A DNA stretch of 64,000 nt. Origin: Ruminococcus sp. (GTDB lineage Bacteria; Bacillota; Clostridia; Oscillospirales; Ruminococcaceae). Numbering within the stretch: the stretch's first letter is position 1; every line of letters starts with the position of its first letter. The notes below the pieces were generated by a model. The model saw nothing but the letters and a program-made list of their open reading frames with translations, was not told the DNA's origin and made no database searches. The position numbers were made by a program, and so were the translations under genes. The stretch covers positions 124,001-188,000 of the forward strand of contig JAJBSV010000008.1 of the NCBI GenBank assembly GCA_020861185.1. Reading direction: 5' to 3'. Shown one piece after another: positions 1 to 64,000 of this stretch.

Positions 1-591
1 TTCTCTGTCGAAGGTGCGGGAGCATATTCACGCTTTAAGTATGAAAGCGGAGTTCACAGAGTCCAGAGGGTTCCGGAAACCGAGTCGCAGGGCAGAATCC
101 AGACTTCTACGGCTACGGTTGCCGTTCTTCCGGAAGCTGAGAATGTCGAGCTTAATATTGACGATAAAGATTTGAAAATAGATGTGTTCAGAGCTTCAGG
201 CGCAGGCGGTCAGCATATAAATAAGACCGAATCAGCGGTCAGAATCACACATCTTCCGACCGGAATGGTCGTTGAATGTCAGGATGAGCGCAGTCAGCAA
301 AAAAATAAAGATAGGGCTATGAAGGTCCTTTGTTCAAGACTCCTTGAGATGAAGCAGGAGGAGCAGGACAAGGCAATCGCCGGCGAACGTCGCTCTCAGA
401 TAGGGACGGGCGATCGCTCCGAGAGAATCAGGACCTATAATTTTCCCGAGGGCAGGGTCAGTGACCATAGAATCGGCTTGACGCTGTATAAGCTTGATTC
501 TATATTGAATGGCGATTTGGACGAGGTGATTGACTCGCTTGCAACTGCCGATCAGGCGGCAAAGCTTGCCAAGCAAGCGGGTGAAATATGA
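1..591 (+). CDS. prfA: Peptide chain release factor 1, 3' part (5' end outside window)
   Basis: Frame 1 is open from the first base, so this is the C-terminal ~196 residues of a class I release factor. RF1 recognises UAA/UAG stop codons and triggers peptidyl-tRNA hydrolysis on the ribosome. The catalytic GGQ motif is visible in the stretch [10 protein letters not shown]. The upstream part reads [13 protein letters not shown], the conserved RF lead-in to that domain, and downstream [14 protein letters not shown] is typical of RF1. RF1 rather than RF2 is inferred from these motifs, because the PxT/SPF selectivity loop lies outside the window. The ORF-track start at 172 is internal. The stop overlaps the next gene by 4 bases (ATGA), suggesting translational coupling. 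Confidence 0.95.
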
Positions 592-1601
592 TGGAAACGC
601 TTTTACTAAGAACATCTGATAGTGATATATCAAAAGCGGCGGAGCTTATAAAGAGTGGTGAGGTCGTTGCTATTCCGACCGAGACTGTTTACGGTCTTGC
701 GGCAAATGCTTTTGACGAAAACGCAGTGAAGAAAATCTTTGCGGCTAAAAATCGTCCTTGCGACAACCCACTTATCGTCCATATAAGTAAATTCGATATG
801 GTCTATGACATAGCAGAGAGTGTGCCGGAGCTTGCCTATAAATGCGCAGAGCTTTTCTGGCCTGGACCGCTTACCATGATTATGCCGAAGAAGGACACAA
901 TCCCTCTTGTAACGAGCGGAGGACTTGACACTGTCGGCATCAGGTTCCCGTCAAATCCGATAGCTCAGAAGATAATTGAAAAGTGCGGTCTCCCGCTTGC
1001 GGCACCTTCCGCAAATCTTTCGGGAAGCCCGAGTCCTACAAACGCGGCAAGAGTTATGGAAGATATGACCGGCAGGATTTCGGCTGTTGTTGATGGTGGC
1101 GAGTCGGATGTCGGAGTTGAATCTACCGTAATTACTTTTGAGGACGATGGCATCAGAATACTTCGTCCGGGTGGAATATCCCGCGAGGATTTACTTAGAG
1201 TTTGTGATAATGTAATAATCGACGAGGGAGTGTCGGCAAAGCTTCAGAGCGGAACTGTTGCACGCTCTCCGGGAATGAAATATAAGCACTATTCGCCGAA
1301 AGCCGACGTTATACTTATCGACAGCGATATCGACAGCTTCAGAAAGTATGTCGTCGAGCGTAAGACCGAAAATACTTATTGTCTGTTGTTTGATGAAAAC
1401 GAGGCTGTTGAAGGAGTGCCATATCTTACATATGGTGACGATTCCATAGAACAGGCACACAATCTCTTTGAGAGACTCCGGCAGTTTGATGAAATGGGTG
1501 CCGAACGTGTTTATGCAAGGTGTCCCGAACGAACTGGTGTCGGGCTTGCCGTATACAACAGGATTCTTCGCTCGGCAGGGTTTAATTTGATTAAGCTTTA
1601 A
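588..1601 (+). CDS. tsaC: L-threonylcarbamoyladenylate synthase (Sua5/YwlC type)
   Basis: 337 aa. Makes threonylcarbamoyl-AMP from threonine, bicarbonate and ATP, the first step of t6A37 tRNA modification in the cytoplasm. The N-terminal YrdC domain (about residues 12-200) shows [19 protein letters not shown] and [13 protein letters not shown]. The [11 protein letters not shown] linker followed by a ~110-residue C-terminal Sua5 domain marks the long Sua5/YwlC form rather than short TsaC. Two in-frame ATGs (588, 591) overlap the prfA stop. prfA followed by ywlC recalls B. subtilis, although prmC, spoIIR, ywlA and ywlB, which lie between them there, are absent here. A divergent TsaD paralog lies far away at 60.5-61.4 kb. 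Confidence 0.95.
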
Positions 1602-1605
1602 GGAT

Positions 1606-2247
1606 GTGAAAAGACCGATGGGACTTTTTGAATCTGACAATATAAGAGTTATAGGACTCACCGGGCAGAGCGGTGCGGGGAAGTCTAGCGTCAGCGGTAT
1701 TTTTGCGAGCGAAGGATTCCCGACTATAAACGCTGATGAGATTTCGCATGATGTTTCTTCTGATCCCACTCTTTTGGATGAAGTGAGTGAGCTGTTTCCG
1801 GATTGCGTGACAGACACGGGACTTGACAGAAGAAGGCTTGCAGGAATAGTATTCTGCGACAGCGAGAAGCTTAAGACTTATACCGACACCATTTTCCCAT
1901 ACATAACAAGGGGGATTTTCAGGTGTATCGAAGCCTGCAAAACAAGAGATGAGAGACTTGTACTTCTTGATGCTCCCACGCTTTTTGAAAGCGGACTTGA
2001 CGATATCTGTTCTTCGGTTGTTAGCGTGATTGCTCCGATGGAGCTCAAAATACAGAGAGTTCTTGAGAGAGACGGAATACCTGTTGAAATGGTGAAATCC
2101 CGACTCGGTTCTCAAAAGTCGGACGACATGTTCATAAGCAAATCACAGTTCACAATAGTGAATAATTCGGATATTGACAGTCTCAGAGAAAAAACTCTCT
2201 CGGTTATAGAAGAATTAAGGCGGTTATATACAGATGAATGTAATTAA
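1606..2247 (+). CDS. coaE: Dephospho-CoA kinase
   Basis: 213 aa. Phosphorylates the 3'-OH of dephospho-CoA, the last step of CoA synthesis. The P-loop GLTGQSGAGKSS is near residue 20, and DAPTLFESG is the conserved substrate/lid region. The ORF track opens at a GTG (1606) that sits almost on top of its AAGGA. The ATG at 1618 gives the same domain with a 4-residue shorter N-terminus and is equally possible. The length fits the family (~200 aa). The 3' end overlaps the next gene by 14 bases, so the two are probably co-translated. Confidence 0.93.
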   Translation: MKRPMGLFESDNIRVIGLTGQSGAGKSSVSGIFASEGFPTINADEISHDVSSDPTLLDEVSELFPDCVTDTGLDRRRLAGIVFCDSEKLKTYTDTIFPYITRGIFRCIEACKTRDERLVLLDAPTLFESGLDDICSSVVSVIAPMELKIQRVLERDGIPVEMVKSRLGSQKSDDMFISKSQFTIVNNSDIDSLREKTLSVIEELRRLYTDECN

Positions 2248-2797
2248 GAGAATAGGCGCTTTTATTCTGCTGATAATGTTCGTCTGTGGTCTTGGCGCTT
2301 TTCTGTTCGGCTACATGCCGTATTGGTTCGGAAACGAGAGCTACCGGACTGACTATCGGGAAATAGTTGAGAAATACAGCGAAGAATTCGGAATCGACGA
2401 AGCTTTTGTCTTTGCCGTTATCAAAACCGAATCGAACTTTGACCCAAGCGCTGTTTCCGACGCCGGAGCTATCGGGCTTATGCAGATTATCGAGGATTCA
2501 TTCGATTGGGTAAGTACAAAGCTTGGCGAAAGTGATTTGACGTATGAGGACATGTTCACACCCGAATACAGTATTATGTACGGCTCCTATATGCTCGCTT
2601 TCTTGTATGAGAGATACGGAAGCTATGAGCTTGCCGCGGCGGCATACCACTCGGGAATAGGTGAGGTAGACGGTTGGATTGAAGACGGAATAGTGTCTCG
2701 GGAAAATCCCGATGTAGCTGACTTTGAAGGAAGCAACACCAGACACTATGTCAGAAAGATAATGAAAGCATACACAAGATATTCTGAGATTTTATAG
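2234..2797 (+). CDS. Membrane-anchored lytic transglycosylase (SLT domain)
   Basis: 187 aa. An N-terminal transmembrane/signal-anchor segment (about residues 5-28) is followed by a Slt70-like transglycosylase domain that cleaves the MurNAc-GlcNAc bond of peptidoglycan outside the membrane. The catalytic glutamate is E66 in VIKTESNFDP, and GAIGLMQI and AAAYHSGIG are the other family signatures. It overlaps coaE, a pairing common in Clostridia. Physiological role (general turnover or sporulation) cannot be told from sequence. Confidence 0.9.
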   Translation: MNVIKRIGAFILLIMFVCGLGAFLFGYMPYWFGNESYRTDYREIVEKYSEEFGIDEAFVFAVIKTESNFDPSAVSDAGAIGLMQIIEDSFDWVSTKLGESDLTYEDMFTPEYSIMYGSYMLAFLYERYGSYELAAAAYHSGIGEVDGWIEDGIVSRENPDVADFEGSNTRHYVRKIMKAYTRYSEIL

Positions 2798-2813
2798 AAA
2801 GGATGATTTTATC

Positions 2814-4232
2814 ATGTCAGACGTAAAAAACGAAAAAGAAAAGTCTGCCGGTAAGGCGCTTCAGGAGAAGCTCTTTACCCAGAAGAAGAACGGATTGCTT
2901 AAAATAAGCGATCAGGAAAAGGAAGCTGTTGACAGCTTCTGTGAAGGCTATAAGAGCTTTCTTGACAGCTCCAAGACCGAGCGTGAGGCTGTTGATACCG
3001 CTATCCAGCTTGCAACAGAAAAGGGCTTCAAGGAGTATGACCCCAAGAAAGCATATTCTGCCGGTGAAAAGGTCTACTGGAACAACCGCGGCAAGAGCAT
3101 TGTTCTCTGTGTGTTCGGAACCGAGCCGCTTGAGAATGGCGTAAAGATTGCCGCTGCTCACATTGACTCCCCGAGACTCGACCTCAAACAGCATCCCGTT
3201 TATGAGTCGAACGAGCTTTGCCTGCTTAAGACCCATTACTATGGCGGTATCAGAAAGTACCAGTGGCCCACCATCCCGCTTGCTCTTCACGGCGTTATCT
3301 GCAAAGCAAACGGCGAAAAGGTAACCGTAACAATCGGCGAGGACGAGACTGATCCTATCTTCATAATCACAGACCTTCTTCCGCACCTTGCTCAGGAGCA
3401 GTCCAAGAGAACCCTCGGCGACGGAATCAGAGGCGAAGAGCTCAATGTCTTTATCGGCTCTCGTCCTTTCAACGACGACGAAGTTTCCGAGAAGGTCAAG
3501 CTCAATGTTCTTTCGATTCTCTTTGAAAAATACGGAATAGTTGAGGATGACTTCATTTCCGCTGAGCTCGAAATCGTTCCCACATTTAAGGCGAGGGATG
3601 TCGGTCTCGACAGAGGACTTATCGCCGCATATGGACAGGACGACAGATCCTGCGCTTATACAGCTCTCGAAGCAATCCTTGATTGCGAGAATCCGAAGAC
3701 CACCTGCGTCACTGTCCTTACCGATAAAGAAGAAATCGGAAGCATGGGCAACACAGGACTTCAGAGTCATTATCTTGAAGACTTCATCTTCCACATTGCA
3801 AAGAATGCCGGCACCGATGCTCCTACAGTTTTATCTCATTCCTCCTGCCTCTCTGCGGATGTTTCCGCGGCGTTTGACCCGACATTCCCTGAGGTAAACG
3901 AGCCGAGAAATGCTTCTTATTGCAACTATGGCGTTGCTATGTGTAAGTTCACCGGATCCCGTGGAAAGAGCGGATGCAACGATGCGCATGCTGAATTCGT
4001 TTCCTACGTCAGAAATATCTTCGATTCAAACGACGTTATCTGGCAGACCTGTGAGCTCGGAAGAGTTGACCTCGGCGGGGGCGGAACCGTTGCGGCATAC
4101 GTTGCAAACCTTGGCATAGATGTTGTCGATGTCGGAGTTCCTGTTCTTTCGATGCACTCTCCTTATGAAGTCACCGCAAAGCTTGATGTTTACATGGCTT
4201 ACAAGGGATTCGCAGTATTCTTCAAGAACTGA
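2814..4232 (+). CDS. M18-family zinc aminopeptidase
   Basis: 472 aa, usual length for M18. Cytosolic metalloaminopeptidase that removes N-terminal, often acidic, residues from peptides. Metal and catalytic motifs appear in order: AAHIDSPRLDLK, YGQDDRSCAY, TDKEEIGSMGNTG and, at the end, VPVLSMHSPYE. An AGAAAGGATG-type SD precedes the ATG by about 8 bases. It follows the transglycosylase gene by 16 bases and ends at a strong terminator, closing the prfA-tsaC-coaE unit. Large reverse-strand ORFs over it are codon shadows. Confidence 0.93.
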   Translation: MSDVKNEKEKSAGKALQEKLFTQKKNGLLKISDQEKEAVDSFCEGYKSFLDSSKTEREAVDTAIQLATEKGFKEYDPKKAYSAGEKVYWNNRGKSIVLCVFGTEPLENGVKIAAAHIDSPRLDLKQHPVYESNELCLLKTHYYGGIRKYQWPTIPLALHGVICKANGEKVTVTIGEDETDPIFIITDLLPHLAQEQSKRTLGDGIRGEELNVFIGSRPFNDDEVSEKVKLNVLSILFEKYGIVEDDFISAELEIVPTFKARDVGLDRGLIAAYGQDDRSCAYTALEAILDCENPKTTCVTVLTDKEEIGSMGNTGLQSHYLEDFIFHIAKNAGTDAPTVLSHSSCLSADVSAAFDPTFPEVNEPRNASYCNYGVAMCKFTGSRGKSGCNDAHAEFVSYVRNIFDSNDVIWQTCELGRVDLGGGGTVAAYVANLGIDVVDVGVPVLSMHSPYEVTAKLDVYMAYKGFAVFFKN

Positions 4233-4250
4233 TTACTTAAACCTTATAAA

Positions 4251-4280
4251 GGCTTCGCCTGACCGGCGAAGTCTTTATTT
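4251..4280 (+). terminator. Rho-independent terminator after M18 aminopeptidase
   Basis: GGCTTCGCC / GGCGAAGTC form a 9-bp stem (one G-U) with a 5-nt loop, followed by TTTATTTTTG. It separates the upstream unit from spoIIGA. Confidence 0.85.
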
Positions 4281-4300
4281 TTGTGTCTGCTTGTACCGTA

Positions 4301-4334
4301 TTTGACAAATTATGCTATCAGGCTGAGATAGAAT
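4301..4334 (+). promoter_or_regulatory. Probable spoIIG promoter with Spo0A-box-like -35
   Basis: TTGACA (4302-4307) and TAGAAT (4329-4334) are separated by 21 bp rather than 17. The -35 lies inside TTTGACAAA, whose complement TGTCAAA differs by one base from the 0A box TGNCGAA. The B. subtilis spoIIG promoter is a sigma-A promoter with an abnormally long (22 bp) spacer that needs Spo0A bound at the -35. The match in layout is the reason for this call. The predicted transcript start lies only about 10 nt upstream of the spoIIGA ATG. Confidence 0.65.
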
Positions 4335-4350
4335 AAAAACGGTGACAGAC

Positions 4351-5139
4351 ATGAGCATTTATCTTGATACTCTCGTAATAGTAAACGCATATATAACATG
4401 GATTACTTTAAATCTCACATCAAAGCTTTCGCATCAATATTCCAAGCCTGTGAGAATAGCGACAGGATCCTTTATCGGCGGCTTTTCGGCTCTTATAATC
4501 ATAATCCCTGAGTGTATAGGCGTCATATTTCTGAAAATACTTTCTTTTGCGATAATAATAGCTGTGACTTTTCTGCGAAAGGGTATGGGCAAGCATAGAT
4601 TCCTGATTCTTTGTGCCGAGTTTTTCGGAGTGAATATAGTCTTCGGCGGAGCTGTTTATCTTCTTCAATCTTTGATTGGGACAGATATTATCTACATAAA
4701 CAACGCTTCTTTCTATTTCGACATATCGCTTGGAACGCTCATATTCTTCACGGCTGTGATTTACGTTCTGACGGTGATTATCTCCGGCTTTCTTGCAAGA
4801 AAAGCCGACCGGAATCATGCTTATAGGGTGATGTTTGACTATGGCGGAAGCAGTTACAGCTTTGACGGCGTTGCCGATACCGGAAACACCGTTACCGATT
4901 TATTCAGCGGAAAACCGGTTATAATCTGTACAGGTTCTGATGATAAACCGAATTTGGAACGCTTTTCGGCTGTGCCGTACTCAACAATAGATGGCGAAGG
5001 GCTTCTTTATGCCTTTTCTCCAGACGAATTATACATAGAAGATGAAACCGGCAAAAAGAAAAATGTAAATGCTCTTCTGGCATTTACGGAAAGCGGAGAA
5101 CGAAGAGCGGTATTTAATCCCACAATTTTACATGAATGA
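4351..5139 (+). CDS. spoIIGA: Sigma-E processing peptidase SpoIIGA
   Basis: 262 aa from ATG 4351. The ORF track begins 3 codons earlier at GTG 4342, which would lie on the predicted transcription start. This membrane-embedded aspartic protease of the developing spore cleaves the pro-sequence of sigma-E. The N-terminal half holds about five hydrophobic helices, beginning [19 protein letters not shown]. The C-terminal half is soluble and carries the catalytic D176 in [11 protein letters not shown]. It is somewhat shorter than the B. subtilis protein (~309 aa). The immediate neighbour is its substrate gene sigE. The family assignment is firm from topology, DTG motif and context. Confidence 0.92.
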
Positions 5140-5152
5140 AAGGACTTTAGCA

Positions 5153-5866
5153 ATGGAAAAGCCGAAATTTTTGAGAGAAATCAGGATAAGAATTCGTAAG
5201 CTTTTAGGAATAGCTTCGCCAGTCGACTATATCAATGGCTCTGACACCCTTCCGCCGCCATTAAAAGGTGAGGAAGAAAAGCGAGTGTTTGAAATGCTCA
5301 CAACAAATCCCAAAAAAGCAAGAGAGATTCTGATAACTCATAACCTTCGGCTTGTCGTTTACATATCCAAAAAATTTGAGTCAACAGGAATAGGAATTGA
5401 AGACTTAATCTCAATCGGCACGATAGGACTTATAAAAGCAGTCAATACTTTCAATCCGGAAAAGAACATCAAGCTTGCAACCTATGCCTCAAGGTGTATC
5501 GAAAACGAGATACTGATGTACCTGAGAAAGACCAATCAACAGAAGAATGAAGTTTCAATAGATGAACCTCTAAATATCGACTGGGACGGAAACGAGCTTC
5601 TTCTTTCGGATGTAATCGGTACCGAACCGGACGAGGTTTACCAGAAGCTTGAAGGCGAGACTGAAGTGCAGCTTCTCATAAAAGCTGTTGATTCCCTTAG
5701 CGGCAGGGAAAAGCTCATAATGCAGATGCGCTTTGGATTGAACGGCGGCAGAGAGATGGCCCAGAAGGAAGTTGCGGACGTTGTGGGAATATCTCAGTCC
5801 TATATTTCGAGACTCGAAAAGAGAATTTTAAAAGAACTGAAAAAAGAGTTGGAGGCTATATGCTGA
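5153..5866 (+). CDS. sigE: RNA polymerase sporulation sigma factor sigma-E (pro-sigma-E)
   Basis: 237 aa from ATG 5153, which has GAAAGGA 8 bases upstream. The ORF-track start at 5069 would run back into spoIIGA. Mother-cell sigma factor made as an inactive precursor: an amphipathic basic pro-sequence (residues 1 to ~27, [14 protein letters not shown]) precedes [14 protein letters not shown], the conserved processing region. Region 2 shows [17 protein letters not shown] and region 4.2 shows [20 protein letters not shown]. It is expected to direct yunB, yqfCD, ylbJ and spoIIIA genes elsewhere in this window (established for the families, inferred here). Confidence 0.96.
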
Positions 5867-5900
5867 GCATGATTTCCAGATAATGCTGAAGACTTTTCTT

Positions 5901-5930
5901 GAATAGTAAATATACACTTCGGCAATAATG
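5901..5930 (+). promoter_or_regulatory. Sigma-F/sigma-G-type promoter of sigG
   Basis: GAATA (5901-5905), a 15-base spacer, then GGCAATAATG (5921-5930). The -10 fits the sigma-F consensus GGnnAnAnTn at every fixed position, and the -35 fits GYATA with one change. It lies 55 bp upstream of the sigG ATG, in the only gap between sigE and sigG. spoIIIG of B. subtilis is known to be a sigma-F gene. Confidence 0.7.
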
Positions 5931-5984
5931 ATATAAGATTTTCCGTTTGGAAAGAATCAATCATTATCCGGAGTGTATACTTAT

Positions 5985-6755
5985 ATGCAATACAGTAAGG
6001 TTGAGATAAGCGGCGTCAACACAAGAGACTTGAAGGTCCTGAGTGAAGACAAGAAGATGGAGCTATTGGTAAAAGTAAAACAGGGTGACAAAATGGCGAG
6101 GGACGAGCTGATTCGGGGAAACCTTCGCCTTGTTTTAAGCGTGATTCAGAAGTTTATGTCGAGAGGAACGCCTCCCGACGATTTATTTCAGGTCGGAGTT
6201 GTAGGCCTTATCAAGGCGATAGACAACTTCAACATAAATCTTGATGTGAAGTTTTCAACCTATGCCGTACCTATGATAACAGGCGAGTTGAGAAGATATC
6301 TTCGCGATGACAATGCGATAAGAGTGTCACGTTCAACGAGGGATTTGGCATATCGGGCAATGCAGGCTAAAGAAAGGCTGACCGCATCAAGCGATACCGA
6401 GCCAACTGCCAGAGATATAGCAAAAGAACTGGATGTGAAAGAATCGGAGGTAGTGTTTGCTCTCGAATCAATCAGCGACCCGGTTTCGATATACGAGCCG
6501 GTATATTCGAGTACAGGTGATACTCTTTATGTCCTCGATCAACTCGGCGACAGCTCAAGCGATGAAGGCTGGATTGATGAGCTATTGCTTCGTGAAGCGA
6601 TAAAGATGCTTTCGGAAAGAGAGAAAAATATTCTGTATCTCAGATTCTATCAGGGCAAAACACAGGTCGAAGTAGCAAATGAAATCGGAATTTCTCAGGC
6701 ACAGGTTTCAAGAGTCGAAAAAAGTGCGTTGTCAAGGATAAAATCGAAAGTATAG
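5985..6755 (+). CDS. sigG: RNA polymerase sporulation sigma factor sigma-G
   Basis: 256 aa from ATG 5985, which gives MQYSKVEISGVNTRDLKVL, the usual N-terminus. The ORF-track GTG at 5973 falls in the likely SD CGGAG. Late forespore sigma factor. The family-typical N-terminal VEISGVNT motif is followed by region 2 (DLFQVGVVGLIKAIDNFN), region 3, and region 4 helix-turn-helix (EVANEIGISQAQVSRVEKSAL). Order spoIIGA-sigE-sigG matches B. subtilis. Read-through from spoIIG may add early transcription, but the adjacent sigma-F-type promoter is the likely compartment-specific source. Confidence 0.96.
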   Translation: MQYSKVEISGVNTRDLKVLSEDKKMELLVKVKQGDKMARDELIRGNLRLVLSVIQKFMSRGTPPDDLFQVGVVGLIKAIDNFNINLDVKFSTYAVPMITGELRRYLRDDNAIRVSRSTRDLAYRAMQAKERLTASSDTEPTARDIAKELDVKESEVVFALESISDPVSIYEPVYSSTGDTLYVLDQLGDSSSDEGWIDELLLREAIKMLSEREKNILYLRFYQGKTQVEVANEIGISQAQVSRVEKSALSRIKSKV

Positions 6756-6758
6756 CCC

Positions 6759-6787
6759 TTGACAAATTTAATTTCCCGTGTTAAGAT
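6759..6787 (+). promoter_or_regulatory. Sigma-A promoter of tyrS
   Basis: Perfect TTGACA (6759-6764), a 17-base spacer and TAAGAT (6782-6787). Only ~40 bases separate the -10 from the ATG, so there is no room for a T-box leader, which often controls tyrS in Bacillota. Confidence 0.85.
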
Positions 6788-6826
6788 GGTTTATCTACCA
6801 CAAAGAGATGAAACGAGGAAATTACA

Positions 6827-8026
6827 ATGCAGATTTACGAAGAACTCAAGGTGAGAGGGCTCATAGCTCAGGTTACCGACGAGGAAGAAATAAGAGAGCT
6901 TATCAACAATGGCAAGGCAACATTCTATATCGGCTTTGACCCGACAGCGGATTCACTTCATGTCGGACACTTTATGGCTCTTTGCCTTATGAAGAGACTC
7001 CAGATGGCGGGAAATCGCCCTGTCGTGCTTATCGGAGGTGGAACCGGATATATCGGCGACCCTTCGGGCAGAACCGATATGCGTTCGATGATGACTCCCG
7101 AGATGATTCAGCATAACTGCGATTGCTTTAAGAAGCAGATGGAGCGCTTCATAGAGTTCGGCGACGACAAGGCTATAATGGTCAATAACGCCGACTGGCT
7201 TTTGAATCTTAATTATATCGAGCTCTTAAGAGAAGTCGGAGCTTGCTTTTCTGTAAACAATATGCTTCGTGCTGAGTGCTACAAGCAGAGAATGGAAAAA
7301 GGTCTTTCCTTCCTTGAATTCAACTACATGATTATGCAGTCATATGACTTCTACTATCTGTATCAGCATTACGGCTGTAACATGCAGTTCGGCGGAGACG
7401 ATCAGTGGTCGAATATGCTCGGTGGTACCGAGCTTATAAGAAAGAAGCTTGGCAAGGATGCCTATGCTATGACCATAACTCTTCTTCTTAACTCCGAGGG
7501 CAAGAAGATGGGCAAGACCCAAAGTGGTGCAGTCTGGCTTGACCCAAACAAGACTTCTCCTTATGACTTCTTCCAGTACTGGAGAAATGTCGGCGATGCC
7601 GATGTCATGAAGTGCATAAGGATGCTTACGTTTCTGCCTCTTGAGCAAATCGACAAGATGGATTCCTGGGAAGGAAGCGAGCTCAACAAAGCTAAGGAAA
7701 TTCTCGCCTATGAGCTCACAAAGCTCGTTCACGGTGAGGAAGAAGCCGACAAGGCTCTTGCCGCGGCGAGAGCGGTGTTTGGCGGCTCCGGCTCCAACGA
7801 GAATATGCCCACTTTTGAGTTTGAAACTGATTTTATTGGTATTCTCGATGCCATGGTGGCGACAAAGCTTGCGCCGAGTAAAGGAGAGGCAAGAAGGCTC
7901 ATCCAGCAAGGCGGAGTTACTCTCAATGGCGAGAAGGTCACTGATGTTTCACTTGACGTTGACCTTTTTTCTGAAGTAATTCTCAAGAGAGGCAAAAAGC
8001 AGGTTGTAAGGCTTATTAAGAAATAA
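6827..8026 (+). CDS. tyrS: Tyrosyl-tRNA synthetase
   Basis: 399 aa. Class I aminoacyl-tRNA synthetase that charges tRNA-Tyr. HVGHF (residues ~48-52) is the HIGH signature, and KMGKTQSG is the KMSKS loop. A C-terminal S4 RNA-binding domain follows ([19 protein letters not shown]). An AACGAGGAAATTACA SD precedes the ATG. It is monocistronic, bounded by its own promoter and a terminator. The reverse ORFs over it are shadows. Confidence 0.97.
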
Positions 8027-8042
8027 TCAGGCATAATAATAA

Positions 8043-8072
8043 CCGTCTCCGTAAATCGGAGGCGGCTTTTTT
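8043..8072 (+). terminator. Terminator between tyrS and the convergent hydrolase gene
   Basis: CCGTCTCCG / CGGAGGCGG stem with a TAAAT loop and a CTTTTTT tail on the plus strand. It lies 9 bases before the stop of the convergent hydrolase gene. Confidence 0.85.
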
Positions 8073-8081
8073 AGTGTAGTG

Positions 8082-9059
8082 TCATTCACAGCGTTCCCAG
8101 AACGACTTGATTTCTGCTTCATAGCCGGTCTTATCCATGAAGTAATTCATGCAGTGTCCTGCACCGTTGACAGCATACAGTTTCTTCGAAGCAGAGCAAG
8201 AGTTGTAGTTCTCATATGCCATTTCTATTGGCACAATATCGTCTTCTGTTCCGTGGATGAGCAAAACCGGAATATTACAGCTCTCAAGAGCTTCCGAAAC
8301 TGTGTAGGAGGTATCGGTGTGGAGCTTCTTGTCGGCTGTGGTGTTGAAGATGGTTTCAACTCTGTTATACGGAATACGGGAATTCTTTTCAAAGACGTGT
8401 TGCCAGATTTCTCTTGCGGATGAATATGCACTGTCGGCGATGACGCCTTTCACGTTCTCGGGAGGATTCAATCCGGTTGCCATCAGTACGGTTGATGCTC
8501 CCATTGAAAGACCATAGAGGTAGATGGGAAGTTTATTTTCGCATCTTTCATTTACCCATGAAATCCAGTCAAGGCAATCATATCTTTCCAAGAGCCCGAA
8601 GCCGGTGTATTTTCCTCCGCTGTTTCCGTGTGCTCTTTGCTCTACGAAGAGGATATTGCAGCCATTGTCATGCAAAAAGTATGCCGAAAGACCGAAATCC
8701 AAATCCCATGTGACGTGCCAACCGTGGAAACAGATAACCGTTCTTTTTGCATTTTCGCACTGCCACCAGTGTCCGATGAGCTTCAAATCATCTCGACTCG
8801 TAATGCTGACCTCTTCGAGATTTTTCTCATCCAGCTTCTCAGCGGCAATCTTCTTTTCTTCCTCGAATTTGTCGAAAACCGATTGTTCCAAATTCTCGTC
8901 TTTCTGACGTTTAGTGATTTTGTGTAACTTCGGCTTTTCTCTTTTCAGAACCGCATCCGCAACCATCTGAAGCATAAGATATGCCGAAGCCGCTGTCAAT
9001 GCACACGCCGCGGCAACAGATGCGCCAACTATTATTTTCTTTTTCGTATTCTTGTTCAT
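8082..9059 (-). CDS. Membrane-anchored alpha/beta hydrolase
   Basis: 325 aa from ATG 9059 (MNKNTKKKIIVGAS), which has GGAG 8 bases upstream. The longer ORF in the track adds 16 unlikely residues. A basic N-terminus and one hydrophobic segment (about residues 10-33) suggest an anchor or uncleaved signal. The alpha/beta-hydrolase fold follows: FHGWHVTW (oxyanion), GLSMGAS (nucleophile Ser), GTEDDIVP (Asp) and GAGHC (His). COG1073-like. Substrate is unknown and neighbours give no hint. Confidence 0.85.
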   Translation of the reverse strand: MNKNTKKKIIVGASVAAACALTAASAYLMLQMVADAVLKREKPKLHKITKRQKDENLEQSVFDKFEEEKKIAAEKLDEKNLEEVSITSRDDLKLIGHWWQCENAKRTVICFHGWHVTWDLDFGLSAYFLHDNGCNILFVEQRAHGNSGGKYTGFGLLERYDCLDWISWVNERCENKLPIYLYGLSMGASTVLMATGLNPPENVKGVIADSAYSSAREIWQHVFEKNSRIPYNRVETIFNTTADKKLHTDTSYTVSEALESCNIPVLLIHGTEDDIVPIEMAYENYNSCSASKKLYAVNGAGHCMNYFMDKTGYEAEIKSFWERCE

Positions 9060-9127
9060 GATACCATCTCCGTTATGTGAATACGTTTGTCCTTGGACTT
9101 GTTGCATATATTATAGCACCTTGATGT

Positions 9128-9168
9128 CAAAAAAGCATTAGACAAACCGGAAAGCTTGTCTAATGCTT
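9128..9168 (-). terminator. Terminator of the dnaD-dnaI unit
   Basis: A 13-bp perfect stem (AAGCATTAGACAA with its complement) and a 10-base loop, followed on the minus strand by TTTTTT. It lies 33 bases past the helicase-loader stop codon. Confidence 0.85.
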
Positions 9169-9200
9169 GGTGAACACTTAAAGAAAAGTGTGGGAATACA

Positions 9201-10214
9201 TCAGTTAAAGATGCCTTCACGCCTCTTGATCTGGCGAATGTCCTCGCCGATAAATCGGAGCGTGTGGTAATTTCCTATGAGGCGAGATATGATTCTGTCG
9301 TCATATCTTTCGGAAAGCTCGTTGATGGATAAGTTTGACGACACAATAGTCGGTTTGCCCATATTGCATCTTGAATTGATGAGATTATAGATGGTGGCAG
9401 AATTGAAGGATGACTTGAATTCGCATCCCAAATCGTCAAGAATCAAAAGCTCGGCATTCAGAAGAAGCTCCAGAGTGTCGCCTTCGGCACGTCCGAAATG
9501 TTCGTTTTCAATATATCTGAGATAATTCTGGATAGAGTCGAAAGCAACGCTTATGCCCTTTCGTACAAGCTCATTTGCGATGCAGGAGGACAAGAAGGTT
9601 TTTCCGAGTCCGGTTTTACCGAGCATGAAAAGGCTTTGCGATTGCTCGGAGAATCCATTTGCGTAGCCAATGCAGAAATTGAGTATTTCAGCCATTCTGT
9701 TTCTGCAATCGTAAGCAGTTCCGTTATACTGATATGTTTCGGGATAGAAGCTAAGATCGAACTCCGAAAAATTATGGAGCTTGATTTTGCACTGCTCGTT
9801 GAGCTTTGAAATCGTGAAAGATGCCATGAGTTCTTCGGCACACTTGCACCTGTTCCCGAGATGAATGCCCGTATCTCCGCAGACAGGGCAGGTATAGTTT
9901 ACAGTCAGATAATCCTCTGGATAGCCAAAAGCAGTGAGAGCGTTTTTTAGTTTTTCCTGATCCTCTAAGTTTTCGTTTTTGATTTTTTCGACTGCTTCGG
10001 AAACGTTGACGGCAGGTTTTCCGTTCTGGTCTTTCGAAAAAATAACCCTGGCAAGCTTCGACGAAGTCTTGGAAATATTAAGAAATATCTCATATATCTC
10101 GGGATGATTCTTTTTTATGCTCTGAACATGAGCATCATATGTATTCAAGGCATCCTGGCGTCTTGCTTCGATGACCGAATATGCGGCGTTTACCGCTTCC
10201 TGGGTGTATTTCAT
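9201..10214 (-). CDS. DnaI/DnaC-like helicase-loader AAA+ ATPase
   Basis: 337 aa. The N-terminal part carries a zinc-binding CPVCGDTGIHLGNRCKC cluster (~residues 109-125). The C-terminal AAA+ domain has Walker A LGKTGLGKTFL, Walker B LLILDDLG and an IISRLIGNYHTL sensor region. This fits the DnaI/DnaC replicative-helicase loader family rather than the IstB transposase partner, because the neighbour is a DnaD-domain gene and no transposon is present. SD GGAGG is 7 bases upstream, inside the 14-base gap after dnaD. Confidence 0.88.
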   Translation of the reverse strand: MKYTQEAVNAAYSVIEARRQDALNTYDAHVQSIKKNHPEIYEIFLNISKTSSKLARVIFSKDQNGKPAVNVSEAVEKIKNENLEDQEKLKNALTAFGYPEDYLTVNYTCPVCGDTGIHLGNRCKCAEELMASFTISKLNEQCKIKLHNFSEFDLSFYPETYQYNGTAYDCRNRMAEILNFCIGYANGFSEQSQSLFMLGKTGLGKTFLSSCIANELVRKGISVAFDSIQNYLRYIENEHFGRAEGDTLELLLNAELLILDDLGCEFKSSFNSATIYNLINSRCNMGKPTIVSSNLSINELSERYDDRIISRLIGNYHTLRFIGEDIRQIKRREGIFN

Positions 10215-10228
10215 TATGGTAACCTCCG

Positions 10229-11209
10229 CTATTTGTTTGAATGTGATTGAGAAAGCGTGAAGCTGTCGAACTCGTTTAAGTCGAATGAGCTGTTGCCGGA
10301 TTTTCTTTCAATCTGCGCTGCTGCCGGTTTTGTCCTGCTGGCTTCATCCGCTTCCAGCATTTCACGGGTAAAGATTCTTTTTTCAGACCAAGACTGCAAT
10401 ATTTTATTTATGTACGGGAAGGAAAGCTTGTTGGTCTGGTTTACGCATCTTTCGCGTGCTTCGCTTATCATCTCAATGCCGAATCCCATCTCACGCCACG
10501 ATGAAATATACTGCGATTGCTTGGCTGTGGGTCTCGTTTCAAGGTACAGTACGCGTCTGACTTCGTTTTCGAAGGAGTTGTATTCCGTTCTTCGTTTGAT
10601 TTCGGCGTCAATCTCAAAGAATCCGGTAATGCCGTTCTGGAACAGTTCTGTTGCAAAGCTTTCAATACTCTTGGCGGAAGTCTTTCCGCAGTCACGGCAA
10701 TACTCGAGCATCAATATAATCGACTGGGTGTCGAATCCATAGTAGTCGCGAAGATTGATCAAGAGCTCCTGCTCTGTGTGCTTCAAGAGCCGTCCGACGG
10801 TTTTCTCGGCTTCTGAGAATAGCTCTCTTAAGGACTCGTCAGTATCAATCATATCTGAAATGCTTTTGGGAGAGTAATTCAAACGAACCTTTGCGTTTGA
10901 AACAGGAGCAGGGGAGACAACCGTTGAGGCTTTTGTTATGACCGGAGTAACAGTTACGCTCTCGGATTCAATAACGCCCATCTCTTTCCAGAAGATGACC
11001 GCGTCATCAAACGCACCCTCTTTAATACCTAATTTCTTGCAAACCTCCGACTTATCAATCTCGTCTGACTCGTCGCACATAAGATACAATATAAGCTTTA
11101 TCGCCGATTCGTTTGCAAGCCTTATGTAGTCGTCGACGAGCGCGCACGGCACGGAAAAGAATCTTTTCCACTTGGAATTATTGAGTTTCAGAGATACCTT
11201 TTCCGCCAT
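10229..11209 (-). CDS. dnaD: DnaD-domain replication initiation protein
   Basis: 326 aa. Primosome component thought to act with the helicase loader encoded next door. The N-terminal winged-helix-like region (~1-95) has KLGIKEGAFDDAVIFWKEMGVI. Two DnaD C-terminal domains follow: VGRLLKHTEQELLINLRDYYGFDTQSIILMLEYC around residues 135-170, and a second (TARPTAKQSQYISSWREMGFG...) around 220-265. The tail is Ser/Asn-rich. Two genes, 14 bp apart, form the operon. Confidence 0.87.
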   Translation of the reverse strand: MAEKVSLKLNNSKWKRFFSVPCALVDDYIRLANESAIKLILYLMCDESDEIDKSEVCKKLGIKEGAFDDAVIFWKEMGVIESESVTVTPVITKASTVVSPAPVSNAKVRLNYSPKSISDMIDTDESLRELFSEAEKTVGRLLKHTEQELLINLRDYYGFDTQSIILMLEYCRDCGKTSAKSIESFATELFQNGITGFFEIDAEIKRRTEYNSFENEVRRVLYLETRPTAKQSQYISSWREMGFGIEMISEARERCVNQTNKLSFPYINKILQSWSEKRIFTREMLEADEASRTKPAAAQIERKSGNSSFDLNEFDSFTLSQSHSNK

Positions 11210-11238
11210 TATTACGCCTCATTCGACTTAAGATTGAT

Positions 11239-11273
11239 AGTGATATTATATCACTCTTTCGACTTGAAATCAA
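11239..11273 (-). promoter_or_regulatory. Sigma-A promoter of dnaD with palindromic -10
   Basis: On the minus strand: TTGATT, 17 bases, TATAAT. The -10 is centred in a perfect 17-bp palindrome AGTGATATTATATCACT (11239-11255, plus strand). Two direct copies of AAGTCGAA flank it, one in the spacer and one in the leader. Both are operator-like arrangements. Confidence 0.75.
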
Positions 11274-11351
11274 CTACGACAAGAGTATATTTTCTTGAGC
11301 GTTGGTTTTTATCATTCTATAGTCAAAAATATAGTACTGTTATCGCGACAA

Positions 11352-11380
11352 TTTACTTTCACGAAAGGATATGTTAATAT
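11352..11380 (+). promoter_or_regulatory. Probable promoter of the GH30 gene
   Basis: TTTACT, a 17-base spacer and TAATAT lie 66 bp upstream of the ATG in the 236-bp divergent intergenic region. The -35 matches 4 of 6 consensus bases. No catabolite-repression site was recognised nearby. Confidence 0.5.
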
Positions 11381-11445
11381 AAGTATAAGCTATTTACAAC
11401 CTACACTGAAATATCAACTACTTTACCGAGTATGTGGAGGCTACT

Positions 11446-12777
11446 ATGAACATTATATTGAAAAAAACGCTTTGTTTGATTCTTGCCGTTCTGATGCTTT
11501 TGCCGCTTGTTTCCTGTACGAGCACAGAGCTTGAAGAAGAGACGAAGATTCGTGACGACGAGCTTTTCACACCCGATTACACCGATACGGTCGAATCAGA
11601 AGTTATTGAGGTTTCTGCGAGTACAGAATACCAGACGATAATCGGCTTCGGCGGAACAAGTTTCCCTGTCTGGATAGGGGATCTGACTGAGGAAGAGAGA
11701 CAGCTTGCTTTTGGCAACGGAGAGGATGAGCTCGGATTCACAATCCTGAGACTTCACATTGACCCCGACAGCGACAGATGGGCGGAAGATCTCGACACCG
11801 CCAAGGCGGCACAGGATAACGGTGCCATCATCATTGCGTCTCCTTGGACAGCACCCGACGACATGATGGAAAGCTACGAGAAAGCCGGAGAGGACAATCC
11901 TATCCGCATCAAGCATGACAAGTATGCGGAGTATGCCGAGCATCTTAACAACTATGTCACCTATATGAAGGAAAACGGCATAGAGATTTATGCGATATCA
12001 TTCCAGAACGAGCCCGATTTATCAAATTCAGGCTGGGTTTCGTGGACGACGGAAGAGATTATGGATTTCATTCTTAATTTCTCAGACGTAATTGACTGCA
12101 AGCTGATGACTCCGGAATCGTATAACTATGACAAAGAGTATTATGATGCAATTCTGAATGACGAAGAAACTCTTGAGAAGATAGATATCTTTGCAACACA
12201 TCTTTATGGCACGAAGGTATCGGATTTTGAATATCCGTTGTTTGAAGAGCTGGGCGAAGGCAAGGAGCTTTGGGTAACCGAGATGATATATCCGAATTCA
12301 ACGTCAATCGCTGATATGTGGCCCGAAGCATTGGAAACCGCGGAGCATATTTCTGATGCTTTGACTGAGGGCAATTTCCAAGCATATATCTGGTGGTATA
12401 TCCGAAGATTCTACGGTCCTATTGACGAATACGGGGATATCACCAAGCGTGGCTATTGCATGGCGCAGTATTCTAAATTTGTTCGCCCGGGTTACATAAG
12501 AATCGACGCTACGGAAGAAGCCGCCGATGGCATAAGTGTTTCTGCTTTTAAATCCGATGATGAAATTGTTATAGTTGTAATCAATAATTCCGAGAACGAC
12601 TATGAACAGCATTTCAATCTAAGCGATCTGGGCTTTGATATCGGCTATATTGAAGCTTATACGACAAGCAAAACCCAGAGTCTCGCAAGAACAGGCAACA
12701 TTTCCTACAGCGAAAATACCTTCGGATATGTTCTCGATTCCTACAGTATCACGACATTTGTAATCTCGGAAAGTTAA
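11446..12777 (+). CDS. GH30 subfamily 8-like glucuronoxylanase, lipoprotein
   Basis: 443 aa from ATG 11446, with GGAGG 5 bases upstream. The track's GTG at 11434 is part of that leader. The lipoprotein signal is LLPLVSC (lipobox Cys ~21). The mature part is a (beta/alpha)8 barrel plus beta-side domain. Acid/base E189 lies in SFQNEPD and the likely nucleophile E279 in WVTEM. WWYIRRFYGP (316-325) resembles the loop in XynC-type GH30_8 enzymes whose Arg binds the methylglucuronic acid side chain of xylan, and ASPWTAP is also GH30-typical. Predicted role: extracellular, membrane-tethered endo-cleavage of glucuronoxylan. Exact specificity is inference. Confidence 0.85.
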   Translation: MNIILKKTLCLILAVLMLLPLVSCTSTELEEETKIRDDELFTPDYTDTVESEVIEVSASTEYQTIIGFGGTSFPVWIGDLTEEERQLAFGNGEDELGFTILRLHIDPDSDRWAEDLDTAKAAQDNGAIIIASPWTAPDDMMESYEKAGEDNPIRIKHDKYAEYAEHLNNYVTYMKENGIEIYAISFQNEPDLSNSGWVSWTTEEIMDFILNFSDVIDCKLMTPESYNYDKEYYDAILNDEETLEKIDIFATHLYGTKVSDFEYPLFEELGEGKELWVTEMIYPNSTSIADMWPEALETAEHISDALTEGNFQAYIWWYIRRFYGPIDEYGDITKRGYCMAQYSKFVRPGYIRIDATEEAADGISVSAFKSDDEIVIVVINNSENDYEQHFNLSDLGFDIGYIEAYTTSKTQSLARTGNISYSENTFGYVLDSYSITTFVISES

Positions 12778-12795
12778 AAATTTCGTGAATAATGA

Positions 12796-12824
12796 TTGAC
12801 CTTCGGCTCGGAATGTGCTATTAT
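12796..12824 (+). promoter_or_regulatory. Sigma-A promoter of galE
   Basis: TTGACC, a 17-base spacer and TATTAT end 46 bp upstream of the galE ATG. Confidence 0.8.
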
Positions 12825-12870
12825 AGCAGTAGTGCAAAAACACAATTACGAGTATGGAGGTCAATTTTCT

Positions 12871-13899
12871 ATGTCTATTTTGGTTTCTGGAGGAGCCGGT
12901 TACATAGGCTCGCACACCGTTCTGACCCTTTTGGAGAAGGGCTATGACGTTGTTGTATTCGATAATCTCGCAAATTCGAGCGAGGAATCCCTGAAAAGAG
13001 TAGAAAAGATAACCGGAAAGTCAGTAAAATTCTATAAGGCGGATATGCTTGACCGTTCAGCGATGGATAAGATTCTTGATGAGAATCCTGATATCACGGC
13101 TCTTATTCATTTTGCCGGGCTCAAGGCGGTAGGAGAGTCCGTTGAAAAACCGCTTGAGTACTATAAGAACAATATAGGTGGAACCCTTACACTTCTTGAG
13201 TCGATGAAGGCTCATGGCGTCAAGAATATAATTTTCAGTTCTTCCGCAACGGTTTACGGCGTTCCCGAAAGAGTCCCGATAACCGAGGATTGCCCGAAGG
13301 GAGCCTGCACGAACCCATACGGTTGGACAAAGAGCATGATTGAGCAGATTCTTACTGATGTTCATACAGCCGACAGCGAGTGGAATGTAGTTCTTCTCAG
13401 ATATTTCAATCCCATAGGAGCGCATCCTTCGGGACTGATAGGTGAGGACCCGCAGGGAACTCCTAATAATCTCGTTCCGTATATTGCACAGGTTGCTGTC
13501 GGAAGAAGAGAACACCTCAACGTCTGGGGCAACGACTATAAGACCCATGACGGCACCGGAGTTCGTGATTATATTCATGTTTGCGACTTGGCTGACGGCC
13601 ACGTCAGAGCTCTTGAAAAGATAGATGAGTCCAAGAACGGCGGAGTTTACATATACAATCTCGGAACTGGAATCGGATATTCGGTTCTTGACGTCGTCAA
13701 GGCTTATGAGAAAGCATGCGGCAAGGAAATTCCTTATGTCATCGGTCCGAGACGTGCCGGAGACCTTGACGAAAATTACTCAGACCCGACACTTGCCGAG
13801 AAGGAGCTTCACTGGAAGGCAGTTTACGGAATCGACGACATGTGCAGAGATTCCTGGAACTGGCAGAAGAATAACCCATACGGTTATAATGCCGGTTGA
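12871..13899 (+). CDS. galE: UDP-glucose 4-epimerase
   Basis: 342 aa from ATG 12871, preceded by GGAGG. The ORF-track start (12796) lies on the promoter. Interconverts UDP-glucose and UDP-galactose for cell-surface polymers and galactose use. The Rossmann NAD site [12 protein letters not shown] is at the N-terminus; catalytic Ser/Tyr/Lys occur as SSSATVYG and [21 protein letters not shown] is a GalE-specific signature. It has its own promoter and no galK/galT neighbours, so a surface-polysaccharide role is more likely than a Leloir operon. Confidence 0.96.
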
Positions 13900-14072
13900 T
13901 GGGGCATAATAGACATTCGTGGGATATTCGGTAATTTTATTGCGAATATATTCATGAAATCGTTACATTTGGTATGCAATATTTTTGCGATTTTTGCATA
14001 ACGCCGATTTTGGAGCTTTTTGAGAAAAAAAGATTGTATAAATTGGCAATAGTAAATCCCGCGAAAATAATG

Positions 14073-14078
14073 TATAAT
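14073..14078 (+). promoter_or_regulatory. Possible -10 element of the small surface protein gene
   Basis: TATAAT sits 45 bp upstream of the ATG. No convincing -35 is found at 16-18 bp. The rest of the 223-bp gap after galE is AT-rich and shows nothing else I can support. Confidence 0.4.
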
Positions 14079-14122
14079 ATAACTACTAAGCGGTTTGCTT
14101 AACAAAAAGGAGGTTTTTCATT

Positions 14123-14356
14123 ATGAAAAAAATTGTTGCACTTCTTCTCTCCCTCGTCATGGTTCTTTCCATGTTGACTGTTGCTGCTTTCGCAGAGGAC
14201 ACCAACTCTGAGACCGAGCCGGATGAGACCATCGATGTCAATGATACCGATGAGACCGAAGAGCCCACCGATTCCAACCCCACCACAGGTATTGCACTCG
14301 CTGTACTTCCTATGGTAGTTGCTGCTGCCGGTGTTGTTGCTTCCAAGAAGCACTAA
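14123..14356 (+). CDS. Tiny secreted protein with NPTTG sortase-like anchor
   Basis: 77 aa. Signal peptide residues 1-24 (cleavage likely after AAFA), then a 27-residue very acidic linker (Asp/Glu/Thr-rich), then NPTTG (52-56), a 17-residue hydrophobic segment and a short basic tail SKKH. This has the layout of a cell-wall sorting signal; NPxTG/SPxTG variants occur in Clostridia. If processed, only about 30 residues would remain on the wall. An AAAGGAGG SD precedes the ATG and a strong terminator follows, so it is a monocistronic, probably well-expressed gene. No sortase gene is in the window. Function unknown. Confidence 0.75.
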   Translation: MKKIVALLLSLVMVLSMLTVAAFAEDTNSETEPDETIDVNDTDETEEPTDSNPTTGIALAVLPMVVAAAGVVASKKH

Positions 14357-14380
14357 TCTTCATCCAAGAAGTATGTAACG

Positions 14381-14410
14381 AAAACGCCCCGAATTTCGGG
14401 GCGTTTTCTT
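14381..14410 (+). terminator. Strong terminator after the small surface protein
   Basis: AAAACGCCCCGAA and its complement form a near-continuous GC-rich stem with a TTTTCTT tail. Confidence 0.9.
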
Positions 14411-14474
14411 GTCTTCATGTAGTTTTACGAAAAATTTTTTGTAAGCATACATACCGCAAATTGAGTCTGATGAC

Positions 14475-14503
14475 TTGTATTTTACAAGGGGTTGTGGTAT
14501 AAT
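14475..14503 (+). promoter_or_regulatory. Sigma-A promoter of the ylbF-mutS-mutL unit
   Basis: TTGTAT, a 17-base spacer and TATAAT. The ~80-base leader after it contains a small TGCAA/TTGCA inverted repeat. Confidence 0.75.
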
Positions 14504-14586
14504 ACTAAGGTGCAATCTATAGGTTGCATAGCGTTGCATGCTTCTGAATTTTAATTTGTAAAAATGATATACAAGGAGAACTTAAA

Positions 14587-14994
14587 ATGGATGTTATTCA
14601 ACTGACAAGAGAACTCGGCAAAGCAATTCAGGCTGATGAGAGATATTCAACCTATATAAGAGCCCGTGTTGCCAACGACAACGACACCGAGCTTCAGAAA
14701 GTGATAGAGGAGTTCAATCGCGGAAGAACCGTCCTCAATAACGAGGTTTCCAAGACTACCGGACGGGATGAAAATAAGATTGAGGAACTCAAAACAAGCG
14801 TCGGTGAGCTCTACTCAAAGATTATGAAGAACGAGAATATGTCCGCCTATAACGACGCCAAGAATGCTATGGATGAGCTTCTTCACCAGATAACGACAAT
14901 TATCAGCATGTCCGCAAACGGCGAAGACCCAGAAACCTGTGACATGAACTATGGTTGCACCGGCAACTGTGCCTCCTGCGGCGGTTGCCACTGA
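14587..14994 (+). CDS. YlbF/YmcA-family protein with Cys-rich tail
   Basis: 135 aa. Mostly helical YlbF-type domain (~residues 1-112). The C-terminus is a tail with five cysteines (C118, C124, C128, C131, C134; pattern CX6CX3CX2CX2C). In B. subtilis YlbF, YmcA and YaaT form a complex that affects RNase Y-dependent mRNA maturation and carries [4Fe-4S] clusters, and ymcA lies just upstream of cotE-mutS-mutL. The tail is therefore a plausible cluster ligand (inference). SD AAGGAG, 43 bases upstream of mutS. Confidence 0.82.
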   Translation: MDVIQLTRELGKAIQADERYSTYIRARVANDNDTELQKVIEEFNRGRTVLNNEVSKTTGRDENKIEELKTSVGELYSKIMKNENMSAYNDAKNAMDELLHQITTIISMSANGEDPETCDMNYGCTGNCASCGGCH

Positions 14995-15036
14995 TTGAAC
15001 TTTAAGTAAAACAAGTATGAGAAAGGATGAAGAAAT

Positions 15037-17646
15037 ATGCCGCTTTTACTCAAGGACGTTGACATAAATTCTCTGTCGAAGGGAATGAGGCAATATGTTG
15101 AGATAAAGCTCGAGCATATGGACAGCATCCTTTTCTTCAGGCTTGGAGATTTTTATGAAATGTTCTTTGATGATGCTATTGTTGCATCAAAGGAGCTTGA
15201 GCTTGCACTGACCTCAAAGGACTGTGGGCTTTCGGAACGCGCTCCGATGTGCGGAGTTCCGCATCATGCCTGCGATAGCTATATTAAGAGGCTGATAGAC
15301 AAGGGCTACAGCGTCGTCATCTGCGAGCAGATGGAGGACCCTGCAACCGCAAAGGGCATAGTCAAACGTGACGTCATAAGAATAGTCACTCCCGGAACGC
15401 TTACCGACAGCAGTATGCTTGATGAGGGCAACAATAACTGGCTTTCATCCATATATCTTGAAGCCGGTACTGTCGCGGTTTGCTTCGCCGATATGTCGAC
15501 AGGTGAGGCGCATCTCTACAAATCCTCCGAAGGGGATTTGCAGGCGTTTCTTATCAATAAGCTTTCAAGATATTCGCCGGTTGAGATTCTTTGCCAGGCG
15601 AAATTCCCGACAGACAGCGACGTTGCGAAATTTATCTCGGACAAGCTTAAGACGGGAATTAAGACGCTTGATGAGAGCTCATTTGATTTTTCCAGGAATC
15701 GTCAGGTGGTTTTGGACCAGTTTTCAAACGATTCGTTCCAGAAGCTCGAGCTCACAGAAAAAGATACCGAGGCTAAAGCTGTTTCCACACTATTTTGCTA
15801 TATAGCCGATACTCAGAGAGGAAGCGTTGCAAGATTCTCATCAATCGAGAGACATTCCGACGAGCAAATTATGGCGCTCGGCTACACTGCAAGAACGAAT
15901 CTGGAGCTTACTAAGACTCTTAGGAGCAGTGAGAAAAAGGGTTCGCTTCTGTGGGTTCTCGATATGACAAAGACCTCGATGGGCAAGAGAATGCTGAAAT
16001 CGTGGATTGAGCAGCCTCTCTGCAATCCGACGCGTATCATTAAAAGGCTTGATGCAGTTGAAGCACTTTATCGAAATTCCGCACTTCTTTCGAGCCTGGA
16101 GGATGAGCTTAGCGGCGTTTACGACCTCGAAAGGCTAATGACGAAGGTTATCTATAAAACCGCCACGCCAAGGGATTTAAAGGCTCTTGCAAGCACTTCG
16201 TCAAAGCTCCCGGAAATCAAGAGAATTTTGGACGAGCTTGGCTCGGATCTGATTAAAACTCTGAATAATGATATTTCCACACTCGAGGATATTGCAACTC
16301 TTATTGACAATGCGATTCCCGACGATCTTCCTGCGACATTCAAAAACGGCGGGATGATAAAAGAAGGCTTCAACGATGAGCTCGATAATCTAAGAAAGAT
16401 TGCGTCTGACGGCAAGGGCGTTATTGAGGAAATAGTCGCCAAAGAGCGTGAAAAGACAGGAATCAAGAATCTCAAATCCGGCTATAATCACGTTTATGGC
16501 TACTATATGGAAGTCACACGTTCGTTTATCGAACAGGTTCCCGATTACTTCATCAGAAAGCAAACTCTCGTCAATGCTGAGCGTTACATAACCGAAGAGC
16601 TCAAGAACACCGAGGATATGATTTCAGGCGCATCCGAGCATATTCTTGCGCTTGAAAATGAGATATTCGGCGAAGTAAGGGATTACGTTGCAAATAAGCT
16701 TTCCGATGTTCAGAAAACCGCAGTTGCGGTCGCTACAATAGATGTACTGGCGTCGTTTGCTTCGGTTGCAATCAAGAACAATTACACCAAGCCGGAAATC
16801 GCCATTGACGGAATTATAGACATAAGAAACGGCAGACACCCTGTTGTCGAGCTTATGCTTAAAGACGAGCTATTTGTCCCGAACGACACTTATCTTGATT
16901 TAACTGACAACCGTATGTCGATAATCACCGGTCCGAATATGTCCGGTAAGTCTACATATATGAGACAGGTTGCTTTGATAACCCTTATGGCTCAGATAGG
17001 CTCATTTGTGCCTGCCGATTATGCAAAGGTTTCAATCTGTGACCAGATATTCACCCGTGTCGGAGCATCCGACGACCTGACAGCAGGTCAGTCAACCTTC
17101 ATGGTTGAGATGAGCGAGGTTGCAGATATCGTCAAGAATGCCACCCGTGACAGCCTTGTTATACTTGATGAGGTTGGCAGGGGCACTTCAACCTATGACG
17201 GTCTGAGCATCGCCAAAAGCGTTGCGGAGTATATATCCAACTCGAGAAAGGTCGGTTGCAAAACGCTCTTTGCAACGCATTATCACGAGCTTATTTCTCT
17301 CGAAAATGAAAAGCCCGGAATCAAGAACTATAGCGTAGCCGTAAAGAAGGGCTCCGACGGTATCAGGTTCTTAAGAAAGATTGTCCGTGGCGGTGTTGAT
17401 GAATCCTACGGTATAGAAGTTGCGAAGCTTGCTGGGCTTCCGGAGTCAATTCTCCGGCGTTCGCGTGAAATTTTGAAAGAGCTTGAAGTCAAGCCTGTTG
17501 CGGAGGCTCCAAAAGAAGACGACCAGATGTCATTTGAGGGCATTAACGAAAAAGCAGTTATAAACATGCTCAGAAAGACCAATATCGACGAATTGTCGGA
17601 TAAGGAGCTCAGAGAGCTAATCTCGGATATTGTGCGTTATATCTAA
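15037..17646 (+). CDS. mutS: DNA mismatch repair protein MutS
   Basis: 869 aa, normal MutS1 length. Recognises mismatches as a dimer and recruits MutL. The N-terminal mismatch-binding domain includes FFRLGDFYEMF (Phe-x-Glu wedge). The C-terminal ABC-type ATPase has Walker A GPNMSGKSTYMRQ, signature DDLTAGQSTFMVEM and Walker B LVILDEVGRGTSTYDG. SD GAAAGGATG. mutL follows after 22 bases. Confidence 0.97.
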   Translation: MPLLLKDVDINSLSKGMRQYVEIKLEHMDSILFFRLGDFYEMFFDDAIVASKELELALTSKDCGLSERAPMCGVPHHACDSYIKRLIDKGYSVVICEQMEDPATAKGIVKRDVIRIVTPGTLTDSSMLDEGNNNWLSSIYLEAGTVAVCFADMSTGEAHLYKSSEGDLQAFLINKLSRYSPVEILCQAKFPTDSDVAKFISDKLKTGIKTLDESSFDFSRNRQVVLDQFSNDSFQKLELTEKDTEAKAVSTLFCYIADTQRGSVARFSSIERHSDEQIMALGYTARTNLELTKTLRSSEKKGSLLWVLDMTKTSMGKRMLKSWIEQPLCNPTRIIKRLDAVEALYRNSALLSSLEDELSGVYDLERLMTKVIYKTATPRDLKALASTSSKLPEIKRILDELGSDLIKTLNNDISTLEDIATLIDNAIPDDLPATFKNGGMIKEGFNDELDNLRKIASDGKGVIEEIVAKEREKTGIKNLKSGYNHVYGYYMEVTRSFIEQVPDYFIRKQTLVNAERYITEELKNTEDMISGASEHILALENEIFGEVRDYVANKLSDVQKTAVAVATIDVLASFASVAIKNNYTKPEIAIDGIIDIRNGRHPVVELMLKDELFVPNDTYLDLTDNRMSIITGPNMSGKSTYMRQVALITLMAQIGSFVPADYAKVSICDQIFTRVGASDDLTAGQSTFMVEMSEVADIVKNATRDSLVILDEVGRGTSTYDGLSIAKSVAEYISNSRKVGCKTLFATHYHELISLENEKPGIKNYSVAVKKGSDGIRFLRKIVRGGVDESYGIEVAKLAGLPESILRRSREILKELEVKPVAEAPKEDDQMSFEGINEKAVINMLRKTNIDELSDKELRELISDIVRYI

Positions 17647-17668
17647 AACTATCTAAGGAGGCGGCAAA

Positions 17669-19588
17669 GTGAACAGAATTCATCTTCTTGATAAATCGGT
17701 ATATGAGCTTATAGCCGCCGGAGAAGTGGTTGACAGACCTGCTTCAACAGTGAAGGAGCTCGTCGAAAACTCGATAGATGCGGGTGCCGACAATATAGTT
17801 GTCGAGATTAAAAACGGCGGAAAGACCTATTTGCGAGTTACCGACAACGGTTGCGGAATGTCAGGGGATGATGTGCCTCTTGCGTTTGTAAGACACGCTA
17901 CAAGCAAGATTTCTGTCAAAGAGGATCTCGACTCAATAGGAACCCTCGGATTCAGAGGCGAAGCTCTTGCGTCCGTTTGCGCAGTCTCGAAAGTTCAGCT
18001 TCTGACAAAAAGGCGTGAAGACGAGCTCGAGCTCAAGTACGAAATAGAAGGCGGCATCGAGATTTCATCCGAGCCCGCCGGTTGCCCCGACGGTACAACC
18101 ATAATCGTAAGAGACCTGTTTTATAATGTCCCCGCAAGGCAGAAGTTTCTGAAAAAGGACACTCCCGAGGGTAATTCGGTTGCCACAATAGTCCAGAAGA
18201 TAGCTCTTTCTCACCCGGAAATATCAATCAAGTTCATAAGAGACAATAAGGTTGAATTTGTCACATCAGGCGACGGCAAGCCTTTGTCTGCTATTTACAC
18301 AATACTCGGTAAAGAGTTTTACGACGGCTGTATACCGGTTGATTACAAATACATGTATGTAACTGTCAAAGGCTACGTCACAAAGCCTCTTGCGGCAAGA
18401 ACTACGAGAGCATTTCAGAATTTCTTTGTCAATTCAAGATATATCAAGAGTACAACGATAGCTTTGGCGCTCGAAGAAGCCTATACCGACAAAATGATGG
18501 TCGGCAAGCACCCCGGATACGTTCTCAATATTTCAATGCCAGCTGATACAGTCGACGTAAACGCTCATCCTACCAAGCTTGAAGTGAGATTTCAGGACAA
18601 TAACACCGTTTACAGTGCAGTTTACTACGCCGTGAAGGATGCACTTCTGAAATCCGATTCTCCCGAGGAGATTAATGCGGACGGCTCGAGGACATCGGCT
18701 AACAGCTCCATGACTCACAGACAGCTGTATACAGGGGCTACTACAGTTTTAGATAGCGGTGAGCAAATGTCATTTGGCTCGACACAAACCGCATGGCGAA
18801 AGACAACAGTGCCGGCAAGTGATTTCATAAATACATTCATGAAAGACTATAAGGCGCCATACAAGACCGATGAGAGTGTAGATAAAACTCCCACATTGGT
18901 TGCTGAGTCAAGAGCTGATGAGCCTTCTGGTACAGATAAAACCGAAATTACATACACATACATAAACGAGCAATCACTGTCAAAAGCGGTTCCCACTGAA
19001 CCTGTTACAGAAAGTGTACCGCTTGAAATCAGAGTAATAGGTGAGGCGTTCAAGACCTATATTGTGGCTCAATGCGGTGACGATATTCTTCTTGTCGACA
19101 AGCATGCCGCTCACGAAAGACTGATTTATGAAGGGCTCAAGCGCAACGTGACTGAGCTCGATTCGCAGATGCTTCTGAATCCTGTTCGTGTTACTCTTAC
19201 CTATGAACAGTTCGATGCACTTCACGAAAATCAGGTTGTTTGTCGCAGGCTTGGAATCGGTGTTGAGTTTAAAGATGCTCCCGAGATAGTCATTACAGGT
19301 TCTCCGATGATAGCACAGGATATGGACCCGATTGATGTTGTTATGCAGGTTGCCGACAGCATAGTTGAAGGCAAGAAGAGCAAGGGCACAGATATTTTCG
19401 ATGATTTGTATCATACGTTTGCTTGCAAGGCGGCAATCAAAGCTAACAGTGACACGAACGTTATTGAGCTTGAGAGGCTTATGGAGCTTATAACCGAGGA
19501 GGATATCAGATATTGTCCTCACGGAAGACCTATTCTTGTGAAGCTCTCAAAGAAGGAAATCGAGAAGATGTTCCGAAGGATTGTATAG
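17669..19588 (+). CDS. mutL: DNA mismatch repair endonuclease MutL
   Basis: 639 aa, GTG start 8 bases after AAGGAGGCGG. N-terminal GHKL ATPase motifs: VKELVENSIDAGA, DNGCGM, GFRGEALASV. A ~100-residue low-complexity linker (~residues 330-445) follows. The C-terminal dimerisation/endonuclease domain has VDKHAAHERLIYE, matching DxHA(x)2E(x)4E of nicking MutLs, plus FACKAAIKAN and CPHGRP. This organism therefore should use a MutH-independent repair mode, as expected for Bacillota. Confidence 0.96.
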   Translation: MNRIHLLDKSVYELIAAGEVVDRPASTVKELVENSIDAGADNIVVEIKNGGKTYLRVTDNGCGMSGDDVPLAFVRHATSKISVKEDLDSIGTLGFRGEALASVCAVSKVQLLTKRREDELELKYEIEGGIEISSEPAGCPDGTTIIVRDLFYNVPARQKFLKKDTPEGNSVATIVQKIALSHPEISIKFIRDNKVEFVTSGDGKPLSAIYTILGKEFYDGCIPVDYKYMYVTVKGYVTKPLAARTTRAFQNFFVNSRYIKSTTIALALEEAYTDKMMVGKHPGYVLNISMPADTVDVNAHPTKLEVRFQDNNTVYSAVYYAVKDALLKSDSPEEINADGSRTSANSSMTHRQLYTGATTVLDSGEQMSFGSTQTAWRKTTVPASDFINTFMKDYKAPYKTDESVDKTPTLVAESRADEPSGTDKTEITYTYINEQSLSKAVPTEPVTESVPLEIRVIGEAFKTYIVAQCGDDILLVDKHAAHERLIYEGLKRNVTELDSQMLLNPVRVTLTYEQFDALHENQVVCRRLGIGVEFKDAPEIVITGSPMIAQDMDPIDVVMQVADSIVEGKKSKGTDIFDDLYHTFACKAAIKANSDTNVIELERLMELITEEDIRYCPHGRPILVKLSKKEIEKMFRRIV

Positions 19589-19591
19589 TCG

Positions 19592-20536
19592 ATGAAGCAG
19601 AAATTGATTGTTATATGCGGTCCTACGGCTTCCGGAAAAACGGAGCTTTCGGTGTCGCTCGCCGAGCGTTTTGATGGAGAGGTTGTCTCTGCTGATTCCA
19701 TGCAGATTTACAAGGATATAAGCATTGCAACCGCAAAGCCAACAACGGAAGAAATGCGTGGAATCAGGCATCATATGATTGATTTCCTCAGCCTTTCGGA
19801 AGAGTTTTCCGTTGCTGATTATGTGAGGCTTGCCGGTGAGTGTATTAAAGACATAGCAGACAGAGGAAAGGTGCCTATAGTATGCGGCGGCACCGGACTT
19901 TATATATCTTCCCTTATAAACGGCATAAGCTTTGATGAAACATGTTCATCTACCGAATTGAGAGAAGAGCTTTCCAGGCTTGCAGAAGAAAAGGGCGGGG
20001 AATATCTTTTGGATATTCTGAGAGAATTTGACCCTGAGTCTGCAAACAGGCTTCATCCGAATAATCTCATGAGAATAATAAGAGCCATTGAAGTTTACAA
20101 AATCTCCGGCGTTACGATGACTGAGGCAAATAAACTTTCCCAAAAAGAAATCCCGTATGACCCTATTATGATAGGACTCAATTATTCGGACAGAGAGTTA
20201 TTGTACGAAAGAGTCAATCTCAGAGTCGACAGGATGCTTGAAATGGGGCTCTTGAGCGAGGCAAAAATGGTTTCGTCTATGGAGAACGTAGCAACAGCCG
20301 GACAGGCTATCGGATATAAAGAGTTTAAACCGTATTTTGCAGGTGAGAAATCGATTGAAGAATGCGTGGAAAGTGTCAAGCAGGACTCGAGAAGATACGC
20401 TAAAAGACAGCTCACATGGTTCCGGCGTGACGAAAGAATAAACTGGATTTACAGAGATTTGCTTTCGGATGATGAGAGTGAATTCGAAATAGTATCGGAA
20501 ATAATCAGAAGAAACGGTATCGTCGAGAAATACTGA
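19592..20536 (+). CDS. miaA: tRNA dimethylallyltransferase
   Basis: 314 aa. Adds a dimethylallyl group to A37 of tRNAs reading UNN codons. P-loop GPTASGKTELSV at the start, DSMQIYKDI, GGTGLYI, and the tRNA-binding ATAGQAIGYKEF and QDSRRYAKRQLTWFRR segments. It begins 3 bases after the mutL stop, so it is translated in the same unit. The mutSL-miaA order is widespread. Confidence 0.96.
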   Translation: MKQKLIVICGPTASGKTELSVSLAERFDGEVVSADSMQIYKDISIATAKPTTEEMRGIRHHMIDFLSLSEEFSVADYVRLAGECIKDIADRGKVPIVCGGTGLYISSLINGISFDETCSSTELREELSRLAEEKGGEYLLDILREFDPESANRLHPNNLMRIIRAIEVYKISGVTMTEANKLSQKEIPYDPIMIGLNYSDRELLYERVNLRVDRMLEMGLLSEAKMVSSMENVATAGQAIGYKEFKPYFAGEKSIEECVESVKQDSRRYAKRQLTWFRRDERINWIYRDLLSDDESEFEIVSEIIRRNGIVEKY

Positions 20537-20550
20537 AAGGCGGATAACAA

Positions 20551-21843
20551 GTGAGATTCAGAAGACTGAGAGACTTCTTGATATATGTTGTAATCTTCGG
20601 CTGTATATTTGCGATAGTTTTGTCGCAGATATATCTCACCATGTCCGCAGATTCCGACACCGAGGATGCAACGCTCTTCACAACCAGTAAAACGCTCAGC
20701 TTCACAGGCGTTATAGTACGCGATGAATCCTTGGTATACACGAGCTACCTCGGAGATGGCGTGCTTACATACGATATCGACGACGGAAGCCGTGTCTCAA
20801 ATGGCTCTTCTATAGCTAAGATATATAATTCTTACACGCAGATATATAACAGGCACGAGATTGAAAAGCTTGAAGAAGAGATTGAAGCGCTTGAAAAAGC
20901 ACAGGATAACGGCACAACCGATTATGTCCAGCCTGAGTTTATATCAACACAGATTTCCGAGCAGTACAAGGAAATAATTGCCGATATAAAAACTCAGAAT
21001 TTTGAAGACCTGAATTCCGAAAGGGTCGATCTCCTAAAATTAATGTGCATTCTTAATGTCTCATCAAATGTTGAAGAAGACTATACCGACAGAATAAGCG
21101 TTCTGACAGAAAGGCTGAATTCTTTGGAGGTTTCGCTTGTGAACGCAGTAGCGACCGTTACCGCCTCATCCTCCGGATATTTCACGTCGGTTGTGGACGG
21201 TTACGAGTCGGATCTTACAACCGACGGAATATCTGACCTGACTGTTGATGATATCAAAAGCATAATTGCTTCTCCTCAGAAAGATACGACAATAAGCTCA
21301 AACGTTATCGGAAAACTTTTCTCTGATTATAAATGGAGCATGGTCGGAGTGATTTATACCGACGACAGATATTTTGTCAATGAGAGTTTTGAGCTGACAT
21401 TTACTTCTGTCGGAAAAACTTACGACGTAACGGTTGAGTCGATAACCGCCACGGGAAACGGCAATGAAGCGATAATTGTTCTGTCCTGCGATCAGATGGA
21501 CGAAACCGTTGCCGCTTCGAGGGTGGTAGATGTTGAAATACTCTTCGGCACATATTCGGGCATCAAGGTTTCACGAAGTGCCATCAGATTCCAGAACGGT
21601 CAGAAGGGTGTGTATGTCGTAAGCGGCGGACAGACGGAGTTCAGACTTATAGATGTAATCTATGAAGGCGACGATTACGTTTTGTCTGCTGTCACCACGG
21701 AGGACGGTTACCTGACCCTATATGACAGCGTTCTTCTGGATCCTGTTTCGACGACGGAGGGACAGACTGCAACCGAATCATCAGATGAGGATTCGGAAGA
21801 AGTGTCTGAAAGCGAGGATTTGGAGCCGGAAGATACTGCATAG
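20551..21843 (+). CDS. HlyD-like membrane-fusion/adaptor protein, function unknown
   Basis: 430 aa, GTG start after AAAGGCGG. One N-terminal transmembrane helix (~residues 9-30) and a long extracytoplasmic part. A barrel-sandwich-like N-terminal piece (SFTGVIVRDESLVYTSYLGDGVLTYD.. DGSRVSNGSSIAKIY) is interrupted by coiled coil (~105-200), followed by beta-rich segments including VYVVSGGQTEFRLIDV. The C-terminal ~30 residues are Ser/Glu/Asp-rich. The topology fits HlyD/RND-type adaptors, but no ABC or RND partner is adjacent. It lies between miaA and the sepF-divIVA division genes. Confidence 0.75.
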   Translation: MRFRRLRDFLIYVVIFGCIFAIVLSQIYLTMSADSDTEDATLFTTSKTLSFTGVIVRDESLVYTSYLGDGVLTYDIDDGSRVSNGSSIAKIYNSYTQIYNRHEIEKLEEEIEALEKAQDNGTTDYVQPEFISTQISEQYKEIIADIKTQNFEDLNSERVDLLKLMCILNVSSNVEEDYTDRISVLTERLNSLEVSLVNAVATVTASSSGYFTSVVDGYESDLTTDGISDLTVDDIKSIIASPQKDTTISSNVIGKLFSDYKWSMVGVIYTDDRYFVNESFELTFTSVGKTYDVTVESITATGNGNEAIIVLSCDQMDETVAASRVVDVEILFGTYSGIKVSRSAIRFQNGQKGVYVVSGGQTEFRLIDVIYEGDDYVLSAVTTEDGYLTLYDSVLLDPVSTTEGQTATESSDEDSEEVSESEDLEPEDTA

Positions 21844-21897
21844 GAGACTGAAGGTAACTATTGACAGTCCGAACGTATCATTTTTTCATATTTTGTC

Positions 21898-21926
21898 TTG
21901 ACATTTGCGCCGAAATATATGATAAT
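21898..21926 (+). promoter_or_regulatory. Sigma-A promoter of sepF
   Basis: TTGACA, a 17-base spacer and GATAAT, 59 bp upstream of the sepF ATG. A second TTGACA at 21861 has no clear -10. Confidence 0.8.
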
Positions 21927-21984
21927 AGAAGGGTATAGATATATTTGTTTTTTATCGCTACATAAATAAATGCGGAGGTACATT

Positions 21985-22410
21985 ATGAGTGTGTTAGATT
22001 CTATCAAGAACTTCTTAATCGGGGAAGAGGAAGGCGAGGATTACGAGCCTCTTGTCGATGAAGAAAACGAAGTTGAAACAGTCGATGTCGCTCAGGAAAG
22101 AAGAAACAGAGAGGTTAAGATTAATACAACTGCAACCGTGCAGATTGTTCTCTCTCGTCCTACCGACTTTTCTGAGGTTAAGTCCATCGGCGACGACTTG
22201 AACCATCAGAAGACGGTTCTTCTCAACCTTGAGCAGGTCAAGGCAGAGGATGCAAAGCGCATTATGGACTTTCTTTCGGGAGTTGCATATGCAAATGGCG
22301 CTTCTATCAAAATGACCGCTTCAAAGACATTTGTCATCATGCCGAAAAATGTCGGTTTCAGCGGCGTTGACTTGATGAGCGAGCTTGAGAATAACGGTTA
22401 CAGCTTCTGA
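21985..22410 (+). CDS. sepF: Cell division protein SepF
   Basis: 141 aa from ATG 21985, 8 bases after GGAGG. The track start at 21970 overlaps that SD. SepF binds membrane and FtsZ and aligns Z-ring filaments. Amphipathic N-terminal helix MSVLDSIKNFLIG, acidic linker, then the SepF core (VQIVLSRPTDFSEVKSIGDDL ... KRIMDFLSGVAYANGASI) and a conserved C-terminal FVIMPKNVG strand. Confidence 0.95.
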   Translation: MSVLDSIKNFLIGEEEGEDYEPLVDEENEVETVDVAQERRNREVKINTTATVQIVLSRPTDFSEVKSIGDDLNHQKTVLLNLEQVKAEDAKRIMDFLSGVAYANGASIKMTASKTFVIMPKNVGFSGVDLMSELENNGYSF

Positions 22411-22412
22411 TA

Positions 22413-23198
22413 ATGGAGAATGACTGCCACAGGCAAAGACTTTTGTCGTCGGTAAATGACGATGAGAGGGTTCTGATACGGCATATTATCGATCTCGGTC
22501 GTGCAAGCTTTGCTTCGGGACTTTCAAGGTCAGGTTGCTTTTTGGACGAAAGGCAGCTTGCTCTTTGTAGCCTGTCGCTCGAACAATATGCCCACGATAG
22601 CGGTGATTTGCCCGACTATGAGTTCATTGGTGGGTATGAAGCGGCAGAAAGACGAGTGATTGTCTTTTCAGGATATGGGCGTACTGTGCCTTTTTCTCCT
22701 GTCGTTTTCAGCGGAAGAGATATCGGCTCGCTTACTCATCGAGATTTTCTCGGGACACTTATGTCTTTGAATATCAAGCGCGAGATGCTCGGCGATATTC
22801 TGGTGGGTGAAAAACGCACCGTGGTGTTCGTCATGAACTCTGTTCTTCCGATTGTTGAAGAAGTCTCCAAAGTCGGCGAAGTCGGTGTGACGATAAGTCA
22901 TGATTTTTCCGAAGCGGATATTCCGGAAAAGAATTTCGAAGCCATAAACGCGACAGTCAAGTCTCTGAGAATTGATGCCGTTCTGTCCGATGCGATAGGA
23001 CTTTCGCGTGAGAAAACGCAGGCACTTATTCGCTCCGAAGGAGTGCTGCTGAATCACCTTATGATTTTCGACCCGAGTGAAAAGGTCAACGATGGTGATG
23101 TGTTCTCACTGCGCGGGAAGGGGAAATTTGTCCTGAATCGTGTCGGCGGTATGTCTAAGAAAGACAGAATTTTCATTACAATATATAAGTTCAAATAA
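22413..23198 (+). CDS. ylmH: YlmH-type S4-domain RNA-binding protein
   Basis: 261 aa. Starts 2 bases after the sepF stop. N-terminal DUF-like domain with LDERQLALCSL and DFLGTLMSLNIKREMLGDI, then a C-terminal S4 domain (~185-255: RIDAVLSDAIGLSREKTQALI). The family binds ribosomes; B. subtilis YlmH has been linked to ribosome-associated quality control. It sits in the conserved sepF-ylmH-divIVA cluster. ylmG, which usually lies between sepF and ylmH, is missing. Confidence 0.9.
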   Translation: MENDCHRQRLLSSVNDDERVLIRHIIDLGRASFASGLSRSGCFLDERQLALCSLSLEQYAHDSGDLPDYEFIGGYEAAERRVIVFSGYGRTVPFSPVVFSGRDIGSLTHRDFLGTLMSLNIKREMLGDILVGEKRTVVFVMNSVLPIVEEVSKVGEVGVTISHDFSEADIPEKNFEAINATVKSLRIDAVLSDAIGLSREKTQALIRSEGVLLNHLMIFDPSEKVNDGDVFSLRGKGKFVLNRVGGMSKKDRIFITIYKFK

Positions 23199-23208
23199 GG
23201 AGGACAAT

Positions 23209-24021
23209 ATGAACGCCAAAGACATTGCCACAAAGAAGTTCGAAAAAGCAACCTTCGGCTATAAGCCAGAAGAAGTCGACGAGTATCTTAAGGATGTTGC
23301 CATAGCTCTTTCAAACGCGACTAAGGAAAAGGAAGAGAGTGAGGCAAAGATTATCAAGCTCGTCGAGCGAATTAACGAATACAGAAATGATGAGGATGCA
23401 ATCAGAGATGCTATCTTGGTTTCTCAGAAGCAGGGAAATAAGATTATAGCTGATGCCCGTGCAGAAGCCGATAAGATAATAGCCGATGCTCAGGCACAGA
23501 GAGATGCTCTTCTTGCCGATATTTCCAATGACTGTGAAGCCTTAAAGCGCTCTGAGGTTGAAAAGATTGCTGTTGCAATCAAGGAAGAAAACGACAAGAT
23601 GAATGCTGTCGTAGCCGCTTCGAAGACCCAGACCGAAATGCAGACGGACAAGCTGAATAAGATGAAAGTCGAGATTTCCGACTTCAAGAAGAAGGTTCTT
23701 CTTGTTCTCAACGAGCAAATCAGGGTTGTTTCTAATCTTCCCGAGCTTTCCGACGAGGAAATATCAAAGATTGTGTCCGGTCAGGTAAAGCCTGCCGCTC
23801 AAGCTCCCGCACAGTCCGCTGAGAAGCCTACTGAAGCTGCATCTGCCGCTCCCGAGGCTACGACCAAAGCCACGGCTAACGTTGCGGAGAAGCCTGCTCA
23901 ACAGACCAAGTCGGTAACCGATAAGCGCAGGGCATTCGGATTCGATGAATCCATGTACAAAAAGCAGGAGTTTTCGTCCGAAGAGTTGAAATTCGGTCAT
24001 AATTCACCTAATAAGAAATAA
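23209..24021 (+). CDS. divIVA: DivIVA-domain protein
   Basis: 270 aa from ATG 23209 with AAGGAGG 6 bases before. Coiled-coil protein that marks negatively curved membrane at poles and septa. The N-terminal DivIVA motif reads KKFEKATFGYKPEEVDEYL, followed by long coiled coil (~30-185). A low-complexity Ala/Pro/Thr/Lys region (~190-235) and a C-terminal tail with Phe-rich RRAFGFDESMYKKQEF end the protein. That tail is probably a partner-binding peptide (inference). Confidence 0.9.
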   Translation: MNAKDIATKKFEKATFGYKPEEVDEYLKDVAIALSNATKEKEESEAKIIKLVERINEYRNDEDAIRDAILVSQKQGNKIIADARAEADKIIADAQAQRDALLADISNDCEALKRSEVEKIAVAIKEENDKMNAVVAASKTQTEMQTDKLNKMKVEISDFKKKVLLVLNEQIRVVSNLPELSDEEISKIVSGQVKPAAQAPAQSAEKPTEAASAAPEATTKATANVAEKPAQQTKSVTDKRRAFGFDESMYKKQEFSSEELKFGHNSPNKK

Positions 24022-24045
24022 TCATTACTAAGGGGTAAAAAGGAT

Positions 24046-26847
24046 ATGGACTATAACAAGACCTTGAATCTCCCGGAGACCGACTATCCCATGAGGGGTA
24101 ATCTGGCGACAAAAGAGCCGCCGATGGTCGAAAATTGGGACAAAGAAGGCTTATACAAGAAGATACTCAAAAAGAATGAGGGGCGTCCCTCGTACATTCT
24201 TCATGATGGACCGCCCTATGCAAATGGTGATATCCATTTGGGAACCGCTCTTAACAAGGTTCTCAAGGATATAATCGTCAAGCAGAAGAATATGAGCGGT
24301 TATTGTGCCAATTATGTTCCCGGTTGGGATACCCACGGTCTCCCGATTGAGCTTAAGGCGATGAAGAAGATTGGCGTTGAAAACGGTGCAATCCCTCCTC
24401 TTGAGCTCAGAAAGCATTGCCGTGAGTTTGCAATGACCTATGTCGATACCCAGAGAACTCAGTTCAAGAGGCTCGGCGTTCTCGGCGATTTTGACGACCC
24501 GTATCTTACATTGAAGCCTGAGTTTGAGGCGAGACAGGTCGAGGTCTTCGGTGAGATGGCTAAGAAGGGCTATATCTACAAGGGCTTAAAGCCGGTTTAT
24601 TGGTGTCCCGAGTGCCAGACTGCGCTTGCAGAGGCTGAAATCGAGTATCAGGATGACCCGTGTCTTTCCATCTATGTCAAGTTCAAGGTTGTTGATGACA
24701 AGGGGCTCTTCACGTCTCTTGGTCTGAGCCTTGATAACACCTATTTCGTAATCTGGACTACCACTACTTGGACATTGCCGGGTAACCTGGCAATATGCTT
24801 GGGTCCCGAGTATGAGTACACTATTGTTCAGGCAAACGGCGAAAATTATGTAATGGCTCGTGAGCTTATCGAGCCTACTCTTGTCGCCGCAGGAATTACC
24901 GAATACACGACAATCGGCTCGTTCACCGGCAAGGAGCTCGAATATTGCACCGCTCAGCATCCGTTCATGGACAGACTTTCCCTCGTTATTGTCGGCGACC
25001 ATGTAACACTTGACAGTGGTACAGGTTGTGTTCACACCGCTCCCGGCTATGGTGTTGACGACTTTGAGATTGCGAAGAAGTATGATGAGGTCGGAATTAT
25101 CGTTGCTGTTGACGGTAAGGGCGTTCTTACCGAGGAAGCAGGACAGTTCGCAAGGCTCACTACAGACGAAGCTAACAAGGCAATTTCCAAACACCTTATC
25201 GAAACCGGTGCAATGTTTGCTTCGAGTAAGATTGTGCACCAGTATCCTCACTGCTGGAGATGCAAATCTCCTATCTTGTTCAGAGCTACCGAGCAGTGGT
25301 TCTGCTCAGTCGAGGATTATAAGAAAGAGACCGTTAAGGCTATCGAGGATGTTCAGTGGATTCCCGCATGGGGCGAGGACAGAATCAAGGGGATGGTAAT
25401 GGACCGTTCCGACTGGTGCATTTCCCGTCAGCGTACATGGGGCGTCCCAATTCCGATTGTATACTGCAAGGATTGCGGTAAGCCGATTATAAACGACGAA
25501 ACCATAAAGGCTATTTCTGACTTGTTCAGACGTGAAGGCTCTGACGGTTGGTATAAGCACGAAGCAAGCGAATTTATTCCCGCAAGCGTCAAGTGCGAGT
25601 GCGGATGCGGAGAGTTCACAAAGGAAACCGACATTATGGATGTCTGGTTCGATTCTGGCGTAACTCATACAGCGGTTCTCGACCAGAGGGAAGGACTCTC
25701 TTCTCCCGCAGATCTCTATCTTGAGGGTGCTGACCAGTACAGAGGATGGTTCCAGTCTTCACTTCTTACCTCCGTTGTAGTAAACGGCAAGGCTCCTTAT
25801 AAGGCTGTCTGCACGCACGGCTGGGTTGTTGACGGCGAAGGCAAGGCAATGCACAAGTCTCTCGGAAACGGAATTGAGCCTCACGAGATTTATGATAAGA
25901 ACGGTGCTGACATCCTGAGACTTTGGGCGGCTTCGAGCGATTATCATGCGGATATAAGAATCTCGAAGGAAATTCTCGGTCAGCTCTCCGATTCCTATAA
26001 GAAGATAAGAAATACTGCAAGATTTATCCTCGGTAATATTTCAAATCAGGGCGGCTTTGACTTTGATACTCAGGCAGTAGCACTCGAAGACCTTGAAGAG
26101 ATTGATAAGTGGGCTATTATGAAGCTCGACAATCTTATCACCAAGGTTGACGAAGCATACAATGCCTTTGATTTCCACATAGTAGTTCACTCAATCCACA
26201 ACTTCTGCGTTGTTGACATGAGTAACTTCTACCTCGATATTATAAAGGACAGGCTTTATTGTGAAGCTGTTGACTCCAAGGAAAGACGCTCCGCTCAGAC
26301 TGCTATGTATATGATTCTTTCTGCATTGGCGCGTCTCCTTGCTCCGATTCTCTCGTTCACCGCCGATGAAATCTGGTCTTACATGAAGCACTCTTCATCC
26401 GAGAATCCCGAGAGCGTATTCCTCAACGATATGCCCAAGATATCAGGGCTCACCTTCGACAGCGATTTTACAGACAAGTGGGATTATATCTATAACCTCA
26501 GAGTTGACGCAAAGAAGGCTCTTGAGCTTAAGAGAGCAGAGAAGGTAATCGGTTCTTCACTTGAGGCGAGTGTTACTATCACTGCAGGTGACAGCTACGA
26601 TAAACTCGAGGCTGTCAAGGATTTGCTTCCGACTGTTCTTATCGTTTCTAAGGTTGATATTGAGCGTGATGGCACTCCCGAATTCACAGGCGAGACAACC
26701 GGACTTGGCTTTACTGTCAGAAAGGCAGAAGGCGAGAAGTGTGAACGCTGCTGGATTTATTCTGATGAAGTCGGATGCTCACATGAACATCCCACACTCT
26801 GCAAGCGTTGCGCCGAGACGGTATCCAATATGTCCGTAGAAGCGTAA
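24046..26847 (+). CDS. ileS: Isoleucyl-tRNA synthetase
   Basis: 933 aa. Class Ia synthetase charging tRNA-Ile. HGPPYANGDIHLGTALNKVLKD-type start with the HIGH-class motif, CP1 editing domain (~190-400), KMSKS-equivalent motif AMHKSLGNGIEP, anticodon-binding domain, and C-terminal zinc motif CERCWIYSDEVG..CKRC. The KMSKS loop reads MHKSLGN, as in many IleRS. No T-box leader fits in the 24-base gap after divIVA, so it must be transcribed with the division genes or from an internal promoter. Confidence 0.97.
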   Translation: MDYNKTLNLPETDYPMRGNLATKEPPMVENWDKEGLYKKILKKNEGRPSYILHDGPPYANGDIHLGTALNKVLKDIIVKQKNMSGYCANYVPGWDTHGLPIELKAMKKIGVENGAIPPLELRKHCREFAMTYVDTQRTQFKRLGVLGDFDDPYLTLKPEFEARQVEVFGEMAKKGYIYKGLKPVYWCPECQTALAEAEIEYQDDPCLSIYVKFKVVDDKGLFTSLGLSLDNTYFVIWTTTTWTLPGNLAICLGPEYEYTIVQANGENYVMARELIEPTLVAAGITEYTTIGSFTGKELEYCTAQHPFMDRLSLVIVGDHVTLDSGTGCVHTAPGYGVDDFEIAKKYDEVGIIVAVDGKGVLTEEAGQFARLTTDEANKAISKHLIETGAMFASSKIVHQYPHCWRCKSPILFRATEQWFCSVEDYKKETVKAIEDVQWIPAWGEDRIKGMVMDRSDWCISRQRTWGVPIPIVYCKDCGKPIINDETIKAISDLFRREGSDGWYKHEASEFIPASVKCECGCGEFTKETDIMDVWFDSGVTHTAVLDQREGLSSPADLYLEGADQYRGWFQSSLLTSVVVNGKAPYKAVCTHGWVVDGEGKAMHKSLGNGIEPHEIYDKNGADILRLWAASSDYHADIRISKEILGQLSDSYKKIRNTARFILGNISNQGGFDFDTQAVALEDLEEIDKWAIMKLDNLITKVDEAYNAFDFHIVVHSIHNFCVVDMSNFYLDIIKDRLYCEAVDSKERRSAQTAMYMILSALARLLAPILSFTADEIWSYMKHSSSENPESVFLNDMPKISGLTFDSDFTDKWDYIYNLRVDAKKALELKRAEKVIGSSLEASVTITAGDSYDKLEAVKDLLPTVLIVSKVDIERDGTPEFTGETTGLGFTVRKAEGEKCERCWIYSDEVGCSHEHPTLCKRCAETVSNMSVEA

Positions 26848-26862
26848 AGCGAAATAACTTGT

Positions 26863-26892
26863 TCGGCTGCTGCAATTATAGCGGCAGCCGGT
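26863..26892 (+). other. Intergenic hairpin between ileS and lspA
   Basis: CGGCTGCTGC and GCGGCAGCCG form a 10-bp stem (one G-U) around AATTATA. There is no T-tract, so it is more likely an mRNA processing or stability element than a terminator. Confidence 0.55.
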
Positions 26893-26916
26893 CATTGTAG
26901 TTAAGGATGTGTTTAT

Positions 26917-27495
26917 TTGCTGATTCTCTCGTTATTTCTCGCAGGGTTGCTTGTTGTGCTTGACCAGCTTCTGAAGCTTTATGTATCCACGAATTTTGAA
27001 CTGTGCACATCGGTTATCCACAGATATTGGACTTTCTCAATAGGAAACTTCGATATATTCAGCATTACCCACATTCGTAATGACGGCGCCGGTTGGAGCA
27101 TTCTCGGCGGTCAGACAATCTTCCTGATTGCATTTACTTCCATTGTGTTGATAGGCATACTTATATATATGGTTATCAAGCGCAAGAAAATAAGAACTCT
27201 TGAGTATCTTGCGCTTTCGCTGGTTATCGGTGGCGGTGTCGGGAACCTGATAGACAGATTCAGGATGCTTATAGATTCCGAATTTTCAGGCGTTGTCGAC
27301 TATATCGCCTTGGATTTTATTGATTTCCCAGTGTTCAACTTCGCGGATATGTGTGTTGTTGTCGGGGGAATCGGTCTTTGCCTGATTTATATCTGGCTGG
27401 AATCAAAGGAATCCAAAGCGAAGAAGCTTGCAAAGGCTGACGAGGTTGCAGAGATTAACGAAAACGAAGAATTACCTCAGGGTGAAGATAAGTGA
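26917..27495 (+). CDS. lspA: Lipoprotein signal peptidase
   Basis: 192 aa. TTG start 8 bases after AAGGATG; no ATG/GTG fits the N-terminus. Aspartic peptidase of the inner membrane that cleaves lipoprotein signals such as that of the GH30 enzyme here. Four transmembrane helices; conserved NDGAGWSIL, GNLIDRF, VVDYI and FNFADM, with the VVD and FAD aspartates as the catalytic dyad. A 30-residue charged cytoplasmic tail (ESKESKAKKLAKADEVAEIN) is longer than usual. It overlaps rluD by 4 bases. Confidence 0.94.
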   Translation: MLILSLFLAGLLVVLDQLLKLYVSTNFELCTSVIHRYWTFSIGNFDIFSITHIRNDGAGWSILGGQTIFLIAFTSIVLIGILIYMVIKRKKIRTLEYLALSLVIGGGVGNLIDRFRMLIDSEFSGVVDYIALDFIDFPVFNFADMCVVVGGIGLCLIYIWLESKESKAKKLAKADEVAEINENEELPQGEDK

Positions 27496-28427
27496 CTCGA
27501 TACGATTTAGTCGTCGACAACGGCTGTGAAGGCAAACGGCTTGATACATGGCTTGCTTCACAAGATGATGTTGATATAACACGGTCATTTGCTGCAAAGC
27601 TGATTGAAGACGGCAGTGTTCTTGTGAACGGCAAGGTTGCTTCAAAGAGCACTAAGCTGAATGCTGGGGATGAGGTTACACTGACTGTTCCCGAACCGGT
27701 CGGTCTATCGGTTGAGCCCGAAGACATTCCGCTTGATATAGTTTACGAAGATGCTGACTTGCTGGTTGTTAATAAGCCGAAGGGCATGGTTGTTCACCCT
27801 GCCGCAGGGAACTATCATGGGACACTCGTAAATGCGCTTCTCTGGCACTGCAAAGGCGAGCTTTCCGGCATAAATGGCGTTATCCGTCCGGGAATTGTTC
27901 ACAGAATAGATAAGAACACTAGTGGTCTTCTGATTGTCGCTAAGACTGACAAAGCCCATCTTGGGCTTGCCGGGCAGATTAAAGAGCACAGTTTTACGAG
28001 AGAGTATGAAGCTATCTGCACCGGTGGAAGATTTAAGGAGCCGATAGGCACAATTAACGCTCCTATCGGACGCGATAAGAACAATCGCAAGCGTATGTGC
28101 GTGACTGAATCGAATTCAAGGTCCGCTGTTACTCATTATACGGTTCTCGAAGAGCTTCGTGAGCGTACACTCGGAATATGTTCTTATGTGAATTTCCGAT
28201 TGGAAACCGGCAGAACTCATCAGATAAGGGTACATTCCGCTTATATCGGGCATCCGATTTTGGGCGATGATGTTTACGGGAAACCGTATAAAGGCTGTGA
28301 AGGACAATGCCTTCACGCAAGAAAGATAGGATTTATTCATCCTGTCACAGGGGAATATCTTGAATTTACAAGCGAGCTTCCGGAATACTTTTCCAAGCTC
28401 CTTGAGAAAATGAGAGACAGTATATGA
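27492..28427 (+). CDS. RluA/RluD-family 23S rRNA pseudouridine synthase
   Basis: 311 aa, GTG start. N-terminal S4 domain (~residues 12-60), then the PseudoU-synth_2 domain with catalytic Asp in GIVHRIDKNTSGLLIVAKT and the conserved LETGRTHQIRVHSAYIGHPI. Next to lspA, as ylyB is in B. subtilis, so the exact target helix is inferred only at family level. The stop overlaps the next gene's ATG (ATGA). Confidence 0.92.
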   Translation: MTRYDLVVDNGCEGKRLDTWLASQDDVDITRSFAAKLIEDGSVLVNGKVASKSTKLNAGDEVTLTVPEPVGLSVEPEDIPLDIVYEDADLLVVNKPKGMVVHPAAGNYHGTLVNALLWHCKGELSGINGVIRPGIVHRIDKNTSGLLIVAKTDKAHLGLAGQIKEHSFTREYEAICTGGRFKEPIGTINAPIGRDKNNRKRMCVTESNSRSAVTHYTVLEELRERTLGICSYVNFRLETGRTHQIRVHSAYIGHPILGDDVYGKPYKGCEGQCLHARKIGFIHPVTGEYLEFTSELPEYFSKLLEKMRDSI

Positions 28428-29233
28428 TAGAACTTGACAAGACTATTTTTGTAACGGATATGGATGGGACTCTTCTAGCACCTGATAAAACAGTGTCGGA
28501 AGGGAACTTAAGAGCTATTTCCGATTACAGAAATGCCGGAGGGCTTTTTGGGGTCGCGACTGGCAGACCCATCCACACAATGAGAAAGTATCTGAGCATT
28601 CTGGATATTGACCTTCCGCTGATACTTTACAATGGCTGCATTGTTTATGATTATCATCAAGATAGGATTCTTTCTTCTACATATCTGCCCGATTGTGCAA
28701 GGGATATTCTCAAGGATATATTTTCGACTTTTCCCGGCATTGCTCCCGAGATATTCACTTTCGAGGGACAGTACTATCTTAATCTTAATGATGCCGAAAA
28801 GTGGCATCACGAGATTCTTCAGGTCAGTTATATAAAGAAGGCATCGGGCGACGAAGTTACCGAGCCCTGGTGTAAGCTCCTTTTTGCCGACAGTGTTGAT
28901 GTCATTGACAAGCTCATGAAGTACGTCCGTAAGTTTGACGGCATGGGAGTAAGATTTGTAAGAAGCTGTCCCTATTTTCTGGAGCTATTGCCTGAGAATG
29001 TGTCAAAGGGAAGTGCTCTTAAGAAAATGTGTCAAGCAATATCGCTTGACAATAAATTAATTATCTCCGCCGGAGATTATGACAATGATATTGAGATGCT
29101 CAAAGCATCTGATATAAGTTTTTGCCCATCAGATTCACAGTCTGCTGTGAAGGAGGCGGCGGATTACGTCTTAAAATCCACCTGCTCCGAGGATACTATG
29201 GCAGAAGCGCTCGCTATATTGGCAACATTATAA
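28424..29233 (+). CDS. Cof-type HAD-superfamily phosphatase
   Basis: 269 aa. Cytosolic phosphatase, probably for sugar phosphates, FMN or similar small substrates. Motif I FVTDMDGTLL with both Asp residues, C2-type cap (~85-190), and motif IV SAGDYDNDIEMLKAS. It overlaps the rluD-like gene by 4 bases and precedes the transketolase pair by 15 bases. The substrate cannot be predicted. Confidence 0.9.
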   Translation: MIELDKTIFVTDMDGTLLAPDKTVSEGNLRAISDYRNAGGLFGVATGRPIHTMRKYLSILDIDLPLILYNGCIVYDYHQDRILSSTYLPDCARDILKDIFSTFPGIAPEIFTFEGQYYLNLNDAEKWHHEILQVSYIKKASGDEVTEPWCKLLFADSVDVIDKLMKYVRKFDGMGVRFVRSCPYFLELLPENVSKGSALKKMCQAISLDNKLIISAGDYDNDIEMLKASDISFCPSDSQSAVKEAADYVLKSTCSEDTMAEALAILATL

Positions 29234-29248
29234 TTTGGAGGTTTTTCT

Positions 29249-30097
29249 ATGGACGAATTACTAAAGAAACAGCTCAGTATAACTGCATGCAAAGTTAGAA
29301 TGGGCATAATTGAGGGTGTTTATAACGCCAAGAGCGGTCACCCGGGGGGCTCTTTATCTATTGCTGACCTTCTTACTTATCTCTATTTTGCAAAGATGAA
29401 TGTATATCCCGACAAGCCGGACCTTCCCGACAGAGACCGCTTTGTCCTTTCCAAGGGACACACTGCTCCAGCTCTTTACTCAACCTTGGCTAACAGAGGA
29501 TATTTTGATGTTGAGGAGCTCAAGGGCTTAAGACACATCGGTTCAATGCTTCAGGGGCATCCCGATATGAAGCATATTCCGGGTGTTGATATGTCTTCCG
29601 GCTCTTTGGGGCAGGGCATTTCTGCCGCTTGTGGCATGGCTCTTTCCGCAAAGCTCACGAATGATACTTATCATGTATACTGTGTTTTAGGCGATGGTGA
29701 AATCGAAGAAGGACAGGTCTGGGAAGCCGCTATGTTTGCGGCTCAGCAGAAGCTCGACAATCTTGTAGCTATCGTTGACAACAACGGCTTGCAGATTGAC
29801 GGCAAGATTTCTGATGTTTGCTCTCCTTATCCTATTACCGATAAGTTCTCCGCGTTCGGCTGGCATGTAATCGCTATGGATGCTCACGATTTCGACAGCA
29901 TCGATGCCGCATTCAAGGAAGCCGAGACGGTTGTCAATCAGCCTGTGATGATAGTTATGTCCAGTGTCAAGGGTAAGGGCGTTTCGTTCATGGAGAATCA
30001 GGTTTCATGGCACGGAACCGCACCGAACAAGGAACAGTATGAACAGGCTATGAGTGAGCTCGAGGCTCAGCTCGCTGAATTGGAAACGGAGGAATAA
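29249..30097 (+). CDS. Transketolase, N-terminal (thiamine-binding) subunit
   Basis: 282 aa. Carries the ThDP/Mg site of a split transketolase: GHPGGSLSIADLLTYLYF, LSKGHTAPALY and GDGEIEEGQVWEAAMFA...NNGLQID. TTTGGAGG SD. The C-terminal subunit starts 3 bases downstream, so together they make one enzyme of the non-oxidative pentose phosphate pathway. Split forms are common in Clostridia and archaea. Confidence 0.95.
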   Translation: MDELLKKQLSITACKVRMGIIEGVYNAKSGHPGGSLSIADLLTYLYFAKMNVYPDKPDLPDRDRFVLSKGHTAPALYSTLANRGYFDVEELKGLRHIGSMLQGHPDMKHIPGVDMSSGSLGQGISAACGMALSAKLTNDTYHVYCVLGDGEIEEGQVWEAAMFAAQQKLDNLVAIVDNNGLQIDGKISDVCSPYPITDKFSAFGWHVIAMDAHDFDSIDAAFKEAETVVNQPVMIVMSSVKGKGVSFMENQVSWHGTAPNKEQYEQAMSELEAQLAELETEE

Positions 30098-30100
30098 GAA

Positions 30101-31048
30101 ATGGCAGAACTTATAAAAAAGGCTACCCGAGAGAGCTATGGCGAAACCTTGGCTGAACTCGGCGATAAGTACGAAAATCTCTATGTTTTGGATGCCGACC
30201 TCGCCGCCGCAACCAAGACAGGTATATTCAAGAAGAAGTTCCCTGACAGACACATTGATTGCGGTATTCAGGAAGCAAACATGATGGGCGTTGCCGCGGG
30301 TCTTGCCGCAACAGGAAAGATTCCTTTCGCATCATCGTTTGCAATGTTCGCCGCCGGAAGAGCATACGAGATTGTAAGAAACTCTATCGGCTATCCGCAC
30401 CTCAACGTCAAAATCGGTGCTACACACGCCGGCATTTCTGTAGGTGAAGACGGTGCTACACATCAGTGCAACGAGGATATAGCTCTTATGCGCACTATCC
30501 CCGGTATGACCGTTATCAATCCCGCTGACGATGTAGAGGCAAGAGCGGCTATCGAGGCAGCTATCCAGTATGTCGGACCGGTTTATATGCGCTTCGGAAG
30601 ACTTGCGACTCCGGTTTTCAATGATAAGGAAACCTATAAATTCGAACTCGGCAAGGGTGTTCAGCTCACAGAAGGAAGCGATGTGACCATCGTTGCAACC
30701 GGACTTCTTGTGTATGAGGCACTTGTCGCCGCAGAACAGCTCAAGAACGACGGCATCAGCGCAAGAGTTATCAACATCCACACCATCAAGCCCTTAGATG
30801 AGGAAATCATTGTCAAGGCGGCTCGTGAGACAGGACTCGTTATTACTGCCGAGGAGCACAGCGTCATCGGCGGTCTCGGCTCTGCTGTATGCGATACACT
30901 TTCCGCTAACTGCCCGACCAAGGTCGTGAAGATTGGCGTAAACGACGTATTCGGCTATTCAGGTCCCGCAGTTCAGCTTCTCAAGGAATTCGGACTCTGC
31001 TCCGAGAATATTGTAGCTACCGTAAAGGAAGCTATGAGGAGCAAATAA
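30101..31048 (+). CDS. Transketolase, C-terminal subunit
   Basis: 315 aa. Pyrimidine-binding domain (DCGIQEANMMGVAAGLAATG with the catalytic Glu; SFAMFAAGRAYEIVRN) and C-terminal domain (VTIVATGLLVYEAL). Partner of the preceding gene. The product cannot be the dxs enzyme, which is encoded separately at 56.4-58.2 kb, or a pyruvate dehydrogenase E1, because no E2 is near. Confidence 0.95.
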   Translation: MAELIKKATRESYGETLAELGDKYENLYVLDADLAAATKTGIFKKKFPDRHIDCGIQEANMMGVAAGLAATGKIPFASSFAMFAAGRAYEIVRNSIGYPHLNVKIGATHAGISVGEDGATHQCNEDIALMRTIPGMTVINPADDVEARAAIEAAIQYVGPVYMRFGRLATPVFNDKETYKFELGKGVQLTEGSDVTIVATGLLVYEALVAAEQLKNDGISARVINIHTIKPLDEEIIVKAARETGLVITAEEHSVIGGLGSAVCDTLSANCPTKVVKIGVNDVFGYSGPAVQLLKEFGLCSENIVATVKEAMRSK

Positions 31049-31069
31049 TTTTCAAGAAATATTCAGTTT

Positions 31070-31106
31070 CCCGTTCCGAGAGCATAGTATGTCTTATCGG
31101 GACGGG
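31070..31106 (+). promoter_or_regulatory. Hairpin overlapping the yunB ribosome-binding site
   Basis: CCCGTTCCGA (31070-31079) pairs with TCGGGACGGG (31097-31106; one G-U) and the SD GGGAGG shares three G with the 3' arm. It could mask translation initiation or act as a weak 3' end for transketolase mRNA. No T-tract. Confidence 0.5.
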
Positions 31107-31116
31107 AGGCGATATT

Positions 31117-31755
31117 TTGCAGAGACGTAGGCACAGAATTAAGAAAGATAACGGCAATACGGGAACGGCAGTAATGCTGATTCTGATTGCTGTAGTTGTC
31201 CTGTTGTTTATAAACGCCGCACTGAAGCCTGTTATCATGAACATGGCGGAGTCGTATGGAAAAATGTCGGTTGCAAAGGCAGTTGACGAAGCGGTCATTG
31301 AGCTTTTTGAAAACGAAGACATCGGCTATTCCGATTTGGTCAGGCTTACTTTCAGCGATTCCGGATTTGTGACGGCTGTCGAATATAATTCAGCGGAGAT
31401 AAACAGAATCAAGCTCTCATTGAGCAATAGCTTGGTTTCGGGTCTTGAGAAGCTCAGAGCCTCAAAGATTAAAGTTCCCATAGGTAGCTTAACCGGAAAT
31501 GCTTATTTCAGCGGAAGGGGACTGAGCCTGAGACTTCGGATAATGCAGTCATCGGTGCCGGTTATCGAAGTGATTTCGTCCTTCGAGAGTGAAGGTATAA
31601 ATACCGTTTTGCATCGCATTATAATAAGAATCACCGTTGAGACTGAGGCGTATCTTCCTCCGAGAAGGGCAAGCTTTACTCTCACACAGGATTTTGTAAT
31701 AGCACAGACAATAATTATCGGTGATATTCCGTCAGGATATGCCGATATTGGATAA
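31117..31755 (+). CDS. yunB: Sporulation protein YunB
   Basis: 212 aa, TTG start 7 bases after GGGAGG. Sigma-E-dependent in B. subtilis and needed for normal spores. One N-terminal transmembrane helix (~residues 17-38) and an extracytoplasmic domain. The C-terminal family signature is present: EAYLPPRRASFTLTQDFVIAQTIIIGDIPSGY. It starts 68 bases after the transketolase stop, so it may share the upstream transcript or have a mother-cell promoter that I could not define. Confidence 0.88.
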   Translation: MQRRRHRIKKDNGNTGTAVMLILIAVVVLLFINAALKPVIMNMAESYGKMSVAKAVDEAVIELFENEDIGYSDLVRLTFSDSGFVTAVEYNSAEINRIKLSLSNSLVSGLEKLRASKIKVPIGSLTGNAYFSGRGLSLRLRIMQSSVPVIEVISSFESEGINTVLHRIIIRITVETEAYLPPRRASFTLTQDFVIAQTIIIGDIPSGYADIG

Positions 31756-33750
<1,995 letters not shown>

Positions 33751-33786
33751 CGTAGACATACTAAAGATGAAAGAAAGGCGGACGAA

Positions 33787-34068
33787 ATGGCAAATAATCC
33801 GAATATAGATATCAAGTACGTTGCGAAGCTTGCAAGAATCAGGATTTCCGATGATGAGCTTCCGAGATATTCAGAGGAAATGAACAACATCATCAAGATG
33901 GTCGAGGCTATGCCTGAGATTGACGACGAGCTATTGGTCGACGAGAGTAACGTTATGGAATTAAGAGAGGACAAGCTTTCTGAAAGCAAGCTTTCCCGTG
34001 ATGAAATTCTTAAGAATGCTCCGAAGGTCGTTGCCGGTTGCGTGGTCGTGCCGAAGACTGTTGAGTAG
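33787..34068 (+). CDS. gatC: Asp-tRNA(Asn)/Glu-tRNA(Gln) amidotransferase subunit C
   Basis: 93 aa. Small GatCAB subunit that stabilises GatA. Typical YVAKLARIRISDDELPRYSEEMNNII at the N-terminus. SD GAAAGGCGG. First of three adjacent gat genes, so charging of Gln (and perhaps Asn) tRNAs is by transamidation. Confidence 0.95.
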   Translation: MANNPNIDIKYVAKLARIRISDDELPRYSEEMNNIIKMVEAMPEIDDELLVDESNVMELREDKLSESKLSRDEILKNAPKVVAGCVVVPKTVE

Positions 34069-34080
34069 GGAGGAAGCAAA

Positions 34081-35559
34081 TTGGAACTTTATGAATTTAA
34101 AGCGTGCGAGCTGAGCGAAATGCTCGGTAAAGGTGAGATATCATCCAAGGAGCTCACTGAATCTGTGTTTGACAGAATCGAAAAGACCGAGCCTGCTATC
34201 GGCGCATATCTGACGCTAAATCGTGATTCGGCACTTTCTGAGGCTGAGAAGATAGACGCAAAAAGAGCATCCGGCGAGGAGCTATCTCCTCTTGCTGGAA
34301 TCCCGATAGGAATCAAAGACAATATCTCGACAACAGGCATCAGAACAACCTGTGCCTCAAGAATGCTCGAGAATTATACTCCCGTTTTTGATGCGACAGT
34401 TGTCACTAAGCTAAAAAATGCCGGCGCAATCATAACCGGTAAGCTCAATATGGATGAGTTCGCAATGGGCTCTTCGACCGAAACGTCTTATTTCCAGCCA
34501 ACCAAGAATCCGTTTGACACTTCCTGTGTTCCCGGCGGTTCTTCCGGCGGATCTGCGGCGGCTGTAGCTTCTATGGAGGCTGTCATGGCTCTCGGCTCGG
34601 ATACCGGTGGTTCAATTCGTCAGCCGTCTTCTTTATGCGGCGTTGTCGGGCTTAAGCCTACATACGGCAGTGTTTCGAGATATGGCTTGGTTGCCTTTGC
34701 ATCGTCTTTGGACCAGATTGGTCCTATCACAAGAAGTGTTAAGGACTCGGCAATGCTTTTTGATGCCATTTGCGGGCATGATTCTTTGGATGCCACCAGT
34801 GCAAGAAGAGATTATGCTCCCATAAGCGGAACCCTTGACGGTGATGTCCGTGGACTTAAGATAGGCATTCCAAAGGAATACTTCGGCGACGGTATCAAGC
34901 CGGAAGTAAAAGAGGCTGTTATGAGCTCTGTCAAGGCTCTTGAGAGCAGGGGAGCAACTGTAAAGGAGATTTCTCTTCCTTCAACTGACTATGCCCTTTC
35001 TGCTTACTATATAATTGCCTGTGCCGAAGCTTCATCAAATCTTGCAAGATTTGACGGCGTAAAGTACGGTTATCGTTGCGAAAATCCCGAAAACCTCATG
35101 GATATGTATGAGAGAACGAGAAGCGAAGGCTTCGGAAGAGAAGTCAAGAGAAGAATAATACTCGGCACTTTTGTACTCAGTTCAGGATACTATGATGCCT
35201 ATTACAAAAAGGCAAAGCTCTTGCAGAAGAGAATTCGTTCTGAATTTGACAGCGCATTTAACGATGTAGACGTGATTGTTACTCCCACGTCTCCGTTTGA
35301 AGCCTTCAAATTTGGTGACAAGATGGATGACCCGCTTGCGATGTATTCGGCAGATATCTGCACCGTTACTGTTAATATCGCCGGTCTTCCCGCAGTCAGC
35401 GTGCCTTGCGGCTATTCCGAAATCGGATTGCCCTATGGTATGCAAATAATCGGCAGAAGCTTTGACGAGAAAACAATTCTCAATGCGGCGTATGCTCACG
35501 AGTGCGGTTTTGGCGGTTTCAGAGCGCCCGTAATTGCGAGTAAGGGGGTAGAGCTATGA
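34081..35559 (+). CDS. gatA: Asp-tRNA(Asn)/Glu-tRNA(Gln) amidotransferase subunit A
   Basis: 492 aa, TTG start after GGGAGG. Amidase-signature glutaminase subunit that supplies ammonia. Catalytic Ser-cisSer-Lys triad is visible: [10 protein letters not shown] (Lys), [14 protein letters not shown] (cis-Ser) and [16 protein letters not shown] (nucleophile Ser). It overlaps gatB by 4 bases. Confidence 0.97.
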
Positions 35560-36989
35560 TAAGAGGCTATGAAGTTGTTGTCGGTCTGGAGGTTCATGCT
35601 GAGCTCAACACTGCAACTAAGATTTATTGCAACTGCAAAAACTCCTTTGGGCTCGAGGTAAATACTCAGGTTTGTCCGATTTGCCTCGGAATGCCCGGAA
35701 CTCTCCCTACTCTCAACGAAAAGGTCGTAGAATATGCTATAAAGATGGGGCATGCTCTTAACTGTGGGATTAACAGGATTTGCAAGCAGGACAGAAAGAA
35801 CTATTTTTATCCCGACCTTCCGAAGTCCTATCAGATTTCGCAGGCTGATATCCCGCTGTGCCATGACGGTTACATAGATATTATTGTTGACGGCGAGACA
35901 AAGAGAATCGGCGTTGAGCGTATTCACATCGAGGAGGATGCAGGAAAGCTTCTTCACTCGGATAAGTTTGACGGTTCTCTCGTAGACTTCAACCGCTGCG
36001 GAGTTCCGCTTATTGAAATTGTTTCAAGACCTGATATGAGAAGCTCAGATGAAGCTAAGGCATATCTTGAAACTATCCGTTCGATCCTCAGATATATTGA
36101 CATTTCCGACTGCAAGATGCAGGAGGGCTCAATAAGATGCGATGTCAATGTTTCCGTTCACAAGCCGGGTGAACCTCTCGGCACGAGATGCGAAATGAAG
36201 AACGTCAACAGCTTTTCAGCGGTCGTTCATGGCATAGATTACGAAGCAAACCGCCAGATTGAAGTGCTTGAAGCCGGTGGCACCATAACTCAAGAAACAA
36301 GGAGATGGGATGACGCCAAGGGCGAAAGCGTCTCGATGCGTTCCAAAGAGGATGCTCAGGACTACAGATATTTCCCCGAGCCTGACCTTGGAACGATAGT
36401 AGTTTCCGAGGAGAAGGTGCAGTATCTGAAAGATACGCTCCCCGAGCTTCCCAACGCCAGAATAATGAGATACATTGGCATCTGTGGGCTTTCATATAAC
36501 GATGCCGCAATGATTGTCGACGTTCCCGAAAAAGCTGAGCTGTTTGATAAGACACTTGAGGCCGGTTGCAAGTCGGGCAAGCTTCTTTCAAACTGGATTT
36601 TGGGCGAGATTTCGAAGCTTATGAACGATGGAATCGACATTCACGAGACGAATCTTACTCCCAAAAAGCTTGCAAAGATTGTCAACTATATTGACTCCGG
36701 CAAGATTTCCACTGCCGCAGGCAAGAAAGTCTTCGACGCCGTTATGAGTGACAACGCCGATATTGATGAGTTCATCGAGAAGAATTCTCTGTCGCAGATA
36801 TCGGATGTTTCGTCTCTTGAGAAGATTGCCGCCGAGGTTGTTTCCCAGAACGAAAAGTCGGTATCAGATTACAAGAACGGCAAGACGAACGCTCTCGGCT
36901 ACCTCGTAGGTCAGTGCATGAAGGCTTCCAAGGGCAAGGCAAATCCCGCTGTCATGAAGGAGCTTGTTCTGAAGCTTCTTGAAGAATAA
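35556..36989 (+). CDS. gatB: Asp-tRNA(Asn)/Glu-tRNA(Gln) amidotransferase subunit B
   Basis: 477 aa. Kinase/transamidase subunit that activates the mischarged Glu- or Asp-t[21 protein letters not shown] (zinc cysteines), [23 protein letters not shown], and a C-terminal YqeY-like tRNA-binding tail with [20 protein letters not shown]. Ends just before a strong terminator. Confidence 0.97.
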
Positions 36990-37005
36990 TCAAATTATAG
37001 AGACT

Positions 37006-37036
37006 AAAGCGACTGCTGTTTCAGCGGTCGCTTTTT
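37006..37036 (+). terminator. Terminator of ligA-gatCAB, overlapping the convergent gene's stop
   Basis: AAAGCGACTGCTG / CAGCGGTCGCTTT make a 13-bp stem with a 3-nt loop and a TTTTT tail. The stop codon of the minus-strand gene lies within the loop and 3' arm. Confidence 0.88.
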
Positions 37037-38013
37037 CTATATGTCAGAGCAATTAAAACCATTCCGGAAACGCAAATAAACGGAATAATGCTTTCCGTGT
37101 TCGAAAATTTAATGCTGTTGGTTGCTTCGGTTTCGAGGCTTATATGATTCTGTACGATGATATAGCCGAGAGAGGAGAATAGAGCGGTTAATAACAACTG
37201 GATTGGTCTGGTGATATAAAACCACTTGAAGCTATAGCTTCCACCTGAAAGACATATAATTTGCATGTGCACACACAGTCCGCCGAATGACAATAGTACT
37301 GTAGTCAATATAAAGAATAGTATTCCGTTTCCTTGAAGTGAAATAATATTTGATATCTCAAGAATTGCGGATATAATGGGATTCAGTGACGGCAAGATTG
37401 AGATGAGTGCTGAAAAGAACACTATTGCTGAACATATCGAAATCATAGAATTTGCAGAAGAGTTTATTGATTCCATTACAGAGGCAGTAAGTGGAACACC
37501 TTTACAGCTGATATTAACATTCGATTTGAATTTAAATTTGACTGTACAAATCATATATAAAAGCATATTTGATGAGAATATCGAAATAAATGCTGTGAAG
37601 CCTAAAAGCTTGCTATGGTATAAGGCTGTATTGACTATTCCCAAAATATATGCCGGACCCGAGGCAAACGAAAAACAGATTGCAATTTCCGCCTGCTCTG
37701 ATGTAATTGCATTTTCCTTTACGAGGTCACTGAGTACCTTTGCACCTATCGGATATCCGCAAATATTTCCGAGGAGAAATGCAAGAAATATCCCGTAATT
37801 TGCATATGAAATTTTCTTTGGCTTAAATGCCACAGAGCATTTTATAAGTACACCTGAAAAAACGCTGTTGAGGAAGAGCGAAGGCACTATGTTTATAACA
37901 CAGTTCTCTATAGATGTGATGATGCCGTCTTTTACTTCATCAATATGTACCAACGATAATACGAGAACCGTAATTACCAACGCTACAGACAGCCCGTTCA
38001 AAACATTTTTCAT
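37021..38013 (-). CDS. YlbJ-like sporulation integral membrane protein (probable)
   Basis: 330 aa, about 8-9 hydrophobic helices and almost no soluble domain. NCVINIVPSLFLNSVFSG, GNICGYPIGAKVLSDLV and FSFASGPAYILGIV resemble the YlbJ/nucleoside-recognition (Gate) family used in spore formation. It is shorter than B. subtilis YlbJ (~408 aa). Visibly more AT-rich and Ile/Asn/Ser-rich than its neighbours. It is divergent from yqfC-yqfD, also sporulation genes, with a 74-bp shared upstream region. Family call is moderate; function of YlbJ itself is unclear. Confidence 0.6.
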   Translation of the reverse strand: MKNVLNGLSVALVITVLVLSLVHIDEVKDGIITSIENCVINIVPSLFLNSVFSGVLIKCSVAFKPKKISYANYGIFLAFLLGNICGYPIGAKVLSDLVKENAITSEQAEIAICFSFASGPAYILGIVNTALYHSKLLGFTAFISIFSSNMLLYMICTVKFKFKSNVNISCKGVPLTASVMESINSSANSMISICSAIVFFSALISILPSLNPIISAILEISNIISLQGNGILFFILTTVLLSFGGLCVHMQIICLSGGSYSFKWFYITRPIQLLLTALFSSLGYIIVQNHISLETEATNSIKFSNTESIIPFICVSGMVLIALTYRKSDR

Positions 38014-38087
38014 TGCTTGACCTTCTTTTCGGCTTTTACAATTCTATGCTTGGATTTTCGGCAGTATAATTGAAGGGAGTGATTCTA

Positions 38088-38369
38088 TTGAATATTAAAT
38101 CCATACTGCCTGAACTTAAAAGTCGGGCGAGAAAATATGCTTATTACGAATCATATGTCACGGTATCGGGCGATGATGAGGTTCTGATTGAAAATGTTAC
38201 CGATGTTTTGGAGTGCAACGAAATCATGGTAAGGGTTAAAGCCGGGGCAAACGAAGTGGTTGTCTGGGGAGAGAATCTGAAAATATCCGCATATACCGAC
38301 CATTCGGTTGCGCTTACCGGTAAAATTACATCCGTAGAAATCTCAAAAGGCGGTGCAAAGATACTATGA
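38088..38369 (+). CDS. yqfC: Sporulation protein YqfC (YabP/YqfC family)
   Basis: 93 aa from TTG 38088, 8 bases after AGGGAG. The track start at TTG 38070 precedes that SD. Small beta-rich YabP/YqfC domain: YVTVSGDDEVLIENVTDVLECNE...VVVWGENLKISAYTDHSVALTG. In B. subtilis yqfC-yqfD are transcribed in the mother cell by sigma-E. It overlaps yqfD by 4 bases. Confidence 0.88.
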   Translation: MNIKSILPELKSRARKYAYYESYVTVSGDDEVLIENVTDVLECNEIMVRVKAGANEVVVWGENLKISAYTDHSVALTGKITSVEISKGGAKIL

Positions 38370-39535
38370 GCCTGCTTTTTATGCACTTGACTGGAATCAT
38401 TACTGTCAGAGTTGATGGCTTTGATATGGGAACTGTCATAAATCGCTTGAGAAAAGAATGCAAAGTGATTTCGCTTGACACTAAAGGCAATACGGTTTAT
38501 GCTACACTTCCGTTTTATTATGAGAAGAAGCTTGAAGATATTTCATATCAAAGCAACTGTGTTCTGGAGATTACTTCTCGCAAAGGCGTCTATTTTCATT
38601 TCCGTAAATATCGGAAGAGATACGGCTTTGTTGTCGGTATTCTTGTTTCTATTCTTCTTTCTTTTTACCTGTCTAATATTGTTTTCAGCATCAGAATTGT
38701 CGGAACGGATGACGAAAGCATCATTTATGAAGCAAGAGAAATTCTCGAAGAAGAAGGACTGAAGGCGGGTGCATTCATCCCGAATCTCAACTTTCTTAAG
38801 CTTCAGACAAGGCTTTTTGAGATTGACGATGATATATCTTGGGTGTCTATCGGCAACAGCGGTTCCGTTGTTACAGTAAATCTGAGGACTGTTGTCGAGA
38901 AGGTAGAGACCGACGAAGGCAGGATTCCATGCAATATAATCGCCACCGAGGATGCACAGATAGTGGATATCAATGTTCTTGTCGGGCATCTTGAAAAATT
39001 GATAGGTGATGCCGTTGCGAAAGGAGATTTGCTTGTAAGCGGATATGTTGAAAGGGGAAGCGGCAGGACTTATTACTATCATTCCATTGCAAACATCACC
39101 GCTGTTTTTGAAAGAACGGTCACGTTTGAGCAGAGCATATACGACAGAAAAGTGGTAGATGGTGAGATTTTCTACGCTAAGAGTCTGAGCATATTTGATA
39201 TTGATATACCGATTCCGAACTTAAATGTGCTCAGTGGTTCTTATATCACAGATACATATAGGGCTAGTCTTAATCTTTTCGGAATTGAACTACCGATTGG
39301 AATCACTACAACCGAATATACCGAGCAGATATATAAGCTGAACATCTATACACTGGACGAAGCGGAAGAAATCGTTTATGCGAGACTTGAAAACTACGAA
39401 GAGAATCTGATAGGAGATTATGAGGTTATGAATAAGGACGTGGCGGTTGAGAAAACCGACAGTTCGGTTGTTCTTACCTGTACCTATACTTTGAAGGGCG
39501 ATATCGGCATAGAGAGCCCGATATTCGCGAAATAA
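38366..39535 (+). CDS. yqfD: Sporulation protein YqfD
   Basis: 389 aa. N-terminal cytoplasmic domain (~1-85), one transmembrane helix (~90-110, GFVVGILVSILLSFYLSN), then an extracytoplasmic domain with VRIVGTDDES-like strand, ISWVSIGNSGSVVTVNLRTVVEK and the usual NIIATEDAQIVDINVLVG. Mother-cell membrane protein required for efficient sporulation in B. subtilis. Next to yqfC as there. Confidence 0.9.
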   Translation: MSLLFMHLTGIITVRVDGFDMGTVINRLRKECKVISLDTKGNTVYATLPFYYEKKLEDISYQSNCVLEITSRKGVYFHFRKYRKRYGFVVGILVSILLSFYLSNIVFSIRIVGTDDESIIYEAREILEEEGLKAGAFIPNLNFLKLQTRLFEIDDDISWVSIGNSGSVVTVNLRTVVEKVETDEGRIPCNIIATEDAQIVDINVLVGHLEKLIGDAVAKGDLLVSGYVERGSGRTYYYHSIANITAVFERTVTFEQSIYDRKVVDGEIFYAKSLSIFDIDIPIPNLNVLSGSYITDTYRASLNLFGIELPIGITTTEYTEQIYKLNIYTLDEAEEIVYARLENYEENLIGDYEVMNKDVAVEKTDSSVVLTCTYTLKGDIGIESPIFAK

Positions 39536-39559
39536 TTGATTTATATTGACGGTGGGATA

Positions 39560-39588
39560 TTGAAATATCCCGCTTTATCTGGTATAAT
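39560..39588 (+). promoter_or_regulatory. Sigma-A promoter of the phoH-mutS2 unit
   Basis: TTGAAA, a 17-base spacer and a perfect TATAAT, 44 bp upstream of the phoH ATG and just after yqfD. It uncouples the vegetative genes from the sporulation pair. Confidence 0.85.
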
Positions 39589-39631
39589 AATAGTGGAAAG
39601 GGAAGTGCATTTCAAGGAAGGATGTGTATAT

Positions 39632-40612
39632 ATGGAGAAATCTCTGGCTGTAACAAATGTCGGTCTGATACAGGGACTTTTCGGAAGTCAGGACGAAAAT
39701 ATCCGCCTGATTCAGGATGAACTCGGGGTTAATATCGTCACAAGAGGCGGCAATATCAAGGTTATCGGTCTTGATAACGAAGTCGAAAAAGCCTATAAGT
39801 GCATAGTTGCTTTGCTTAAAATATTGGAAAACGGTGATGAAATTTCTCCTCAGCAGGTCAGATATGTTCTGTCTATGGGTGATGAAGCCTCGGCGGATGA
39901 AATCGCGAAGCTTTCCGACGGCGGAATCTGCGTCACTGCCACCGGCAAAACAATCAAACCCAAGACTCTTGGTCAGAAGAAATATATTGATGCCATAGAT
40001 TCAAATACAATCACATTCGGAGTAGGTCCTGCCGGAACTGGAAAAACATATCTCGCTGTTTCAATGGCTGTAAGAGCATTCAAGTCTCACAGCATAAATA
40101 AGATTATTCTAACTCGTCCTGCCGTTGAAGCAGGGGAGAAGCTTGGCTTTCTTCCGGGAGACCTGCAGACAAAGGTTGACCCATACTTAAGACCGCTTTA
40201 TGATGCGCTTTTCGAAATGCTCGGAGCCGAATCGTTCGCCAAGTATCAGGAAAGAGGAAATATTGAGGTCGCGCCTCTTGCTTATATGAGAGGCAGAACT
40301 CTTGACGAAGCGTTTGTAATTCTGGATGAAGCGCAGAACACGTCGCCGGAACAGATGAAGATGTTCTTAACCCGTCTCGGCTTTAACAGCAAGATGGTTA
40401 TCACCGGAGATGTAACCCAGATTGATTTGCCTGACCCAAGGAAATCGGGACTCATAGAGGCTGTCAAGGTACTGAAGAATGTTCCTGACATAGGGATAAT
40501 TCACTTTTCCGAAAAAGATGTCGTAAGACACAAGCTTGTTCAGGATATTGTCAAGGCATATGAGCAGTATAACAACAGAGAAAGGATGAAAAAGACTCGT
40601 GAGAAGGCTTAG
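39632..40612 (+). CDS. phoH: PhoH-family ATPase
   Basis: 326 aa from ATG 39632 with AAGGAAGGATG SD. The track start 39536 lies upstream of the promoter. Predicted RNA-linked P-loop ATPase: N-terminal KH-like segment (~10-70), Walker A GVGPAGTGKTYLAVSMA, LTRPAVEAGEKLGFLPGDL, Walker B AFVILDEAQNTSPEQMKMFLTRLG. It overlaps ybeY, a conserved pair that suggests a ribosome/RNA maturation role. Confidence 0.94.
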   Translation: MEKSLAVTNVGLIQGLFGSQDENIRLIQDELGVNIVTRGGNIKVIGLDNEVEKAYKCIVALLKILENGDEISPQQVRYVLSMGDEASADEIAKLSDGGICVTATGKTIKPKTLGQKKYIDAIDSNTITFGVGPAGTGKTYLAVSMAVRAFKSHSINKIILTRPAVEAGEKLGFLPGDLQTKVDPYLRPLYDALFEMLGAESFAKYQERGNIEVAPLAYMRGRTLDEAFVILDEAQNTSPEQMKMFLTRLGFNSKMVITGDVTQIDLPDPRKSGLIEAVKVLKNVPDIGIIHFSEKDVVRHKLVQDIVKAYEQYNNRERMKKTREKA

Positions 40613-41144
40613 AGTTGCGTTTAATAACGAGCAGAAGTATATACCGATAACAAAGGAATTCAGAAAGCTGTTGCGCTCCTGTTGCAAGTGCTCTCTTTGC
40701 TGTGTGGGATTTGATGAGAACTGCGAGATAAGCATTTCATTTGTCACAAATGACGTTATAAAAGAGCTGAACGCTCAGTATCGCAATATAGATGCGCCTA
40801 CGGATGTTTTGTCTTTCCCACTTGCCGACAACTGCGAGTTTGACCTGAATCCCGACAGCGATTGTTATATGCTCGGAGACATAATTATTTCCACGGAAAA
40901 GTCTGCTGAACAGGCGGTAGACAATAATCATTCTACGGAAAGAGAAATAGCATTCCTGGTTGTCCATTCTATGCTTCATCTGTTGGGATACGACCATCCC
41001 GACGAGGACGGACCGGAAACCAAGGAGATGCGCTTAAAAGAAAAAGAAATTATGCGTTCACTTGGATATGAAAGCGGAGAAATACTTTTGCATCCTGTTC
41101 ATTCCAAGGATGATATAGAATCAGTGGAGGAAGAAGTTAAGTGA
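40599..41144 (+). CDS. ybeY: Endoribonuclease YbeY (16S rRNA maturation)
   Basis: 181 aa, GTG start inside the phoH 3' end (14-base overlap). Zinc metalloprotein with the HSMLHLLGYDH metal site and NIDAPTDVLSFPL. It carries an internal insertion with CCKCSLCC near residue 28-35, which adds cysteines unusual for the family. Upstream of era, as in B. subtilis. Confidence 0.93.
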   Translation: MRRLRVAFNNEQKYIPITKEFRKLLRSCCKCSLCCVGFDENCEISISFVTNDVIKELNAQYRNIDAPTDVLSFPLADNCEFDLNPDSDCYMLGDIIISTEKSAEQAVDNNHSTEREIAFLVVHSMLHLLGYDHPDEDGPETKEMRLKEKEIMRSLGYESGEILLHPVHSKDDIESVEEEVK

Positions 41145-42040
41145 CAGAAAATTCATTTGTAACAATCGTTGGAAGACCGAATGCGGGGAAGTCATCCCTC
41201 ATAAACGCTCTTGTCGGTGAAAAGATAGCGGCAGTAAGCTCGAAGCCCCAGACAACGAGAACCAAGATTACCGGTGTTCTCACAAGAGGCGACATTCAGT
41301 ATGTCTTTATGGACACTCCGGGAATGCACCACTCAAGGGACAAGCTTTCCGAATACATGCTTAAGGCTATTGATAACTCTGTAAGCTCGGTTGACTGCGC
41401 TTTGTTGGTTGCGGACAGCACTAAAAAGGCGGGAGAAGCCGAGAAAACGCTTTTAGCGTCGCTTCACGCATCCAGAACTCCCGTTATTCTTGTCATTAAT
41501 AAAGTCGACCTGTTTGAGAATAAAGAGGATCTGATTCCTGTCATTGCCGAATATGCGGCACTCTATGATTTTGATTCCGTTATCCCGATAAGTGCTATTA
41601 ACTCGGACGGGCTCGATATCATACTTGATGCTATTTCAAAGCACACGGTAAAGGGACCGCATTATTTCCCGGACGACAAATTTACCGACCAGCCGGAGTG
41701 TGTAATAATCTCCGAAATGATAAGAGAAAAGCTTCTTGAATTGCTTTCCGATGAGGTTCCGCACGGAATCGCAGTAAGCGTAGAGAGCTTGCAGGAAAGA
41801 GACACCCGCTCGGGTGAGAGCATCATGGATGTAGTAGCAACTATATACTGCGAAAAAGAGTCTCACAAAGGCATCATCATTGGCAAAAACGGAGCTATGC
41901 TCAAGAAAGTCGGTCAGCTTGCAAGAGAGGATATCGAGCGGTTCTTTATGATAAAAACGAACCTCAAGCTCTGGGTAAAGGTCAAGGAAAATTGGCGCAA
42001 CAGAGACGCTTTGATTAAAAACTTCGGTCTTGGCGACTGA
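41141..42040 (+). CDS. era: GTPase Era
   Basis: 299 aa, GTG start overlapping ybeY by 4 bases. 30S assembly GTPase binding the 3' end of 16S rRNA. G1 GRPNAGKSSL, G3 DTPGMH, G4 NKVD, and a C-terminal KH domain with the classic GIIIGKNGAMLKKVGQLAR. dgkA and cdd, which separate ybeY from era in B. subtilis, are absent here. Confidence 0.97.
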   Translation: MTENSFVTIVGRPNAGKSSLINALVGEKIAAVSSKPQTTRTKITGVLTRGDIQYVFMDTPGMHHSRDKLSEYMLKAIDNSVSSVDCALLVADSTKKAGEAEKTLLASLHASRTPVILVINKVDLFENKEDLIPVIAEYAALYDFDSVIPISAINSDGLDIILDAISKHTVKGPHYFPDDKFTDQPECVIISEMIREKLLELLSDEVPHGIAVSVESLQERDTRSGESIMDVVATIYCEKESHKGIIIGKNGAMLKKVGQLAREDIERFFMIKTNLKLWVKVKENWRNRDALIKNFGLGD

Positions 42041-42100
42041 TTTTACCATTCATAAATCCTACCGGTCTGCTAAAGCTAAAGACAAGTGGTAGGTGATGAT

Positions 42101-42241
42101 ATGGACAAGCTTTGGCAGATATTTTATTCGAGCGGCAAGATTGCCGACTATCTGATATACAAACATAAACTGATACAAGGCGGAAATAAGAATGCTGACA
42201 GTGAAGGGTCTTGTAATAAGAGAGCGACAGTACGGCGATAA
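42101..42241 (+). CDS. YqzL-like small protein (not in the ORF track)
   Basis: 46 aa ORF beginning MDKLWQIFYSSGKIADYLIY, with AGGTGATGAT before the ATG. B. subtilis has a ~47-aa gene, yqzL, at exactly this place between era and recO, with a W-x-x-F-x-x-[TS]G-x-I-x-x-YL pattern that this peptide keeps. The 3' third overlaps recO by 50 bases in another frame and is low-complexity. Function unknown. Evidence is position plus short motif; no longer similarity can be expected. Confidence 0.72.
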   Translation: MDKLWQIFYSSGKIADYLIYKHKLIQGGNKNADSEGSCNKRATVRR

Positions 42242-42959
42242 CGACAAGTTTTTGAGTATACTTACCGACTCAAACGGCTTGCTTGACGTGTACGCCAAAG
42301 GCGTCAAGAAGCAAAACGCAAAGAATGCTTCTGTTTCGCAGACCTTTTGCTATGCCAATTTCTGCTTTTCTGAAGGGAAAAACGGCGGATATATCCTGAA
42401 TTCTGCGGAACCGATAAGGCTGTTTTACGATATTCGGCTTGACGTTTCGCGGTTTTCTCTTGCAAGCTATTTTTGCGAGATGATATTGTATACCTGCGTC
42501 AGCGAACAGCCGAGCGGGGAAGTGCTGAGACTTATGCTGAATGCTCTGCATTTTCTGTCAACAGGGGAGAAAAAGGAAGCTCTCGTCAAGTCGGTATTTG
42601 AACTGAGGCTCCTTTGTGAGCTCGGACTGACGCCGAATTTAATCGGCTGTTGCAAGTGCTATAAATACTCCGATGTACAGATGCAGTTCGATCTGAGCGA
42701 GGGAAAGCTCTACTGCGAAAACTGTTGCGGGAAGCGTGATTTAAGCGTATGCGAGATTGTCGACATGACAACGCTTCATGCAATCAGGCATATAGCTCTT
42801 TCCGAGCAGGACAAGATTTTCAGCTTCAGGATTCCAGATGAATATCTGCCGGTGCTTTCGAACATAACCGAAAGATATGCCGAAATTCAGCTCGGGCATA
42901 GCTTTCAGACGCTTGATTTTTACAAATCCCTTCAAAATGACGATATGGGTGAAAAATAA
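42192..42959 (+). CDS. recO: DNA repair protein RecO
   Basis: 255 aa, SD GGCGGAAATAAGA. Loads RecA on SSB-coated DNA. N-terminal OB fold (KGLVIRERQYGDNDKFLSILTD), helical middle, and a C4 zinc knuckle CCKCYKYSD...YCENCC at ~150-180. Shares a base with mutS2 (TAATG). Confidence 0.93.
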   Translation: MLTVKGLVIRERQYGDNDKFLSILTDSNGLLDVYAKGVKKQNAKNASVSQTFCYANFCFSEGKNGGYILNSAEPIRLFYDIRLDVSRFSLASYFCEMILYTCVSEQPSGEVLRLMLNALHFLSTGEKKEALVKSVFELRLLCELGLTPNLIGCCKCYKYSDVQMQFDLSEGKLYCENCCGKRDLSVCEIVDMTTLHAIRHIALSEQDKIFSFRIPDEYLPVLSNITERYAEIQLGHSFQTLDFYKSLQNDDMGEK

Positions 42960-45352
42960 TGAGAGAAGAATACAAGACACTTGAATTACATAAAATTCTC
43001 GAGATGCTGTCGGATGAATGCTCAAATGATGCTTCAAAGAATATGGCACTTGAGATTGAGTCGTCAAACGATTTGGAAACTGTCCAAACCGAGGTCAAAA
43101 AGACCTTTGACGCTTTCAACGCTTCCGTAAGATTCGGAAGTCCTAATTTTATCAGATTTCCTGACATTTCGGTTATCGCAAAAAGAGCGCAGAGCGGCGC
43201 AACGCTTTCATTAAGAGAGCTTCTTGATGTTTCGAGGATGCTTTCCCAGACGGAGATTCTTTTGTCGTGGCGACAGCAGTTTTCTGATGAGGAGTTCAGC
43301 CTCGATTATCTCTTTGAGTGCTTATTCTCTAACAGAGAGCTTAATTACAAGATAACCAATGCGGTTGTCAGCGAAGAGGAAATTGCGGATAGCGCAAGCC
43401 CCGAGCTTGCTTCGATAAGAAGAAAGATTCTGTCTGCCGGCTCTAAAATTCGCGATACACTTGACAAGATGATTAAGTCCGCCGATACTCAGACGTATTT
43501 GCAGGATAATCTCATAACAATGCGTGACGGCAGATATGTCCTGCCGGTAAAGTCCGAGGCTAAAAACAGCATCCCTGGACTTGTCCACGACACCTCTGCA
43601 AGCGGTCAGACGTATTTCATCGAGCCTATGGCTGTTGTCGAAGCAAACAATGAGATAAGAATCTTAAAAGGCAAGGAGCAGGAAGAGATTCACAGAATCA
43701 TTGCGGAGCTCTCAAGCGACTGCGCCGCTTTTGCTGAACAGCTTATTTCAGATTATAACGCCGCGGTAATGCTTGACTTGTACTTTGCAAAATCAAATTT
43801 GGGTGCGAAGATGTCAGCCGCCATGCCGACCATTTCCGATGACGGTGAGGTCATTCTCAAGAAAGCTCGCCATCCGCTTATTGATAAGGATAAGGTGGTG
43901 CCGATTGATTTCGTTATCGGAAACGGTTACGATACCTTGATTATCACAGGACCGAATACCGGCGGTAAGACTGTAATTCTTAAAACTGTCGGGCTTCTGA
44001 CGCTTATGACAATGTGCGGGCTTCTGATTCCGGTTTCCGACGGTAGCAAGATAACCGTTTTCAGCGATGTTCTTGTTGATATCGGTGACAAGCAGTCTAT
44101 CGAGGAAAGCCTTTCGACATTCTCGTCCCACATGACAGATATTGTTGATATTTTGAGCAGAGTCAGCTACAGTTCATTGGTACTTATTGATGAGCTCGGT
44201 TCGGGAACTGACCCTGTCGAAGGTGCGGCACTGGCGGTTGCTATTATCGAGAGAATCAAGATGACTGGTGCAAAGCTTGTCACCACAACTCACTATCAGG
44301 AGCTTAAAATGTATGCTCTTGAAACCGAGGGTGTCGAGAACGCTTCTTGTGAGTTTGACATCAAGACCTTACAGCCTACCTATAGACTTATAATCGGATC
44401 TCCCAGCAAATCGAACGCCTTTGCAATTTCCAAGCGATTGGGAATTGATGATGGGATTATTTCCCGTGCCGAAGGACTTATGTCTGCAGAGGCTCAGAAA
44501 TTTGAGGATACTATCGAACGACTTGAAGCCGCCCGTCAGGATTACGAGGAGAAGGCGGCGCTTGCCGAAAAATACGAAAGGGAAGTGCAGACACTTCGTG
44601 ACGAACTTAAGAGCGAACACGAAAAGTATCAATCTGAAAAAGATAAAGAACTGCTCAAGGTCAAAAAAGAGGCGCGGGAGCTCGTTGAGCGGGTTAATAT
44701 GCAGTCGCGCAGGCTTATGAATGAGCTCGAGGATATCAAGAAGTCGAAAGATAAAGAAGACTTCTCTCAGAGAGTTCAGCAGGAGAGACAGAAGTATAAA
44801 TCCGAAATCGACAGCATGTATAACGAGGCTTCAAAGCTCGGTGAGCTTTCAGATGATGATTATGTTCCGCCGAGACCGTTCAAGAAGGGCGACGATGTTA
44901 TCATAAGAGATGGTAACAAAACGGGAATTCTCATGTCGCTTCCTGATGCTTCCGGCAACTGTGTTGTCCAGATGGGAATCATGAAAACAAAGGTTCATGT
45001 TTCACTTCTGAGACTTGCCGAAAAAGAAGTTACTTTCAATAATAAATCGATAAGGAGAAAGCAACAGGGCAGTGTATCTAATTCAACTGAGAGCCGTGCA
45101 ACGAGAAAAGCCGAGACCGAGCTCGATATCAGAGGCTATACGGTAGACGAGGGACTCTATGAGCTTGATTCGTTTATAGACAAGGCTATTATGAGTGGTA
45201 ACAAAACCGTTATGATAATCCACGGTAAAGGTACCGGAGCTTTGAAGACCGCCGTCAGAAATCATTTAAGAAAGCATCCGTCTGTTGAGTCTATGAGAAA
45301 AGGCGTATACGGCGAAGGTGAAGACGGAGTTACGGTTGTAGAGCTCAAATAG
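42959..45352 (+). CDS. mutS2: MutS2 (Smr-domain ribosome-rescue/anti-recombination ATPase)
   Basis: 797 aa. No mismatch-binding domain. MutS core with DTSASGQTYFIEPMAVVE, Walker A GPNTGGKTVILKTVG, Walker B LVLIDELGSGTDPVEG; long coiled coil (~500-625); KOW-like PFKKGDDVIIRDG; C-terminal Smr nuclease domain with LDIRGYTVDEG and IIHGKGTGALK. In Bacillota MutS2 acts on collided ribosomes and/or recombination intermediates. Confidence 0.96.
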   Translation: MREEYKTLELHKILEMLSDECSNDASKNMALEIESSNDLETVQTEVKKTFDAFNASVRFGSPNFIRFPDISVIAKRAQSGATLSLRELLDVSRMLSQTEILLSWRQQFSDEEFSLDYLFECLFSNRELNYKITNAVVSEEEIADSASPELASIRRKILSAGSKIRDTLDKMIKSADTQTYLQDNLITMRDGRYVLPVKSEAKNSIPGLVHDTSASGQTYFIEPMAVVEANNEIRILKGKEQEEIHRIIAELSSDCAAFAEQLISDYNAAVMLDLYFAKSNLGAKMSAAMPTISDDGEVILKKARHPLIDKDKVVPIDFVIGNGYDTLIITGPNTGGKTVILKTVGLLTLMTMCGLLIPVSDGSKITVFSDVLVDIGDKQSIEESLSTFSSHMTDIVDILSRVSYSSLVLIDELGSGTDPVEGAALAVAIIERIKMTGAKLVTTTHYQELKMYALETEGVENASCEFDIKTLQPTYRLIIGSPSKSNAFAISKRLGIDDGIISRAEGLMSAEAQKFEDTIERLEAARQDYEEKAALAEKYEREVQTLRDELKSEHEKYQSEKDKELLKVKKEARELVERVNMQSRRLMNELEDIKKSKDKEDFSQRVQQERQKYKSEIDSMYNEASKLGELSDDDYVPPRPFKKGDDVIIRDGNKTGILMSLPDASGNCVVQMGIMKTKVHVSLLRLAEKEVTFNNKSIRRKQQGSVSNSTESRATRKAETELDIRGYTVDEGLYELDSFIDKAIMSGNKTVMIIHGKGTGALKTAVRNHLRKHPSVESMRKGVYGEGEDGVTVVELK

Positions 45353-45472
45353 TTATCAGTGATTAGTAGCCGACGTGTAAATGTGATATGGGGAAGTGCT
45401 TTTTTGTGCTTGTATATCGTGTCCTTTGAGAATAATAGATTCGTAAAGTAGTGCAGAATAAAATATATACCA

Positions 45473-45502
45473 ATGTGCGTTAAATCGAAATTTAACGCAC
45501 AT
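45473..45502. repeat. 30-bp perfect palindrome upstream of xer
   Basis: ATGTGCGTTAAAT, CGAA, then the exact inverse complement: a 13-bp perfect inverted repeat with a 4-base centre. It lies in the 204-bp mutS2-xer gap, 55 bp before the recombinase ATG. No T-tract follows directly. It may be a protein-binding or recombination site, or a hairpin in RNA. Confidence 0.85.
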
Positions 45503-45512
45503 CAGGGGACAG

Positions 45513-45538
45513 AAAAACGGCTTTTCAGCCGATTTTTA
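45513..45538 (+). terminator. Probable terminator of the phoH-mutS2 unit
   Basis: CGGCT/AGCCG stem with a TTTC loop, preceded by AAAAA and followed by ATTTTTAT. The short stem makes it moderate. Confidence 0.6.
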
Positions 45539-45556
45539 TAAGTGTGGTGTTTATAA

Positions 45557-46618
45557 ATGCGTGAAGAATACAGAAAAGATTGCCCTGCATATCTCAGCGG
45601 CTATCTTACATATGCCGGCTCCGTTGTCGGTCGTACCGATAGAACCGTTGAAGCCTATTATGTTGATATCCGTACTTTTCTAAGATATTTGGTTGCAGTC
45701 AAACACAGTGATGTCAATCTCGAAGAAACTCCTTTTGAGAAAATTCCAATTAAGAACGTTCCTTTTTCTTATGTCAAAGAATTCACGTTGATGGATGCTT
45801 ACGAGTACATGAACTATCTTATAAATGAGCGCAATAACTCAAATAAGACCCGTGCCAGAAAAACGTCGTCTTTGCGTAGGTTTTATGATTTCTTAGCTTC
45901 GTATAGATCTCCGGAGATATATAGGCTCGAAACAAATCCTCTTGACAAGCTAGAGCTTCCGAGACTGGAAAAGACGCTTCCTAAGTATCTTGAGCTTGAC
46001 CAAAGCAAAGAACTTTTGGATGATGTAAAGAGTGAGAATTATCTCCGTGATTACTGTATATTAACTATATTTCTCAATTGCGGCTTGCGACTCAGCGAGC
46101 TTGCTGGATTGGATATTGATGATTACAGCGAAAGTGCAAGAACGCTCAGGGTTTTCGGTAAAGGTCGGAAGGAACGTATTGTTTATCTGAATGATGCCTG
46201 TATTTCGGCATTGAACGCTTATTTGGGGGGCAGACCAAAGTCTTTGGTGGATCCCGATGCCATCTTTTTGTCGTCATATCATGACCATCGGCGGCTTTCA
46301 AATCGTAGAATTCAGCGAATTGTTGAGGACCAACTTGAAATAGCCGGTCTCGGAAACCTTGGAATTTCTCCGCATAAGCTAAGACATACCGCCGCAACTC
46401 TGATGTATGAATACGGCGATGTTGACCCGATAGTTTTGAAGGACGTTTTGGGACATGTCAGCGTTGCTACAACTGAAATCTATACTCACTTATCGAATAA
46501 GGACAGAAAAACTGCCGTCGAAAGCTCCCCTCTTGCAGATATGAAGGCGAATGGTAACGCAGGGAAGCCGTCTGGGAAGTCGGAAGATGATTCGGAGAAC
46601 TCCCCTGTTGATAATTAA
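45557..46618 (+). CDS. XerC/XerD-family tyrosine recombinase
   Basis: 353 aa. N-terminal SAM-like DNA-binding domain (~1-125; NNSNKTRARKTSSLRRFYDFL) and catalytic domain with R in NCGLRLSELAGL, H-x-x-R in HKLRHTAATLMY, and LGHVSVATTEIYTHLS with the nucleophile Tyr. Longer than usual (~300 aa) because of a polar ~35-residue C-terminal tail (Gly/Ser/Asp/Glu). No phage genes are nearby, so a chromosome-dimer-resolving Xer is the best reading; XerC versus XerD cannot be decided. SD is weak (GTGGTG). Confidence 0.88.
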   Translation: MREEYRKDCPAYLSGYLTYAGSVVGRTDRTVEAYYVDIRTFLRYLVAVKHSDVNLEETPFEKIPIKNVPFSYVKEFTLMDAYEYMNYLINERNNSNKTRARKTSSLRRFYDFLASYRSPEIYRLETNPLDKLELPRLEKTLPKYLELDQSKELLDDVKSENYLRDYCILTIFLNCGLRLSELAGLDIDDYSESARTLRVFGKGRKERIVYLNDACISALNAYLGGRPKSLVDPDAIFLSSYHDHRRLSNRRIQRIVEDQLEIAGLGNLGISPHKLRHTAATLMYEYGDVDPIVLKDVLGHVSVATTEIYTHLSNKDRKTAVESSPLADMKANGNAGKPSGKSEDDSENSPVDN

Positions 46619-46648
46619 TTATCTTTAGTTATGATATTGCAGGGCATG

Positions 46649-46683
46649 AAAAATCCTCAAGCATTTAGGCTTGAGGATTTTTT
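46649..46683. terminator. Bidirectional terminator between xer and the Gly-rich gene
   Basis: AAAATCCTCAAGC / GCTTGAGGATTTT stem with an ATTTAG loop and T-tracts in both directions. Confidence 0.9.
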
Positions 46684-46699
46684 GGTAGTTAAAGCAGAA

Positions 46700-46948
46700 T
46701 TATTGCTTCTTCTTCCTTGCTGATCTGACGCCTACTGTACCTAACGTAAGAGTGGAAATCGCACCGACAACGCTCATGACATAAGGCATGCAACAGCTAC
46801 CGCCACAGCCGCGTCTCATTGGTCTTCTTCTCGGCGGGGGCATCATGCCACCTCTTGGTCCCATTCCGCCGCCTCTTGGTCCGCCACCGAAGCCGCCACC
46901 GGGTCCGCCGGGTCCACGACCGCCACCGGGTCCACCTGGTCCGGGCAT
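46700..46948 (-). CDS. Gly/Pro-rich small membrane protein with Cys motif, unknown
   Basis: 82 aa from ATG 46948, 6 bases after AAAGGAGTG; the longer track ORF is not supported. Residues 1-36 are GPGGPGG-type repeats, then an Arg/Pro stretch (PPPRRRPMRRG), a cysteine motif CGGSCC (48-53), one hydrophobic segment (~54-74) and a basic tail RSARKKKQ. Its own strong promoter and terminator make it a deliberate gene. No signal peptide is seen. The repeat DNA (CCACCGGGTCC-like) is unusually GC-rich. I do not recognise the family. Confidence 0.75.
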   Translation of the reverse strand: MPGPGGPGGGRGPGGPGGGFGGGPRGGGMGPRGGMMPPPRRRPMRRGCGGSCCMPYVMSVVGAISTLTLGTVGVRSARKKKQ

Positions 46949-46974
46949 TCCGATCACTCCTTTCTTACATAGTG

Positions 46975-47041
46975 CTTGATTCAATCAAGTCTGGCAAACC
47001 GCCTTGATTTTATTATACCTTAATGTCTTGTAAAAATCAAG
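46975..47041 (-). promoter_or_regulatory. Sigma-A promoter of the Gly-rich gene with CTTGATT repeats
   Basis: Minus strand: TTGATT, 17 bases, TATAAT. CTTGATTTT (47003-47011) and AAAATCAAG (47033-47041) form a 9-bp inverted repeat that brackets the core promoter, and CTTGATTCAATCAAG (46975-46989) is a second palindrome in the leader. Confidence 0.75.
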
Positions 47042-47107
47042 TATTGTATTGTGAAAGAAGTGGGATATTTTGCTGTAAATTTGCACAGTTTTCTTCTTTT
47101 GAGGATT

Positions 47108-48202
47108 TCAATTCTCGGCGTTCGTCCTGATTCTTTCTATGAGCCTTTCGCAAGTCAGATTGACTTGTTCAAAGTCCATAGCCTTGATATAGTAGCTTTC
47201 GAGCTCGTCGTGAATTTCTTTTGCTGTTTTAAGGGCTGAAATCATCTCATCCGTGAGCTCTTTCACAATGCCTTCGTCAAACATAAGCCTTTTGTGCTTA
47301 TCCCTTAAGATGTCTTTGTCATAGAATCTCATTGAATTAATCTTGGTGCCACTGAGGGAGTCGCAGGAATTTCCCGATACAAAAGCGGTTTCTATCTCGG
47401 GGATAATCATGTGCTGATATACGCTTCCAGACAGGAATACGTTTTTGCTTATCAGAACGTCGTATCCGTTATTCTTTGCATATTGCGCAAGCTGTTTCAG
47501 AAGCTTATCGGTCACCGCAAAGCAGTCGTCTTCAATTTTATATACATTCAGGTGCTCAAACAGATTGGTAAAAGTCTTCACGCCTTCCGGAGTAAACGAT
47601 GCCATCTGTCTGAATTTTATTTTGCCTTCGCCTTCGAAAGTTTTCTTCTTCGGAAGAAGTCTTGCGCACAGGCGCTCAAGATATGCGTCCAATTTTGAGC
47701 TGTCCAATGCTGAGTCGCCGACAGACATAATATTTTCGTTTACGGATATTATTGCACTGAGATATTTCTTGGCAAGAGCGTGATATTTCTGATTTCTGTT
47801 GGTCGAGTCGATAATTCCGTCTTTATTCGATGACAGTAATTCGAGATTCCAGCATTCGCCAAGATCGACCAGAACTTCTCGCGCACCGGGATATGCCGGT
47901 TCGATAACATGAGGAGCCGTCCCGTCTGCGATTATAACCTTCAAGTTATCAAACAAAACCGCATCGAGAGAATTCGGGTCGGATGAGCAATAGTAAATTT
48001 CAGGTTCATCCAACTCGGAAATCTCCGAAGCGATTTTTTTCATCAGCGAAGACTTTCCCGTTCCGGGTCCGCCTTTGATGATGTAAGTAGTGAATTCTCC
48101 CGATTCGATATCATCTTTCAGATGAGTTACAAAACCGGTGGGCGTTGAGTAACCCATGAAATACGTCTTTTTGAAGTCGATATTACATTCAGTATTAGCC
48201 AT
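47108..48202 (-). CDS. PRK06851-like P-loop ATPase
   Basis: 364 aa, SD GGAGG about 10 bases before the ATG. N-terminal FMGYSTPTGFVTHL then Walker A IIKGGPGTGKSSLMKKIA and a strand-rich YYCSSDPNSLDAVLFD. The second half (~200-300) resembles a degenerate repeat of the first. I recognise the family as the poorly characterised PRK06851 group found in Clostridia and Bacilli. No partner is adjacent (manA and the Gly-rich gene flank it). Function unknown; ATP binding is the only safe prediction. Confidence 0.75.
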   Translation of the reverse strand: MANTECNIDFKKTYFMGYSTPTGFVTHLKDDIESGEFTTYIIKGGPGTGKSSLMKKIASEISELDEPEIYYCSSDPNSLDAVLFDNLKVIIADGTAPHVIEPAYPGAREVLVDLGECWNLELLSSNKDGIIDSTNRNQKYHALAKKYLSAIISVNENIMSVGDSALDSSKLDAYLERLCARLLPKKKTFEGEGKIKFRQMASFTPEGVKTFTNLFEHLNVYKIEDDCFAVTDKLLKQLAQYAKNNGYDVLISKNVFLSGSVYQHMIIPEIETAFVSGNSCDSLSGTKINSMRFYDKDILRDKHKRLMFDEGIVKELTDEMISALKTAKEIHDELESYYIKAMDFEQVNLTCERLIERIRTNAEN

Positions 48203-48279
48203 AAAGCTGTGCCTCCATTACTTTTACTTTTAGCATAGTATGGAAAACAGCTTATTTGGGTTACAAATTTGAAATTAAC

Positions 48280-49251
48280 TCAGACGGATGCTGAAAGAAT
48301 CTGAGCGGTGCCTTTGAGGGCGAATTCAATTCCGCACGGAACAAACACACTCTCGCCTTTTTTGAGATTATAGCTCCCCTGCTCTGATTTGAGCTCGGCT
48401 TCACCATCAATTACGACAAGTGAGACAAAGCTTTCTGTGTTCTTTATTTCATAGCTACCATCCAGATTTATAAGTTTAGCGTCGAAGTACTTACATTTTG
48501 CAAGATTGCGAACGGTAGCGTTTTCATAAACAGTGACCTTTCCTACATTTCCATAGAGGTCCAGCGGTGGATTCGTGTCGGATACTGCAATAGCCTTCTC
48601 AACGTGTAGCTCTCTCGGCTTGCCATCGGCTCCGAGTCTCCCGTAGTCGGAAACACGGTAGGTAACGTTTGAATTTTGCTGAATCTCCGCAATGAGTATT
48701 CCCTTCCCTATTGCGTGAACAGTTCCGGAGGGAATGAAGAAAATATCACCCTTGTGGACATCCACATAGTTCAGAACGTCATCAAGCGTATTTGACTCGA
48801 TTCTCTCTTTGAACTCTTCTTTTCCGATGCTGTGTTTGAAGCCATAGATAAGCTGTGCGCCTTCGTCGCAGTCGATGATATACCACATCTCGGTTTTGCC
48901 GTTGTCGCCTTCGTTGGCTCTTGCGTATTCGTCACTCGGGTGAACCTGAATTGAAAGTCTGTCCTTAGCGTCAATGAGCTTGACAAGAATCGGAAATCTG
49001 TCAAAGTCTTTGCAGGCGTCACCGAGAGCATCTGCACCCAGTATCTCTATAGCTTCTTCAAGAGTTTTTCCTTTTAAAGAGCCGTTTGAAACGATGCTCG
49101 GTCCGTCCTTATGGCAGGAAACGACCCACGCCTCTGCAACCTTTGAAAGTTCACTTTCAAAGCCAAAATCGGTTTTAAGTCTTGTTCCACCCCAAAGGTA
49201 GTCCTTGAGAGGAGCTTTTAGTATCAGTGGATAGAAATTGGAATCAGTCAT
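48280..49251 (-). CDS. manA: Mannose-6-phosphate isomerase, class I
   Basis: 323 aa from ATG 49251 (MTDSNFYPLILKAP). The track GTG start adds MCF without a better SD. Zinc cupin interconverting mannose-6-P and fructose-6-P. KDYLWGGTRL, zinc ligands in QVHPSDEYA and GKTEMWYI, PSGTVHAIGKGILIAEIQQ, and a C-terminal cupin. 15 bp from the U32 gene on the same strand, probably co-transcribed. Confidence 0.95.
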   Translation of the reverse strand: MTDSNFYPLILKAPLKDYLWGGTRLKTDFGFESELSKVAEAWVVSCHKDGPSIVSNGSLKGKTLEEAIEILGADALGDACKDFDRFPILVKLIDAKDRLSIQVHPSDEYARANEGDNGKTEMWYIIDCDEGAQLIYGFKHSIGKEEFKERIESNTLDDVLNYVDVHKGDIFFIPSGTVHAIGKGILIAEIQQNSNVTYRVSDYGRLGADGKPRELHVEKAIAVSDTNPPLDLYGNVGKVTVYENATVRNLAKCKYFDAKLINLDGSYEIKNTESFVSLVVIDGEAELKSEQGSYNLKKGESVFVPCGIEFALKGTAQILSASV

Positions 49252-49274
49252 GAAACACACACCCTTATATTATT

Positions 49275-50513
49275 TTATATCTTTTCTGCACGGTCGCTTG
49301 TGATTTCTTTTCTTATTATGGAACCAGCGGGAACTTTATGTTCAAACGGAATTGATAGCTTCATCGTTGCTTTGTTGGCGTTCTGAACCCGTTCGCCAAG
49401 CTCGTCGTAAATCTCGTTTGCAGTGAACTTTATCGGTTCACTGTCAGGAATAAGAAGCTCCAAATTGTCGCCCTCGAAGAATCTGTTTCTTTGCGAGCAT
49501 CTGAGCATTCCGTTGTCGCAGCTTTCGACAACCGCTACAATATCGCAAATCCGCTCATACCCGCTTGTGGGATAATACTGGCAGTCATTAGGATGACCGA
49601 AATAGAATCCGGTGCAGTATTTGCGGTGAGAGACCTTGAAGACTTCTTCCTTAATCCATTCGGGAAGCTGATAGTCATCTAGATTTTCAAGAAGTATCTC
49701 TTTTGCTTTTTTATAAGCATTGGTTACAACCGAAACGTAGTACGCCGATTTTGCTCTGCCTTCGATTTTGAAGCTTGTTACGCCGGCTTTCGCAAGCCTG
49801 TCAAGGTGTTCAATCATGCAGAGATCTTTGGCGTTAAGAATATAACTGCCCTTCTCATCTTCCGAAATCACATAGCACTCATTGGGTCTGGTTTCTTCGA
49901 CGAGACTGTAGCTCCAACGGCAAGGCTGAGCACATTCGCCTCTGTTTGCGTTTCTGCCTGTCAGATACTGTGACAGGAGGCATCTACCCGAGAATGAGAC
50001 GCACATCGCACCGTGAACGAAGCATTCTATCTCCAGATCGCTCGGAGTTTTAGCTCTGATTTCGGCGATTTCGTCAAGAGAAAGCTCCCTTGCGAGGACA
50101 ACCCGCTTTGCTCCCATATCGTAAAATGTCCTCGCTGTGAGGTAATTCACAACTCCTGCTTGAGTCGAAACATGAAGTGCCAAATCGGGAACGGCTTTTC
50201 TTATCAGAGCAAACGAGCCTATGTCACTCACTATTGCGGCATCTATTCCGCAGGCATAAGCCTCTTTGATATAGCCTTCGAGCATATCCGCTTCGGAGTT
50301 GTTGGGAAGAATATTTACGGTGAGATAAACTTTCTTCCCAAGAGCATGAGCTTTGTCGCAGGCAGATTTCAACTGTTCGAGTGTGAAGTTAGCCGGCGAG
50401 CCTCGCATGCCATAGCTCTTTTCCGCAAGATACACAGAGTCTGCGCCGAAAAGTAACGCTGCGTCGAGTCGCTCTTCATCTCCGGCAGGAGAAAGGATTT
50501 CAATCTGAGACAT
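49275..50513 (-). CDS. U32-family peptidase-like protein (TrhP/RlhA type)
   Basis: 412 aa. TIM-barrel-like N-terminal domain (EILSPAGDEERLDAALLFGADSVYL) and the U32 signature IECFVHGAMCVSFSGRCLLSQYLTGRNANRGECAQPC, whose cysteines probably bind an Fe-S cluster. Members act in tRNA or rRNA hydroxylation (TrhP makes ho5U34) rather than proteolysis. In B. subtilis yrrN-yrrO lie just downstream of mltG, as here. Only one U32 gene is present, and no yrrM-type methyltransferase. Confidence 0.9.
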   Translation of the reverse strand: MSQIEILSPAGDEERLDAALLFGADSVYLAEKSYGMRGSPANFTLEQLKSACDKAHALGKKVYLTVNILPNNSEADMLEGYIKEAYACGIDAAIVSDIGSFALIRKAVPDLALHVSTQAGVVNYLTARTFYDMGAKRVVLARELSLDEIAEIRAKTPSDLEIECFVHGAMCVSFSGRCLLSQYLTGRNANRGECAQPCRWSYSLVEETRPNECYVISEDEKGSYILNAKDLCMIEHLDRLAKAGVTSFKIEGRAKSAYYVSVVTNAYKKAKEILLENLDDYQLPEWIKEEVFKVSHRKYCTGFYFGHPNDCQYYPTSGYERICDIVAVVESCDNGMLRCSQRNRFFEGDNLELLIPDSEPIKFTANEIYDELGERVQNANKATMKLSIPFEHKVPAGSIIRKEITSDRAEKI

Positions 50514-50524
50514 GTCTGTTCACC

Positions 50525-51925
50525 TCACATAATGCCCAGAAGCTCGCAGTTTGCGACATGCTCATCATAAGTCGAAGCAAAGTATGCAACATCGGTTTCG
50601 GGGTTCGTGCAGAAGTAATAGTAATCGGTCTCGTTTGCGTAAAGAACAGCATTTATTGCATCCTCTCCGGGGTTACAGATAGCTCCGACGGGAAGCCCCA
50701 AGCATGTATATGTGTCATAAGCGTCACATATGCTCTGCGACGAAACGGTCATCACCTGAGTTATGATATTGTCGATATATGCAGTAGTTGCGTCAGACTG
50801 AAGCCTCGGATACTGTTCAGGGTTGTTCAGTCTGTTTATAAATACGGATGCTACAGATGGCATGTCGTCGGTACTTCCGGCTTCTTTCTGGACTATTGAA
50901 GCGAGAATTACAACTTCTTCGAGTGAATACCCAATTTCCTCAGCTCTGGCAATAACATCGGATGTGAGAATCTCGTCGGTTCTCTCTCTTATCTTCTTAG
51001 CCACATTGTAAGCTGTATCTCCGACATAGAATTCGTAGGTATCAGGGAACAGGAAGCCCTCGTACTTATAGAGCTTCAGGCTTTCAGACGATACATACTG
51101 CTCATAATCATAGCCGAATGCCGTTGAGTTGAAGGTATAGATAAATTCATCTGCATCGCAAACGCCGTTATCTTCAAGAAGCTGTGCGGCTTCGTAAAGA
51201 GTGATGCCTTCGATAAACGTGATGGTCACGGTTTCTTTAGATTCTCTGGCTTCCATCAGATCGTCTATAATGTCGGCGTAACTCATGTTATATGCAACAT
51301 CGAGGTCACCGGGATACATATTTCCGTCAGCACCCATAATTCTGGCAAAGGCAACGAATACCTCTTTATACTGGATAACGCCCTCGTCATAGAGCTGTTC
51401 GGCAATATCCCATGTTGAAGAGCCCTCTTCTACATAGATGGTAAACTGATTGTCATTGTCTTCTATTCCCAGTACATCTCTTATAACAACTATTATGAAA
51501 AGAGATATCAGTATTGAGGCGCACAAAACAAACGTAGCCAAGACTATGCCGCCGTAAGCGGTATAGTTTCTTTTTCTGCGTTTTTTCTTCTTTTTCTTAT
51601 GAGGCTTTTCCGATTTTTTTACGGGTGTCTCCTGCTGTTCTTCTTCGTCGTCGGATACCAGTGCGGTTCTGCCATTCTGAGATTGAAACGTTCCGAAGTT
51701 GAAAACATTCGTTTGACCGGAAACACTGTCCGAATCAATTTCGTCGTCTATCTTCACTGCGCGACTCATTACCGAGGTTTTCGACAAGTCCTCCGAAGCG
51801 GTTTTCACTTCCTCGGAAGCAACAGCCTGCTCGGTGGTCGCATTTTGTGCTTGGGATGAACGTGTCTCATTCAGTATTGAGGAAAGAAGCTCATCAATAT
51901 TATCGTAGTTATTATTATCGCTCAT
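50525..51925 (-). CDS. mltG: Endolytic murein transglycosylase MltG
   Basis: 466 aa. Cytoplasmic, acidic ~110-residue N-terminal region ending in a Lys/Arg cluster (KKSEKPHKKKKKKRRKR), a transmembrane helix (~124-150), a LysM-like segment (VEEGSSTWDIAEQLYDEGVI), then the YceG domain with catalytic Glu in LASIVQKEAG and NPGEDAINAVLY. Terminates nascent glycan strands. The C-terminal CNPEGEDAI-like and CTNPETDVAYFASTYDEH segments are normal. Confidence 0.95.
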   Translation of the reverse strand: MSDNNNYDNIDELLSSILNETRSSQAQNATTEQAVASEEVKTASEDLSKTSVMSRAVKIDDEIDSDSVSGQTNVFNFGTFQSQNGRTALVSDDEEEQQETPVKKSEKPHKKKKKKRRKRNYTAYGGIVLATFVLCASILISLFIIVVIRDVLGIEDNDNQFTIYVEEGSSTWDIAEQLYDEGVIQYKEVFVAFARIMGADGNMYPGDLDVAYNMSYADIIDDLMEARESKETVTITFIEGITLYEAAQLLEDNGVCDADEFIYTFNSTAFGYDYEQYVSSESLKLYKYEGFLFPDTYEFYVGDTAYNVAKKIRERTDEILTSDVIARAEEIGYSLEEVVILASIVQKEAGSTDDMPSVASVFINRLNNPEQYPRLQSDATTAYIDNIITQVMTVSSQSICDAYDTYTCLGLPVGAICNPGEDAINAVLYANETDYYYFCTNPETDVAYFASTYDEHVANCELLGIM

Positions 51926-51956
51926 ATTTCACCTTTATGTCGGAATTCTTTATAGG

Positions 51957-52526
51957 TTAAATTTCAATATCAATCTTGCGCTGTCTTACGTTGAGAGAAT
52001 TCATCAGCTCGTCGGCTTTTTCTTTTGAAATCAGCTTTGAAACTATCGCATATGAAAACTCAAGTGCCGCACCCATTCCGCAACCGGTGATGATATTTCC
52101 GTCGACGGCAACTGCAGTGTCAAGAACCTCGGCACCGATAAGCTCTTTCTCAAAACCTGTATAGCAAACGGCTTTCTTGCCCTTAAGGAGTCCCCTGTGT
52201 CCAAGAATTGAAGGAGCGGCACAAATGGCGGCAATAGGAAGATTCTTCGTCATGCAGATATCTATCGCCTGCTTTACGAGTACGCTCTTTTCAAGATTAT
52301 CGGTTCCTGTCTTTCCGCCGGGAAGAATAATCATTTCGATATCGTCAGACAGGTAGTAGTCGATGTCGGCAATATCAGCCTTTACAGTGACTGCATGAGA
52401 GCCATGAATTTGAGTCTTACCACCTATGCCTATAGTTTTAACTTCTTTTTTGCATCTTCTGAGACAATCTATAGGAGTCAGAGCCTCAACTTCTTCAAAG
52501 CCGTCTGCAAGAAAACAAAGTATCAT
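51957..52526 (-). CDS. DJ-1/PfpI family protein
   Basis: 189 aa. Flavodoxin-like DJ-1 fold: FLADGFEEVEALTPID (conserved Glu), ILPGGKTGTDNLE and the nucleophile-elbow Cys in IAAICAAPSILG. Members act as protein/small-molecule deglycases or oxidative-stress sensors. It starts 2 bases after the recN stop, so it is probably the last gene of the spoIIIA-recN side transcript. Substrate unknown. Confidence 0.9.
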   Translation of the reverse strand: MILCFLADGFEEVEALTPIDCLRRCKKEVKTIGIGGKTQIHGSHAVTVKADIADIDYYLSDDIEMIILPGGKTGTDNLEKSVLVKQAIDICMTKNLPIAAICAAPSILGHRGLLKGKKAVCYTGFEKELIGAEVLDTAVAVDGNIITGCGMGAALEFSYAIVSKLISKEKADELMNSLNVRQRKIDIEI

Positions 52527-52528
52527 AG

Positions 52529-54199
52529 TTATTCACCTTTCGTAGCATTTTTAAGTTGTTCTTCGGCATCCTTAAGCACTGTTTCAGTAATATTGTCGCC
52601 GCCCAATATTCGTGCTATTTCGTATTTACGTTCATCGAAATCGAGATGAGTTACATCAGTAACCGTCCTCTCTCCCGATTCATGCTTTTCAATTAACATA
52701 TGGTCATCCGCCATAATCGCAATCTGTGCCAGGTGTGTTACGCATATGACCTGATGTTTGCTTGATATTTCCTTAAGTTTGATTCCGATTTTCTGGGCCG
52801 CTCTGCCACTGACGCCGGAATCTATTTCGTCGAATATGAGGGTCGGAATTGAGTCCCTGTCGGCAAGAACAGTCTTGAGAGCAAGCATGATCCTCGAAAG
52901 CTCACCACCGGAAGCAATCTTTGCAAGAGGCTTCGGGGATTCGCCCTTGTTGGCGGAAATCAGAAACTCAATAGAGTCCATTCCGCTTAAGGTCAGCTTG
53001 CCTTTTGAGCTCCTGACTTCAAGCTTTACATTCGGCATATTTAAGAACGAGAGCTCTTCTGCAACTTGTTTCGAGAATCTTTCAGAGGCTTCCTCGCGAT
53101 GCTTCGAAAGCTCTTCAGCTTTCTTCGTGACTTCAATCAGAAGCTGAGACTTCTTTTCCTCAAGCTCCAAAATCTTATCATCGAACGAAGCAAGCCCCTG
53201 CGATTCCTGGACAGCGTCCTCATAGACTTTTATAACTTCGTCCAAAGATGTGCCGTATCTGCGTTTAATTCGCTTCAAATCGTTTCTTCTTTGGGTAAGT
53301 GAAGCATATTCGCTGTCGTCGATTTCGAGGCTGTCGCGGAGCTTTGTGAGTTCTGCGGCTATATCTTCAAGCTCGATTCCTATAGCAGACAGACGTTCAT
53401 TTAGCGGCTTCAAAACAGGAAGAATGTCTTCGTTTGATTCAAGCTCACTGTAGGCTTGAGATATCAGATCACCTGCGCTGTTATCCGATTCTGTTTCGGA
53501 GAGGCAGGCGGTCGCCGCTGTAAGGGCATTTTTCAGAGATACGGCATTGTCAAGAAGTCTGAACCGTTCTTCTATTTTCTCGTCTTCTCCAATAGTGATT
53601 TCAAGTGAGCCTATATCCTCTATTATTTCCGCAAGGTACTCTTCGCGCCTTGCATTCTGACTCTTTTCGGTTTTCAGCTTGTTGAGCTCTCGCGCGGTTG
53701 ACTGAAGCTCCCTGAAAGATTTCTGGTAGCTTAAAAGCAATTCATCCGAGCGGGCATAGCTGTCGAGGATATCAAGATGCTTTGATTGGTCGAGCAGGTT
53801 CTGACTGTCGTGCTGACCGTGGATATTGACGAGCAGGTCGCCTATTTCATGGAGCGCCGAAATTGTAACCGGTCGTGAGTTAATTCTGGCGGTGCTTCTG
53901 CCGTCTGAATTGATTTCCCTTGAAATAATCAGCTCGTTGTCGCAGTTAAGTCCAAGCTCGCTCAGTTTGTCCGAAACCGCTTGCGGGCAATCCGTGAAGA
54001 CTGCACTGACATAAGCTTTGTCTGTTCCCTCTCTTATTATGTCCTTGTAAACGCGTTGTCCGAGTATTGCATTGATTCCGCCGATAAGGATTGATTTTCC
54101 TGCTCCGGTTTCGCCGGTAAAGACATTGAAATGCTCTCCGAAGCAAATCGTTGCATTTTCAATCACAGCGAGGTTTTCAATATGAAGTTCGTAGAGCAC
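52529..54199 (-). CDS. recN: DNA repair protein RecN
   Basis: 556 aa. SMC-like ATPase acting early at double-strand breaks. Walker A FTGETGAGKSILIGG at the N-terminus, long coiled coils (~150-360), signature KIASGGELSRIMLALKT, Walker B TLIFDEIDSGVSGRAA. Next to argR as in B. subtilis, with a 36-bp gap. Confidence 0.96.
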   Translation of the reverse strand: MLYELHIENLAVIENATICFGEHFNVFTGETGAGKSILIGGINAILGQRVYKDIIREGTDKAYVSAVFTDCPQAVSDKLSELGLNCDNELIISREINSDGRSTARINSRPVTISALHEIGDLLVNIHGQHDSQNLLDQSKHLDILDSYARSDELLLSYQKSFRELQSTARELNKLKTEKSQNARREEYLAEIIEDIGSLEITIGEDEKIEERFRLLDNAVSLKNALTAATACLSETESDNSAGDLISQAYSELESNEDILPVLKPLNERLSAIGIELEDIAAELTKLRDSLEIDDSEYASLTQRRNDLKRIKRRYGTSLDEVIKVYEDAVQESQGLASFDDKILELEEKKSQLLIEVTKKAEELSKHREEASERFSKQVAEELSFLNMPNVKLEVRSSKGKLTLSGMDSIEFLISANKGESPKPLAKIASGGELSRIMLALKTVLADRDSIPTLIFDEIDSGVSGRAAQKIGIKLKEISSKHQVICVTHLAQIAIMADDHMLIEKHESGERTVTDVTHLDFDERKYEIARILGGDNITETVLKDAEEQLKNATKGE

Positions 54200-54235
54200 C
54201 GATTAATCGCCTCCAAAGAGAAATTTCCCAAATAC

Positions 54236-54685
54236 TTAGAGCATGCCGCCGAGTTCATCCATCAAGGCTTTGGCATCACTTTCTTCACGCATTAGAACGA
54301 ATATAGTATCGTCCCCTGCAAGAGTACCGACAACGCCGCTGTAAGCCGCCGCGTCAAGCTTCGAGCAGACAGCGTTTGCCATTCCCGCATAACATTTGAT
54401 GACTACGATATTTATTGCACGGTCTATCAAAATTACGGAATCGGCATACAGAGATTTGAATGACAGTCTTGCACTCGTTTCCTGCGGTTTCGGCGGAACC
54501 GTATACTTGTAACTGCCGTTCGGACCCATGGTCTTCAGTAGCGCCAACTGTTTTATGTCTCTTGAAACGGTAGCTTGCGTTACGTTGAAGCCTCGCTCAA
54601 GAAGCAACGCCTGTAGTGTTTCCTGAGTGTCGACCTCATAGTTGGAAACTATATCGAGAATGGCTTTTTTTCGGTCATTTTTCAT
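54236..54685 (-). CDS. argR: Arginine repressor
   Basis: 149 aa. N-terminal winged helix (RKKAILDIVSNYEVDTQETLQ ... TQATVSRDIKQLALLK) and C-terminal hexamerisation/arginine-binding domain with VGTLAGDDTIFVLMRE. Controls arginine synthesis and breakdown genes. No arg genes are in this window. ATG overlaps the nadK stop. Confidence 0.95.
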   Translation of the reverse strand: MKNDRKKAILDIVSNYEVDTQETLQALLLERGFNVTQATVSRDIKQLALLKTMGPNGSYKYTVPPKPQETSARLSFKSLYADSVILIDRAINIVVIKCYAGMANAVCSKLDAAAYSGVVGTLAGDDTIFVLMREESDAKALMDELGGML

Positions 54686-55563
54686 CTGTCGTAAGCCCCC
54701 TCGACTTCCTTTGCGTTGTTCATAAGCTTGGTTGAAACCGACTTAAAGTAGTTGTCGCCGTGAATGTCAATTACCGAAAGGCTTAACGGAGACTTTTTAA
54801 TATAGACACTGTCGTCGGATGTAATCGAAATTGCCTCTCCACCGTCTGCACGCATAGCTATAGAGCCAGAGGCTCTCGTTCTGACTTCGATAACTTTATT
54901 CGGGTCGAATATCATTGCCCTTGCGGAAAGCGAATGAGGGCAGATATGGGTAAATTCTATGCAGTCCATGGAAGGTTCGATAAGTGGTCCTCCGGCGGAA
55001 AGAGCATATGCTGATGCACCCGTAGGAGTCGAGAAGATAAGACCGTCAGCTCTTAAATGCGATACTGCAATGCCGTCGGCAAGAACCGTGAAGTCGTTGA
55101 GGCTTTCCTTGAAGTCGTGAGTTATGACAACGTCGTTCAGAACCGTTTCGGTATGGCTTTCGCCGTTACCGAATTTGATGGTCACATCAAGCATCATTCT
55201 CTGCTCGGTTTTGTAATCTCCCGTGCAGAGATTTTTAAGGCAACCAAGCTCGCTTCTTTCGAGTGAAGCCATAAATCCGAGCCTGCCGCAGTTGATGCCA
55301 AGGAGCTTCTTCTTATGTTGTGCCGCAAGAGAAGCAATCTTGAGAATTGTTCCGTCACCGCCGATTGTTATGACAATATCGCACCTTGAAACGGCATCGT
55401 TGATTGTTGGCTCTTCAACTGCCTTATTCCCGAAAACACGGTTTGTGTCGGGAGTCATCAGAACCGTAACTCCGAGAGACTTAAGAATTTCTATAACCTG
55501 TTCGGTGCATTCCTCGGAATGAAGCTTTTCAAGATTTGGATATATGAATACTGTCATGACCAT
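54682..55563 (-). CDS. nadK: NAD kinase
   Basis: 293 aa (an ATG two codons in at 55557 is an alternative). Phosphorylates NAD to NADP. GGDGTILKIASLAA (NAD/ATP site), LGINCGRLGFMAS, and TPTGASAYALSAGGPLIEP. It is inserted between tlyA and argR, an arrangement seen in many Clostridia but not in B. subtilis. It overlaps argR by 4 bases. Confidence 0.95.
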   Translation of the reverse strand: MVMTVFIYPNLEKLHSEECTEQVIEILKSLGVTVLMTPDTNRVFGNKAVEEPTINDAVSRCDIVITIGGDGTILKIASLAAQHKKKLLGINCGRLGFMASLERSELGCLKNLCTGDYKTEQRMMLDVTIKFGNGESHTETVLNDVVITHDFKESLNDFTVLADGIAVSHLRADGLIFSTPTGASAYALSAGGPLIEPSMDCIEFTHICPHSLSARAMIFDPNKVIEVRTRASGSIAMRADGGEAISITSDDSVYIKKSPLSLSVIDIHGDNYFKSVSTKLMNNAKEVEGAYDR

Positions 55564-55583
55564 GACCGTCCTTTGATGTGATT

Positions 55584-56372
55584 TTATGCTCGCGAAAATG
55601 CGTTATTTACGATTTCATAGAAATCCGGTGGTATGTTGCCTTCGGAATCTCTTGTGCAGTACGCAAGATACTCGATATTTCCGTCTCCGCCTTTTATCGG
55701 CGATGGAATTATGCCGATTATGCTAAAACCGTTTGAGAGAAGATAATCGTAAATATCCTGTAAAACTCTTATGTGAACCGATTTGCTTTTCACAATGCCA
55801 CCTTTTCCGATTGCCTCTTTTCCTGCTTCGAACTGAGGCTTTATCAAGAATACGGCTTTGCCGTCAGCTTTCAGTATTTTTACAGCGGCTGAGATGGCAA
55901 ATTTAACGGATATAAACGACAGGTCGGCAGTCACGAAATCTACTGTTTCGCCTGTTGTACTTATAGCAACATCTTTGACATTAATGCCTTCGATGTTTAC
56001 CACTCTGGTATCGTTGAGGAGCTTTTCGGCGAGCTGTCCGTGACCGACATCTATTGAGTAGACTTTTTTTGCGCCGTTCTGTAGCATACAGTCGGTAAAC
56101 CCGCCGGTAGATGCTCCCAAATCGGCACATGTAAGTTCATTAAGCTCTATGTTAAAAGCGCTTATAGCCGCTTCGAGCTTCAATCCGCCGCGACCGACAT
56201 ACTTAAGCTGAGCGCCTGTAAAACTGACGACGTCGTTGTCTGAGACCTCAAGAGCAGGCTTACAGCACACTTTTCCGTTCACGGTTATTTCGCCGTTTTT
56301 GATTGATTCTTTAGCCCGCTCACGGCTTGAGAAATAGCCGTTTGATGTGAGATAGTAATCAAGCCTCGGCAT
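55584..56372 (-). CDS. tlyA: TlyA-family rRNA 2'-O-methyltransferase
   Basis: 262 aa. N-terminal S4 domain (PRLDYYLTSNGYFSSRERAKESIKNGEITVNGK) and an FtsJ/RrmJ methyltransferase fold with DLGASTGGFTDCMLQ for SAM. Family members methylate 16S/23S rRNA. Shares 14 bases with the dxs 3' end. Confidence 0.93.
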   Translation of the reverse strand: MPRLDYYLTSNGYFSSRERAKESIKNGEITVNGKVCCKPALEVSDNDVVSFTGAQLKYVGRGGLKLEAAISAFNIELNELTCADLGASTGGFTDCMLQNGAKKVYSIDVGHGQLAEKLLNDTRVVNIEGINVKDVAISTTGETVDFVTADLSFISVKFAISAAVKILKADGKAVFLIKPQFEAGKEAIGKGGIVKSKSVHIRVLQDIYDYLLSNGFSIIGIIPSPIKGGDGNIEYLAYCTRDSEGNIPPDFYEIVNNAFSRA

Positions 56373-58179
56373 CGGTTTGTTCTTTCCTGACAGTGAGCTC
56401 TATCTGATGCTCAGAAAGCCCGTAAAGCTTAATAGCTTCACACACCTTCATATGAGGCACAAAGCCGTTAATTGCGTGGGCATCAACATTTGGGCACAAA
56501 GATTTTAGCTTCTGCCCTATTGAGCCCTCATATTCACATTCTTCAAAGATATAAGCTTTGTTATATCCGGTTATAATGTTTTCGAGTTCACCATTCAGCG
56601 GGAACACCTTGACAAGCTTCATGAAATCGCAACGGAGCTTTTCAGCGGCTTTTTCCGCTTCTCCTGCTTCCCTGCCGTAGGAAATGATGAGAGTGTCGCT
56701 GTTTCTCTCGGTAACCGCATAATCGCTTTCACAGACAGTTTCCGAAGCTTCACCCGATTTCGGATATCTGACAACCGCGATGCCTGTGTCATCAAAAATA
56801 GCTTTTTCAAGGCAGGTTTCGAGCTCTTTATAGTTTGAAGGAGAGTAAATTGTGATATTCGGAATAGTAGTCAGGAACGGGATATCGAAGGTTCCCTGAT
56901 GGGTTCTGCCGTCTGAACCGACGATTCCTGCGTGGTCGATGCCGATTACCATATGAACATTACCTATTGCGGCATCATGAATAAGCCCGTCATAACTTCT
57001 CTGGAGAAATGATGAATAGACCGCAAATACAGGTATCATACCCATTTCGGCAAGTCCTGCCGCAAAGGTCACGGCATGTCCTTCGGCAATTCCCACGTCA
57101 AAATATCTTTCGGGGTACTTTTTCTTGAAGTATTGCAGACCAGTTCCGTATTTCATGGATGCGGTAATGGCACAGATTCTGTCATCTTTGTCGGCGAGCC
57201 TTGTAAGAGCTTGTCCGAAAGCGTCTGTGAAATCATATTTATGCTCCGGCAGAAGACCGGTCTTAACATCGAATCCTGCAACACCGTGATAGTTTCCGGG
57301 GTTTTTCTCTGCAGGCTTATAGCCTTTGCCCTTCTTTGTGTTTACCTGAATCAATACAGGTCCGCCGAGAGACTTTGCATATGAAAGCGCATCTTCGAGC
57401 TCGCTAAGGTCATGTCCGTCAACCGGTCCGACAAACTGGAAGCCGAGGTCCTCAAACATCGTACTGTGGAGCATCTTTTCCCTGACTACATCCTTTGAGT
57501 CGCTGAGAAAATCAGAAACCGGCTTACCTACCAACGGCACTGCGGAGATAATTCCCCTTGTGGTGTTTTTGATTGTGCGATAGGACTTCTTGATTCGAAG
57601 CTTTGAGAGATATTCCGCCAAGCCACCGATATTTTTGGATATGGACATTTCGTTATAATTAAGGATAACGATAATATTTGCTCCGCTTCTTCCTGCGTTA
57701 TTGAGACCTTCGTATGAAAGACCGCCGGTCATTGCACCGTCGCCGATAACTGCGATAGCGTGGTGATTGTCTCCTTTCAGCTTCATAGCTTCGGCAATTC
57801 CGAGAGCAGATGAGATGGAAGTTGAGCTGTGACCGCTAATGACCGGGTCATGAACGGATTCTTCGGGATTTGAAAAGCCGGAAATCCCGCCTTTTTGACG
57901 AATCGTATCAAATTCGTCGAGTCGACCGGTAAGAAGCTTATGGGTATAGCACTGATGCCCTACATCGAAAACTATTTTGTCCTTCGGGGATTCAAAAACT
58001 TTATGTATCGCAACGGTGAGCTCGACAACTCCCAGATTTGACGACAAATGTCCGCCGTTTTCGGCAACGGTATTGATTATTTTATCGCGTATTTCTGCGC
58101 AAAGCTCCTGTTCTTCTTCCAAGCTGAGCTTTTTCAGATCCTCGGGTAGAGTAAGGCTCTCAAGCAGGTTGTTCTTCAA
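56359..58179 (-). CDS. dxs: 1-deoxy-D-xylulose-5-phosphate synthase
   Basis: 606 aa. First enzyme of the MEP isoprenoid pathway (pyruvate + glyceraldehyde-3-P). HVGHQCYTHKLLTGR-like, GDGAMTGGLSYEGLNNAG (ThDP/Mg), YFDVGIAEGHAVTFAAGLA (catalytic Glu) and RYPKSGE. Directly downstream of ispA, so prenyl precursor and C15/C20 chain synthesis are encoded together. Confidence 0.97.
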   Translation of the reverse strand: MKNNLLESLTLPEDLKKLSLEEEQELCAEIRDKIINTVAENGGHLSSNLGVVELTVAIHKVFESPKDKIVFDVGHQCYTHKLLTGRLDEFDTIRQKGGISGFSNPEESVHDPVISGHSSTSISSALGIAEAMKLKGDNHHAIAVIGDGAMTGGLSYEGLNNAGRSGANIIVILNYNEMSISKNIGGLAEYLSKLRIKKSYRTIKNTTRGIISAVPLVGKPVSDFLSDSKDVVREKMLHSTMFEDLGFQFVGPVDGHDLSELEDALSYAKSLGGPVLIQVNTKKGKGYKPAEKNPGNYHGVAGFDVKTGLLPEHKYDFTDAFGQALTRLADKDDRICAITASMKYGTGLQYFKKKYPERYFDVGIAEGHAVTFAAGLAEMGMIPVFAVYSSFLQRSYDGLIHDAAIGNVHMVIGIDHAGIVGSDGRTHQGTFDIPFLTTIPNITIYSPSNYKELETCLEKAIFDDTGIAVVRYPKSGEASETVCESDYAVTERNSDTLIISYGREAGEAEKAAEKLRCDFMKLVKVFPLNGELENIITGYNKAYIFEECEYEGSIGQKLKSLCPNVDAHAINGFVPHMKVCEAIKLYGLSEHQIELTVRKEQTDAEA

Positions 58180-58200
58180 ATCTATCTCTCTTTTCGTATG

Positions 58201-59097
58201 TTAATGTCTTCTGTCAAGCAGGTCATATGCAAGCTCGCATAGCAACTCCGAGCCTGTTATATCCGAAATTGCGGCAACTGCCGTTTCTGTATAACGTTTA
58301 GCCTCGTTATGTGCCACATCTACAGCCATAATGGTGGCGTAGGTGTCTTTGCTTCGCTTTTCATCGCTTCCGATTGGCTTTCCGAGCTCGCTTTCGCTTC
58401 CCGTAATATCCAGAATATCGTCAATTATCTGGAATGCAAGTCCGAAGTTTTCCGCATATTCGGCGGCTTTCATTATGTCTTTATCATCGGCACCGGCGAG
58501 TATTGCTCCGAATTGCGCAGATGCACTCAGAATACAACCGGTTTTGAGGGACGACATTCTTTTTAAGAATTCCAAATTGACTTGTCTCCCTTCGGAAATG
58601 AGGTCAAGCCTTTGCCCCATTATCATACCTTGGTTCCCTGCCGCTTTTGAAAGGCAGTTTATGAGCCTGACTGCGGTTTCGGGTGATATGTCCCCACTCA
58701 GAGCTTTATCCGAGATAATCTCAAACGGGAGTATCGCAAGACCATCGCCGGCTAAAAGCGCAGTATCGACACCGTATGCACAGTGAACGGATGGCTTGCC
58801 CCTTCGCATATCGTCATTGTCCATTTCCGGCATGTCATCATGTATGAGAGAAAACGTGTGCATCAGTTCAAGGCAGGATGCAATTTCCGTCACATCCTCT
58901 TTGCCTCCGAAAAGCTTGTAAAATTCAATACAAAGAACCGGTCTTATCCGCTTTCCGCCTGCTGTCAGAGCGTAAAACTCGGCATCTGTTACTCTATCTT
59001 CATCATCAGAAGACTTCGAAATATATCCGTTACCCAAGAGATATGAGTCAACCGCTTCTACATCACGCTGAAATACAGCTTTAAGCTCAGGCTTCAT
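58201..59097 (-). CDS. ispA: Polyprenyl (farnesyl/geranylgeranyl) diphosphate synthase
   Basis: 298 aa from ATG 59097, with GAAGG 8 bases upstream. The track ATG at 59118 lies inside xseB and is possible but has no good SD. First Asp-rich motif HDDMPEMDNDD and second QIIDDILD, plus GGKRIRP. Bulky residues before the first motif suggest a C15 product, but chain length is inference. It overlaps xseB slightly. Confidence 0.93.
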   Translation of the reverse strand: MKPELKAVFQRDVEAVDSYLLGNGYISKSSDDEDRVTDAEFYALTAGGKRIRPVLCIEFYKLFGGKEDVTEIASCLELMHTFSLIHDDMPEMDNDDMRRGKPSVHCAYGVDTALLAGDGLAILPFEIISDKALSGDISPETAVRLINCLSKAAGNQGMIMGQRLDLISEGRQVNLEFLKRMSSLKTGCILSASAQFGAILAGADDKDIMKAAEYAENFGLAFQIIDDILDITGSESELGKPIGSDEKRSKDTYATIMAVDVAHNEAKRYTETAVAAISDITGSELLCELAYDLLDRRH

Positions 59098-59275
59098 TCT
59101 TGTCGCCTTCGCTTTCATTCAGCTCGATTCTTATATCGTTTATACGCTTCAAGCACTCTTCGGATAGAGCCATTCCCTCTTTGTAAAGAGCAACGGTCTC
59201 CTCGAGAGATGTCTTATCATCGTTAAGCTTCGCACATATTTCTTTCAGTCTTTTTATTGACTCGTCAAAGTTCAT
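59087..59275 (-). CDS. xseB: Exodeoxyribonuclease VII small subunit
   Basis: 62 aa. The small helical subunit: MNFDESIKRLKEICAKLNDD, LEETVALYKEGMALSEEC. ATGA overlap with xseA; translational coupling sets the multi-subunit ratio. Confidence 0.94.
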   Translation of the reverse strand: MNFDESIKRLKEICAKLNDDKTSLEETVALYKEGMALSEECLKRINDIRIELNESEGDKNEA

Positions 59276-60468
59276 ATCTGTTCCTCATTTTCTTGTAAAA
59301 CTTCCGCCTCGGCTTGTCCGTCTTTCATAACAATTTGTATTCTGCCACTTAATTCTGAACTTTCTGTTACAAGGTGTGAACCCTTGTAAATCAAAGCATA
59401 GCCTTTGCCAAGTATATTCATCGGGTCAGCGGCAGACAAGGTGTTAATACAGCCCGATATCTGTGCTTCGTACAGTCTCAACCTGTGAGAAATTGAAGTC
59501 TTCATAGACTCTTGCATCGTGCCGAGCTGATACTCTGTTCTCGCAAGCTTATTCTCCGGCGATAACGCATCAATTATTGATTTGTAACTTGAAACAGCAT
59601 TTGAAAGAGCATAGAGCTTTCTGTCGGTCAACCTTGTAATCTCTTGCCCAAGTCTTGATATTTCCAAGGAAATAGCCGACATATCGGGAGTGCAAAGCTC
59701 TGCCGCGGCGGTAGGGGTTGCGGCTCTTACATCTGCCACGAGGTCTGATAAAGTCAGGTCAACCTCGTGTCCGATAGCGGAAACAACCGGAGTTATGCAA
59801 GCGTAAACCGCCATAACAACGGCTTTTGTATTGAAGCAGGATAAATCGTCGTCCGAGCCGCCGCCTCTTGTGAGTATAATAACATCGGATTCACTTTTAT
59901 CCGCAAGTGAAAGTGCATTTGAAATGCTCGCCGGAGCTCCATGCCCCTGAACCGTTGCCGGAAAAAGCTTGACCTCTGCAAGAGGATATCTCCTTGCAAC
60001 AGTGCTCATAACATCGTGTATTGCCGCTCCCGACGGTGATGTGACGACCGCAATTCTTGAAGGATACTGCGGAAGTGACTTTTTGGGCTTTGAGAATATG
60101 CCCTCTTTGGCGAGTTGTTCCTTTAGTTGTGCGAGGGCTATATATTCAGTGCCCTTTCCGTCAGGAACAAGCTGAGTGCAGTTGAGCTGATAAACTCCGT
60201 TTCGCTCGTATACGTCGACTCCTCCGAAAGCTATAACAGCCTGTCCTGTTTCAGGATAAAAGCTGAGTCTCGAGGCGTTTTGCGAAAACATTACAGCTCT
60301 TATATTTGAGCTTCCGTCTGTCAGGGTAAAGAATATGTGCCCCGACGTGTGATTGATTGATATATCGGAAATCTCGCCTTTTACGGCGATTCCCTTTAGC
60401 TTCGGGTCGTTTTTAAGTTTGAATGAAATATAAGTATTGAGTGCCGAAACCGAAAGTATTGAATTCAA
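59272..60468 (-). CDS. xseA: Exodeoxyribonuclease VII large subunit
   Basis: 398 aa. N-terminal OB fold (VKGEISDISINHTSGHIFFTL) and nuclease domain with RIAVVTSPSGAAIHDV, LTRGGGSDDDLSCFN, SAIGHEVDLTLSD and ADVRAATPTAAAEL. ATGA overlap with the TsaD-like gene upstream. Confidence 0.96.
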   Translation of the reverse strand: MNSILSVSALNTYISFKLKNDPKLKGIAVKGEISDISINHTSGHIFFTLTDGSSNIRAVMFSQNASRLSFYPETGQAVIAFGGVDVYERNGVYQLNCTQLVPDGKGTEYIALAQLKEQLAKEGIFSKPKKSLPQYPSRIAVVTSPSGAAIHDVMSTVARRYPLAEVKLFPATVQGHGAPASISNALSLADKSESDVIILTRGGGSDDDLSCFNTKAVVMAVYACITPVVSAIGHEVDLTLSDLVADVRAATPTAAAELCTPDMSAISLEISRLGQEITRLTDRKLYALSNAVSSYKSIIDALSPENKLARTEYQLGTMQESMKTSISHRLRLYEAQISGCINTLSAADPMNILGKGYALIYKGSHLVTESSELSGRIQIVMKDGQAEAEVLQENEEQI

Positions 60469-61412
60469 AGTTTACACCCGTCCTTTATTGCCGAGAATAT
60501 TGCAACTCCGACGGCATTGTCTTGTGAGAAAGTCGGTTCCGCGAAATAAGAATCAAAATCTTTTTCAAGTCTTACCCGTATCAGCTTGTCCGACATGACG
60601 CCACCGGCATACACGACAGGAAGCGAGCCGAATTCATTTATAGCGCATACGGTCATCTCACATACAGCCGCTTCGACAGATCTCAGTGCAAATAAAGCTA
60701 TATCGCACTTTTCTGCGCCTTTGCCAAACATGTCTCTGCATTGATTTTCTATGCCAGAAAGACAACAGCTTCCGTCTTTTATTGTTGCTCTCGGCTTGAA
60801 TTCAGCAGTCGATTCGCTTGCGAGCTTTTCCAATTCTTTTCCGCAAGGAAATCCGAGCCCGAGCATTACACCGACTCTGTCTATGAGCTGTCCGGCTTTT
60901 AAATCGAGTGAGGATGATATCTCAGTTGCCGTTACTACTTCTTCTTTATCCGCTTTTACGAGCAGGCAATCGGTTGTACCTCCGCTGACGTGAAATGCAA
61001 TAAACGGCTTATCGCTTTCTATCAGGTCAAGCCTTTGACATGAGTAAAGTGCCGCCAAGATGTGTCCTACCTGATGAGAGGTTTCGTAAAGAGGGATATT
61101 CCCTATCACCGAAATGCTTTTTGCAACCGTCTCCCCTACCATAAAGCACGGCATATACGAGCCTTCTATGTTTCTCGGACGCGAGGAAACGCCTATAGCC
61201 GTTATACTCTCACACTTTCCTGTAAGACCGTCTATAACATCGGGAAGCTGTTTTACATGCTGGAATACCGCTTCTGACTGTCTAAGCCCTACCTCACCGG
61301 GTTTGACGCCTAAGAGCTTCTTATTCTGACGCACCGAACGACTTTCGGAATCATACACTGCGGCGGAGGTTGTATAATTACTGGTATCAATACCCAAGTA
61401 GAGCTTGCTCAT
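60465..61412 (-). CDS. Divergent TsaD/Kae1-like ASKHA paralog
   Basis: 315 aa. Starts YLGIDTSNYTTSAAVYD, keeps a metal-type HQVGH (canonical TsaD has HMEGH) with upstream ETSHQ, a nucleotide-binding HVSGGTTDCLLV and YAGGVMSDKLI. It is therefore an ASKHA-fold protein related to the t6A enzyme, but clearly different from the real TsaD, whose gene must lie elsewhere. It occupies the nusB-xseA position held by folD in B. subtilis, and overlaps both neighbours by 4 bases. Activity unknown; the annotation peptidase M22 is historical. Confidence 0.8.
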   Translation of the reverse strand: MSKLYLGIDTSNYTTSAAVYDSESRSVRQNKKLLGVKPGEVGLRQSEAVFQHVKQLPDVIDGLTGKCESITAIGVSSRPRNIEGSYMPCFMVGETVAKSISVIGNIPLYETSHQVGHILAALYSCQRLDLIESDKPFIAFHVSGGTTDCLLVKADKEEVVTATEISSSLDLKAGQLIDRVGVMLGLGFPCGKELEKLASESTAEFKPRATIKDGSCCLSGIENQCRDMFGKGAEKCDIALFALRSVEAAVCEMTVCAINEFGSLPVVYAGGVMSDKLIRVRLEKDFDSYFAEPTFSQDNAVGVAIFSAIKDGCKL

Positions 61413-61813
61413 GAGAGACTTCTCGAGTATGCGCCAAGAACCCCGTTTACAAAAGTAACGTCCGATTCCTGAGCGTACTTGTTGACGAGACCGACGGCTT
61501 CGTTTATTGAAACCTTGACAGGTATTCTGTCCGAAAGGTATTTGATTTCGTATACTGCGAGCCTTAGTGCCGCAAGATTGATTTTCGGGATTCTGTCGAT
61601 GCTTCTTTTCGTGCTGAACTGGGATATTATCTCGTCTATTTCTTCAAGATGTTCATAAACGCCTTCAACCGTAGAGATAACTTCTTCATTAACAGTGACC
61701 GCTTCGTTATCTTTGGAGATTTCAATCAGCTCTGCCGGCGATTCGTCGCGGAACGCTTTTTCGAAGATAAAGATAAACTCCGATTCTCTTATATCATGCC
61801 TTGTAATGCCCAT
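61409..61813 (-). CDS. nusB: Transcription antitermination factor NusB
   Basis: 134 aa. All-helical RNA-binding partner of NusE for rRNA antitermination. Conserved FIFEKAFRDES-like start, KINLAALRLAVYEI, and VSINEAVGLVNKYAQESDVTFVNGVLG. No upstream SD better than GGAAGTTTAA is seen. Confidence 0.94.
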   Translation of the reverse strand: MGITRHDIRESEFIFIFEKAFRDESPAELIEISKDNEAVTVNEEVISTVEGVYEHLEEIDEIISQFSTKRSIDRIPKINLAALRLAVYEIKYLSDRIPVKVSINEAVGLVNKYAQESDVTFVNGVLGAYSRSLS

Positions 61814-61855
61814 TTAAACTTCCTGCCTATTTTAAAAATGTTTTTAACGCACGGA

Positions 61856-61881
61856 AACCAAGCCGTTTTATCAGCTTGGTT
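61856..61881. other. Inverted repeat between asp23 and nusB
   Basis: AACCAAGC / GCTTGGTT with a 10-base centre. No clear T-tract on the minus strand, so it is only a possible attenuator or processing hairpin. Confidence 0.4.
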
Positions 61882-61892
61882 ATATCCGTTTT

Positions 61893-62255
61893 TTATTTGT
61901 ACTGGCTCTCGGAAAAATCAACATCGACTACCGAGACATTTACCTTCGAAACGGTTACGCCCGTCATCGACTGAACTGCGGCTTTGACCTTATCCTGAAT
62001 CTGCGTGCATACGTTGGTTACATTATAGCCGCTGTATACGATTATCGAAATAGATATTTTTGCAACGCCGTCGAGCATGGTAACTCTTATTGCGGTGTTA
62101 TCCATCTTGCTCGAAAACATCTTAAGTATATCAAACGGGCGAACCGAAATCTTTGAAACGCCGCTTACTTCCAAAGCCGCATTCTTGGCAATCTGGATGA
62201 TGACATTTTCGGATACTCTGAGAGTTCCCTTTCTTTTCTTTTCTGTGACTTCCAT
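61893..62255 (-). CDS. Asp23/Gls24 family envelope protein (YqhY type)
   Basis: 120 aa. Core RVSENVIIQIAKNAALEVSGV and ISISIIVYSGYNVTNVCTQIQDKVKAAVQSMTGVTVSKVNVSVVDV, the Asp23 fold. B. subtilis yqhY sits just before nusB and is linked to acetyl-CoA carboxylase activity. Here accB/accC are not between it and spoIIIAH. SD TAGGAGG. Confidence 0.92.
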   Translation of the reverse strand: MEVTEKKRKGTLRVSENVIIQIAKNAALEVSGVSKISVRPFDILKMFSSKMDNTAIRVTMLDGVAKISISIIVYSGYNVTNVCTQIQDKVKAAVQSMTGVTVSKVNVSVVDVDFSESQYK

Positions 62256-62320
62256 TAATTTGTCCTCCTATATTCGTCCTGAGATACGGAAGCGTCTGCT
62301 TCGCATAAATATACAAATAC

Positions 62321-62349
62321 AGTATAGCACAAATCGGCCGCCGAAACAA
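62321..62349 (-). promoter_or_regulatory. Sigma-A promoter of the asp23-nusB...recN unit
   Basis: Minus strand: TTGTTT, 17 bases, TATACT, then a ~60-base leader to the ATG. It gives vegetative expression independent of the spoIIIA operon that ends one base upstream. Confidence 0.75.
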
Positions 62350-62931
62350 CTACTTTACCTCAAAAATTCTGATATTTTCATTCTGAACATCCACTTCCGA
62401 TAGCAAAATGTCTTTGATTTGTGCCGCTTGTGCACTTGTCAAGCCCTCAGACTTTACAACTATATTTGCGTTTTCTCCGTCAAGATAGCATACACAATCT
62501 TCAAAGCCTGCGGCGATAACCAGATTTTCGATTATTGTTTCGCTCTCAATAAGCGACGAAAGCGCTACGGCTTCCTCTGTGTAGGAGGAAAGCTCTTCAT
62601 CGGAAATGTCTCCGCCGTCGAGCATCATCTTAAGAGTTTCTACCGCCTCATCCCTTGATGTGAGCTTTTCGAGTCTTGCCTGTGCGAAGTAGTCATCCGA
62701 CGAATAGTCGACTACCTCGGTGCCGTTTACGTAAGTTATTTCACCGTAAACATCGCTCATATCAAGACTTGTAACGACATCGGTCGCTTTTAAGTCGGTG
62801 TTCGTGAGCTCGTAATTCGCATAGACGGCTATTCCCAGAAGCAGAACAAGACATGTGATGATTATCTGTCTCTTGGATACTCTTAGGTTAAATCTGATTT
62901 TTCTGTTTTTCTTTGCCATTGCAGTTGCCAT
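62350..62931 (-). CDS. spoIIIAH: Stage III sporulation protein AH
   Basis: 193 aa. N-terminal transmembrane helix (~21-41) and a mother-cell-side extracytoplasmic EscJ-like domain. DDYFAQARLEKLTSRDEAVETLKMML and VVKSEGLTSAQAAQIKDIL are family hallmarks. Pairs with forespore SpoIIQ across the intermembrane space to form the feeding-tube channel. Confidence 0.93.
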   Translation of the reverse strand: MATAMAKKNRKIRFNLRVSKRQIIITCLVLLLGIAVYANYELTNTDLKATDVVTSLDMSDVYGEITYVNGTEVVDYSSDDYFAQARLEKLTSRDEAVETLKMMLDGGDISDEELSSYTEEAVALSSLIESETIIENLVIAAGFEDCVCYLDGENANIVVKSEGLTSAQAAQIKDILLSEVDVQNENIRIFEVK

Positions 62932-62943
62932 TGAAATCTCTCC

Positions 62944-63438
62944 TTAGTTGCTTTTTGCTACATAAACCTTGTTTGACGGTATATCCAAAACGGTAGAAAC
63001 CGCTTTTATGACCTGTTCCTGAATTACTGCCCTATCGCCTCCTGTACAGACTACAAGTACTCCGCTCACCTGCGGATTATCTATTCTTTCAATCAACGCC
63101 TCCTTATTCCCTATAATTACTGTTTCGGTTTTCGTTTCGAGCTCATCTTTCTCGATATCTGTTGTGTAGACATAAGAAGCAGAGCTTTCTATCGTCAGCA
63201 TGACCGTAACGTCACCTACGCCGTCAATCTTTGAAATAATCTCTTCGAGCTGAAGCTTGAGCTCTTCGGCATACTCTGAGCTTACGTCGGGAATAGTTTC
63301 CGAGTCGGACGTATCTTCATCATCGCTTTCAAAGCTGTTCAGTGCCAGAATGAGAATAACAGACAACACAGCTACTGCAAGATATATGATTTGTTTGCCG
63401 GTAAGCCTGAACTTTTCTTTAAGTCTGTCAAGAATCAT
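62944..63438 (-). CDS. spoIIIAG: Stage III sporulation protein AG
   Basis: 164 aa. One transmembrane helix (~15-35), acidic linker, then the ring-forming domain: IDGVGDVTVMLTIESS, ALIERIDNPQVSGVLVVCTGGDRA and a C-terminal PSNKVYVAK. Forms the large extracytoplasmic ring of the SpoIIIA channel. Overlaps spoIIIAF by 11 bases. Confidence 0.95.
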   Translation of the reverse strand: MILDRLKEKFRLTGKQIIYLAVAVLSVILILALNSFESDDEDTSDSETIPDVSSEYAEELKLQLEEIISKIDGVGDVTVMLTIESSASYVYTTDIEKDELETKTETVIIGNKEALIERIDNPQVSGVLVVCTGGDRAVIQEQVIKAVSTVLDIPSNKVYVAKSN

Positions 63439-63904
63439 TTACGTCCTCCGAAAAGCTGATATCAAGGGTTACTTCCCCGATTTTGTCACCGGTTACCTTG
63501 AGGATTTTGCTTTCGTACGCTTCACTGCTTCCCGGGATTGTCAGGCTTATTTTACTAATAGATATGCCGTTATCCTCGTCAATATTAGTTTCAACTGAGA
63601 TTTTTTCTACCGGTATGCCGTTCTCCTTATATATCAGAAGAATGCTGTCGGCAAGACGTTCCTCAAGCTCGCTTATAACCAAGTCGTTATAGCTGTAATC
63701 TGATTCGTAAAGCAAATCTGCGTCTATAGCCCCATCGAAGGTGAAATCAAGATTTAAAACCGCTCCGGCTATTGTGAGAGCCGTCAGAATTGAGATGACC
63801 GTTTTCATTTTCTGTTTGTAACTATCCGGGGTAAGCATCATGACGAGCATGTACACAAGTGACAATATGCATACTGTTAAGGTGATATTCTTTACAGACG
63901 TCAT
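63428..63904 (-). CDS. spoIIIAF: Stage III sporulation protein AF
   Basis: 158 aa. Two N-terminal transmembrane helices (~6-24 and ~34-50) with YKQKMKTVISILTALTI between and inside, then a small extracytoplasmic alpha/beta domain. It starts in a 4-base overlap with the preceding gene. Confidence 0.92.
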   Translation of the reverse strand: MTSVKNITLTVCILSLVYMLVMMLTPDSYKQKMKTVISILTALTIAGAVLNLDFTFDGAIDADLLYESDYSYNDLVISELEERLADSILLIYKENGIPVEKISVETNIDEDNGISISKISLTIPGSSEAYESKILKVTGDKIGEVTLDISFSEDVNDS

Positions 63905-64000
63905 ACGTATGCCTCACTGCCTATAAGCATTATCATTCCGGTTGAAATCAGAAACATCAGGGCGTATATTATGAGTAGTGTTACGCCGAGAGAATATACA
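63901..64000 (-). CDS. spoIIIAE: Stage III sporulation protein AE, C-terminal end (5' part outside window)
   Basis: The last 32 codons plus stop are readable on the minus strand: a hydrophobic segment GVTLLIIYALMFLISTGM followed by IMLIGSEAYV and TGA. Identity is from position (spoIIIAE precedes spoIIIAF in all known operons) and the polytopic character. Too short for the ORF track. Confidence 0.72.
   Translation of the reverse strand, partial: VYSLGVTLLIIYALMFLISTGMIMLIGSEAYV

What the first reader, a model, noticed from the sequence alone, without database searches (positions are those of the whole stretch)
46700..46948. Gly/Pro-repeat, Arg-Pro, Cys-motif, single-TM miniprotein
The collagen-like GPGGPGG repeats, PPPRRRP stretch, CGGSCC and a TM with a basic tail do not match a family I know. 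A dedicated strong promoter, SD and bidirectional terminator show it is a real, regulated gene. Repeat DNA may vary in length between strains. It might be a membrane scaffold, metal binder or envelope/spore component.
Basis: partly seen in the sequence, partly recalled or inferred. Interest (0 to 1): 0.6.

Follow-up and report, generated by a model that had tools for sequence, protein, structure and literature searches.

The report
Lineage-restricted glycine-rich small membrane protein
This is a real but uncharacterised small bacterial gene: it encodes an 82-residue, strongly basic, glycine/proline-rich protein with one membrane segment, kept almost letter for letter in one group of related species, and its job is still unknown.

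Summary
The minus-strand ORF (46948-46700) encodes an 82-aa protein: a Gly/Pro/Arg tail, a PPPRRRP stretch, a Cys cluster, one hydrophobic helix and a basic end. It is a genuine gene. Orthologs were found in 11 of 31 genomes of the genus. Variation falls at third codon positions (50, against 14 and 5) and pN/pS is 0.12 (0.024 in the Gly-rich part). Promoter, SD and two-way terminator are conserved, as is a 46-bp non-coding block upstream that is better kept than the adjoining coding DNA. The 11 carriers form one clade; near outgroups have the same gene pair without it, so it is probably a clade-specific gain. CGGSCC is a local variant; most orthologs read CGGCC. "Collagen-like" is not supported. 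No Pfam, NCBIfam, PHROG or PDB match exists. Two proteins of the same layout turned up in distant clostridial families at unrelated loci; homology is not shown. Best reading: a vegetatively expressed, tail-anchored membrane miniprotein whose disordered basic tail binds an anionic partner near the membrane. That function is inference (about 0.35). Spore, envelope, metal and toxin roles remain open.

The parts
46700..46948 (-). 82-aa miniprotein gene: Gly/Pro/Arg tail (aa 1-34), PPPRRRPMRR (37-46), Cys cluster (48-53), hydrophobic helix (about 55-74), basic C-terminus
   Evidence: translation; 11 orthologs, pN/pS 0.12, third-position variation; helix 56-80 in a low-confidence model
46846..46948 (-). 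Gly/Pro/Arg-rich coding repeat, length-variable between species
   Evidence: pN/pS 0.024; +12 aa in L004, +5 in L009, shorter in L010; GC 0.73 against 0.45 for the window
46957..46962 (-). Shine-Dalgarno AAGGAG, 8 nt before the ATG; the 22 bases before the ATG are invariant in 10 orthologs
46964..47009 (-). 5' leader with three TCAAG/CTTGA words able to pair in two mutually exclusive ways; mostly invariant, so no covariation evidence
   Evidence: folding energy of the leader is not better than shuffles
47012..47040 (-). sigma-A type promoter TTGATT-17-TATAAT
   Evidence: hexamers kept in 10 orthologs while the spacer varies (7 of 17 invariant)
47050..47095 (-). conserved non-coding block just upstream of the -35, containing CTGT-N8-ACAG; candidate operator or activator site
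   Evidence: 33 of 46 bases invariant in 10 orthologs against 30 of 84 in adjoining coding DNA; no second copy in the window
46648..46683 (.). two-way intrinsic terminator shared with the convergent xerC/D-like gene
   Evidence: z -6.2 and -4.7; conserved downstream in orthologs
47108..48202 (-). upstream neighbour: PRK06851-type ('dual-wield') P-loop NTPase; context, not necessarily part of the unit
   Evidence: found in 28 of 31 genomes of the genus, including those without the miniprotein
45557..46618 (+). convergent neighbour: XerC/XerD-like tyrosine recombinase; context

Best explanation
A clade-specific, single-copy, monocistronic small membrane protein. Shown: it is a conserved protein-coding gene with a vegetative-type promoter and its own terminator. 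Inferred: it is inserted in the membrane by its C-terminal helix with the N-terminal tail in the cytoplasm; the disordered, +8 Gly/Pro/Arg tail binds an anionic partner (nucleic acid, ribosome or acidic lipid) and so tethers or concentrates it at the membrane; the juxtamembrane Cys cluster and the small-residue helix help it to oligomerise or bind a metal.
For: Orthologs, purifying selection and a conserved control region. No signal peptide; no acidic residue in the window protein; net charge +11 to +15 in orthologs. One helix at 56-80 and no other structure predicted. Two distant proteins of the same layout (L122 in G930; L132 in G912) end right after the helix with no charges behind it, which by the positive-inside rule (established knowledge) puts the basic tail in the cytoplasm.
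Against: The window protein has about equal basic charge on both sides of the helix, so its own topology is ambiguous. Hydropathy is moderate (1.6-2.1). No partner, expression or localisation data. The model has low confidence (mean pLDDT 59). The two distant proteins may be look-alikes, not homologs: BLASTP finds no alignment of L122 with the window protein.
Confidence: 0.35

Rival explanations
1. Spore or envelope structural component: the Gly/Pro tail lies outside the membrane or in a spore layer and is cross-linked through the Cys cluster.
For: The genome has Spo0A and SpoIVA. The upstream gene is of the PRK06851 family, whose C. difficile member CD3298 is sigma-E controlled (PMC3789822) and needed for Ca-DPA in spores (PMC10449524). 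Gly-rich tiny membrane proteins are known in spores (YjcZ type; own knowledge).
Against: Promoter is of vegetative type. No signal peptide. The NTPase and its facing XerC-like gene occur without the miniprotein in outgroups, so the neighbourhood may be incidental.
Confidence: 0.2
2. Metal or redox sensor or chaperone: the juxtamembrane Cys cluster binds a metal or forms a disulfide.
For: Three Cys kept in all orthologs; the two distant proteins also have Cys near the helix (GCGCLPGC, GCLGCGG).
Against: Cluster spacing varies (CGGSCC, CGSSCC, CGGCC, CSGGCC); no metal-handling gene among the immediate neighbours; no family match.
Confidence: 0.15
3. Small cationic membrane-active toxin (type I toxin-like or bacteriocin-like).
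For: Single helix with a lysine end, strongly basic, good promoter.
Against: Single copy at one locus, strong purifying selection including the Gly tail, no export, immunity or modification gene beside it, no match in the phage and plasmid collections.
Confidence: 0.08
4. Spurious ORF in GC-rich low-complexity DNA.
For: Low-complexity, GC 0.73 in the Gly part; overlapping open frames on the other strand.
Against: Third-position substitution pattern, pN/pS 0.12, conserved start, SD, promoter and terminator in ten species.
Confidence: 0.02

Closest known systems
L122 protein (G930) and L132 protein (G912), unnamed, other clostridial families
   Same: Same order of parts: Gly/Pro/Arg tail, PPPP-RR, RRGC..C or RGCLGC, helix near the C-terminus; own SD; small stand-alone gene.
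   Different: Other loci, other neighbours, no basic C-terminal end, different Cys spacing; no BLASTP alignment of L122, so homology is not shown.
YjcZ-type tiny Gly-rich sporulation membrane proteins (own knowledge)
   Same: Very small, Gly-rich before one membrane helix, Firmicutes.
   Different: No Pfam or NCBIfam match; Arg/Pro stretch and vegetative-type promoter here.
Type I toxins such as BsrG/TxpA (own knowledge)
   Same: Single helix with a lysine-rich end.
   Different: Long Gly/Pro tail and a fixed single-copy locus here.
Bacterial collagen-like proteins (e.g. BclA; own knowledge)
   Same: Gly/Pro-rich.
   Different: Only 7 Gly-x-y triplets, not beyond shuffles in the window protein; no export signal.

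Membership tests
Bacterial collagen-like proteins | long uninterrupted Gly-X-Y repeat | tested here: not met
   7 triplets, p 0.19 against shuffles in the window protein; 10-11 triplets in two orthologs only
C-terminal sorting-signal proteins (LPXTG, PEP-CTERM and the like) | N-terminal signal peptide plus a known C-terminal motif | tested here: not met
   starts MPGPGGPGGG, no signal peptide by inspection; no Pfam or NCBIfam match
YjcZ-type sporulation proteins | match to a Pfam or NCBIfam family model | tested here: not met
   no match at E up to 10 in either library
Any named Pfam, NCBIfam or PHROG family | profile match | tested here: not met
Tail-anchored membrane proteins | single C-terminal membrane helix with the N-terminus in the cytoplasm | tested here: inconclusive
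   one C-terminal helix; topology ambiguous by charge
Type I toxin-antitoxin | antisense RNA overlapping the toxin mRNA, and toxicity | not testable with these tools
   no Rfam match above a gathering score at 46600-47200, which does not exclude an unlisted antisense RNA; toxicity untested

The most novel reading that the evidence does not exclude
The window gene and the two distant look-alikes belong to an unnamed, scattered clostridial class of membrane miniproteins (Gly/Pro/Arg tail, PPP-RR, juxtamembrane Cys, C-terminal helix) with a shared function such as tethering nucleic acid or ribosomes to the membrane.
Probability: 0.2. Interest if true: 0.6.

Novelty: new member of a known kind. 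Interest (0 to 1): 0.35.

Why it matters
Small taxon-restricted membrane proteins are a large unexplored part of bacterial genomes. This one is an unusually clean case: a gain that can be placed on a tree at a known site, a near-invariant low-complexity sequence under strong purifying selection, and a conserved control region, so both its origin and its function can be tested.

Tried and rejected
Family, PDB and Rfam look-ups gave nothing usable. Profile searches in 299 family, 394 order and 391 class genomes gave mostly chance-like hits apart from the orthologs, L122 and L132; hits to DUF4190-like proteins (L024, L038; name from memory) were judged chance. Phage, plasmid and viral collections: none. 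Relatives of L122 in its own order (28 genomes): none. A leader RNA switch was considered: arms mostly invariant, energy no better than shuffles. The CTGT-N8-ACAG word recalls the gammaproteobacterial LexA box, but Firmicutes LexA uses another site (own knowledge), so it was not pursued. Paper searches for this layout found nothing relevant. A first DNA alignment mixed strands and was replaced.

Full report
Observation. The ORF is on the minus strand, ATG 46948 to the stop at 46700-46702, 82 aa: MPGPGGPGGGRGPGGPGGGFGGGPRGGGMGPRGGMMPPPRRRPMRRGCGGSCCMPYVMSVVGAISTLTLGTVGVRSARKKKQ. It holds 27 Gly, 12 Pro, 13 Arg or Lys and no Asp or Glu.

Is it a gene? A genus-wide search of 31 genomes gave 11 orthologs including the window's; three records from a contig search appear to be some of the same genomes. 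Ten could be aligned in full; the eleventh (L011) holds a run of unknown bases. Codon columns vary at 14, 5 and 50 sites for positions 1, 2 and 3. pN/pS is 0.12 overall, 0.024 in the Gly-rich part and 0.16 in the C-terminal part. The Gly-rich tail nonetheless changes length between species (L004 +12 aa, L009 +5, L010 shorter). The Cys cluster is CGGSCC or CGSSCC in the nearest relatives and CGGCC, CSGGCC or NCGGCC in the others.

Control region. The promoter hexamers TTGATT and TATAAT, 17 apart, and the 22 bases before the ATG are kept in all ten. A 46-base block at 47050-47095 keeps 33 invariant bases, against 30 of 84 in the adjoining NTPase coding end; the promoter spacer keeps only 7 of 17. 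No second copy of the block was found in the window, and a search of the whole control region in the genus gave no convincing second place (best E 0.002, a short promoter-like match). The terminator hairpin is strong on both strands. The leader has three TCAAG/CTTGA words that could pair in two ways, but the arms are mostly invariant and the fold is no better than shuffles, so a switch is not shown.

Origin. The upstream neighbour, a PRK06851-type NTPase, was found in 28 of 31 genomes. On a tree of that protein the 11 carriers form one group with support 100/99. The near outgroups G030 and G003, and the more distant G001, keep the NTPase facing the XerC-like gene with only a short gap and no miniprotein. 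One gain on the carrier branch is the simplest reading; loss in the outgroups is not excluded.

Wider relatives. No Pfam, NCBIfam, PHROG or PDB match. Profile searches in 299, 394 and 391 genomes of family, order and class gave no clear ortholog outside the genus. Two proteins share the layout: L122 in G930 and L132 in G912. Both have a good SD and stand alone. A layout scan of the 552 kb held found only these two and the orthologs; it is not an independent test, because its criteria were set after these proteins had been seen and the loci were fetched by the profile. BLASTP of L122 with the window protein found nothing, and no relative of L122 was found in its own order. Homology is therefore possible, not shown. 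The E-value of L122 (1.2e-21) is no evidence, because L122 was in that profile.

Structure and topology. The model (8 sequences, mean pLDDT 59) shows one helix at 56-80 and no other structure. Hydropathy of the best 19 residues is 1.6 to 2.1; basic residues are about equal on both sides. In L122 and L132 nothing charged follows the helix, which favours the tail in the cytoplasm for that layout (inference from the positive-inside rule).

Function. The organism probably forms spores: Spo0A and SpoIVA are present. The C. difficile member of the neighbour's family, CD3298, is sigma-E controlled (PMC3789822) and needed for Ca-DPA in spores (PMC10449524); the family is described as dual-wield NTPases (PMC10949312). 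Whether the window NTPase is the ortholog of CD3298 was not tested; its NCBIfam scores are below the curated cut-offs. The miniprotein has its own vegetative-type promoter and the NTPase occurs without it, so a spore role rests on neighbourhood alone. I favour a tail-anchored protein with a cytoplasm-facing basic tail that binds an anionic partner, at 0.35; membrane insertion itself is a prediction, and every later step is inference.

Verdict. A real, orphan, clade-restricted membrane miniprotein gene.

Noticed in passing
window 47050-47095: Non-coding block upstream of the promoter, better conserved than the adjoining coding DNA; contains CTGT-N8-ACAG. Possible regulator site.
   Followed up: partly
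window 47108-48202 (-): PRK06851-type NTPase; one P-loop (GGPGTGKSS) near the N-terminus and no second one seen on reading the sequence, unlike the two-P-loop class of dual-wield NTPases.
   Followed up: no
G000:C5:100173-100478 (outside the window): A second match to the Spo0A C-terminal domain in a 166-aa open frame, besides the one in a 308-aa frame on contig 16.
   Followed up: no
L128 8547-8819 (-); L139 5204-5482 (+): Two Gly/Pro/Arg-tailed, Cys-containing miniproteins with a C-terminal helix in distant clostridial families (G930, G912), without family names.
   Followed up: partly
window 46964-47009: Leader with three TCAAG/CTTGA words that could form alternative hairpins; arms mostly invariant.
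   Followed up: partly
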